DNA from: a virus
Strand: one strand, 5' to 3'
Virus record (IMG/VR): IMGVR_UViG_3300035698_031256
Span: 1 to 37,259 of that record
Length of the DNA: 37,259 nt
Positions 1-37,259 of this stretch are shown in pieces. The position numbers and the translations under genes are program-made. The stretch's first letter is position 1. Each line of letters starts with the position of its first letter. Below the pieces are notes generated by a model. That model was not told the DNA's origin and ran no database searches. It worked only from the letters and a program-made list of their open reading frames with translations.

Positions 1-141
1 AGCCGTTGATAGTTTCGCATTCGGAAACATAATTTTATATTCCTTTTTACTATAATTATGAGTTTCAAGATGTTTTTTATCAATTTTTTTAAACTCATTA
101 CCACATATTTCACATTTTATTATGATTAAATATTTAATCAT
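1..141 (-). CDS. Zinc-finger protein, N-terminal part (possible homing endonuclease), cut by window edge
   Basis: The reading frame starts at an ATG at 141 and stays open for 47 codons to the window edge, so the C-terminus is missing. After MIKYLIIIK it has a C2H2-type finger: CEICG, then HLETH, then SKKEYKIMFPNA. The spacing and the tail EYxxxFPNA are typical of the zinc fingers found at the front of phage homing endonucleases and some Ros/MucR-like phage DNA-binding proteins. No nuclease motif is inside the window, so the endonuclease reading is inference. It lies just downstream of an interrupted SbcD/Mre11-like gene start on the same strand, which is where an intron-borne or inserted endonuclease would sit. 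The start codon is inside a 28-bp perfect palindrome. Confidence 0.6.
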   Translation of the reverse strand, partial: MIKYLIIIKCEICGNEFKKIDKKHLETHNYSKKEYKIMFPNAKLSTA

Positions 142-145
142 AATA
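118..145. repeat. 28-bp perfect palindrome over a start codon
   Basis: The bases read identically on both strands (TATTATGATTAAAT and its complement, no spacer). It contains the ATG of the zinc-finger ORF on the minus strand and a mirror ATG on the plus strand. The plus-strand copy leads only to a 13-codon frame. It could fold as a hairpin in mRNA that hides the start, or be a DNA-binding site. Composition is almost purely A/T, but 14-bp arms without mismatch are unlikely by chance at one given site. Confidence 0.8.
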
Positions 146-173
146 GTGCATAAAATAGCTTAATCAACTGATA

Positions 174-218
174 TTATTTATATACATTTTGGATATCCGC
201 AGTGTGAGCTATCTTCAT
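174..218 (-). pseudogene. Interrupted start of an SbcD/Mre11/gp47-like nuclease gene
   Basis: An ATG at 218 opens MKIAHTADIQNVYK and then stops (TAA at 174-176). The first ten residues match the very characteristic N-terminus of SbcD/Mre11-family nucleases (MKIxHxADIH/Q, where the D is a metal ligand). A TAnnTTTG promoter box lies 14 bases upstream of the ATG. The remainder of the nuclease does not continue in any frame before the zinc-finger ORF. The gene is therefore either split by an intron or endonuclease insertion, with the second exon beyond the left window edge, or truncated. In T4 the homologue gp47 works with gp46 in recombination, and a RuvC-type resolvase lies directly upstream here. 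The call depends on a short match and could be coincidence. Confidence 0.45.
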
Positions 219-232
219 TCTAATTTTTTATA

Positions 233-240
233 CAAATATA
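233..240 (-). promoter_or_regulatory. Bacteroidetes-type -7 box for the SbcD-like start
   Basis: On the minus strand the sequence TATATTTG fits the Bacteroidetes TAnnTTTG box. It lies 14 bases before the ATG at 218. No clear TTG was seen 17-23 bases upstream. Confidence 0.5.
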
Positions 241-248
241 GGAAAATT

Positions 249-776
249 TTAACTCATTTGCTCATCTAACATAACAAGCATACACAAGCCAACAGCATAA
301 CTATCAGCCATGTCAAAGTTTTCATCTAACAATTTCCTTGAACGAGGCCCATATTTCCAATCAAGTTGAGGCTCTAATTGAGTTACTCTTTCCCAAACTA
401 ACATCTTACCGCTTTTTTCTTGACCTCTTTTAATCAACCCGGGGAAGGCAGTGGCTCTAATCGTATGTATATTCAAATGTACAGGTTCGACACCAAAATG
501 CTTATATACAGCACTAGAAATCATCCCATTAAAGAAATTTAGTTTGGCAATAGTTTGAGGATTAGATTTTCTTCCTTCAAATGATTGCATCGCCTCTTCT
601 ATAGCTATATACTCAATGTTCTCCATATAAGAAACTGCGTCCATGAAAGCATCTAGTCTTTCCCAATAGTTTTTCTTGGAGTTCATTTTTACATAACCAA
701 TATCTGCCATCGTCCCTTCAGAGTCAAACAGTGTGTAACCTATACAAGAGGTTGATATATCTAGTGCTAATAACAT
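249..776 (-). CDS. RuvC-type Holliday junction resolvase
   Basis: This 175-aa protein has the RNase H-like fold signature of RuvC-family crossover-junction endonucleases. The first acidic residue is D6 in LLALDIST, the second is E60/E61 in IAIEEA after a beta-strand, and the C-terminal FDMADSYAVG holds D155 and D158. The length matches RuvC (about 170 aa). It would cut four-way DNA junctions during phage recombination and before packaging. T4 itself uses the unrelated endonuclease VII for this job, so this lineage uses a different resolvase. The gene is separated from the tail genes by a strong terminator and lies just upstream of an SbcD/gp47-like start, which points to a recombination module continuing to the left. 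Confidence 0.85.
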   Translation of the reverse strand: MLLALDISTSCIGYTLFDSEGTMADIGYVKMNSKKNYWERLDAFMDAVSYMENIEYIAIEEAMQSFEGRKSNPQTIAKLNFFNGMISSAVYKHFGVEPVHLNIHTIRATAFPGLIKRGQEKSGKMLVWERVTQLEPQLDWKYGPRSRKLLDENFDMADSYAVGLCMLVMLDEQMS

Positions 777-819
777 ATTATTTCGTTTTAAATAATGTAG
801 TCATTAGTCGGAATAAAAT

Positions 820-861
820 CAAATAAAAAAAGCCTCTTATATAAGAGGCTTTTTTTATTTG
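820..861. terminator. Bidirectional terminator in a 42-bp perfect palindrome
   Basis: Twenty-one-base arms pair without mismatch and without a spacer. The GC-richer core is AGCCTCTTAT/ATAAGAGGCT (831-850), flanked by seven A on one side and seven T on the other, so each strand shows a stem followed by a T-run. It lies after the 367-aa structural gene and before the resolvase gene, both on the minus strand, so it should separate the late virion operon from the recombination genes. Confidence 0.9.
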
Positions 862-876
862 TGGAACCATTTCTGG

Positions 877-1980
877 TTATACGTCTAATTTTAGTGTGAA
901 CAACAAAAGACCCGTGTACCCTTTAGCTTTAGGTCTATCTAATTTTGTGATAGCAATCAGCTCGTCATACATGTTATGTAGACCTACTTCTGTTATGTAG
1001 GTTGTATCAAAATCATTTGCCCCTTCTTGATAAGTGTTCAAGTTAGTGCCATAATCCCATGTTGGGTTGTTTGTGAAAAAGAACTCATTTGGAAGAGCAA
1101 TACAAACAACTGATGTTTGATAAGCAATATCAATACTGTAAAAAGTTACACTAGAATTAACTGTACTATCCCAATAGATGTTTGTTGTCCCTGAAGTTGT
1201 GTTTAAAGCCGCACCGGGATTAATTTTACCTAGTCCCCAAGGCATATTTGCAACGATATCAGGGTGAGTAACCACCATTAACCCTTTGTCTAATGCCACA
1301 AACCCTATAGGAATATCATAATTTAACCCTTGGTTAGTCGTGGTTGGGTAATTCTCAACAGTTCCAGAAATTGCTAAATTAACATCACTCCAAGCTCTTT
1401 GGTCTGTATTGATATCTGATGCCTCTAAATTTTGATAAGATACAGCTGAAGGTCTATCTAAGTAGTTTGTAGTATTCCAAGTTGAAACCGAAGATTTATC
1501 AATTACTCCACCATCTGTAAATCCTGTAAAAGGCATATTGGTTCTGTCGCAAAATAAGAAAGCAACATTATTACCCAATAAAGGGCTGTGTTGTTTTTTT
1601 GAGAAAGTTCCATACGTACTAGACACAACCGTAACAGAGGAAAAAGATGCTCCACCACTGTTTTGAGGAATATTCAACGTAATAGACCTACCGTCCATAA
1701 TCTCATCATATTCTGTATTTGGAATAGCAGATATTATGAACTGATCGACATTCAACTGCTGCATCTCAGGAAACGCCTGAGATAAAGTTGACCCTGTTGG
1801 TAGAGCGGCTGCTGTTGCTGGTAGGTTTACAGATTTAAAGTAATGAGTAAGCCTTTCACTAAGATCAGTCCTATCTATCAAGCTGTAAGTCACATCATCT
1901 CTATTGAGTGACTTGAATGTTCTTATTTCGTTCCTTGTCGAAACAACGCTTGAAACTGGTTTTAAAAAATCGTTTGCCAT
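877..1980 (-). CDS. Putative tail/virion structural protein (fibre-type C-terminal module)
   Basis: A 367-aa protein starting MANDFLKPV with no signal peptide or membrane segment. It is rich in Ser, Thr, Asn and aromatic residues with alternating beta-like patterns, as in phage tail or fibre proteins. Its last 45 residues (TTYITEVGLHNMYDELIAITKL... ending LKLDV) align by eye with the end of the 677-aa protein encoded at 3228-5261 (TTYVTEIGILNGDNQLVAI... ending LELDF). The EVGLxNxxxELIAI pattern also occurs in tail-fibre/collar proteins of other phages. It is the last gene of the minus-strand structural block and is followed by the palindromic terminator. Exact role unknown. Confidence 0.6.
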   Translation of the reverse strand: MANDFLKPVSSVVSTRNEIRTFKSLNRDDVTYSLIDRTDLSERLTHYFKSVNLPATAAALPTGSTLSQAFPEMQQLNVDQFIISAIPNTEYDEIMDGRSITLNIPQNSGGASFSSVTVVSSTYGTFSKKQHSPLLGNNVAFLFCDRTNMPFTGFTDGGVIDKSSVSTWNTTNYLDRPSAVSYQNLEASDINTDQRAWSDVNLAISGTVENYPTTTNQGLNYDIPIGFVALDKGLMVVTHPDIVANMPWGLGKINPGAALNTTSGTTNIYWDSTVNSSVTFYSIDIAYQTSVVCIALPNEFFFTNNPTWDYGTNLNTYQEGANDFDTTYITEVGLHNMYDELIAITKLDRPKAKGYTGLLLFTLKLDV

Positions 1981-2027
1981 TTTATTCTAATTTATTTTTT
2001 ATTAATCCTTGACTATTCTAGTTTAGA

Positions 2028-2672
2028 TTAAAGTGGTGTTGGTGAGTTTAATGGTGAGCCTGAGCCAGAGCCTGTGCTTCCTCCTGTTGGGGAGCCTAAA
2101 CCTGTTCCTGTTCCAGACCCTGTTGGTGTATTAAGGCCTCCTGTTTCACCGTCATCTTCTACATCAACAACTCCTACGTATGCAAAAGAAACCTTAAACA
2201 TTCTTGAGTTTTCCACTTGATTAGTCTCTCTTCCATAAGCTGAAAAAGTTAAATTTCTTACTCTAGCAGTACCTGTAGTGTTTGGTGTTTGACCATTATC
2301 AATCCAAAGTTTTAAGGAATTAATAAAAGCCGTTGGTAGGTTAGAAATAAAATCTTTATAACCATCCACATAGTTTAAATCTTTTTTACAAAAAGTAATA
2401 AACAATGTACTATCTAAAGTGGAAGATAAAGTGTTGGAACTTCCGTATTGAGTAGGCATGTGAAGTTTTAAATAATGACCACCTTGACCCAAATTCTCTG
2501 TTAAGGGAATTATAATCTTATCACTTCCAGCTATAGAGGTGAAGTTGAGGTTCTGGGCTAGCGGGCCGATAACTCGATGAGGCTCAGAAATACCCGAACC
2601 GTTAAATGTGGTTTTTACTTTTACCTGTCTGTTCAAGAGAGATTGTGGTGGTGTGTTTGGTATTAATGGCAT
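2028..2672 (-). CDS. Virion-associated protein with Gly/Ser/Thr/Pro-rich tail
   Basis: A 214-aa protein of unknown family. Residues 1-175 look like a folded beta-rich domain. From about residue 178 the chain becomes a low-complexity tail built from Gly, Ser, Thr, Pro and Leu (for example TGSGTGTGLGSPTGGSTGSG) ending SPLNSPTPL. The stop is one base from the start of the upstream neighbour's end (2672/2674), so the two genes are probably translated together. The neighbour at 2674-3189 has the same kind of tail. Placement between two tail-type genes suggests a virion component, possibly a flexible linker or surface-exposed decoration. The function cannot be named from sequence. Confidence 0.55.
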   Translation of the reverse strand: MPLIPNTPPQSLLNRQVKVKTTFNGSGISEPHRVIGPLAQNLNFTSIAGSDKIIIPLTENLGQGGHYLKLHMPTQYGSSNTLSSTLDSTLFITFCKKDLNYVDGYKDFISNLPTAFINSLKLWIDNGQTPNTTGTARVRNLTFSAYGRETNQVENSRMFKVSFAYVGVVDVEDDGETGGLNTPTGSGTGTGLGSPTGGSTGSGSGSPLNSPTPL

Positions 2673-2673
2673 T

Positions 2674-3189
2674 TTATCTTACAGTTTGTTGGTTATTGTT
2701 ACTTCCACCAGCTGGAGGGTTTACTAATCCTGTTGGTGACCCTTCTGGGTTGAATCCTCCACCTAGTGGGTTTCCTGATGGTGAATTACCTCCTGAATCA
2801 GTCCCAGTTGGAAGTGATCCTCCTCCAAAATTAATATTAACAGTTAAAGTGTCATCAGCGACAAAAAGACCTGAAACGTCATACGTAACAGAGCTTGTTG
2901 CTAGACTGTCAAAATTACTATAGAGCAACAAACTTGTTTGTGCATAATCTACAGCAGATTTTAAACAGCCTTCTGATTCTCCTGAAATATCAGGAACCTG
3001 ACCCGGTAGAAGGATCGAGTTTACAGTATAATTGTGGTCAGGATCACCTAATGCAAATGTTTTTATTTCAAATAAATCATTTCCATTCTGATCGAACCTA
3101 ATATTTTCTTGGTTAAAAAGATACTTTCTACCTACTCCAGTGAGATAAGCAGTTCCTTGTATACTTGAACCTGATGTTACAAAACCCAT
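2674..3189 (-). CDS. Virion-associated protein, shared N-terminal module and Gly/Pro-rich tail
   Basis: A 171-aa protein. Its start (GTAYLTGVGRKYLF... FEIKTFALGDPDHNY) resembles residues 13-50 of the 677-aa protein (NVKLTDTGRRLLS... FSDREINYG). The common pattern LTxxGRxxL followed by a FxLGDxEINY-like strand is frequent at the N-termini of phage tail proteins. The C-terminal 50 residues are Gly, Pro, Ser and Asn rich (GGGSLPTGTDSGG, NPPAGGSNNNQQ). It lies between the 677-aa and 214-aa genes in a tight minus-strand cluster. Likely a small tail or fibre component; no enzymatic motif is visible. Confidence 0.55.
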   Translation of the reverse strand: MGFVTSGSSIQGTAYLTGVGRKYLFNQENIRFDQNGNDLFEIKTFALGDPDHNYTVNSILLPGQVPDISGESEGCLKSAVDYAQTSLLLYSNFDSLATSSVTYDVSGLFVADDTLTVNINFGGGSLPTGTDSGGNSPSGNPLGGGFNPEGSPTGLVNPPAGGSNNNQQTVR

Positions 3190-3227
3190 TTTATTTTTCT
3201 TTTTCTTTTTCTTTAAATAATATCAAA

Positions 3228-5261
3228 TTAAAAATCCAATTCTAATTGATAAGTTAAATATCTAGCACTTGATTTCGGTAAAGGGTAGCTAGGCTTACCA
3301 ATAGCAACCAATTGGTTGTCCCCATTTAAAATTCCTATCTCAGTAACGTATGTTGTTTCATCTAATGAACCATCAAAAGTTTCGTTACTTGATGAATTTA
3401 ATTCATTATCTGTTGCAATTAAAGTAATTACGGTTTTAAATACTGTAGCCCTAATCGCACATTCCACATTTCCTAGAAAGAATGTCTCATCTCCATAATT
3501 TAAACCACCAGTTGCGGTGTTCATATTATTAGTAAAATAATCACCTAAAGTATATGTTGATCCAGAATCAAAATCCTCCTTTGACACAACAAACTGATGT
3601 GATTGTAGATAAGTAGGGTCGATTGTGTTATTGCCAGTCTGACCTGTGTAAATTCCATTACCTGCCAGTGTTGAACTCACTAGAGTCCATCCATCAGTTG
3701 GGACAGAATTCAAGTTATCATAAGCAGTGGTCTCCATCTCTTTTACAAGAATCTGGACTTTGTTTGAAGACCATCCAGTTCCTGAATAAGTAACAAACCC
3801 TGCTTCGTTTCTTAAATAAGGGAATGAACCAGATGGGAAACTCACATTTAAGTATTTAGATAGACCAACCCCGTCAGTCTCTCCTGCTATTTTTTGAATA
3901 TGATTACAATGCATAGATTGTTCATAACCTAAAGTCGCTCCTGAGTTAGCAACCGTATCATTGTCGGTTCTATAAGAAACTAAATAAGTATAATTTGATC
4001 TACAAAGACCTGAAGAGTTTGATGTAGTCAAAGGTGCTGCTGGGGAATCCACCAACCTAACTTTTGGTTTTGGAAGTGTCCAATTTCTGTTTGATTTATA
4101 ACTCATTGCTGTTAAAAGCTCTGGGTCGGTGATTACGAACAGTTTAAGTTTATGATACACTCTACCTAATGGGTTGGAAGTGTTCGAGGAGCCATCATAT
4201 AGAATTCTGTATGATGTTCCAGCAATTGAATCGTAATAATCAGTACTTGCTACGTCAGATAATCTTAGACCCGCTAAGACACCCGTTCCCGGGTCGCTGT
4301 TGTCTTCATGCCAAAGAACATGAGGTATATCAATTTTTACAGTTCCAGCAACCAGTTGTTCTGCGTAAGTATTTCCTGAACTTAGATTTGTGTAGTGAAT
4401 AATTCCGATAGAACGGAAATTCTGCTCAAACCCTAAATATTGTTTCGTGCCATTGTATTCCAATGACCCATAAGAAGTGTATCCTGAAATTGTGTTTGTA
4501 GTTCCGATCTCAGAAGCTGTGCGGACAATGTTCATATTCCAAACTTTCGTTACCTTAGTAACTCCTGAACCCCAATACTCTTCTACTTCTGTTTTTGGAT
4601 AAACCCAATAAGGAATTTCCAAAGTTGCTCCTGTACCTAGTGTTGGAAGGTCTCTGTCAACAAACATTGTTGTATCTACAGTTTCAGTGACTCTATACCA
4701 AAGAGAAACAAATGGAGAGTTTGATAAAGAGGGAACCATATCGTAAGTCCCCATACCTGCGTACCATCTAATGTGAAGTAAATCCCCAACAGCTGCTACT
4801 GTCCCAGTGGAATCAGCTGCTAATGCTTTTGATGTTCCTGAAACGGTGTCAAAAGTAGTGTATCCTGTAAATTTATAACTAGCTGCGTCTAACTTATATT
4901 GAGCAGCTGTTACTGAGGTTGCAGATGCAGCTCCAATTTGTTGAGCCACCCAAGCTCCTATACTTTCTGTGTTTGCTGTCACAATGTTTCTGCTTGAGAA
5001 CACTGAAGCATCACCTAATTGATATGCTGATGATCCATCAAAATTTGTGTTCGGCAAAATAGGGTGATCATCCTTTGGGGATAAAACTCTGTTTTGAGGA
5101 ATACAAAAAGACGAACTATTTCTAGCGACCCCATAGTTTATCTCTCGATCTGAAAAAACAGCCTTATTAAAAGTAAGACTACCAAGAGATAAAAGTCTCC
5201 TTCCAGTATCGGTCAATTTAACATTTATAAAAGTCTGCGGTTCTTGCGGTAAGTAACTCAT
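3228..5261 (-). CDS. Large tail/fibre structural protein
   Basis: A 677-aa, beta-rich, Ser/Thr/Asn-rich protein. Its N-terminal module (residues about 8-50, FINVKLTDTGRRLLSLG) is shared with the 171-aa protein, and its C-terminal module (about 630-677, TTYVTEIGILN... LTYQLELDF) is shared with the 367-aa protein, so the three form one mosaic family. It is the first gene of a four-gene minus-strand cluster and starts in a divergent intergenic region facing the plus-strand tail gene at 5378. A minus-strand TATAAATA, the T4 late promoter consensus, lies at 5360-5353, about 90 bases upstream, but such A/T octamers are expected by chance. Probably a fibre or tail adhesin; receptor binding is inference only. 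Confidence 0.6.
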   Translation of the reverse strand: MSYLPQEPQTFINVKLTDTGRRLLSLGSLTFNKAVFSDREINYGVARNSSSFCIPQNRVLSPKDDHPILPNTNFDGSSAYQLGDASVFSSRNIVTANTESIGAWVAQQIGAASATSVTAAQYKLDAASYKFTGYTTFDTVSGTSKALAADSTGTVAAVGDLLHIRWYAGMGTYDMVPSLSNSPFVSLWYRVTETVDTTMFVDRDLPTLGTGATLEIPYWVYPKTEVEEYWGSGVTKVTKVWNMNIVRTASEIGTTNTISGYTSYGSLEYNGTKQYLGFEQNFRSIGIIHYTNLSSGNTYAEQLVAGTVKIDIPHVLWHEDNSDPGTGVLAGLRLSDVASTDYYDSIAGTSYRILYDGSSNTSNPLGRVYHKLKLFVITDPELLTAMSYKSNRNWTLPKPKVRLVDSPAAPLTTSNSSGLCRSNYTYLVSYRTDNDTVANSGATLGYEQSMHCNHIQKIAGETDGVGLSKYLNVSFPSGSFPYLRNEAGFVTYSGTGWSSNKVQILVKEMETTAYDNLNSVPTDGWTLVSSTLAGNGIYTGQTGNNTIDPTYLQSHQFVVSKEDFDSGSTYTLGDYFTNNMNTATGGLNYGDETFFLGNVECAIRATVFKTVITLIATDNELNSSSNETFDGSLDETTYVTEIGILNGDNQLVAIGKPSYPLPKSSARYLTYQLELDF

Positions 5262-5321
5262 TTCTTAACTTCTTCGGTTTATTCTAAATAGAACTCAAAA
5301 AAAATAATACCTTTAATTTAA

Positions 5322-5340
5322 AAAGTAAAGGGTTTACTTT
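5322..5340. repeat. Inverted repeat abutting a promoter box
   Basis: AAAGTAAA, a GGG spacer, then TTTACTTT: eight perfectly paired bases. The last T is also the first base of the TATTTTTG box, so it sits where an operator for the plus-strand gene at 5378 would be. It lacks a long T-run and is not a convincing terminator. Confidence 0.5.
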
Positions 5341-5347
5341 ATTTTTG
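5340..5347 (+). promoter_or_regulatory. Bacteroidetes-type -7 box for the 830-aa tail gene
   Basis: TATTTTTG fits TAnnTTTG and lies 30 bases before the ATG at 5378. No clear TTG partner was found at the usual distance, so the box is only a candidate. Confidence 0.4.
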
Positions 5348-5377
5348 AGAATTATTTATACCAAAGAACTATTTCTT

Positions 5378-7870
5378 ATGCCATTTGATTTACCAAATAC
5401 AGCGAGTACATTATCCCCCTTCTTTTCGCCGGGAGAAGACCTGAGATATTTCCCAACAACAGATCGTTCGATCTCCACCGTTGGTGACTACCGTGTGCAA
5501 ACCAACTTTGACCCGCAATCAATCAGTAGAGTGATTAAAAACCTGAGTTTTGATCAATATGAATCACTAAATTCAATGAGTATCACAGGAGCTACTTCCG
5601 CTGACACCATTAATGTATTCGTACAATCACAAGAACTTAATCTCGACTTTCAAAGACCTGAAAATAATACCTATTTCTCTAGTTTTAAAACAGAGGTAAT
5701 CAAAGGAATCGCGGAAATAATCGCAGATTATCCATATGCAATCTATGTAACTTCAGGGTCATCTAGTGCTGATACTATATATGATTTTTCTAAATCATAT
5801 AACTTGAATACAAATGAGATTCAGTCTACTTTTAAAATTTCAACCAACACATTAATAAACCAAGGAAATGTGTTGCTTAATTCTGGATATTCTTATAATA
5901 ATAAAAGTTTATTCAACAATTACAACGAATATGTTGTTCAGTTTAGAAATGGAGAAGACGCAAACACTGGATCAACAACTCCAAAACTTCCAATCTTAAA
6001 TTATTCATTTTCTGCGGGAGCTTTTATTGAATTAACAGTTAAAGGAGATTTTCTAACAGGTCAAACATCAGGGGTTTCATTTTCTGAGTTTTATATCGCC
6101 CCTTCTCCAAAAACGGTTTATAAATTTAAGAAAGGAATTACGCCATTACAGAAACAACTTTTCTATAATGGCAAGTATAAAATCGCCAACCCACTACTTA
6201 ATGATGGGTCTACAATTGAGGTGACCTACAAGTGGACGAAAACAATTGATGGTTATAATCCTGATACCTACGGAGTTCCGTTTGATAATTGGAAGGATAG
6301 CTTTCTTGATTTCGCTGAAGACTTAGATTGTGATAAAACTGGAATTATGGCTCAAACCATGATACCAGATTCCTATTTTGAGTTTGATAGCGATAGTAAT
6401 ATCTATAAGAATATTACCCAAGCCCAAGCCCAAGAACTTGATATCATTAAACAATATATTGACGGTCTAGTTTACGCCCATACAGTTACATATGATGGAA
6501 CTGAATCTGTGCCTGATAAATTTATATTTAAACTTTCTCAATTACTAGGTTTTGATTTATCTCCTCAATTTAATGAGGTAGATTTATTACGTTACCTTTC
6601 TGGAGACGAAGATGGTCAGGACAACTCAGGAGCTTATTACAATTTACAACTTTGGAGGAAGATTTTAACCAATATTATTTGGCTTCTAAAAAGAAAAGGA
6701 ACTAGAGAATCATTGCTTTGGATATTCCAACTTATTGGAGCGCCAGAGTGCATGATTAGGTTAGATGAGATCGTTTATGATATATCTACTGCATCTGCAT
6801 CTGGCAATACTGGAACGCTGCTAGAGAACGAATTATCATTTAAAGTAAAAACAAATGGATATCCAGATTACGATGTTTCTCCTTATATTTTCCAAGAAGG
6901 TGGAAGTGGTCGTGGAAATGGAATGAAGTATATCGATTATTGGAGACCACAATTTGATCCAGTATTGAGATTTGACAATATTAAAACACAATCTGGTGAT
7001 ACTGTTTATTTTGGGACTGAAAATATTATCAATTCTAAACAATTATATGCTGCACTTGATCCAGCTCAAGCGATTGAGTGTAATGTGCATGAGTGGTATC
7101 AATTAACTGGAACAGTTTGGAATTATTGTTATACAGATATTTCTATGTGTGATTGGGATTATCCTTTTCAATGGATTCCTAGTGATCCGTATGCCGCAAA
7201 ACCAACTGGAGCCACAGAGCATATTTCTGGAATGACACATCAAGAATACATGTCATTCTTGTTCACAAACAATGTTGATCCACAAACTAGAAAAACAAAT
7301 GATCAAGGTCATACAACTTTCTATTATCCAGCTCTGAAAAATATTTATCTGAATTATTCTTACTTGAGTAACCCTCAGTCGAATAGAATAACTATGAGTA
7401 AACTTGAAAATTTCATCAAGCTTATTGAAAGGAAATTCTTCAATTACGGAAGGCAGCTTTTACCTGCCACCTCAATCTTACTAGCTCAAGGAGTGATGTA
7501 TAGAAACACAGAGTTTCACAGAGAGAGATTTATTTACAAAGACGGAATTAATAAAGGTTCTGAATTTAAGGTTGATATTTCTCAACCTGAACCAACAATT
7601 GAGGTAGTTGAAGTTACTAATGAGATAATTCAAGAAATTGAAGGTGTTATTAACCCTATTGAAGTTACTAATGAGATAATTCAAGAAATTGAAGGCGAAA
7701 TAATTTTAATTGATGTTTCTAATGAGGTATCGATTGAAATTGAGGGAGTAATCAATGGTTATAATATAGTTGTCGAAATTGAAGACTTTACTGAAAATAT
7801 AGAAGATGTTTCTGATGTTGTTGTTACACAGTTGCTTCAAGATATGTCTGATATTGTAGTTGTAGAATAA
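5378..7870 (+). CDS. Large tail/baseplate protein
   Basis: An 830-aa protein. The ATG at 5378 (MPFDLPNTAS) is preferred to a TTG at 5345, because the TTG lies inside the presumed promoter box. The central part (residues about 370-470) contains helices and the motif WLLKRKGTRESLLWIFQLIG, which resembles the KGTxxSxxxxLxLxG segment of phage tail/baseplate proteins of the P2 gpI type. Most of the protein is beta-rich. The C-terminus (from about residue 735) is a run of acidic 17-residue repeats. It is one of only two big plus-strand genes in the minus-strand virion block and has its own promoter-like box, so it may be timed differently from its neighbours. The exact baseplate role is unknown. 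Confidence 0.6.
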   Translation: MPFDLPNTASTLSPFFSPGEDLRYFPTTDRSISTVGDYRVQTNFDPQSISRVIKNLSFDQYESLNSMSITGATSADTINVFVQSQELNLDFQRPENNTYFSSFKTEVIKGIAEIIADYPYAIYVTSGSSSADTIYDFSKSYNLNTNEIQSTFKISTNTLINQGNVLLNSGYSYNNKSLFNNYNEYVVQFRNGEDANTGSTTPKLPILNYSFSAGAFIELTVKGDFLTGQTSGVSFSEFYIAPSPKTVYKFKKGITPLQKQLFYNGKYKIANPLLNDGSTIEVTYKWTKTIDGYNPDTYGVPFDNWKDSFLDFAEDLDCDKTGIMAQTMIPDSYFEFDSDSNIYKNITQAQAQELDIIKQYIDGLVYAHTVTYDGTESVPDKFIFKLSQLLGFDLSPQFNEVDLLRYLSGDEDGQDNSGAYYNLQLWRKILTNIIWLLKRKGTRESLLWIFQLIGAPECMIRLDEIVYDISTASASGNTGTLLENELSFKVKTNGYPDYDVSPYIFQEGGSGRGNGMKYIDYWRPQFDPVLRFDNIKTQSGDTVYFGTENIINSKQLYAALDPAQAIECNVHEWYQLTGTVWNYCYTDISMCDWDYPFQWIPSDPYAAKPTGATEHISGMTHQEYMSFLFTNNVDPQTRKTNDQGHTTFYYPALKNIYLNYSYLSNPQSNRITMSKLENFIKLIERKFFNYGRQLLPATSILLAQGVMYRNTEFHRERFIYKDGINKGSEFKVDISQPEPTIEVVEVTNEIIQEIEGVINPIEVTNEIIQEIEGEIILIDVSNEVSIEIEGVINGYNIVVEIEDFTENIEDVSDVVVTQLLQDMSDIVVVE
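7610..7762 (+). repeat. Three 51-bp tandem repeats in coding sequence
   Basis: Units start at 7610, 7661 and 7712. Each encodes 17 residues of the pattern EVTNEIIQEIEGxIxxI. The first two units are identical over their first 35 bases; the third has diverged (DVSNEVSIEIEGVINGY). The period is a whole number of codons, so gain or loss of units keeps the frame. The repeats form an acidic, beta-branched C-terminal tail on the 830-aa tail protein. Confidence 0.85.
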
Positions 7871-7882
7871 ATTGTATATTTG
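7854..7882 (+). promoter_or_regulatory. Bacteroidetes-type promoter with near-leaderless start
   Basis: TTG at 7854-7856, 18 bases, then TATATTTG at 7875-7882. This matches the TTG/TAnnTTTG pattern well. The ATG at 7887 follows only four bases after the box, so the transcript should have almost no leader. The promoter lies over the end of the preceding tail gene. Confidence 0.6.
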
Positions 7883-7886
7883 TTTC

Positions 7887-8063
7887 ATGGAGCAAGTGAA
7901 AATATTTAGCAATACGAACGACACTGAAGATATACAGTATGAATTAAATAATTGGCTAACCAATTGTAATGTAACAGTTGTTAGGGTTCTACAGACTCAA
8001 TCTGGTAGGATGGACACAACCGTCACCATCACTGTATTTTACGTAAACAATGAAGAGGATTAA
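7887..8063 (+). CDS. Small hypothetical protein (58 aa)
   Basis: The frame from ATG 7887 encodes MEQVKIFSNTNDTEDIQYEL and continues to NNEED. A longer version from 7872 is possible, but its start falls inside the promoter box. The pattern of a short acidic helix followed by alternating hydrophobic strands (VTVVRVLQTQ, TTVTITVFYV) looks like a small alpha/beta fold, not noise. It has its own promoter and overlaps the end of the convergent 290-aa gene by four bases. No family is recognised. Confidence 0.6.
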   Translation: MEQVKIFSNTNDTEDIQYELNNWLTNCNVTVVRVLQTQSGRMDTTVTITVFYVNNEED

Positions 8064-8932
8064 CCGTTTAAGACAGCGTTAAATGTCTGAGTTAAGTCAG
8101 GGTTTATTATTCTCTGCTTGTAATCAAGCTCTCCAGAAGTAAATTGAGACTTCCTAGTCAATAAGTTAAATTCTCTAAACAAGAATCCGTTTTCATCAAA
8201 TACTCTATATTTTCCGCTTGCGTTGTCACGAATAGTGTTTCCATAGAGAGCGTATGAGAGCGTTTTAACAGTTTGGTCAACCATTTCTACCAGTATTACT
8301 GTAGGGTCGAATGAAGTGGCTGTAATGAGTATCTTTTGACCTGCATTACCTAAACTCACTTGTTGTGAGTTAGAAATGAGATTTCTTTCATCAGGAGTCA
8401 GTGTCAAAAACAGGTTTGTCCCATTTTGATCAAGAACATACGTGTTTGAACTAGCGTTGGCGTTGTTGTTGTTTGTAGAAACTGAAACAACTTCAGATGT
8501 AGTCACAATTCTGTGAAAGCTCTTTGTTTTTACTCCATTTTCATCAAAGTATTCGATCATGTAACCAATCAAAGACCCGGGACTCTGAAATTGAAGTTTT
8601 GGAATAATAATCCCTTTCTTAGAGATTTGAATCTCAGTGTCCGTATTAGTCACAACTACTGAACAGTCCATAATCGTTGTCTCAAAAGATTTAGGTTTCA
8701 AAAGAATTGTATAGAAGCCTAATTTATTAAAAATAGACGCAGGAAGTCTAAGTTCATAAACACCATCTGCTCCAATTAATTTCTTAAATTCATTATCTGA
8801 TATCGCACCAAACATTGGAGCCATCTGAGGATTCGTTGGAGTTTCCCTAGACGCTGAATATGAATACAAAATATCAACATCATTGCTGTTAACATTTGAA
8901 AGTACTTTTGTTCCGTATATTCCTACACTCAT
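8060..8932 (-). CDS. Hypothetical virion/baseplate protein (290 aa)
   Basis: A beta-rich protein starting MSVGIYGTKVLSN with no membrane segment. A Ser/Thr/Asn-rich linker near residues 150-163 (STNNNNANASSN) separates two presumed domains. It is the last gene of the minus-strand run that begins with the 1014-aa protein and is separated from the 795-aa gene by 34 bases, so it is probably co-transcribed with the big beta-sandwich tail proteins. The family is not recognised. Its place downstream of a gp6/gp7-like series makes a baseplate or fibre-attachment role plausible but unproven. Confidence 0.55.
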   Translation of the reverse strand: MSVGIYGTKVLSNVNSNDVDILYSYSASRETPTNPQMAPMFGAISDNEFKKLIGADGVYELRLPASIFNKLGFYTILLKPKSFETTIMDCSVVVTNTDTEIQISKKGIIIPKLQFQSPGSLIGYMIEYFDENGVKTKSFHRIVTTSEVVSVSTNNNNANASSNTYVLDQNGTNLFLTLTPDERNLISNSQQVSLGNAGQKILITATSFDPTVILVEMVDQTVKTLSYALYGNTIRDNASGKYRVFDENGFLFREFNLLTRKSQFTSGELDYKQRIINPDLTQTFNAVLNG

Positions 8933-8966
8933 TTCTTTGTTTTTTTTATAAATATCAGTTTAAAAA

Positions 8967-11354
8967 TTATCCACCTGTTGTTCCATCATTTGGTGCGGAT
9001 TCTTCTGAGGGGTCAATTAACTCGTATGGGATACCCTGCCAAGAACCTCCCTCTCCTTCAAAACCATTTGTTGTTGGACAAATAGTATTCAATAAAGTGG
9101 ATAATGTAAAATTAAAACCATTATAATTTGTGTTATTGTTATAATCATCAAGCAAAGCTATTCCATTTATTGTCACTTTATGTTGGTGATTCTCTCCATC
9201 AAATGTATCTGTACATAAACCTCCGTTTTCATAAGTCACAGCCATGTCAGTGTACGTGGTTTGAAGGTTGTAGAAATTATTAAGAGGATCATCACCTGAT
9301 TCAATAGAAAAGATTCCTAAACTTAGAGTTTGATCTCCGCCAGACCCCTTCATTACAAAATTGTGGAATCCGTTCTCAATTCCGTTTACAGGTATTGTTG
9401 GGTGAGAATATTTTATCTTCATCCCATAGTTTGCTTTTAGGTAAACTGATTTATTTAAAGTGTATTCTCCCAGTTGCACTGTGGTTTCTCCTAATGTGTC
9501 ATTTGTGGGTAAAGACAGTTGGAAGTCATTTCCAGTCACCTGAATAATAAATTCTTCTCCAGAATCCACTACCTCTCCGTTGTAATTGATTTCAACACCA
9601 TTATTAGTTACTAGTAGTTCAATTTTTGATGTGAAATTATTATCTATATCGAACCCAAAATTAAAGTTAGGGAAACTAGAAAAACTTTGATCAAAATCTT
9701 GGGTAGCCTCATTGTATTGATGTCCCATTTTCACCAACCAAACATTTGATTCTTGGTTAGTAGCTTCAGAGGAAAGTGTTTTTAAGTGAGTGGCATTATT
9801 ACCTTCTGTCATTCTACCTTTTTGCCTATAAATATTTCCTAGATTAAAAATAATGTTTCTAGTAATTATAGCAGAATCGTTAATGGAAAAAGAACCTTGA
9901 AGAGGAATATCATAATTCCATTCCAATCCAACAGGGTTTTCTAAACTCATTGTGACATGTTCTGTAAATTCAGGAATTTGATCAGGTAAAATTTCAATTT
10001 GTATTGTTTTGGTTGTTTCCCCAGCATCCCACACAACTCTTCGTGGGCTTAATAGTCTGAAATCTATCTCCTCTGTTGCCTGATTCGGGTCGCCCAAATA
10101 TGAAAAAACCACATCTACACTTTCCCCACCAATAGCAAACTGATCCAATGATACATCTATATTTAAGGTTTCTCCCTCATTAATAAAAGTGTCAAACAAA
10201 AAACGCCCTCTTGGGTCTGTATACACATACCCAAGTTCCCCAGTAAATCCAACTTTTCGAAAAACAGTATTATCCTTAATGGTAACTAAGTGATTTAGGT
10301 TTTCTCCCCCATACACGTTTAGTAAAGAGGTTATCTTTAGGTTAACCCACTCTATTTGTTCGATAACTAAATCATTATTGATAGTGAGGTTTATGTTTTT
10401 AACTTGATCTCCTTCATCCCATTTAATTAAAATATTTTCAGCAACGGTTATGTCATTTGGGTCAGCAGTAATATATTCAACTAAGACCTCAATTTCTTCA
10501 ATTCCACGAACAGATGGTTGTGAAAGGGTTAAAGGCACTAGGTATCCTAGACCTTCTGTGTATAATTTTCTGTTTTCAAGGAACGAAACAGAAAATGCAT
10601 TGCTGTTGAAAATTACATTTTCGTTTATCTCTAGGTTTGTGTCTACAAAGCATTGAAGAATGCTTGAAACAACGTTCGACTCGCCCGGGTTGTCGGGAGA
10701 AGCATTTTCCAGTTGTTCAAAAAACTCAAAATTCTGATCAATAATCCCACCCACATAAGACTCCGCCAGCTCAGGTTGAATCTGAACATCAATAACATCA
10801 TCGCAAACCTTATAAGTTTCAATTGAGGTCTTGTCATAATTCTTATGAAGTCTAACTTGAAGGTAATAACTATCTTCGTTTGTGTATTCATATAAAAAAT
10901 CACGAGTGGAATCAATCCTGCTCGAACCACCAATACTAGCTGGCGCACCCGAAGGTCTAACAAACTCAGTCCCATCCCAAGCAAAATGGTTATCGCTCAC
11001 TATTATATTAATAGTGTTTTTTAGCTGATCGTCAATAAAAACTGTTGGCGAAGGGACTCCTCCAGCAATAGTTGTTTGAAAAAATTGATTAAAAACAACA
11101 GAAAGTTTTCTGTCATCATAAAAAATCTCTTTTCTTTCCGCATCAGTAGAATTATCGTTTAGGTATTGAACAAAGTTGTCAATTATGATTTGGTTCTGAG
11201 AGTTGTTCAGGTATCCACGAATATTAAATTCACTTGTAACTCCTCCACCTAAATTTTGAGTATAAACATAGTAATCATCACTCAGTTCTAATTCACTAAT
11301 AGTGATTGAGGAGCCAGTGAGACGAGGGTTTAATACGATATCAAAATTCTGCAT
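8967..11354 (-). CDS. Tail protein with Calx-beta-type domains
   Basis: 795 aa. Residues about 265-360 and 375-495 each look like a Calx-beta beta-sandwich: the end of each repeat has the signature W(D)xG(E/D)xxKxIxLxI followed by an acidic E-stretch and a final long strand (KWDEGDQVKNINLTI; VWDAGETTKTIQIEI). Residues about 500-655 are a second beta-domain (IIFNLGNIYRQKGRMT... VTNNGVEI) shared with the 923-aa and 1014-aa neighbours. Residues about 720-795 hold a short C-terminal module (ENHQHKVTINGIALL) also found at the end of the 1014-aa protein. The start overlaps the stop of the 169-aa gene by one base (TAATG). Calx-beta folds often mediate adhesion, so exposure on the tail tip or fibres is plausible. 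Confidence 0.65.
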   Translation of the reverse strand: MQNFDIVLNPRLTGSSITISELELSDDYYVYTQNLGGGVTSEFNIRGYLNNSQNQIIIDNFVQYLNDNSTDAERKEIFYDDRKLSVVFNQFFQTTIAGGVPSPTVFIDDQLKNTINIIVSDNHFAWDGTEFVRPSGAPASIGGSSRIDSTRDFLYEYTNEDSYYLQVRLHKNYDKTSIETYKVCDDVIDVQIQPELAESYVGGIIDQNFEFFEQLENASPDNPGESNVVSSILQCFVDTNLEINENVIFNSNAFSVSFLENRKLYTEGLGYLVPLTLSQPSVRGIEEIEVLVEYITADPNDITVAENILIKWDEGDQVKNINLTINNDLVIEQIEWVNLKITSLLNVYGGENLNHLVTIKDNTVFRKVGFTGELGYVYTDPRGRFLFDTFINEGETLNIDVSLDQFAIGGESVDVVFSYLGDPNQATEEIDFRLLSPRRVVWDAGETTKTIQIEILPDQIPEFTEHVTMSLENPVGLEWNYDIPLQGSFSINDSAIITRNIIFNLGNIYRQKGRMTEGNNATHLKTLSSEATNQESNVWLVKMGHQYNEATQDFDQSFSSFPNFNFGFDIDNNFTSKIELLVTNNGVEINYNGEVVDSGEEFIIQVTGNDFQLSLPTNDTLGETTVQLGEYTLNKSVYLKANYGMKIKYSHPTIPVNGIENGFHNFVMKGSGGDQTLSLGIFSIESGDDPLNNFYNLQTTYTDMAVTYENGGLCTDTFDGENHQHKVTINGIALLDDYNNNTNYNGFNFTLSTLLNTICPTTNGFEGEGGSWQGIPYELIDPSEESAPNDGTTGG

Positions 11355-11863
11355 TACTTGTTTATTGTTATGTCTAAATCATCAGCTTTAGATGTGGCGT
11401 TTGCCAAATTCAATTGAGATAAATCTAAATCATCTATTTTTATTGTGCTGCCATCCACTAAAGTCCAAGGTAAGCTATTTTTTCCTTGAGAATCAAACCA
11501 AGCTTTAACTTCTAGATTGCTAAAATTAGAAACATCTGGTCTTAAAGACCTGATATAATCAATCACACCCGAAGTTAAATCTGAACCCTTATTAATATGG
11601 ATTTGATTTACGTTGTCAAAAAACCCAAGCTCCATAAAGAAAGGGTTTACTTCTTGCCTTTCAATTTTTTGTATGTTTTCATCAATAACAACATCAACGT
11701 AGTCTAGCACTTTTTCGGTACGCATCATCGGGAACTGAACAAAGAAATCCTTTTCAGGAATTTCATATAAATTCCTGTCACTATGGATTATTCCATAACC
11801 TTTTGTCAATCCAGTAGTGGGTTGAGTGTTGATATAAAGTCGATATATGTTTGGTTCTTCCAT
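11354..11863 (-). CDS. Hypothetical small tail/baseplate protein (169 aa)
   Basis: A soluble, acidic protein starting MEEPNIYRLYINTQPTTG, with no recognised family. The C-terminal 45 residues contain a repeated hydrophobic/acidic pattern (TIKIDDLDLSQLNLAN... DDLDITINK). Its stop overlaps the ATG of the 795-aa gene (TAATG), and 20 bases separate it from the 923-aa gene upstream, so it is embedded between two beta-sandwich tail proteins in one operon. A bridging or chaperone role for those proteins would fit the position, but nothing in the sequence proves it. Confidence 0.55.
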   Translation of the reverse strand: MEEPNIYRLYINTQPTTGLTKGYGIIHSDRNLYEIPEKDFFVQFPMMRTEKVLDYVDVVIDENIQKIERQEVNPFFMELGFFDNVNQIHINKGSDLTSGVIDYIRSLRPDVSNFSNLEVKAWFDSQGKNSLPWTLVDGSTIKIDDLDLSQLNLANATSKADDLDITINK

Positions 11864-11883
11864 TTATATTAAATAAGGCAATA

Positions 11884-14655
11884 TTAAATTTGGTATGCAA
11901 AACCTCCTAAGCCGTTTTTTCCAATGTTCTTATCTCCCACCAAGAGGTTAGGTACGATAGTTCTAGTTGTTATGTATGTGTCTATTATTGCTTTTTGAGA
12001 TAAAGCCAAAACAGCCCCTGATATATCCAATTCATCTTCTTGAAAAAACAAAAAATCATTAGTATTACTATTTTGACTAACATAATCAAACCCAACATTT
12101 ATATCTGCAAGAGTTATCTCTGTGTTTGCGTTGTTTGTGATTTCAAACTGCTCAATAAGATCGCTAAACATGATGTTAAAATCTTCATATGGATCATTAC
12201 CTTCCTCAATTAGATATTGATCAATATTTGAAATAGAGAAGTCTTGAGCTGAAAATTTTGATCTTAGATTAATTTTATTATTGTAATTTTCAATAATACC
12301 ACCATCTACTAAACCACCGAAATTACCTTCATCATCTCCTTCGTCTAAAACTGTTTCCATACTTGGGTTTCCCGCTAATGAAGCATAATCCATAGAATAA
12401 ACCCAAACTGCGTCACCATTTTCCCACCACGTACTTGCATCTCCGTGTAAAGATGATGAGCCACCAGCTCTTCCAATTTTATAAACGACTTCGTTGTTCA
12501 GAGAAAAATCAAAACCCCTATACCCTTCTACTTCTGTAAAATCAGCAAAAGGGATAAATAAATTCACAACTTTTTTAGTTGGAAAGGATACAATATCCTC
12601 TCCAGTGCAAGGTATCGTCTCTACTGTGTTAGAAGCCCAAAAAGGGGCTTCTAACACATCTCCATATTGATTTATTTTACCGTAAGTTGTAAGATTGGGT
12701 TTTGAATTTGGTAAAACATTATTAGATAACAATGTAACATAATTTGTGTACACTTTATCTGACAAAGGCATTGGAGTTATTCCATAACCTTGTTCTCCCT
12801 CTTCTGTTTTAAGGTTTGTTGATATAATTTCAACTTCTGGAATCACGCCTCCTAAAGAGAAAAAATCACCACCACGATAAATTGATCTATTCAAATAAAA
12901 ACCTTCTTCATTTTCTTGGTCATAAGGAGCTAAAACTTTTCCTAAAACATTTACTAAATATTTATTTACTCCATCTTCAGAAGTATCTAAAAGCTCAGCA
13001 GGAATCTCCATAGTTCTATAGCCTTTTTTTGCAATCTTTATTCTATAAAAACATTTTTGTGCATCTTTTACAAGAGCATTCCCGTATAATTCAAAACTTA
13101 ACTCTTTTTGAGCTGAAGGTATATATTCTTGCAAGGTTTCTATAACCCACCCTCCAGCTGTAATTTCTAAAGTTAAATAACTCCCTCCATCTTTTGATGA
13201 AAAAGTTATAGATTTATTTCCATCATCAAAAAATGCGTCAAAATCCTTCTCTAGATCGAAATTGTTTAAATAATCATCTTGACCCCCATTAAGTTTAGTT
13301 TTAATATTAGGGTAACTCGCGCCATTACTGCTTACGTTTATTTTAACACCATTGATAATGAAATCCTCCAAATCAGTGGTTGTCCCTCCAGTGTACGTTG
13401 CTTTAATTCTATGAGGTGTAAAATTTTCATAACCTATTTTCACAGGAAAACTTTTTTCTTCTCCAGCTAAAATTACTGTTTCTTGATCTAATCCTAAAAT
13501 TGGATTGACTGGAATCACTGAATTGAAACCAGTGTTTTTGATTCTGATAATTATATCATCACAAGGAAAAAACTCAGCATTTATACCCTGCCATAAAACT
13601 CCACTCCTTAAAACTGAAGGACTAGAGAAGTTTGTAATTGTTTTTACTGATGAAAACTCTGTATAAGCTTTTCTACCTTCAAACAATAATCTGTTTTTAT
13701 GGACATCTCCAATATTAAATATAACCTTACCTCTTTGTGTGTTGTCTAGAATAAAGAGTTGAGAAGCAGGAATCAATCCATTCTCAACTCTAAATTTATC
13801 AGAGAATGTGAAATTAAATTCCTCCTTTAATTCAATTTCAATGTCGTCGTTTATAATAACCTGAAATGATTTACTTACTTCGTTTTCTTCCCATGTCATA
13901 GAATAAGGGAAATTAATCTCTTCCCCATTTAGAAGAACGCTTACTTCGTTAGAAGTAGAGTCTAAATTAAGTATACAGGTTTCGTTTCCGAATGGAGAAG
14001 GTTCGTTTAAATAAATTTGCATACTAAAAACCTGACCTTCTTGGATTTCATCCCCAGTTGAGGAGAAAGAAATTTCTCTAGGTTTCTCCTCTTTAATATC
14101 TAAATCCATCCTTATCCAGTGTTTATTAAAGAAAAATGAGAAATCATTTTCAATAATAACAGAACTTTCTCCAAAGGCATCAAAATCGAACGTACTCGTT
14201 CCATAAGAAACAAAATCCCCATCGACATTGTGGAAAACAAGTTTTTGTTCCCAAAACTGATCTTCATAATAAAAATCATCAGACACTAAGCGAATATAAA
14301 CCACATCCGATGGGTAGTTATTTAATTCAATTAGATACTTGCCATTCTTTTTTCTGAAAATATTATCAGTATCAAAAGAATAAGAACTACTCTGAATGGA
14401 AGCGTGTAACTCAGAGTAATCTTCATCTAGATAAATCTCAAGAGTTAGATTATTGCAGTCAACGATAGTGGATGAAAGTTTTCCATATATTCTAAAGTTA
14501 CGTGAACGATCTCTTTCGATTCTAAATTGTCTCTCTAAATCAAAATCATTGTCGTACTTCTCTTTCTGAATCTCATGAACTGTTCTACTTAGATTCAGTG
14601 TTATAAACTGATCTAAGTCATCATCGTTGATTAATATTTTTTTCTTGTTTGCCAT
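11884..14655 (-). CDS. Tail protein with Calx-beta-like and shared beta-domain (923 aa)
   Basis: 923 aa. Residues about 193-306 form a Calx-beta-like unit (REISFSSTGDEIQEGQVFSM... TWEENEVSKSFQVII, then an acidic stretch and FNFTF). Residues about 308-425 match the beta-domain shared with the 795-aa and 1014-aa proteins (KVIFNIGDVHKNRLLFEGRK... IKNTGFNSVIP). The rest is beta-rich without a recognised family. Six bases separate its start (14655) from the stop of the 1014-aa gene, so translation is probably coupled. A strong hairpin with 14-bp stem interrupts its coding sequence at 12625-12658 without breaking the frame. Likely a large tail-tip or baseplate-peripheral protein. Confidence 0.6.
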   Translation of the reverse strand: MANKKKILINDDDLDQFITLNLSRTVHEIQKEKYDNDFDLERQFRIERDRSRNFRIYGKLSSTIVDCNNLTLEIYLDEDYSELHASIQSSSYSFDTDNIFRKKNGKYLIELNNYPSDVVYIRLVSDDFYYEDQFWEQKLVFHNVDGDFVSYGTSTFDFDAFGESSVIIENDFSFFFNKHWIRMDLDIKEEKPREISFSSTGDEIQEGQVFSMQIYLNEPSPFGNETCILNLDSTSNEVSVLLNGEEINFPYSMTWEENEVSKSFQVIINDDIEIELKEEFNFTFSDKFRVENGLIPASQLFILDNTQRGKVIFNIGDVHKNRLLFEGRKAYTEFSSVKTITNFSSPSVLRSGVLWQGINAEFFPCDDIIIRIKNTGFNSVIPVNPILGLDQETVILAGEEKSFPVKIGYENFTPHRIKATYTGGTTTDLEDFIINGVKINVSSNGASYPNIKTKLNGGQDDYLNNFDLEKDFDAFFDDGNKSITFSSKDGGSYLTLEITAGGWVIETLQEYIPSAQKELSFELYGNALVKDAQKCFYRIKIAKKGYRTMEIPAELLDTSEDGVNKYLVNVLGKVLAPYDQENEEGFYLNRSIYRGGDFFSLGGVIPEVEIISTNLKTEEGEQGYGITPMPLSDKVYTNYVTLLSNNVLPNSKPNLTTYGKINQYGDVLEAPFWASNTVETIPCTGEDIVSFPTKKVVNLFIPFADFTEVEGYRGFDFSLNNEVVYKIGRAGGSSSLHGDASTWWENGDAVWVYSMDYASLAGNPSMETVLDEGDDEGNFGGLVDGGIIENYNNKINLRSKFSAQDFSISNIDQYLIEEGNDPYEDFNIMFSDLIEQFEITNNANTEITLADINVGFDYVSQNSNTNDFLFFQEDELDISGAVLALSQKAIIDTYITTRTIVPNLLVGDKNIGKNGLGGFAYQI
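12625..12658. repeat. Perfect 14-bp-stem hairpin inside a coding sequence
   Basis: TGTGTTAGAAGCCC at 12625-12638 pairs fully with 12645-12658 around a six-base loop (AAAAAG). On the coding (minus) strand it encodes DVLEAPFWASNTV within the 923-aa protein. It has six G-C pairs in the stem and a short loop, so it should fold stably in mRNA. There is no reason for it in the protein sequence itself. Confidence 0.85.
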
Positions 14656-14661
14656 TTTTTT

Positions 14662-17600
14662 TTAAATTTTCTTCCAAGGAATCAAGCCCGGCGCATCGCT
14701 TGAGCATGTATAAGATACTGGGTCATTCGAAAACCTTGAATCTATCCAACCTCCTCCAAAAGATTGTGCTGGATTAATTATCGCCATACCATTTATTTCT
14801 GCATGATTCTCACCAATCTGCCCGAATATAAAATAGTCCTTACAACCTTCAGATATTAGGTCAAAGTCAGGATTTGGAAGTGGAGATGTGTAATAATTTG
14901 TTTCCAAGCTCGACATTCTAGTTCTTAGATAAAAATCTGGAATGTCATTTACATCCCCGCCCGGTAAGTCTACAAAATTTATTGGAATTGCAAAATTCTC
15001 TTCACCCTCAGCATTACCACCTTGATTGTAAAGAGAAATGTTTGTCCATTTAAGAGTATATTTTGCTCTTGTGTACTTAAACTCTTCAAAATCAAATTCA
15101 GAATTTGTCGGCAGTTCAAGTTTTAGGTTATTAAATGATCCAAATTGTCCGTAAAATATTTGAGCAGTTTGATTTGGTGCTAAAGTTAACTGACTCATAA
15201 TTGATACCTCATTAGAACCATTGTTTGTGATTTCTAATTTCATATTAGACATCGTGTTTAAATTACCTGAATTCTCATTGTCCCAAAATGCTCGACCTTG
15301 ACCCGCACCGTTGTTTATAACTTGTGGTCTTACTCTTTTGTCGGTAGTTTTTCCTCTCTGTGCATAAAATTTCTGAAAATTTAACCTCACAAGCTGCTTC
15401 TTTGGAACAGGGTCTGGCTGAACTAAATTATAAGGAGAAGGGTCTAGTATTCTGTATAAATCTAAAGAACCCTCTTTTATCAATGATTTAAAACCCATTT
15501 CCAAAGAAACTCTTTTTCCATCATCAAAACTCCCAAAATCTATAGAATTGGTATAAGGAGCGACAGATATTGAATTACTAACTGAAGTGTCACTTTCTGA
15601 CACTTTTTGATTAGGTCTTGCAGTGTCTTGTTTGTACATAGCATCAGAATTACCCCACCAAGGGTAGCTAAAAACTCTAGGCATCCCTTCTGGTCTTAAC
15701 CAATACCCATAACCACACTCAACTCTTTGATATTTTTCCCCGTTTAAAACTGAAGAAACACCATTATCGAGAGGGAAATATGTGCTTGGTTTGTAGCCAT
15801 TAGCATACATTTCGTTTTGATTAACTCCTTGTTCATACTTGTACAAATAATTCTGCGTAACCGTTTTAGAAAAATTATTCCTAAACCAAGTTTCGCTACC
15901 ATTGGTGTCTCCAATAAGAGTATCGTGAGACACTCCATAACCTCCTGTTCCATTGAATAGTCCTTCTAAATTTACAATCCCTTGATCATCATTAAAATCA
16001 GTAAATTGTTTTCCCACTAAATCGCCATCTAAATACTTTGGTCTTTCAACATATCTTTTTCCATCATCACTTAAGAAATTAAAATCTGGGTTTTTTACTA
16101 CAGGAACTCTTGGAATCTTATATTTTTCAGGATATATTGGACTCCAAGGTTTTTCATAAGGAAACACACTTTCAACACCAACAGAACTAGAATTTGACTC
16201 TTCGTAAGCTGTGTTGTTTCTATTTAAGTTAAAGTGATCCCTTGTGGCAGATTCTTCACCTAAACTGGTTTTTTCTAACCCTGTATGTCTGAAGATTGTG
16301 TCTTTTGAAGTGTAGTGTTGTGATATTTGATAACCCGCTAACCAAACACCTCTTTTTCCAGTTGGAATACCTTTATAATCAGTTCTTAACCCATCAGGGT
16401 CATACATATTAGCTGGAACTTTAAAGGCGTGATACCCTTTGGTTCTAAACTCAGAATTTTTCTTTCTTTGAGCAAATTCATTGTACCACAACATTCTTGA
16501 ATCCTCATCACGCTCATACATGTTGTGGATTTCTACAATTTCTTTGTTTTTGATTGGGTATCCCTCCTGAGACATGTCTCTAACCGAAAAAGTCAAAGGT
16601 GAATTAAACCCTTTAGCTTGGAGTTCTTCAATAGCTCTTCCCTCAAAAGTAATTGGAGTGGTGAAAAAAGTCACCCACTTTCTTAAGTCTAGGTTTACGT
16701 CAATATTAACTTCCGTATAACCTGTTTGAAAAGTCCCCCAATTAGGGATGACATCCAATGGAATTTGTCGATAGAACAAGCTCGGAATTGTATCTAAGTT
16801 TGGTTCATCGTTTACTGGGAATGGGAAATTATTCAACGCAATTTCATCCTTAGTCAATCCTTGTTTAAATAAATCCACCTCAAACAATAAAACCTGACTT
16901 CCAGTTGGGACGTTATTAAGAATGAATTCACCATTCTCGTTAGTATAAGTGAAATGTTTGTAATGAGCAGGTATAGTATCAAATTGACCCCCACTTCTTA
17001 AATATTCCGTAGTGTCCTGAACAAAAGATTGAGGATCAAAGTATTCTTCAGGGCTAGAGCCTTCCTTTAAATTTAAAGTAAGTCTGTCTCCTTGTGAATC
17101 TAAAGCTCCAAGGCTAGGGAATTGATCTGAAGGCACAAAAACCCCAACTGGCACATTGGCTAGTGGAATCCTTATTTTATTCCCTAGATCATCTCTAATT
17201 TGTTGTAAAGCATTAAGAGTACCCATTAGAGTACCTGTTTTTGATTCTTGATCAGGAAAACTGTTTGTCAGGTTGTTGTAAACATCAAGGGTATCTAAGA
17301 AATCTCTTGATCTAATAAGTTTTGTCGTAATAAATAAATCATCAATTTCCGCATCGTGAAAAAACACAAAAGATTGAGATGAACTATTAAATCTAGCTTG
17401 CATTTGATCAATAAAAACTTGTTTAAATGCATCCTTCTCATCTTCTCTAATGACATAGTTATAAGCCTCAACATAACTGTGTCCAGTATAATACTGGTCG
17501 AACTCATTTGGCTGCACCAGATTGTTTTGAGAATTTCTTATCCAAACCTCATTCCCATCAAATTGGCTAACATATTTTGGAATCCCCTGCTGATTAAGCA

Positions 17601-17706
17601 AGACAACCGAAGGCACACTATCTTTCTCTCCTAGTGGTATTTTGGTATCGAAAAACACCACAGTCGTTCCTGTGCGTGACTTTTTTAGTAGAATTTCCTC
17701 TTGCAT
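14662..17706 (-). CDS. Large baseplate/tail protein, positional analogue of T4 gp7 (1014 aa)
   Basis: 1014 aa starting MQEEILLKKSRTG. Residues about 255-350 look like a carboxypeptidase-regulatory/SpaA-type beta-sandwich (YTNENGEFILNNVPTGSQVLLFEV), the kind of domain used in surface and fibre proteins. Residues about 765-890 carry the beta-domain shared with the 795- and 923-aa proteins (VRLNFQKFYAQRGKTTDK... ITNNGSNEVSI). Residues about 960-1014 carry the C-terminal module (GENHAEINGMAII). In T4 the gene after gp6 encodes gp7 (1032 aa); here this gene is the next large gene downstream of the gp6-like gene, with only the endonuclease island between. Functional equivalence is suggested by size and position only; I see no clear sequence match. 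Confidence 0.6.
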   Translation of the reverse strand: MQEEILLKKSRTGTTVVFFDTKIPLGEKDSVPSVVLLNQQGIPKYVSQFDGNEVWIRNSQNNLVQPNEFDQYYTGHSYVEAYNYVIREDEKDAFKQVFIDQMQARFNSSSQSFVFFHDAEIDDLFITTKLIRSRDFLDTLDVYNNLTNSFPDQESKTGTLMGTLNALQQIRDDLGNKIRIPLANVPVGVFVPSDQFPSLGALDSQGDRLTLNLKEGSSPEEYFDPQSFVQDTTEYLRSGGQFDTIPAHYKHFTYTNENGEFILNNVPTGSQVLLFEVDLFKQGLTKDEIALNNFPFPVNDEPNLDTIPSLFYRQIPLDVIPNWGTFQTGYTEVNIDVNLDLRKWVTFFTTPITFEGRAIEELQAKGFNSPLTFSVRDMSQEGYPIKNKEIVEIHNMYERDEDSRMLWYNEFAQRKKNSEFRTKGYHAFKVPANMYDPDGLRTDYKGIPTGKRGVWLAGYQISQHYTSKDTIFRHTGLEKTSLGEESATRDHFNLNRNNTAYEESNSSSVGVESVFPYEKPWSPIYPEKYKIPRVPVVKNPDFNFLSDDGKRYVERPKYLDGDLVGKQFTDFNDDQGIVNLEGLFNGTGGYGVSHDTLIGDTNGSETWFRNNFSKTVTQNYLYKYEQGVNQNEMYANGYKPSTYFPLDNGVSSVLNGEKYQRVECGYGYWLRPEGMPRVFSYPWWGNSDAMYKQDTARPNQKVSESDTSVSNSISVAPYTNSIDFGSFDDGKRVSLEMGFKSLIKEGSLDLYRILDPSPYNLVQPDPVPKKQLVRLNFQKFYAQRGKTTDKRVRPQVINNGAGQGRAFWDNENSGNLNTMSNMKLEITNNGSNEVSIMSQLTLAPNQTAQIFYGQFGSFNNLKLELPTNSEFDFEEFKYTRAKYTLKWTNISLYNQGGNAEGEENFAIPINFVDLPGGDVNDIPDFYLRTRMSSLETNYYTSPLPNPDFDLISEGCKDYFIFGQIGENHAEINGMAIINPAQSFGGGWIDSRFSNDPVSYTCSSDAPGLIPWKKI

Positions 17707-17767
17707 TTTTACTTTGTCTTTGTTATAAATAATACATGTTAAATTTCTGAAAGTAAAGAATTTTAAT

Positions 17768-17775
17768 TATCTTTG
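17768..17775 (+). promoter_or_regulatory. Bacteroidetes-type -7 box in front of the mini zinc-ribbon ORF
   Basis: TATCTTTG fits TAnnTTTG and is followed immediately by GTG at 17776, so translation would be leaderless. No convincing TTG was seen at 17-23 bases upstream. Confidence 0.4.
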
Positions 17776-17889
17776 GTGAGTTATGAGAAAACTAGGCGAA
17801 GAATCCCCTGCGATAAGGTTTGTGAAAAATGTAGCGAAGAAAAGAGTTTATGCCGTATCTGTGGTGAGACTATTATTGACAGCGAATAA
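17776..17889 (+). CDS. Mini zinc-ribbon-like protein (37 aa, GTG start)
   Basis: From GTG 17776 the frame reads (M)SYEKTRRRI, then a cysteine-rich stretch with C12, C16, C19, C26 and C29 (PCDKVCEKCSEEKSLCRICG), ending IIDSE. Two CxxC pairs seven residues apart look like a small zinc ribbon or knuckle. The frame is chosen over an overlapping ATG frame (17784, 37 residues) because only this one gives a plausible metal-binding pattern. It converges with the secreted-protein gene and overlaps its end by 17 bases. If real, it is a tiny nucleic-acid-binding or partner-binding protein. A chance ORF or the remnant of a longer zinc-finger protein is also possible. Confidence 0.4.
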   Translation: MSYEKTRRRIPCDKVCEKCSEEKSLCRICGETIIDSE

Positions 17890-18196
17890 CATCATCTAAT
17901 TCTTTCTTAATGGTTTCCATATATGATTTATCAAAAATGTCATATAAAAACCCCATTCTCATTGTGTGATATGAATTATCTATAATGCTGTCGAACTCTT
18001 TCTTATTGTTTTCCTTATAGTTTTGAAACTTGTTTTGAGATTCTAATATTTCAACTGGGAAACTGTGGAAGAACAGGTCAAAATGATCCCCACACTCTTC
18101 TTGTAGTTCAATCATCTCCTTATAGGCACAATCAACAGGCTTGTTGGAATTAAAGGTTAAACACAAAATCAGTAAGATATAAAATAATAGCTTCAT
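17873..18196 (-). CDS. Small secreted/periplasmic protein with signal peptide (107 aa)
   Basis: The N-terminus MKLLFYILLILCLTF is a typical Sec signal: one Lys, a hydrophobic core of about 13 residues, then a polar region with a likely cleavage site near VDCA at residue 24. No lipobox is certain. The mature part (about 83 aa) is acidic and helical, with Cys35 and a Cys at the very end (IRCQ) that could pair after export. It sits in the accessory island next to two homing endonucleases, not in the virion operon proper. Export of a small phage protein fits superinfection exclusion or lysis control, but no known family is recognised. The first seven codons lie inside a 52-bp palindrome. Confidence 0.6.
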   Translation of the reverse strand: MKLLFYILLILCLTFNSNKPVDCAYKEMIELQEECGDHFDLFFHSFPVEILESQNKFQNYKENNKKEFDSIIDNSYHTMRMGFLYDIFDKSYMETIKKELDDVIRCQ

Positions 18197-18227
18197 AATT
18201 ATAATTATGAAGCTATTATTTTATATC
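18176..18227. repeat. 52-bp perfect palindrome over a start codon
   Basis: Twenty-six-base arms pair without mismatch and without spacer (inner bases TTCATAATTA/TAATTATGAA, outer ends GATAT/ATATC). The left arm holds the ATG and first seven codons of the secreted-protein gene on the minus strand. The right arm is an inverted copy giving a ghost start (MKLLFYI, then unrelated codons) on the plus strand. A T-run follows on the plus strand (18231-18239), so it may also terminate plus-strand transcription just before the HNH gene promoter. Confidence 0.9.
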
Positions 18228-18239
18228 AGTTTTTTTTTC

Positions 18240-18247
18240 TATTTTTG
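18240..18247 (+). promoter_or_regulatory. Bacteroidetes-type -7 box for the HNH endonuclease gene
   Basis: TATTTTTG fits TAnnTTTG and lies 25 bases before the ATG at 18273. The upstream region is the 52-bp palindrome plus a T-run, with no clear TTG. Confidence 0.4.
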
Positions 18248-18272
18248 TAGAGACTAATAGAAACTAAGACTA

Positions 18273-19061
18273 ATGAAGACCTGTAAAAAGTGTAAAACGG
18301 AGAAGCCGTTGAATAAATTTAGCAAGAACAAATTAACAAAAGATGGATTGAAAGGTCAGTGTAAATCTTGCTGTGAGGAATATAATAAAAACTATAGAAC
18401 AGAAAATTCGGAACGTAGGAAGGAATATCGAGAAGCAAATTCGGAACGTAGGAGAGAGATTCAGAAAAAATGGTATGAAAAAAATAAAGAGAAGAGAAAC
18501 AAATATTGTAAAGCCTACCGAGAAAAAAATAAGGAGCGTATTAAGAAATACCAAAAAGAAAACGAGAATACATTAAAAGAAACAAACAGGAGATATCGAG
18601 AAAAAAATAAGGACATTCTAAAGGAATATCAAAATAATTATAGAAAAGAAAAATATAAGAACGACCCAGACTTCAGAATGATTTTAAGCCAAAGAAAAAG
18701 AATTCGTCAAGCGCTAAAAGATCAGAATATACCCAAAACTCAAAAAACACACAAATTACTTAACTGTACTTCTGTTGAGCTTAGAACTCATATAGAAAAC
18801 CAATTTAAACCTTGGATGAATTGGGATAATCACGGTAAATACAATGGAGAATACTTTCATGGATGGGATGTGGATCACATTAGACCAATTTCTTCGTTTG
18901 ACCTCTCTGATCCTCAACAGCAAGTAATTGCATTCAATTATAAAAACCTAATGCCTTTATGTTCCCGAAAAAACCGAGACGATAAAAGAGCTGCGCCATT
19001 CTCAGAATGGGTTCAAGACAAACCCTTCTATTTATTTGACTTAAATTCTACTTTCGAATAA
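18273..19061 (+). CDS. HNH homing endonuclease with N-terminal zinc finger
   Basis: 262 aa. Residues 1-35 carry a zinc finger (C4, C7, C30, C33: KTCKKCKTEKPLNKFSKN... QCKSCC). Residues about 36-130 are a highly charged linker of imperfect repeats about 12-14 residues long (NSERRKEYREAN, YREKNKERIKKYQ), partly also repeated at DNA level (TTCGGAACGTAGGA occurs twice near 18410-18460). Residues about 199-240 form the HNH nuclease core (WDVDHIRPISSF... FNYKNLMPLCSRKNRDDKR). This architecture is common in free-standing phage HNH endonucleases. Its 3' end overlaps the convergent second endonuclease gene by 21 bases. It should cut cognate DNA in relatives lacking the insert and so spread itself; the target is likely near the flanking baseplate genes. 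Confidence 0.85.
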   Translation: MKTCKKCKTEKPLNKFSKNKLTKDGLKGQCKSCCEEYNKNYRTENSERRKEYREANSERRREIQKKWYEKNKEKRNKYCKAYREKNKERIKKYQKENENTLKETNRRYREKNKDILKEYQNNYRKEKYKNDPDFRMILSQRKRIRQALKDQNIPKTQKTHKLLNCTSVELRTHIENQFKPWMNWDNHGKYNGEYFHGWDVDHIRPISSFDLSDPQQQVIAFNYKNLMPLCSRKNRDDKRAAPFSEWVQDKPFYLFDLNSTFE

Positions 19062-19952
19062 TTCTTTCAACTCACCCAAATCTATCCAAGAGTTAGAGTT
19101 CTTCACTAGGTTTTCTTCCCAAGGTATCATTTGGAGATTAACAATGCTTCCGACTATGTTTGGATCAACATCATTCTTGAACCCATCAATGATTGAGTAA
19201 ATATGATCTAAATGATAAGCTCCCTCAATTCCTGCTTTACCTCTTTTGTCAAAATTATCTAACTCTTGTAGTGTCTGTCTGTTGGTTATTGTTCTTACTT
19301 GTTGATGATACTTTTTGAATTTTGGTCGAACCTTTTGGAACTCTTCATAAGTGTACCCAGTTCTTTCTAAGTATATGTGATCATACTCTCCAGCCTCTTT
19401 TTTTCTTTTCTTTGTTTCTCTTACTTTGTTTTTTACTTCTAGACTTTGATTGTTTCCTAAGTTTCCTAAAAATCTTTCTTCTTTTCTTATAATCCCAAAT
19501 TCACCCAACACCCTATGAGTGTTTGTGTATGATGCCGCCAAACTCTCTGCTACTTTAAAAATACTTTTCCCCTCCAAATACAGCGCCTTCATTTCTTCAT
19601 GTTTTTCCTTATCGGATAAATCATAGTCTGAAAAAGATTTCATTTCAACCCCTCCTTCTCTGAGGACTCTTAACACCGTGCATTGAGAACACGAAAGTTT
19701 TTCTCCTATTTTTGTAGCAGACAATCCTTGATTATAAAAAGGCAGAACTTCCTCTAAAGAAAGCATCCTTCCGTATTTGTGTCCTTTTTTTGCTTTTGAA
19801 ATGCTTCTTGTTGAATATCCTCTCCTTTTTACAACTTTAGAAACTAGAGTCGAGCTGTATCCTACCATCTCTCCAACCTTAGTGGTCGAGAGTTCTTGAT
19901 TAATATAAAGATCAATAATTTGATCTTCTTCTTGTGTGGTTAACTTCTTCAT
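19041..19952 (-). CDS. Homing endonuclease with three HTH repeats and C-terminal HNH-type domain
   Basis: 303 aa. Three related helix-turn-helix units occur at residues about 8-40 (DLYINQELSTTKVGEMVGYS), 70-102 (FYNQGLSATKIGEKLSCS) and 122-155 (LYLEGKSIFKVAESLAAS), each with the pattern YxxGxSxxKVxExL. A basic linker follows (about 165-190). The C-terminal part (about 245-292) has an HNH-like core: AYHLDHIYSI, then NLQMIPWEENLVKN. HTH arrays joined to an HNH-type nuclease are typical of mobile phage endonucleases. The gene lies between the gp6-like gene and the gp7-position gene in the same direction as both, and converges with the other endonuclease. Confidence 0.8.
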   Translation of the reverse strand: MKKLTTQEEDQIIDLYINQELSTTKVGEMVGYSSTLVSKVVKRRGYSTRSISKAKKGHKYGRMLSLEEVLPFYNQGLSATKIGEKLSCSQCTVLRVLREGGVEMKSFSDYDLSDKEKHEEMKALYLEGKSIFKVAESLAASYTNTHRVLGEFGIIRKEERFLGNLGNNQSLEVKNKVRETKKRKKEAGEYDHIYLERTGYTYEEFQKVRPKFKKYHQQVRTITNRQTLQELDNFDKRGKAGIEGAYHLDHIYSIIDGFKNDVDPNIVGSIVNLQMIPWEENLVKNSNSWIDLGELKELFESRI

Positions 19953-20004
19953 GTATATAAATACATAAAGAAAATGTTAGAAGTAAAGGAAGCGATAAAA
20001 GATG

Positions 20005-21876
20005 TTAAAGAGATGCTACACGAATTTTTATGTCACGAGCTACATCCAAAATTTCAAACATAACCAATGGAAGTCCTTTGATTGAGTTGTCCAATAAATC
20101 TATTTCAGTGATATAACCGCCTGTGGAAGGAATCAATTGTGTGTTTGACCCAGCTTGAGGGTGAAGAGTTTCTGAATACCCACCATCTTGCATATTGAAA
20201 AACTTAATCTCGACAACGTTAATCACGCCCGACACCTCTCGGAGGATATCCACGATCTGAGATACATAAATATGTTGGTTCATTTCCCATTTCTCAACGT
20301 TAAAGAAATCATTAATTTCTTTAACCGCAGCCTGTTTTATTTCTTTTGAATTGAAGTTATCTCCATCGATCAAAAGATCAATATTTACCCTAAGGTTAAT
20401 AATCTTTCCATCATTTATCTCAACAAAGTCATTTATCATTCTGTATCGAGAAATGTAATTGATCAAATTGCTCTTAATTCTATCAGTTGAAGGAGATACA
20501 AGCTTGCCATTTCCAGCTCTAGAGATGATGTGCATGATCACTTTATTTTCATCAACCTCAGAAGCTATCCTGAATGGCGCTCCAAACTTTCCATCAATCT
20601 GATAGGCGCGAGATGTATAGTCTCTCAAAGTTACGCACCTCTCCTGAGCAGCGTGGTTGGCTGCTGTGTTGCTTACAATTTCTTCTACAGAAGGTAATCC
20701 TCGACCCCCAAGGGCTGGGAATGGATTGTTGGTTCTTGTTGAGGCTACGACTGCATCGTTGGTTCCTTGATCCTCCCCGGGGTTGGTGGAATTAATATTA
20801 CTAACCCCTTGTAAAACATTTGCCCCAACATTAGAGGTCAGTCCACCACCAGCTCTATATTTCACGTAAACCGTACAATTTGCTGGTAATTTCTTTCCTA
20901 GCGCCTTGTTATCTAATACATCTCCAATATTAATTGCGCTCTGAGGCTTGAAAGGGTTTTCAACCCCAGTCAATGAATCTAAATAATTCTCATAAGCATC
21001 GTATGATTCTACACCGCCACCAAAAGTAATTCTGCATGAACCATCTGCTAAAAATTCTTTTTCAAATCTTCTAGGAACTTCTTTCCAGTACCCTTGGAAA
21101 TTTCCGTTTCCATCTTGAATATCTGACTGTCTAATAAAAATATCATCAGTTGGAAGAAAATCTACTTCATACCACTTGATTGTGTCGTTGTTGAAATCAG
21201 AAAATGTGGGAGCAGATGTTAAACTTAACTGTTCATAAATGATTACAGAATCTATTTGAAGAACATTCTTGTCAGATATGTTAAACTTATAGAAAGGCTT
21301 GTTGCCATCTGTTATTTCTCTTTTAATTGTTTTTGTGACTCCAGCTTTTACCTTCTCTCTTTTTACGATTTGATACCTAAGAAGTTGTTGATTTTGATTT
21401 AAAACCTCGTTGATCACCCTGTTCGGAATTCCGTCCTCTGAAAAGTCGGAAGAAAAATCCACATCTTCAACAGTTTCAAAAACCTGCCCACCACCAGCAA
21501 CCCTCATTCCTGCACGATAAATAGGTAGGTATGAGGTGTCAGGCCCGCTTGCTGTTGCGGGAACGTCTATAATAATATCAACGACTGTCAATGCGGGACG
21601 AACCCCGGGAACCCGATACCCTTTAGTCTTCGCTAATCTATAAGCGTCAACCCTCTGTCTGATGCCATCCAAAAATAATGAATTGAATTTCTTGTCCGCA
21701 AGGTGAGAAAGTAGGTCGCCCACATAGGCGTTGAGGTCGAGGATAGCCATACCCGGTGAGGCGACATTGAAATCTTGCCATTCATCTGGATAAAATGCTT
21801 TTAAATAATTCTCTAAATCTGTTCTAATAGAGGAAAAATTTCTACTTAAGTAATTTACTTGTACTTGATCTGCCAT
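20005..21876 (-). CDS. Baseplate wedge protein, T4 gp6 / P2 gpJ family
   Basis: 623 aa (T4 gp6 is about 660 aa). The N-terminus NYLSRNFSSIRTDLENYLKAFYP, then DFNVASPGMAILDLNAYVGDLLSHLADKKFNSLFL, is diagnostic of the gp6/J-like wedge family. Later segments typical of the family are FGGGVESYDAYENYLDSLTG near residue 295 and, in the last third, the domain with NHAAQERCVTLRDYTSRAYQ. In the T4 baseplate this protein forms the inner ring that links six wedges round the hub. It lies 11 bases downstream of the gp25-like gene, the usual partner, so they form one operon with the later structural genes now separated by the endonuclease island. Confidence 0.9.
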   Translation of the reverse strand: MADQVQVNYLSRNFSSIRTDLENYLKAFYPDEWQDFNVASPGMAILDLNAYVGDLLSHLADKKFNSLFLDGIRQRVDAYRLAKTKGYRVPGVRPALTVVDIIIDVPATASGPDTSYLPIYRAGMRVAGGGQVFETVEDVDFSSDFSEDGIPNRVINEVLNQNQQLLRYQIVKREKVKAGVTKTIKREITDGNKPFYKFNISDKNVLQIDSVIIYEQLSLTSAPTFSDFNNDTIKWYEVDFLPTDDIFIRQSDIQDGNGNFQGYWKEVPRRFEKEFLADGSCRITFGGGVESYDAYENYLDSLTGVENPFKPQSAINIGDVLDNKALGKKLPANCTVYVKYRAGGGLTSNVGANVLQGVSNINSTNPGEDQGTNDAVVASTRTNNPFPALGGRGLPSVEEIVSNTAANHAAQERCVTLRDYTSRAYQIDGKFGAPFRIASEVDENKVIMHIISRAGNGKLVSPSTDRIKSNLINYISRYRMINDFVEINDGKIINLRVNIDLLIDGDNFNSKEIKQAAVKEINDFFNVEKWEMNQHIYVSQIVDILREVSGVINVVEIKFFNMQDGGYSETLHPQAGSNTQLIPSTGGYITEIDLLDNSIKGLPLVMFEILDVARDIKIRVASL

Positions 21877-21887
21877 TTTCTTCTATT

Positions 21888-22277
21888 TTAAGCTGCTTCG
21901 TTTTGAAATTGGAATGACAAATTAACTTCGTCTTCCAGTGAATTAAATATAACTATAGTGTAAATAAATCTTACACCTAAAACATAAGTTGTCTCATTAA
22001 AATCGAATATTAATTCTTCTAATTTAATTTCAGGCATTACATCCTCAATAACTTTTATAACTTCGGTTTCTAACATCTCCTCAGTGATGTCTCCCCAAGG
22101 GTCAAAAATAAAATGATAAAAAGGAGAGTATACGTTGGAACGCATTGGACGCTGACCCGGTTTGGTTGTCATCAGAGAAATCAAATTTGTCTTAATCGCA
22201 TCTCTCGTGGTTTTAGTGGTTTGAAACCTACCTCCTTGAGAAGAATCCTTAAACGGAAAAGCTATACCTATATTCAT
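21888..22277 (-). CDS. Baseplate wedge protein, gp25-like (GPW/gp25 family)
   Basis: 129 aa, close to T4 gp25 (132 aa). The start NIGIAFPFKDSSQGGRF is followed by the family's TTxxxxDAIKTNLISLMTTKPGQRPMRSNVYSPFYHFIF segment: the KPGxRxMxPxxG-like region is the core of the GPW/gp25 fold. The C-terminal half is a beta-hairpin (VLGVRFIYTIVIFNS). In T4, gp25 binds gp6 and the sheath initiator at the wedge core. It is the first gene of a minus-strand operon divergent from the 472-aa plus-strand gene. Confidence 0.9.
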   Translation of the reverse strand: MNIGIAFPFKDSSQGGRFQTTKTTRDAIKTNLISLMTTKPGQRPMRSNVYSPFYHFIFDPWGDITEEMLETEVIKVIEDVMPEIKLEELIFDFNETTYVLGVRFIYTIVIFNSLEDEVNLSFQFQNEAA

Positions 22278-22348
22278 TTTGTACCTTTATATTCATAAGG
22301 TAAATAATGCAGCAAAAAAAATAAACTAATTAAATCTTTTTGCAGCAG

Positions 22349-22356
22349 TATTTATA
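22349..22356 (-). promoter_or_regulatory. Candidate T4-type late promoter upstream of the gp25-like gene
   Basis: TATAAATA on the minus strand, 71 bases before the gp25-like start, in the divergent intergenic region. This is the consensus recognised by T4 gp55, and a gp55-like sigma is encoded nearby. Because the region is very A/T rich the octamer is expected several times by chance, so support is weak. Confidence 0.25.
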
Positions 22357-22369
22357 ATAAAAGTTTACA

Positions 22370-23788
22370 ATGGGAATCTACAGAATTTATCCTTCCTCAT
22401 CCAATACTGTTGCCAATGGCAGATACAAGTTATACAACTCTAGTCAGAATGCTGTGGCTAATTTGTGGTATGGGGGCGGTATGGGGGCTAATACATCTTT
22501 CCGCCAAAACACTTTTAGTAGATTTATGATGCAATTCAATCTGTCTACTTTAATGCAAAACTTCTCAGACAAAACAATCCTATCAGGAAATGTTGTTTCT
22601 TATAAATTGAAGATGACAAATTCCGTTGTAGGTGGTCGTGAACTAGAAAGAGATGGAAGAATTGCTAAACTAGACCCAGTTGTAGCCACATCTTATGACC
22701 TTCTTGCTTTTCCAATCAATAAATCTTGGGATGAAGGTAGAGGTTATGATATTTTAGAATCTGAATTTGTATTCACTGAATATGGAATCCCTAGGATTAC
22801 TGGATATTCAAACTGGAACTCAGCAACTACTTTAACTTCTTGGGATGAAGGCGGAATATATACAGACCCGTCAGCGTCCACAATCAATAATGCTACCCAA
22901 CATTTTGCGCTAGGAAATGAGGATGTCGATATGAATATTACAGACATGGTAACATCTTGGGTTGACTCATCGGTAGCGAACAATGGTGTGGCTATGTCAT
23001 TCTTACGCCCTTACGAGCTTATAAGCTCTGATACGCAGAGCTTCACATCTTTCTTTACCCAACACACCAACACAGCATTTAAACCCTTTATAGAGGTTAA
23101 TTTCGATCAACTGATTGAGGATGATCGATTATATGTTTCCAACAATAGGACATCCAAGTTATATCTTTATACATTTAGTGGGGATTCACCAGCAAATTAC
23201 ACTTCAATCGGATCAGTTGACATTACTGATAATTCTGGAACTGTAGTTTATTCTGGTCTACCTGTTAATCAGACCGAGAGAGGAGTTTATTATGTAGAAG
23301 TTTTAATGAGCGGAGCTACTAGGGGTCAAAAATATAAAGATGTATGGAATGATGTTGTTTTTAACACTGGGGTAGACTCAACAACTTTTACTCAAACATT
23401 TACAATCAAAGACAATTACTACCAAAGGACTCCTTCAGTAAATAGTTATGCTGTTGACATATATGGAATTGAAAATGGTCAAAAAATTGTTACAGGAGAC
23501 AAAGTGAAAATATTCTGCGATCTTAGAACGAATTACCAATCTTTTAAAGCTCCATCGAATCCCTTTAAAATGTTCTACAGAATTGTAATGAACTCACAAG
23601 TGGAAGTTGTGCCTTGGAGCCAAGTAAACAGAGTTGTTACAGATAATTGTCTTTCTCAATATATTGATCTAGACACGACTTGGTTGCTCCATAACCAAAA
23701 TTATAGAGTTGAGTTTAAGATGCAAGAATATGGAACCAATAGAAGACTTCCAGAAACTCTTGAATTTAAAGTAATTAACCCTTTTTGA
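22370..23788 (+). CDS. Structural protein with DNRLRE-like N-terminal half
   Basis: 472 aa. Residues about 1-250 show the pattern of the DNRLRE/carbohydrate-binding-like beta-domain found in many surface proteins: FSRFMMQFNLSTL near 50, SYKLKMTNS, SWDEGRGYD and later SWDEGGIYT, then MNITDMVTSWVDSSVANNGVAM, ending with a strand FIEVNFD. The C-terminal half (about 260-472) is beta-rich with no family seen, ending RRLPETLEFKVINPF. It stands divergently from the gp25-gp6 operon and converges with the 132-aa gene, overlapping by 14 bases. No signal peptide, so it is most likely a virion or baseplate-peripheral protein, perhaps binding glycans. That function is inference. Confidence 0.6.
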   Translation: MGIYRIYPSSSNTVANGRYKLYNSSQNAVANLWYGGGMGANTSFRQNTFSRFMMQFNLSTLMQNFSDKTILSGNVVSYKLKMTNSVVGGRELERDGRIAKLDPVVATSYDLLAFPINKSWDEGRGYDILESEFVFTEYGIPRITGYSNWNSATTLTSWDEGGIYTDPSASTINNATQHFALGNEDVDMNITDMVTSWVDSSVANNGVAMSFLRPYELISSDTQSFTSFFTQHTNTAFKPFIEVNFDQLIEDDRLYVSNNRTSKLYLYTFSGDSPANYTSIGSVDITDNSGTVVYSGLPVNQTERGVYYVEVLMSGATRGQKYKDVWNDVVFNTGVDSTTFTQTFTIKDNYYQRTPSVNSYAVDIYGIENGQKIVTGDKVKIFCDLRTNYQSFKAPSNPFKMFYRIVMNSQVEVVPWSQVNRVVTDNCLSQYIDLDTTWLLHNQNYRVEFKMQEYGTNRRLPETLEFKVINPF

Positions 23789-24173
23789 TAGCTCCCCTAG
23801 GTTCCAAATCTCCTTGTAACATTCTTCTAAGAGATAAAATTGTATCTGCTTCAAATTTTTCAATATAACCTTGTTCTTCAGTGTTGTATTGTCCAACAAT
23901 ATCATAATCTCTATAAGAATCATTTGATTTTATTTCGAACCACGTCACAAGATATCCATCTTTTATTTGAATTTGCATATCCATTATATAAGTGGTTTCT
24001 CTTGAGGCTTCACGAGAAGTTATATTATCCATCTCTTCTAAGAAAGGGGTTATGACTTTGGCAGTTTCTAAACAATCGCTGAGGAAACAAAAATCAAAAT
24101 TTATTTGATGTTTTTGAATTAATCTCTTGATCTCTTTCTTATTTAAATCCGTGATTTCGTAGTTCTGATTCAT
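23775..24173 (-). CDS. Hypothetical protein (132 aa)
   Basis: A soluble, charged protein starting MNQNYEITDLNKKEIKRLI, with no recognised family. The middle (TTYIMDMQIQIKDGYLVTWFEIKSN) looks like a beta-sheet packed on helices. Its start overlaps the end of the 79-aa zinc-binding gene by 35 bases in another frame, suggesting coupled translation. Its end overlaps the convergent 472-aa structural gene by 14 bases. It sits downstream of the spike/hub genes but shows no structural-protein features; an accessory gene is likely. Confidence 0.5.
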   Translation of the reverse strand: MNQNYEITDLNKKEIKRLIQKHQINFDFCFLSDCLETAKVITPFLEEMDNITSREASRETTYIMDMQIQIKDGYLVTWFEIKSNDSYRDYDIVGQYNTEEQGYIEKFEADTILSLRRMLQGDLEPRGAIKKG

Positions 24174-24378
24174 TGGGGTATCCTATTTGTTTGTAACATA
24201 TTCTGCAATATTTGTAGACATTATTGCTTTCCCCAAATTTAAGAATTTTTTCCGAATGATTACACTCTTCTTGTAAAATTCTTAAATCTTCCTGAAGAAT
24301 AGCTATCTGTTTTTTAATTACAGAACACTTTTCATGTCTATCTTTGTTGTGAACGTTAAGTTCGGTATCCTTTCTCAT
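24139..24378 (-). CDS. Small coiled-coil/zinc-binding-like protein (79 aa)
   Basis: Residues about 15-42 form a heptad-like helix (SVIKKQIAILQEDLRILQEE). This is followed by potential zinc ligands: CNH at 39-41, CRIC at about 58-61 and a late H in LRNHG. The helix-plus-CxxC layout resembles small phage zinc-ribbon proteins; the function is unknown. It overlaps the following 132-aa gene by 35 bases. Starts further downstream exist, but this ATG gives the complete coiled coil. Confidence 0.5.
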   Translation of the reverse strand: MRKDTELNVHNKDRHEKCSVIKKQIAILQEDLRILQEECNHSEKILKFGESNNVYKYCRICYKQIGYPNESELRNHGFK

Positions 24379-24394
24379 GTAAGTCTAAAATACA

Positions 24395-24416
24395 GTGATG
24401 TCTATAAGTACATCAC
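24395..24416. repeat. Small inverted repeat upstream of the 79-aa gene
   Basis: GTGATGT and ACATCAC separated by eight bases, in the only gap (about 75 bases) between the spike gene and the 79-aa gene. No T-run follows on either strand, so it is not a clear terminator. A leader hairpin or operator is possible. Confidence 0.4.
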
Positions 24417-24453
24417 GCATTTTGCTAACAGTTGTGTTTCCAAAAAGGTGGTT

Positions 24454-25428
24454 TTAATTTATTCTCACATAAGAGGATATAATTTTCTGTAATTCTCCAT
24501 CAACTGTATAGCTTGAGAGTTGATCTGACAAAGCAGTTGAAGCTAACGGGGCTTGCGGGGTGTGGATGTGAGTCAATAATGTCCTGATAATCAAATCAAG
24601 TAATTTAATTAATTCATCACCCTTAACCGAGGGACTTAAAGAGCTTGATAATTCTCCAAAAGAACTTAAATCTGCATTTTTTTCAAACTCAGCAATTTTT
24701 TTATCTCTAAATTTTCCTAAATGTGAGTATAAATTAATCACTGATGAAGTAATGTCAGCTTTTGAATAAGCTTTTAATTTAACATCATCTCCAACTAAAT
24801 TAATTTCTCCAGCTGATAATGTGTTGTTTTCTGGGTTTTCTTGCTGAGACACGCTTATAAAAGCTGGAGTTTTAGTGTTTGGTTGGAGAGTTCCTTTTTT
24901 AAAAGCTCCAGCCACAAGCCTGACTTCTCTTGATTTTAAAATTAACCAAGCATCATCACGACCCTCTAATCCTACATCAAAACCTTTAGGTATGTCTAGC
25001 TTTGCTAAATCCTTACTTGAAATCTGAGCTTTCGAATTGGATGCTGTGTCTTTGTATATGTTTTTGGCGCTAGCATAAGACTCAACCTTATGCTGAGACT
25101 GAGACGTATGGACGGGCCCTGACCAATATCTTATTCCTGTGTTGTCTTTAGGGTCTTCTAAAAATACAAAGACTAATTCCCCCAATCTAGGTTTAGAATA
25201 AATAAAAGTACTCTTCAATGGGACGCACCAAGGAAGGTCATCAATGCTTCCTATTAAGCGATCACGATCATCAATTCTCACTTTAAGTCTACCTTGAGAC
25301 AAAGGATCATCAACAAACTCCACTCTAGCTGGATAAACGTTTCTAAAATTAGAATCACCCTTACTTGAATAGTTTTTTTGACCCTGAATATTCAGGTTAT
25401 GCCTCATCTGTTCATCAAACCCGCTCAT
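24454..25428 (-). CDS. Baseplate hub/spike protein with gp5-type OB-fold
   Basis: 324 aa. Residues about 28-110 match the N-terminal OB-fold of gp5/gpV/VgrG-type spikes: YPARVEFVDDPLSQGRLKVRI, then DLPWCVPLKS, then PRLGELVFVFLEDPKDNTGIRYWSG. The C-terminal region (about 280-300) has THIHTPQAPLASTAL, resembling the HxH-P segment common near the end of such spike proteins. No lysozyme domain is visible, unlike T4 gp5. The protein would form the trimeric hub that carries the membrane-piercing tip. Its start overlaps the stop of the 69-aa gene by one base. Confidence 0.8.
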   Translation of the reverse strand: MSGFDEQMRHNLNIQGQKNYSSKGDSNFRNVYPARVEFVDDPLSQGRLKVRIDDRDRLIGSIDDLPWCVPLKSTFIYSKPRLGELVFVFLEDPKDNTGIRYWSGPVHTSQSQHKVESYASAKNIYKDTASNSKAQISSKDLAKLDIPKGFDVGLEGRDDAWLILKSREVRLVAGAFKKGTLQPNTKTPAFISVSQQENPENNTLSAGEINLVGDDVKLKAYSKADITSSVINLYSHLGKFRDKKIAEFEKNADLSSFGELSSSLSPSVKGDELIKLLDLIIRTLLTHIHTPQAPLASTALSDQLSSYTVDGELQKIISSYVRIN

Positions 25429-25637
25429 TACAGTTTATTTATTAACTCATTATGGTTATTGGCTAGCATGTTTAAGTCTTCAATACTTTTTACTATCGCT
25501 AATCTGATAATCTCTTTCTTCTCAATAGTTTCCTCTTGATCAAGCTCATCACACATCTCTAAAATTAACCCCTTTAGAGATTTAATTTCCTTGTCAACAT
25601 TTTTTGCTGACTTTAATATTTTATCTTTTTCAATCAT
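25428..25637 (-). CDS. Small coiled-coil protein in hub operon (69 aa)
   Basis: A highly charged, helical protein (KILKSAKNVDKEIKSLKGLI, then EETIEKKEIIRLAIVKSI) with heptad-like leucine/isoleucine spacing. It overlaps the gene before by four bases (ATGA) and the gene after by one, so it is tightly coupled between a baseplate protein and the spike. An assembly helper or small hub component is plausible; no family is recognised. Confidence 0.55.
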   Translation of the reverse strand: MIEKDKILKSAKNVDKEIKSLKGLILEMCDELDQEETIEKKEIIRLAIVKSIEDLNMLANNHNELINKL

Positions 25638-26044
25638 CTTGCTACTCCAATTCCAGTGTGAGGAGAGATTGTGGCTCCAACCACAGAGATCGCCCCACCT
25701 GCGTTTGATCCATTTGCATTCAATAAAGCTCCTTGATCCAACACCACGTCTACTCTCATTTGACTTTGAATGGCATCAATTATCTCTTCTGCCATTACTT
25801 TGGTGTATTGTTCCATTACGTTTGGAGTACCATCAGCAAGCACTCCTGAAGGTATTCCAACTTCATCAAATCTTGAAACAATAGAAGATGTGAGAAGTTG
25901 GGAGTTGAGACCCGGTCGTCCTTTGGCAAATAATATCTGACCAATAGATAATCTTGGAATAGGAATTCTATTTTCTTCTAACATAAACAAAAGAAAATCC
26001 GCAATTTCCTGCGCTTTATTTAGTCCTTCATCAATTTCAATCAT
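25634..26044 (-). CDS. Hypothetical baseplate-associated protein (136 aa)
   Basis: The protein begins with a helix (IEIDEGLNKAQEIADFLLFML). Residues about 47-90 (LNSQLLTSSIVSRFDEVGIP... MEQYTKVMAEEIIDAIQ) are mirrored by the 58-aa protein encoded just upstream. The C-terminus is small-residue rich (LLNANGSNAGGAISVVGATI... GIGVAR) and could thread into an assembly. It overlaps the 69-aa gene by four bases and the 58-aa gene by eight. Position next to the spike gene suggests a hub or tail-tip component. Confidence 0.55.
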   Translation of the reverse strand: MIEIDEGLNKAQEIADFLLFMLEENRIPIPRLSIGQILFAKGRPGLNSQLLTSSIVSRFDEVGIPSGVLADGTPNVMEQYTKVMAEEIIDAIQSQMRVDVVLDQGALLNANGSNAGGAISVVGATISPHTGIGVAR

Positions 26045-26213
26045 AATTTAATTCGTTTAAAGATGTTATAATTTCTTCTAACAATAAGTCAGTGTATTCT
26101 TTCATTTTATTAGACAAACAATTAGTTGTTGGAATCCCTAATTTTTCAAATTTTGAGATTATAGAAAGGGTTAAAAAATTTGATTCATTAAATCTATTGG
26201 TAACGTCTAACAT
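26037..26213 (-). CDS. Mini-paralogue of the 136-aa baseplate-associated protein (58 aa)
   Basis: ATG at 26213, stop TGA at 26037-26039. The sequence FNESNFLTLSIISKFEKLGI, then KMKEYTDLLLEEIITSLN, matches by eye residues about 47-90 of the next protein (LNSQLLTSSIVSRFDEVGIP, MEQYTKVMAEEIIDAIQ), with the same spacing apart from a few residues. It ends eight bases into the next gene, so the two are translationally coupled. It looks like an ancient partial duplication that has stayed open and in register. No protein-level function can be named. Confidence 0.65.
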   Translation of the reverse strand: MLDVTNRFNESNFLTLSIISKFEKLGIPTTNCLSNKMKEYTDLLLEEIITSLNELNYD

Positions 26214-26224
26214 TATATTTATTT

Positions 26225-27496
26225 TTAAGCGTCTTGTGATGGTATCGATATTATAGAAGCTAAAGATTGCGCGGCTGCTGCATATTTTTGAGCCTTCTCA
26301 GCTGTCTCAGCAACATCCCCCAACATTCCGAATCTAGCCTTAATTTTTTCTGCTTTTCTTTTGGCTTTTTCTAAATAAGTTCTAGCAAAGTAATTTGTTA
26401 CTAATTTTTTAAAATACTTGATCACCTCTGTAAGAATAATAGACAATAAAGCTTTCAGTAAAATATTTAACATCCTTTCAGAGAATTCTTTCTTTTCTTG
26501 GTTGTCAGGATCATTCAGAATAGAACAGGAGTTTGATAATAAATCATCTTTTGTTATGTTGGCTCCAGCAGGTGAAGATTGAATTGCAGACATAATTGGG
26601 TCAATGTAAGCATATATTATAGTTGAAAAATATCCAATCAATTTTTCAATTAGTATTCTAAAAAAGTTTTTTCCTGCTTGGTTCGCGTTTTGTTCGTTGT
26701 TAATTCCTTGAGTTTGACTCTGAACAAAATCAACCACCACCTCCAAACTTTGAGCTGGAGTGACCGCCTCTCCTTCTATTGTCTCAGAGCCTCCTCCTTC
26801 AAAAATAAATGAAGGGTCTTCTGGTAATTTAATTTTTATCGTCTGACAATTAATCTCGAATTCTACTTGCCCAGCCTCTAACTGTTTTTTTAAAGCTATC
26901 CTATTATATTCTAAGTCTTGATTTCGAACAATAGCTTTATTCGAAAGGTCAAAATTTTCAGCTGCGCACACGGCTGAATTAAGCAGTCTTTCTCTCTCAG
27001 CAGCATTAGGGTTCAAATACTCCCCAGCAGCTGTATCCTTGCCCCCAAATAGCATTAAAGTTAAATCTTTTGCTATCTTCTGCTTGTATACGTCTAAGAA
27101 ATTACTTGGGACTAGGGAGTTAAAGTAAGCTATATTCTGCTGCTTAAAGTCTGCCGCTGTTGCAGCATCAGTTTCGCCTCCTGAATTAATATTAGGTAAA
27201 GCAATACCTTTTTTCGCCATCGTTTCAGCAAACACATCTAATACTGTCTCTTCTAAAAAACCTGTTCCGATCCCAAATAATTTATCAATAAACAATAAAA
27301 ACAACACTTCAGGTTGAATACCTAAACTCTGCATGGTTTTATTAAGAAAATCAAATGTTGATATTTGTTGAGATTTAGGAATATTTATTTGCTTAAATAA
27401 AGGAATAGACAATAGGTTTTGCATCGAAGAAATCTTCGAAACAAGCTCAGATTGTGTACTCGTTAGAGGATTTTGTTTAGGTACGTTAAAAGCCAT
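26225..27496 (-). CDS. Hypothetical hub/tail protein (423 aa)
   Basis: Mostly helical. Hydrophobic helices occur at about 63-82 (VLFLLFIDKLFGIGTGFL) and 345-365 (LNILLKALLSIILTEVIKYF), and a Lys/Ala-rich helix forms the C-terminus (YLEKAKRKAEKIKARFG, then AEKAQKYAAAAQSLASI). Four Cys are spread through the middle. It lies 12 bases upstream of the 58-aa gene in the hub operon. The hydrophobic segments could contact the membrane during infection or pack inside the tail; neither is proven. No family is recognised. Confidence 0.5.
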   Translation of the reverse strand: MAFNVPKQNPLTSTQSELVSKISSMQNLLSIPLFKQINIPKSQQISTFDFLNKTMQSLGIQPEVLFLLFIDKLFGIGTGFLEETVLDVFAETMAKKGIALPNINSGGETDAATAADFKQQNIAYFNSLVPSNFLDVYKQKIAKDLTLMLFGGKDTAAGEYLNPNAAERERLLNSAVCAAENFDLSNKAIVRNQDLEYNRIALKKQLEAGQVEFEINCQTIKIKLPEDPSFIFEGGGSETIEGEAVTPAQSLEVVVDFVQSQTQGINNEQNANQAGKNFFRILIEKLIGYFSTIIYAYIDPIMSAIQSSPAGANITKDDLLSNSCSILNDPDNQEKKEFSERMLNILLKALLSIILTEVIKYFKKLVTNYFARTYLEKAKRKAEKIKARFGMLGDVAETAEKAQKYAAAAQSLASIISIPSQDA

Positions 27497-27501
27497 TATT
27501 T

Positions 27502-27924
27502 TTATTTATCGCTGTCGTTGTCTTTATTTTTTTTTCTCTTCTCCTTCTTTGATCGTCTATCGTCTCTCATGTTTTTTACTGTTTCAGCAAAAAACTCTCT
27601 TTCTTCAGGAGTGACTGCGGTTGCTTGAGATGAATCATCAAGCTCACTATAAGCAATCTTTTGAATTGAGTTTGCGACTTCAATGATTGAAGAAGAAGTT
27701 TTAGACGCAAGTTCTAAGTATGAAATTGCAGTTTTACCAAGCAAAGCAATCATTTCGCCTCCATCCATGTCATCCGCAGCCTCTCGGTACATGTCCATTG
27801 CTTCGTTTCGTTCCTCCATTTTAAGTTTAACAGCAAAATTCATTAACTCTACATAAGAGTCTTTTGTGGTCTCAACTTTAGGGTGGTTAATATTTTCTTC
27901 TGGTTTTGAATTTTGATCTTCCAT
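27502..27924 (-). CDS. Hypothetical charged helical protein (140 aa)
   Basis: Helix-rich with acidic N-terminal half and a strongly basic end (RRSKKEKRKKNKDNDSDK), preceded by EEREFFAETVKNMRDD. The gene is followed after five bases by the 423-aa gene, so the two are co-transcribed. A tail-assembly chaperone or small scaffold is imaginable from size and charge, but there is no family match by eye. Confidence 0.5.
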   Translation of the reverse strand: MEDQNSKPEENINHPKVETTKDSYVELMNFAVKLKMEERNEAMDMYREAADDMDGGEMIALLGKTAISYLELASKTSSSIIEVANSIQKIAYSELDDSSQATAVTPEEREFFAETVKNMRDDRRSKKEKRKKNKDNDSDK

Positions 27925-27958
27925 ATCAATTTGTTTTTCATAAATAAAGCATTAAAAA

Positions 27959-28348
27959 TTATCTGCTTTTAAGATAATTAGTTTTCATCACAGCATACTT
28001 AAACTCTAGACTCTTTGTTATGTTTGATAAAATGATTTTATCAGACTTAACAGGAGTCTCTCTTCTTAGATATTGAGCGAAATGTTTTCTTGATTGAATT
28101 ATCTCTTTTAATTCAGTGTAGGGCATTTCTTTGAAATCCTCTATCAAACTAATTACTGTTTGAAAAAAGAAATATTTCTCATCATTATCTGTGTTTAAAT
28201 ACATCTCGCAATCAACCTCCAGCCCAGCTAGTATAAAATGATAAAAGCCAGCACAGTTCTCATTATTGATCCCTGTGTGGCTTTTGTCATTAAATATAGT
28301 TCTGAGGAAAGAGTAAAAAATCACTTGTCTTACTTCTAATTCCATCAT
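27959..28348 (-). CDS. Hypothetical protein coupled to the late sigma factor (129 aa)
   Basis: A soluble, mainly helical protein starting MMELEVRQVIFYSFLRTIF. Its ATG overlaps the end of the gp55-like sigma gene by four bases, giving direct translational coupling. In T4 the late sigma gp55 works with a small coactivator, gp33 (about 112 aa), which bridges RNA polymerase and the sliding clamp. A similar-size partner expressed with sigma would fit, but I see no gp33 sequence match, and the T4 genes are not adjacent. The role is therefore unproven. Confidence 0.5.
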   Translation of the reverse strand: MMELEVRQVIFYSFLRTIFNDKSHTGINNENCAGFYHFILAGLEVDCEMYLNTDNDEKYFFFQTVISLIEDFKEMPYTELKEIIQSRKHFAQYLRRETPVKSDKIILSNITKSLEFKYAVMKTNYLKSR

Positions 28349-29223
28349 CCTTCTTCTTTCTTTTTTATAAACCCTTGTTTCTTCACTCGGTAAAAAGCTC
28401 TAATTCTAGTTAAGGAGTAAGTGATATCTTTTCTCTGTAATCCAGTTTCATCAGCAATTTCTTTATAAAGATCAACCTTGTTATAAGCTCCAATTTTATG
28501 GTGTTCATTTAAAATATACACTAGAGTTTTTGAAACTGTAATGTCATTCTTTGTCCATTTACTTTCTTCGCCTTTTTCAACCTCATCTTCAAGAAGTGTT
28601 TTAATAAAGTGAAAAAGCTGAAACATAATATCCATTTCTTCTAACGGAATCCCCTCATCATCCAAGCTCTCCATTCTCTTAGCATCGACTTCTGGTTTAT
28701 GATCTTCATAATCTAGAAGTTTAGACTTTGTTTCATGGGTCTTCTTTATTTCATTCATGCAATAGTTCTTCGCCATTGTCCCGAAATAAGAAAAAGATTT
28801 ATGACCTTTATAAGGGTCAAAATTTGCAAACTTATCATGAATATGACCTAAGCAGTCGTTGTGAGCTGTCCTTACATCAATATCATATCTGAAAAGTTTA
28901 TATCTATAAATGATATTCTCGACCAACCTATTTAAAGGTTTCTCTAGGTGTTTTTTGTACAATCTATTTTTTTTATCTTGTACTTCTTCACTCATAGACC
29001 ACTCAATCTTGTCTTGGAACTCCGCTAGAGTTCCATCTTCGATTGTAGAATCATAAGTTTCTTTCCTGTTCTCTAAGTGTTGTTTCATCTTAGTAGTTAA
29101 GAAACGAGTGTCCATTTCTAAGAACACTCTTACTGCTTCTTCTGTTTCACCTGTCCAGTATACTTTCTTCTTCTTTTTTTCAGGTATTACATTAATCATT
29201 GGTTTTGTGCTACCTGTTGTCAT
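28345..29223 (-). CDS. Late-transcription sigma factor, T4 gp55-like
   Basis: 292 aa. Residues about 96-162 show a sigma region 2-type segment: NRLVENIIYRYKLFRYDID, then DCLGHIHDKFANFDPYKGHKSFSYFGTMAKNYCMNEI, where the aromatic KSFSYFGTxAKNY motif corresponds to the core-binding/-10 recognition helix. Residues about 247-280 (KVDLYKEIADETGLQRKDITYSL) form a helix-turn-helix-like unit. It is longer than T4 gp55 (185 aa), with a basic N-terminal extension (EKKKKK near 15). It should direct host RNA polymerase to late promoters. It lies downstream of two glycosyltransferase genes, two bases from the second, and directly upstream of the baseplate genes. Confidence 0.75.
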   Translation of the reverse strand: MTTGSTKPMINVIPEKKKKKVYWTGETEEAVRVFLEMDTRFLTTKMKQHLENRKETYDSTIEDGTLAEFQDKIEWSMSEEVQDKKNRLYKKHLEKPLNRLVENIIYRYKLFRYDIDVRTAHNDCLGHIHDKFANFDPYKGHKSFSYFGTMAKNYCMNEIKKTHETKSKLLDYEDHKPEVDAKRMESLDDEGIPLEEMDIMFQLFHFIKTLLEDEVEKGEESKWTKNDITVSKTLVYILNEHHKIGAYNKVDLYKEIADETGLQRKDITYSLTRIRAFYRVKKQGFIKKKEEG

Positions 29224-29225
29224 AT

Positions 29226-30203
29226 TTATGCTGTTTGTTCGATTAATTCTACTCTACTCAAATCGTCATCGAAGAATACGTAATCATCTAAAGCTGCTTG
29301 CGTCCAGTGTTGAATCTCTCCTTGAGTTATTCCACCATTTTCTGGTTTCATTTGAGTTAAGTGAGAAGGAATTTTAGAAGACTTATGGTTAAAGCTATCA
29401 GTTGTTGTGTGTCTCAACAAATAACCGATTCTTGGGATATTTATTGTTTGAATATCGTTGTAAACCATTCTTAAGAAAAACTCATAGTAATTTGTTACTT
29501 TTAAGCTACTCTTCATAGGGTACATTAACCCATCTCTCTCTTCAATGTTATCACTCTCATCCAATAAGGCGGACACTCGGTAAAGTGCGCCCAATGGGTG
29601 GATGCAATTAAATCTACTCAACAACATATAATCATAGTACCCTGCGGATTCAGCCATATTGTCTGCCCAACAGAATTCATTTATATATGAAGTAAATGAT
29701 TCAGCGATCATATTTTTAATTAAAGGCAAGAAAATTCCTACTTTAGCATTTTCCTCAGCGTATTTTTCTGCTATCTCATACCACTTTAGAGAAACTTCAT
29801 CTTCACACTCAACAACTGAAAAGAAATCATACTCAGATGCTACAGCTAACTGGAAAGTCTTATTAAAGACATCAGCAAAACTATTAATCTCGATTTGTTC
29901 AATTGTGTGATTAACCTCTGTTCCGTCGAAATATTCTGCTTTCTTCTCAGGCTCTTTTCCTTCTACTTTATCCTTTTCTTCAACTTTTACGTCTACGAAT
30001 ACAGAAATTGTAGGCTTTTTAATAACTTCAATTATTGTCTCCAACTCATCATCAGCAAACCCTTCATGTAGAAAAACCACATCAACTGGTTTGTCTTGCA
30101 TAGAAAGTCCATACAGACACTTGTTTAAAAGTTCAATTCTTAAGTCCTTATTGAGGTATACCCCAACTAGTGTATTAGTTTGTTTTTGCGGCTTCAAGCT
30201 CAT
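29226..30203 (-). CDS. GT2-like glycosyltransferase
   Basis: The start at 30203 (MSLKPQKQTNTLVGVYL) overlaps the GT4 gene by 29 bases; an upstream ATG at 30260 is possible but would overlap by 86. The N-terminus VGVYLNKDLRIELLNKCLYGLSMQ followed by VDVVFLHEG resembles the GT-A fold of family 2 (strand, then LxxCLxSLxxQ helix, then acidic strand). Around residue 109-141 FADVFNKTFQLAVASEYDFFSVVECEDE corresponds to the NxAxxxAxxxYxxFxDxDD segment, with E132/D135 in place of a canonical DxD. An insert rich in Lys/Glu lies near 70-95. Acceptor unknown: phage DNA, virion protein or host glycan are all possible. Confidence 0.6.
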   Translation of the reverse strand: MSLKPQKQTNTLVGVYLNKDLRIELLNKCLYGLSMQDKPVDVVFLHEGFADDELETIIEVIKKPTISVFVDVKVEEKDKVEGKEPEKKAEYFDGTEVNHTIEQIEINSFADVFNKTFQLAVASEYDFFSVVECEDEVSLKWYEIAEKYAEENAKVGIFLPLIKNMIAESFTSYINEFCWADNMAESAGYYDYMLLSRFNCIHPLGALYRVSALLDESDNIEERDGLMYPMKSSLKVTNYYEFFLRMVYNDIQTINIPRIGYLLRHTTTDSFNHKSSKIPSHLTQMKPENGGITQGEIQHWTQAALDDYVFFDDDLSRVELIEQTA

Positions 30204-31383
30204 GACATCTTTCAGTTTTATATTCTTTAATAATTTCAAAAATTCTTTCCTTCTCTCCACCTACTGTGTATTTACTAAGAAGGTCTTCATAATCCTCTTG
30301 GATTTGTGGTACATCCATTTCTCCTGTTAACCACTTTTCTAATGCAACACCAAGAAGCTCTACCATTTGGAAGATTTCTCCGTTGTGCGCCCAGAAACCG
30401 TTGTTGTCTTTAACGTACTCCTTTGACCCAAATGGGAACCATCCGATTACGTGAGTTCCCGAAGCCATAGACTCCAAGGGAAGCGTTCCAAATCCAGCGA
30501 TTTCATCTGTGTACATACAGAAGGCAAACTCTGAAAGTCTTTCAGCGAACTCTTCACGCTTTAAGCCTCCTAGCTCTACAAATCTTACCCATCTCAAATG
30601 AGGGTTTACAGCACGAAACATTTTGATGATGTTCATAACCTTGAGGTTAGTTTCCTCTCCTCTTGGTTTCATGAAAGCTACCATTGGTTTTTTCTTTGAG
30701 ATATTCTTTGGGAGTTGAAAGATTTCTCTATCGATTCCTTGTCGAATCTTTTTGATCTTCATGCCCGGCATTGTAGTGTTGATAAACTCAGTAATAGCGT
30801 CCGAAACAGAAACAACGTCTCTGATTCCGAAGTTTTGCCAGCTCTGACCATCCTGCATCCCAGTAAGAACATACGCCCAACTCTGTGCCAACACGATTCT
30901 CTTACAAGAAACCTGCACAGTCATTTGCATAATGTTAGGAAAGCCCTCGGGGATAAACATAAAATCTTCCGACTGAACCTGAAGTGGAGTAGTTTCAAAC
31001 ACAACTACTTTACCCTCAGGGTTAATTGTGTGTGCCTCTTTATCTCCTAAAGCCTTAAAGTCAATCTTACTAATATCAAAATCAACCCAATCAGGGGTAA
31101 ACACGTTAAAGATATCCACTCTTTTTTTAGCCTTCACAGACTCTTGTTGTGATAAGTTTGGGTTGTGTTGTGGCTCATACCAAACCTTAATGTCATATGT
31201 CTCAGATAAGTGAGATGCCAACCTTAAAAGTACGCCAACGCCACCGCTAGGGGTAGGCATTGCAGGACAATAAAAATGCACAGTGAGTTTATCTCCTCTG
31301 ATTCTTTCTATCACTTGATCGATTAAATCGTTACGACTAACCTCTTCTTTTTGGACTTCTTCTTTTTGAATTTCTTCTGCCAT
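30175..31383 (-). CDS. GT4-type (GT-B fold) glycosyltransferase
   Basis: 402 aa. After an acidic start (EEIQKEEVQKEEV) the N-terminal Rossmann domain reads VHFYCPAMPTPSGGVGVLLRLASHLSE, the glycine-rich opening typical of GT4. The C-terminal donor-binding domain has AGFGTLPLESMASGTHVIGW, then FGSKEYV, matching the family's EGFGLPxLEAMAxGxPVI motif. Here Ala sits at the usual first Glu, with an Asp-Glu pair just before it. It is the first gene of a minus-strand operon with a good promoter upstream and is coupled to the GT2-like gene. The pair could build a short glycan on phage DNA or protein; which is not visible in the sequence. Confidence 0.75.
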   Translation of the reverse strand: MAEEIQKEEVQKEEVSRNDLIDQVIERIRGDKLTVHFYCPAMPTPSGGVGVLLRLASHLSETYDIKVWYEPQHNPNLSQQESVKAKKRVDIFNVFTPDWVDFDISKIDFKALGDKEAHTINPEGKVVVFETTPLQVQSEDFMFIPEGFPNIMQMTVQVSCKRIVLAQSWAYVLTGMQDGQSWQNFGIRDVVSVSDAITEFINTTMPGMKIKKIRQGIDREIFQLPKNISKKKPMVAFMKPRGEETNLKVMNIIKMFRAVNPHLRWVRFVELGGLKREEFAERLSEFAFCMYTDEIAGFGTLPLESMASGTHVIGWFPFGSKEYVKDNNGFWAHNGEIFQMVELLGVALEKWLTGEMDVPQIQEDYEDLLSKYTVGGEKERIFEIIKEYKTERCHELEAAKTN

Positions 31384-31408
31384 AATTGTTTTATTAGAAT
31401 TACTAAAT

Positions 31409-31439
31409 CAAACTTAGACACCTAGCATTTAAAATTCAA
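31409..31439 (-). promoter_or_regulatory. Bacteroidetes-type promoter of the glycosyltransferase/sigma operon
   Basis: On the minus strand TTG (31439-31437), 20 bases, then TAAGTTTG (31416-31409). Both boxes fit the Bacteroidetes consensus. The ATG of the GT4 gene follows 25 bases after the box. This is one of the two best promoter matches in the window. Confidence 0.65.
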
Positions 31440-31521
31440 GGTTTTTTTTAGAAAAAACTATTTACCTTATTTTTTTGGTTTTAATAACACATTTTATTAT
31501 TTTAATAAAAACTATAATAAA

Positions 31522-31731
31522 ATGGATTTAAATTCAGCAATTAAAATACTTATCGACTCTGCCTTGAAAGCTCAAGAGAGTGGTTTATACTCTTGGTATG
31601 AATCAAGAGAAATCGCAAACGCAGTTGATTCTATAGAAGAGATTTCTAGGCAACAACAAGCAATAGTAGCTGCTCAACCAAAAGAGGGTGCGCAACCAGC
31701 TATACAACCAATTGTTATTGTTCAAGAATAA
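31522..31731 (+). CDS. Small hypothetical protein (69 aa)
   Basis: Starts MDLNSAIKILIDSALKAQES; a helical first half is followed by a Gln/Ala/Pro-rich end (QQQAIVAAQPKEGAQPAIQP). It is transcribed divergently from the glycosyltransferase operon. The upstream region has only a loose box (TA-N4-TTTG near 31469), so the promoter is uncertain. No family is recognised; coding potential is supported by codon pattern and an isolated, well-placed start. Confidence 0.5.
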   Translation: MDLNSAIKILIDSALKAQESGLYSWYESREIANAVDSIEEISRQQQAIVAAQPKEGAQPAIQPIVIVQE

Positions 31732-31740
31732 TTTTTGTTT

Positions 31741-32322
31741 TTAAAGGATTCTGTATCTAGAGTCCCTCTTTAGAATGAAATCGTTTTTTGTCTCGACGAA
31801 GAACGATTTCTTGATCGTGTCATATATTACGGTTTCTTGATTGTCTTTTCCTAAGTTTACATACAAACCAACTACATCATCCCAATCTGGGTTCCAGTGG
31901 TTTTTTCCGTATATTTCTTCGTACCCCTTTCCTTCCAAGATAGAGTTTATCTCATCAAGAGAGTTTCTTACATCACTCATCATTCCGCTTCTGGCAGAAA
32001 CCAAAATAGATTTCGTTTTAGTTGGGAATGATTCCAAAAGCCCCTTTGAAAAATCATCATAATCAAATGTGCTTTCGTGTAGTAATTTTTTTCTATTAAA
32101 CTCTGTGTCAACATGCTCGTTTAGGGTTGATTCGTTAACTGCTTTAATATCGTAAAGGATACCATCGTATTTACCCTCTTTAAATGATTTTCTTTTAAAC
32201 TTTATAACTTTCTTAGTTGCTTCAGATTCTTTACCTTCATTAATAATACCAGATGTACTCAGTGTCCTATTTTCACGAATTCCGATTAACTCTAAATTCC
32301 TTTTCTTTCCTATGTGTTCCAT
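31741..32322 (-). CDS. Hypothetical protein (193 aa)
   Basis: A soluble basic/acidic mixed protein starting MEHIGKKRNLELIGIREN. The N-terminal 40 residues are Ser/Thr/Glu rich and possibly disordered. The C-terminal half has the look of a small alpha/beta domain (DDVVGLYVNLGKDNQETVIYD). No motif is recognised. It converges with the 69-aa gene with only nine bases between the stops and may share the minus-strand transcript of the two upstream genes. Confidence 0.5.
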   Translation of the reverse strand: MEHIGKKRNLELIGIRENRTLSTSGIINEGKESEATKKVIKFKRKSFKEGKYDGILYDIKAVNESTLNEHVDTEFNRKKLLHESTFDYDDFSKGLLESFPTKTKSILVSARSGMMSDVRNSLDEINSILEGKGYEEIYGKNHWNPDWDDVVGLYVNLGKDNQETVIYDTIKKSFFVETKNDFILKRDSRYRIL

Positions 32323-32356
32323 AACTTTTTCATTTCTAATAAATAGTTAGGGAAAT

Positions 32357-32626
32357 TTATTTTTTGCTGCCTTTGATGTTATCTAAGTTGATATTCAAAC
32401 CGCTTAACATCCCATTATCTTGTACCATGTCATTCTGACTTCTGATTCCTTTCTTTTGATCAGAAAACGCAGACTCCAGTACATTTTCTATAATTTCGGA
32501 GGAAAGCCCGATTAATCGAGTCTTCATTTGTTCTGGGTCTAAATTTTCTTCATTATTGTACCAACTTGCTACTTTAAAGTAAACACTTTTAACAAGCACA
32601 TCCATATCAACCTGTAATTCTTTCAT
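32357..32626 (-). CDS. Small hypothetical protein (89 aa)
   Basis: Acidic helical N-terminal half (MKELQVDMDVLVKSVYFKVA) with a polar C-terminal half (DMVQDNGMLSGLNINLDNI) ending in Lys. Its start lies 20 bases inside the end of the 143-aa gene, so the pair is probably translationally coupled. No family is recognised. Confidence 0.5.
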   Translation of the reverse strand: MKELQVDMDVLVKSVYFKVASWYNNEENLDPEQMKTRLIGLSSEIIENVLESAFSDQKKGIRSQNDMVQDNGMLSGLNINLDNIKGSKK

Positions 32627-33023
32627 TCTCTATTAGTTTTAAACATTTATCTATTATACTACTTTTTATATCGTACCCCAAATTAACAATACTACCTTCC
32701 TCTTCAATTTTTCTATCAATTTTCCATTCAGCACCTTCTTTGGTGTAATGTTTTATAGTTGTGTATTCATTGCCAGAATCAAATAATTTCCACCAAGTGT
32801 ACTCCTTTGATGGTATTTGATGTACAATCTGTTTTCTAGAAACCATAATACTCTCGCACGACTTTTCATCTTCAAATTTTTCAATCTCTAGATAATTGGC
32901 ATATGTCGCTCCTTTCATTTTGGGATTAAATACATATTTATAAAAGACACCATTTACTGCCTCGGTTTTGAAGTAGTGGGTCTCTCCCATAAATTCAGAA
33001 AATTGATAATTAGAAGTTTTCAT
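32607..33023 (-). CDS. Hypothetical protein (138 aa)
   Basis: The ATG at 33023 (MKTSNYQFSEFMGETHYFK) is preferred over a TTG at 33038. The protein is rich in aromatic and charged residues and probably beta-rich (VFYKYVFNPKMKG, TWWKLFDSGNEYTTIKHY). No family is recognised. It is divergent from the 318-aa plus-strand gene across only 16 bases, so the two starts must share or overlap their control regions. A TATCTTTT stretch on the minus strand is one base off the TAnnTTTG box. Confidence 0.5.
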   Translation of the reverse strand: MKTSNYQFSEFMGETHYFKTEAVNGVFYKYVFNPKMKGATYANYLEIEKFEDEKSCESIMVSRKQIVHQIPSKEYTWWKLFDSGNEYTTIKHYTKEGAEWKIDRKIEEEGSIVNLGYDIKSSIIDKCLKLIENERITG

Positions 33024-33039
33024 ATTAAAAGATAACAAC

Positions 33040-33996
33040 GTGGCTAAGAAAAATCAAATAGAAGACCGAAAACTTGTTCTAAGAGATGCTATGCTCTATT
33101 ATTATTTAGAGTATGAATCAGAAGTTCTTACAGGTGAAGATATTAAAAGACTACTAAATTACGCAGACCTAGAAAAGGTTCCTGATAGAGTTATTCTTCT
33201 AAATGATGTCTACTCAGAGAATCTTGATTGGAATCAACTATCCAATACTAAAATAGCTAGATTGATCTCTATGTTTATTGATCGTAAGGATGTCCAGTTT
33301 ATTTTGGATAAAGTTAACTTAAAAGAAAAGAAATTTAAAGTCAGAGAAATTATCTGGTGTATTGCTAGAATGCCAGAGCTTACAGAAAGCACTTTTGGAA
33401 TCGATCTAAAAAGACTTAATAAAAAAGATGCCTACACCTTACTAAGTCTCGGTCAAGAATATTTTATTGACCGAATTGATATATCTAGATATCGTTTTAA
33501 TCCAACTGAAATTTATAAGATCATCCGATCATATCTTTTTGATCGTCCAATTATGCAAAAGGTTAAATCTGAAACGCTTGAAGGATTTCATGTGTCCCAA
33601 GTTCTAATTAATACTGGAAGAGAAAACCTTGACCTTGTAAAATTAGAGAAGCTCACCCCTAATCATTGGGTGGAAATTCTAGAAAAAAGAAAAACTTTAT
33701 TTGATCTTTGTGATTTCAGTAAGTTTACAGAAGAAGATGTGATTTTTTCTATTAAATTATTAGCTTCATTTCCTTCGTATGCTCCTGCCCATGAATTAGT
33801 TCTAAAAAAGAAAGACACCATAGGAGATAAAGGTTGGGGAATGCTTCTGGAGCTATTTCCAGACGAATACATAGACTATTGCGATTATAATGAGTTGTAC
33901 GAAGGTACGTGGGTGAAAGTCGTTGATAAACACCCTAAACTCCTAGCTTACAGAACTAAAATTGTTAAGAAGCTTCCTGAACTTCCAGTGTTGTGA
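33040..33996 (+). CDS. Hypothetical helical protein (318 aa, GTG start)
   Basis: Starts with GTG at 33040 (MAKKNQIEDRKLVLRD). Predicted to be nearly all helical, with repeated units of about 35-45 residues ending in a hydrophobic helix (for example KIARLISMFIDRKDVQFIL, EIIWCIARMPELTE, EIYKIIRSYLFDR), reminiscent of an alpha-solenoid. No catalytic motif. It ends exactly where the next convergent gene ends (33996/33997). The function is unknown; a protein-binding scaffold is a guess. Confidence 0.55.
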   Translation: MAKKNQIEDRKLVLRDAMLYYYLEYESEVLTGEDIKRLLNYADLEKVPDRVILLNDVYSENLDWNQLSNTKIARLISMFIDRKDVQFILDKVNLKEKKFKVREIIWCIARMPELTESTFGIDLKRLNKKDAYTLLSLGQEYFIDRIDISRYRFNPTEIYKIIRSYLFDRPIMQKVKSETLEGFHVSQVLINTGRENLDLVKLEKLTPNHWVEILEKRKTLFDLCDFSKFTEEDVIFSIKLLASFPSYAPAHELVLKKKDTIGDKGWGMLLELFPDEYIDYCDYNELYEGTWVKVVDKHPKLLAYRTKIVKKLPELPVL

Positions 33997-34608
33997 TTAT
34001 TTTTCGGTTTCTATAATTGAGATAGACATATTATGAGGGGCTGGAAACTCTTTATTAAAACGAGGGAATAATTTATAAGTAAACCACTGAAGTAAACCTA
34101 TTGAGTTTTTGTCTATTCTTTTCAAAGCTCTCTCTCCGTCAATATTTTTAGCTTTAAATTCATAGTAAGTTTTGAAAATATCTAAATCCAACTCTACCCA
34201 TTCATTAGGTAGGCAATCGATTAATTTTTCATATCTTTGTTCTCCATCAACATAACAGTAAGTGTGAATTTCAATTTTCTCACCCACAGCTCTCCAGCCA
34301 AATCGTGCGGAGTTTTTGTGTTGACGACCAAATGAAAAACCGAAAAGATTATTAATTTGATCAGAACCATCATAAAGACATTCTTGATCAAATTTAACTT
34401 TAATGTTTAGGTCTTTCATTTTAAAATAAAAGAAAACCCAAATCAACGATGTTAAAACAATAGACGACCATCCGTATATGCTTTCAATGTTTCCATTCAA
34501 AAATATAGCGGATGTTAAAAAGATCATTCCAAAAGGGTATAGTAATTCTTGAAATTTCAACCCTTTAAAATTATGTTTTCCTTGTTTAATGTTAAATCTC
34601 TTTTCCAT
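33997..34608 (-). CDS. Putative membrane protein with two TM segments (203 aa)
   Basis: Two hydrophobic helices near residues 23-40 (LLYPFGMIFLTSAIFLNG) and 45-65 (YGWSSIVLTSLIWVFFYF) form a hairpin with a very short loop. They are followed by a soluble domain of about 135 residues with Cys, His and basic residues. The gene is divergent from the 406-aa gene and directly abuts the 318-aa gene at its 3' end. Small membrane-hairpin proteins in phages often act in superinfection immunity or host takeover, but this one is not recognised. Confidence 0.55.
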   Translation of the reverse strand: MEKRFNIKQGKHNFKGLKFQELLYPFGMIFLTSAIFLNGNIESIYGWSSIVLTSLIWVFFYFKMKDLNIKVKFDQECLYDGSDQINNLFGFSFGRQHKNSARFGWRAVGEKIEIHTYCYVDGEQRYEKLIDCLPNEWVELDLDIFKTYYEFKAKNIDGERALKRIDKNSIGLLQWFTYKLFPRFNKEFPAPHNMSISIIETEK

Positions 34609-34669
34609 CGTTCTTTGAATTTTCTAATAAATATGTATATATTATCTTAACTTTTATTGAAAAAACAAA

Positions 34670-35890
34670 ATGATAAATTTAGAATACTGTTTAATTGAGA
34701 ACCAACACAGCAAAGACAAAGAAACTATTGTCTGTATTACACGTAAGGGAGAAGTGGAGTTAGATAGATCAATTACAGAAGACCTTAATTATAAGAAGGC
34801 TACAGATATCCTACATAGATATGAATTTCTCTCTTTGGAGAAGCTGTGGTTTGAATGTTACAAGAGCGACAAACTAGATAGAGAACAGCTTGAAAAAGAT
34901 TTGTACGATATTGGGATTGATAAATCCGAAGACCTAAGGAGCCATTTAGAGGACATGGTTGAGCTTAAATACACTATTGAGGCTGATGCACCTATTAAAG
35001 ATAATGGAGACCCCGCTTTCTTTGTGCCTAGCCCAAATAGTTACATGATCAACATTGATGAAGAAAACGTTGATTCTACAGATGAATCTACATTTAAGTT
35101 CACTAGTGTTAATTACTCAAGTGGTGAAGTAAAAAAAACCAACCTAAAACATGATTCTACTCGAAATAATTTAATATCATACAAAACACCAGATAATAAA
35201 GAGGTAGTGTCTTTATGTTTTTATCTATTTTTGGATGCTAATTTATCTGAAAATGGAGAATATAGTTTCTCCTTCCAAGGAAATTTCTGGAGCGAAATAG
35301 GTGGTGAGGCATCTAATTTTATCCAACCAATCAAACTTGATTTTAAGAGAATTGTGTATGATACGAATGCAATTCAAAACAGAATAGTTTTTGAAAGTGT
35401 AAAAACTTCCCATGAGATTATGGAAGATGTGGATTGTTTGTTCTCAGTTAGGTATAAGTTTTACAAACAATTCAAGGATAAGAAAGGTAAAATCAATAAA
35501 GGCACAATGGATTTAGATTTTAATATTCTTGAGATCAAAGACTGTATTAACCCAGAAGCTAAGATTGTTTTCGACACACCGATAACAGAGTTTCAAAATG
35601 TTTGTACCATTAGTGACCGAATCGAAATAGAGATTGAAGCAGAGATGTCTGACTTGATGCCAGTGGTGTTTTTGCAAAAAGTTGTCAATGAGTTACATGA
35701 TAAAATTGACAACAAAAGAATAGAAGCAGCAGAAGATGAAGAATACAAAGCCGCTTCTAGAAACAAAGAAATTCTTGAAACTGTGGGAGAAAAAATGACT
35801 ATGATCAACTCTTATCCTAGTAAAGATATGCCTATGGCAGATTATGCTGAAAAATTTAAGATAGGAAAGTTTAAGATAGAAAGATTCTAA
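34670..35890 (+). CDS. Hypothetical protein (406 aa)
   Basis: A long, acidic, mixed alpha/beta protein starting MINLEYCLIENQHSKDKET. The N-terminal 100 residues are helical. The middle (about 170-330) is beta-rich, and the C-terminus (about 335-406) is a charged helix (RIEAAEDEEYKAASRNKEI) ending KFKIGKFKIERF-like basic strands. No family is recognised. No promoter box was found in the 61-base gap to the divergent membrane-protein gene. It lies upstream of the mazG-like gene but is separated from it by a promoter-like box, so it need not belong to that operon. Confidence 0.5.
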   Translation: MINLEYCLIENQHSKDKETIVCITRKGEVELDRSITEDLNYKKATDILHRYEFLSLEKLWFECYKSDKLDREQLEKDLYDIGIDKSEDLRSHLEDMVELKYTIEADAPIKDNGDPAFFVPSPNSYMINIDEENVDSTDESTFKFTSVNYSSGEVKKTNLKHDSTRNNLISYKTPDNKEVVSLCFYLFLDANLSENGEYSFSFQGNFWSEIGGEASNFIQPIKLDFKRIVYDTNAIQNRIVFESVKTSHEIMEDVDCLFSVRYKFYKQFKDKKGKINKGTMDLDFNILEIKDCINPEAKIVFDTPITEFQNVCTISDRIEIEIEAEMSDLMPVVFLQKVVNELHDKIDNKRIEAAEDEEYKAASRNKEILETVGEKMTMINSYPSKDMPMADYAEKFKIGKFKIERF

Positions 35891-35919
35891 ATTTTTCCAT
35901 AAAATTAGAATATTTTTTA

Positions 35920-35927
35920 TATATTTG
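35920..35927 (+). promoter_or_regulatory. Bacteroidetes-type -7 box for the mazG-thyA operon
   Basis: TATATTTG fits TAnnTTTG and lies 21 bases before the ATG of the MazG-like gene. No TTG at the usual distance. It would drive the MazG-like gene, the NUMOD1-type mini-ORF and thyA. Confidence 0.45.
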
Positions 35928-35948
35928 CTCTGACAAAAACAGACAGAT

Positions 35949-36806
35949 ATGGATTTTAAAGATTACAAGCCTTGGGTGCAAACTAAATTATCACCTAAAT
36001 TTCATCCTGACCCAGAGGACGAACAAGAAAGCGAACTCCGCACAATAATTGAAGACTTCATTGAAGTCGGAAATAAACTAGACATCCTTAAAAAAAATAA
36101 ATTCTACGGAAGAGTTAAGGGTCATCCCAAACACGTAGAATCAGGAGTTGAGGTTCGACCATCAGATTCTAATTTTAGAAAAGAGTCTGAGGATGAACAA
36201 CTCCTTCACGCCATTATCGGAATGGCAACAGAAACAGTAGAGATGCTGGAGGCAATCCATGCTTCAAAATGGAAAGAAGAAGAGTTCGATACAGTAAATT
36301 TATTCGAAGAAATGGGAGACCTTGAGTTTTACCGAAGTATTCTATTCAATAACCTCGACTGGACGGAAGACGGAGTTCGAGACACCAATTACTTTAAGTT
36401 AGAAAAAAGATACCCAGTCGGCTATACTGATAAAGATGCCACTGAACGAGATTTGGAGTCCGAAAGAACCATTCTGGAAGATGGTTTAGGTAAAGAAAAG
36501 TTCATATATGTAGCTGTGACCAGTTTCGATGCGTTTCGTGGAATTAAAATATCATCAAAATTTAAAAAGTTAATGCAAGAAATTGAAGCTTCTTCTGACG
36601 AGTTAATTGAAGGGATATTTGAAGACTATGATGAATACCGAACTTTCGAAGTGGAATGCTCTTCTCAAGCAAGGCATGGGTCAAATGGGACTGAAGAGTA
36701 TAGTCTCGACACTAGTGTCGAGACTATTGTATCTGACAACTGGAATTTCGAACAAAAGGAGCTTGATCAATTCCCGTCTTATGAAAAACTTTTAAGTGGT
36801 GCGTAA
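35949..36806 (+). CDS. MazG-like nucleotide pyrophosphohydrolase with C-terminal extension
   Basis: 285 aa. Residues about 80-170 have the MazG signature: QLLHAIIGMATETVEMLEAI gives the ExxE metal pair (E95, E98), then NLFEEMGDLEFYRSILF gives the EExxD pair. The following KRYPVGYTDKDATERDLESERTILE is typical of phage MazG-like proteins. The enzyme class hydrolyses nucleoside triphosphates to monophosphates; in phages it may trim the dNTP pool or lower ppGpp. Residues about 181-285 are an extension of unknown fold that contains a coded perfect palindrome. The stop overlaps the start of the mini-ORF by eight bases, making an operon with thyA. Confidence 0.75.
   Translation: MDFKDYKPWVQTKLSPKFHPDPEDEQESELRTIIEDFIEVGNKLDILKKNKFYGRVKGHPKHVESGVEVRPSDSNFRKESEDEQLLHAIIGMATETVEMLEAIHASKWKEEEFDTVNLFEEMGDLEFYRSILFNNLDWTEDGVRDTNYFKLEKRYPVGYTDKDATERDLESERTILEDGLGKEKFIYVAVTSFDAFRGIKISSKFKKLMQEIEASSDELIEGIFEDYDEYRTFEVECSSQARHGSNGTEEYSLDTSVETIVSDNWNFEQKELDQFPSYEKLLSGA
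36700..36727. repeat. 28-bp perfect palindrome inside the mazG-like gene
   Basis: ATAGTCTCGACACT and its complement, with no spacer. It has twelve G/C bases, unusual for this A/T-rich genome. It encodes YSLDTSVETI in the C-terminal extension. As single-stranded RNA it would form a strong stem; as DNA it could be a binding site for a dimeric protein. Confidence 0.9.
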
Positions 36807-36954
36807 AGTATCAAATAGCAACCTATTTTGGTGTCTCATAAACGAAGGTATGGGATATCAAGCTGAAAAAGAATTAAAAATATATAATATTTCAGATGTT
36901 TGCAAAAACAAACAGGAAACAGCTGGAGGTTTTAAATGGAAGTACTATGAGTAA
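36799..36954 (+). CDS. NUMOD1/IENR1-type mini-protein between mazG and thyA (51 aa)
   Basis: GTG start at 36799, inside the end of the mazG-like gene (GTGCGTAA overlap of eight bases). The stop (36952-36954) overlaps the thyA start by eight bases (ATGAGTAA). The C-terminal part, AEKELKIYNISDVCKNKQET followed by AGGFKWKYYE, matches the NUMOD1/IENR1 DNA-binding motif of homing endonucleases (Is-vCkGk-ktAGG-kWrY). No nuclease domain is present. It may be a remnant of a homing endonuclease that once targeted thyA, or a kept DNA-binding peptide. The tidy overlaps at both ends argue that it is translated. Confidence 0.65.
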   Translation: MRKVSNSNLFWCLINEGMGYQAEKELKIYNISDVCKNKQETAGGFKWKYYE

Positions 36955-37259
36955 ATTAGACAAAGATTATCAAAAATTATTAAGTGACATTTTAGATAAT
37001 GGAACGGTAAAAAAAACCAGAAATGGAGGAACCATCTCGGTGTTCGGAAGGCAGATCAGACACAATATGAAAGAAGGTTTTCCTCTTTTGACTTCGAAGA
37101 AAATGGCAACCAAGCAAATTATAACTGAGCTTCTTTGGTTTTTACGTGGTGAAACAAACATTCAATCCTTGGTTCAGGATGGGAACTTTATTTGGGTAGG
37201 TGATGCTTATAAGAAGTATACCAACTTCCATAACAACCATCCAACTATTCACTCCAATA
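36947..37259 (+). CDS. thyA: Thymidylate synthase (ThyA), N-terminal part, cut by window edge
   Basis: The frame from ATG 36947 encodes 104 residues to the window edge. The typical ThyA N-terminus is clear: YQKLLSDILDNGTVKKTRNG, then SVFGRQIRHNMKEGFPLLTS, then ITELLWFLRGETNI and GNFIWVGDAYKKY. The Arg of the KTRN segment corresponds to the phosphate-binding Arg of the family. The catalytic Cys lies beyond the window. The IWxGDAY variant with a following insert differs from the E. coli enzyme (IWDEWAD). It makes dTMP from dUMP and pairs logically with the upstream MazG-like enzyme in dNTP supply. Confidence 0.9.
   Translation, partial: MSKLDKDYQKLLSDILDNGTVKKTRNGGTISVFGRQIRHNMKEGFPLLTSKKMATKQIITELLWFLRGETNIQSLVQDGNFIWVGDAYKKYTNFHNNHPTIHSN

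Follow-up and report, generated by a model that had tools for sequence, protein, structure and literature searches.

The gene for a fused phage SbcD-SbcC (Mre11-Rad50) protein is probably interrupted near its 5' end, in the viral record analysed here, by an insertion bearing a homing endonuclease. The complete record (37,259 bases) served as the window, so that the leftward extension suggested before would run past its end, and the feature sits at this end, where we noticed the following elements:

249..776, minus strand: gene for a RuvC-like Holliday-junction resolvase (PHROG 159/827), the synteny anchor, which adjoins SbcD also in L005-L008.
233..240, minus strand: promoter-like TATATTTG, kept at the same distance in L005.
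188..218, minus strand: 5' piece ('exon 1') of the fused SbcD-SbcC gene, comprising MKIAHTADIQ and the first base of codon 11.
1..187, minus strand: insert (intervening DNA), about 21% G+C, which ends with the record.
1..141, minus strand: N-terminal 47 codons of an incomplete zinc-finger (CxxC-HxxxH) ORF of homing-endonuclease type.
118..145, strand not applicable: 28-nt perfect palindrome over the start codon of the zinc-finger ORF, with a predicted 12-bp RNA hairpin.

All that a preliminary description had read from this end, namely a promoter-like motif, an ATG, MKIAHTADIQ, a stop after 14 codons and a zinc-finger ORF, is present in the sequence. The ATG lies at 218-216 on the minus strand and opens MKIAHTADIQNVYK, which is followed by TAA (218-174), and upstream of it TATATTTG matches TAnnTTTG, which we take to be the Bacteroidota -7 consensus. 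The second minus-strand ORF runs from the ATG at 141 to the record end and is still open after 47 aa (MIKYLIIIKCEICGNEFKKIDKKHLETHNYSKKEYKIMFPNAKLSTA). In four related viral contigs, whose RuvC-like proteins are 80-90% identical to that of the window, an intact gene lies directly downstream of the RuvC-like gene and starts with MKIAHTADIQIRFGARHDEF or MKICHTADIQ. Its ORF of about 1154 codons is uninterrupted (one of the four contigs ends inside it) and joins a metallophosphoesterase half to an SbcC/Rad50 half in a single-chain SbcD-SbcC. As 29 of the first 31 coding bases are identical to L005, both changes being synonymous, and the synteny is the same, the assignment of MKIAHTADIQ to an SbcD/Mre11 N-terminus holds; the fragment carries motif I (D-x-H/Q) in the correct gene context. 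The other SbcD motifs (GD, GNHD, H and GDIH), which are invariant in the alignment of the relatives, would lie beyond the record end. A full SbcD elsewhere, which had been named as the observation that would speak against an interrupted gene, was sought among the ORFs of the window and none was noticed.

The minus-strand SbcD start (218-188) ends abruptly after ATGAAGATAGCTCACACTGCGGATATCCAAA. The alignment of the window with its closest relative is unbroken across the RuvC-like gene, the spacer, the promoter-like motif and the coding start, and homology ends at ATCCAAA, window base 188, which places the break after codon 10, as had been proposed from the sequence alone. DNA identity with G002 is 81% over 188-2000. 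No insert was found at this site in any of about 70 related SbcD loci, L061 being without the whole region. The SbcD-SbcC gene of L061 (3873-4160) is without codons 1-20, motif I included, and has an unrelated ORF of 78 aa attached ahead of it; this 5' end is a deletion, a rearrangement or a misassembly.

Read in the SbcD frame, the insert adds four residues and then a stop, and 46 nt separate the junction from the start of the zinc-finger ORF. The ORF begins with a CxxC-HxxxH finger (C10, C13, H24 and H28) and EYxxxFPxA, as MucR-zinc-finger HNH homing endonucleases do. It matches Pfam ROS_MUCR with an E-value of 1.8e-5 and 25.2 bits, slightly below the cut-off of 25.4. Its best alignments are with the N-termini of HNH nucleases from phages, one of them from a Lysinibacillus phage (47% identity over 36 aa), and those from IMG/VR are encoded just downstream of major capsid genes. 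On the ROS_MUCR match and the HNH-nuclease N-termini, the ORF may plausibly be read as the start of a homing endonuclease whose nuclease domain would lie beyond the record end, and the earlier label of an endonuclease-type ORF can be kept in the sense of a homing-endonuclease-associated type. The exact insert sequence had no match in IMG/VR, its DNA gave low-complexity matches only and no homologue in 21 related records, and the protein found no true relative in viral and genome collections; one candidate, L031, was an unrelated GC-rich protein. A T4-late-promoter-like TATAAATA in the insert was put down to chance, as it occurs 8 times in the window against about 10 expected from our own base-composition estimate. 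Intervening stops prevent the endonuclease from being read in one continuous frame with the upstream exon.

At two of these loci (L032 2492-2779 and L242 2008-2281) Rfam places a group I intron near the 3' end of the major capsid gene, while the zinc-finger endonuclease is free-standing after the second exon, an arrangement that resembles collaborative homing. Zinc-finger proteins of 500-580 aa whose nuclease region is Vsr/PD-(D/E)xK-like were also noticed (L035, from the record of L027, and L033, L247, L249 and L250), and their genes too lie directly behind the major capsid gene, which is thus a recurrent insertion place.

Codons 8-10 form the first metal-ligand motif (D8-x-Q10), and the insert follows directly after it. 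The preliminary description had called this an unusual site. We argue that it is a typical one, because mobile introns and homing endonucleases favour sequences that encode catalytic motifs; in phages both prefer active-site-encoding sequences (PMC2988022), and relatives have the same gene broken at another catalytic motif. This other break was observed in L099-L103 and L106/L107 (around 5619-5729), right after GDIHEYQTF. The first ORF of the split SbcD ends in a conserved acidic C-terminal tail (DRWEEKLIDEDEFEDYESEGWEIVKE), the second (in L100-L102 and L106/L107) begins with a conserved basic N-terminal head (MGKKIRIRRKSPTA), and differing genes, endonucleases among them, lie between the halves. 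Splits with no cargo, the ORFs being adjacent or overlapping, were found in L196/L198, L202/L210 and L215/L216/L224/L229. Both SbcD halves are present in 13 contigs, and no Rfam intron was detected at the split loci scanned (L027 and L099-L103). Judged by its sequence, the GDIH-split SbcD looks like a natural two-piece Mre11 nuclease. It is like the nrdA of Aeh1, which is divided by mobE, and differs in that the SbcD tails are conserved across distant phages; we found no description of a GDIH-type SbcD split in the literature.

An insertion is supported by the start of the gene, by homology that drops sharply after 188, by the empty site in relatives and by a zinc-finger ORF on the same strand. 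That homing endonuclease ORFs interrupt the gene in relatives, at another catalytic motif, argues for it as well, and so does a 1.8-kb insertion with two HNH/endonuclease-type genes in the same window. Counted against it are a junction 187 nt from the record end, where assembly errors concentrate and beyond which the catalytic part and the second exon would lie, the lack of an Rfam intron match in the insert, a P1 pairing of only 4 bp and an ORF 46 nt from the junction. In the mechanism we propose, a mobile element with a homing endonuclease gene would have entered the fused SbcD-SbcC gene after its first metal-binding motif. The endonuclease would have a MucR-type zinc finger and then, past the record end, probably an HNH domain; by cutting intact sites in relatives that infect the same cell it would cause the element to be copied in with its flanks.

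A ten-residue leader is unable to act as a separate subunit, so either the insert is spliced out or the gene is inactivated. We tentatively, and only slightly, favour the former, in which the insert is removed as RNA and represents an intron with an ORF near its 5' end. Practically all jumbo myophages have SbcC/SbcD (PMC7824862), an argument for retention of the gene and hence for splicing of the insert. A group I intron is a specific form of our preferred reading that had been suggested before, and we regard it as possible though somewhat doubtful. The endonuclease ORF would lie in a P1/P2 loop with the core and internal guide past it, and self-splicing would restore SbcD. The insert in an active-site motif, the sense orientation of the endonuclease ORF, a 10-aa fragment that could not function and the group I introns that adjoin related zinc-finger endonucleases in capsid genes all agree with such an intron. 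On the other hand, the known 187 nt of the insert show no intron signature. In the covariance-model check recommended earlier, Rfam models of group I and group II introns gave no match to these 187 nt at gathering or at E<=5, and no conserved catalytic core (P3-P8) was recognised in them; the same search detects group I introns at two loci with related endonucleases, and it found none in the two closest relatives (144 kb). Two U residues near the junction were tried for P1-like pairing, and the best stretch within the known 187 nt was 4 bp, which most shuffles equalled or bettered; the combination of U at the 5' splice site and a P1 pairing typical of group I introns is thus not seen there. 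A U precedes nearly all group I introns, whereas here an A is the final base shared ahead of the junction, and the boundary would therefore need to shift to between GATAT and CCAAA. With the ORF starting 46 nt into the insert there is no space upstream for an intron core, so that a group I core would follow the ORF, and an ORF in this position is uncommon. Of the earlier proposal, a group I intron or insertion, the insertion is supported, homology stopping at 188 and relatives having an empty site, and the group I assignment is a doubtful one. Two other forms were rejected: the insert starts with AUGUAUAUAAAUAA (or AAUG) and not with the 5' GUGYG of group II introns, and has no Rfam match to them, domain V/VI included; an intein, which would be in frame, start with C, S or A and lack a stop, is contradicted by the TAA four codons past the junction.

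Inactivation of SbcD-SbcC by an intronless endonuclease insertion or replacement, the phage using host SbcCD or doing without, appears unlikely to us. It is in keeping with the absence of an intron signature in the known insert and with the relatives' second-site insertions in the same gene, which are also Rfam-negative. Against it speak the near-universal occurrence of SbcC/SbcD in such phages (PMC7824862) and, weakly, the purely synonymous changes in the 31-nt start (two of two). The palindromes of the record bear on the same question, as SbcCD attacks such structures when long. Perfect palindromes of at least 28 nt number four (28-52 nt) in the 37 kb of the window, at 18176-18227 (52 nt), 820-861, 36700-36727 and 118-145, and two in six related records (545 kb); none of at least 22 nt was found in the closest relative (106 kb), and none of 28 in 40 simulated sequences. 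However, palindromes of this size (28-52 nt) may not be long enough to count, and the one at 820-861 is an ordinary terminator-like hairpin. The left edge of the endonuclease insertion at 18.2-20.0 kb falls exactly on the 52-nt palindrome, and the one near 36.7 kb lies at a point of divergence. That insertion (18200-20004, 1.8 kb) carries an endonuclease VII-like gene on the plus strand and an HTH/HNH-like gene on the minus strand, and is absent from the same place in G002 and G003. A link between the palindrome excess and SbcCD loss is speculative, and that an unspliced insert makes the phage a natural SbcCD-null, which hence accumulates perfect palindromes, is very improbable.

It is also rather improbable that the last 187 bases are the tip of an assembly chimera or of a minor variant, derived from another molecule, and that the phage has an ordinary intact SbcD-SbcC. 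The short distance of the junction from the end of a metagenomic record, the lack of a DNA match of the insert in IMG/VR or related records and its extreme composition (21% against 35% G+C) would fit such a join; but a random join would seldom land right on a catalytic motif and also put an endonuclease-type ORF on the coding strand, and phages of this group do bear such insertions in the SbcD gene.

The inserted homing endonuclease that we prefer has parallels in known systems. The group I introns of T4 td, nrdB and nrdD with their I-Tev endonucleases (PMC2988022) likewise place an endonuclease ORF in a critical sequence of a DNA-metabolism gene and have a hairpin over the translation start of the ORF; hairpins over ribosome-binding sites are a feature of T4-type endonuclease genes (PMC2988022). 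The window differs in its target, SbcD, and in an ORF 46 nt from the junction, and an intron core, P1 and second exon are not demonstrable in it. The intronless endonuclease genes mobE in Aeh1 nrdA and mobA in T4 topoisomerase (PMC2988022) also sit in critical coding regions. They leave two sizeable fragments that reassemble, whereas the first fragment in the window has about 10-14 residues, and L099-L107 fit this model more closely than the insert of the window. In Lysinibacillus phage LysYB2 an HNH nuclease adjoining the group I intron of the capsid gene shares the N-terminal MucR-type zinc finger (47% over 36 aa); it follows the second exon as a free-standing gene, whereas the window ORF is inside the gene. 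Single-polypeptide Mre11/Rad50 fusions are known from Mimivirus (R555) and Bacillus phage 0305phi8-36 (PMC3175470). The relatives' intact gene is such a fusion, and an interruption by a mobile element is not described for those (PMC3175470). We found no earlier report of such a mobile insertion with SbcD as its target.

Combined together, these comparisons suggest that the window holds a mobile insertion of a known type whose target gene we did not find reported before, and the window and the GDIH-broken relatives together suggest that SbcD-SbcC has been hit repeatedly. Homing endonucleases would thereby gain the phage Mre11-Rad50 fusion gene as a target, at its first catalytic motif, and the split relatives may offer natural two-piece Mre11 nucleases with which to ask how two polypeptides rebuild a nuclease active site.
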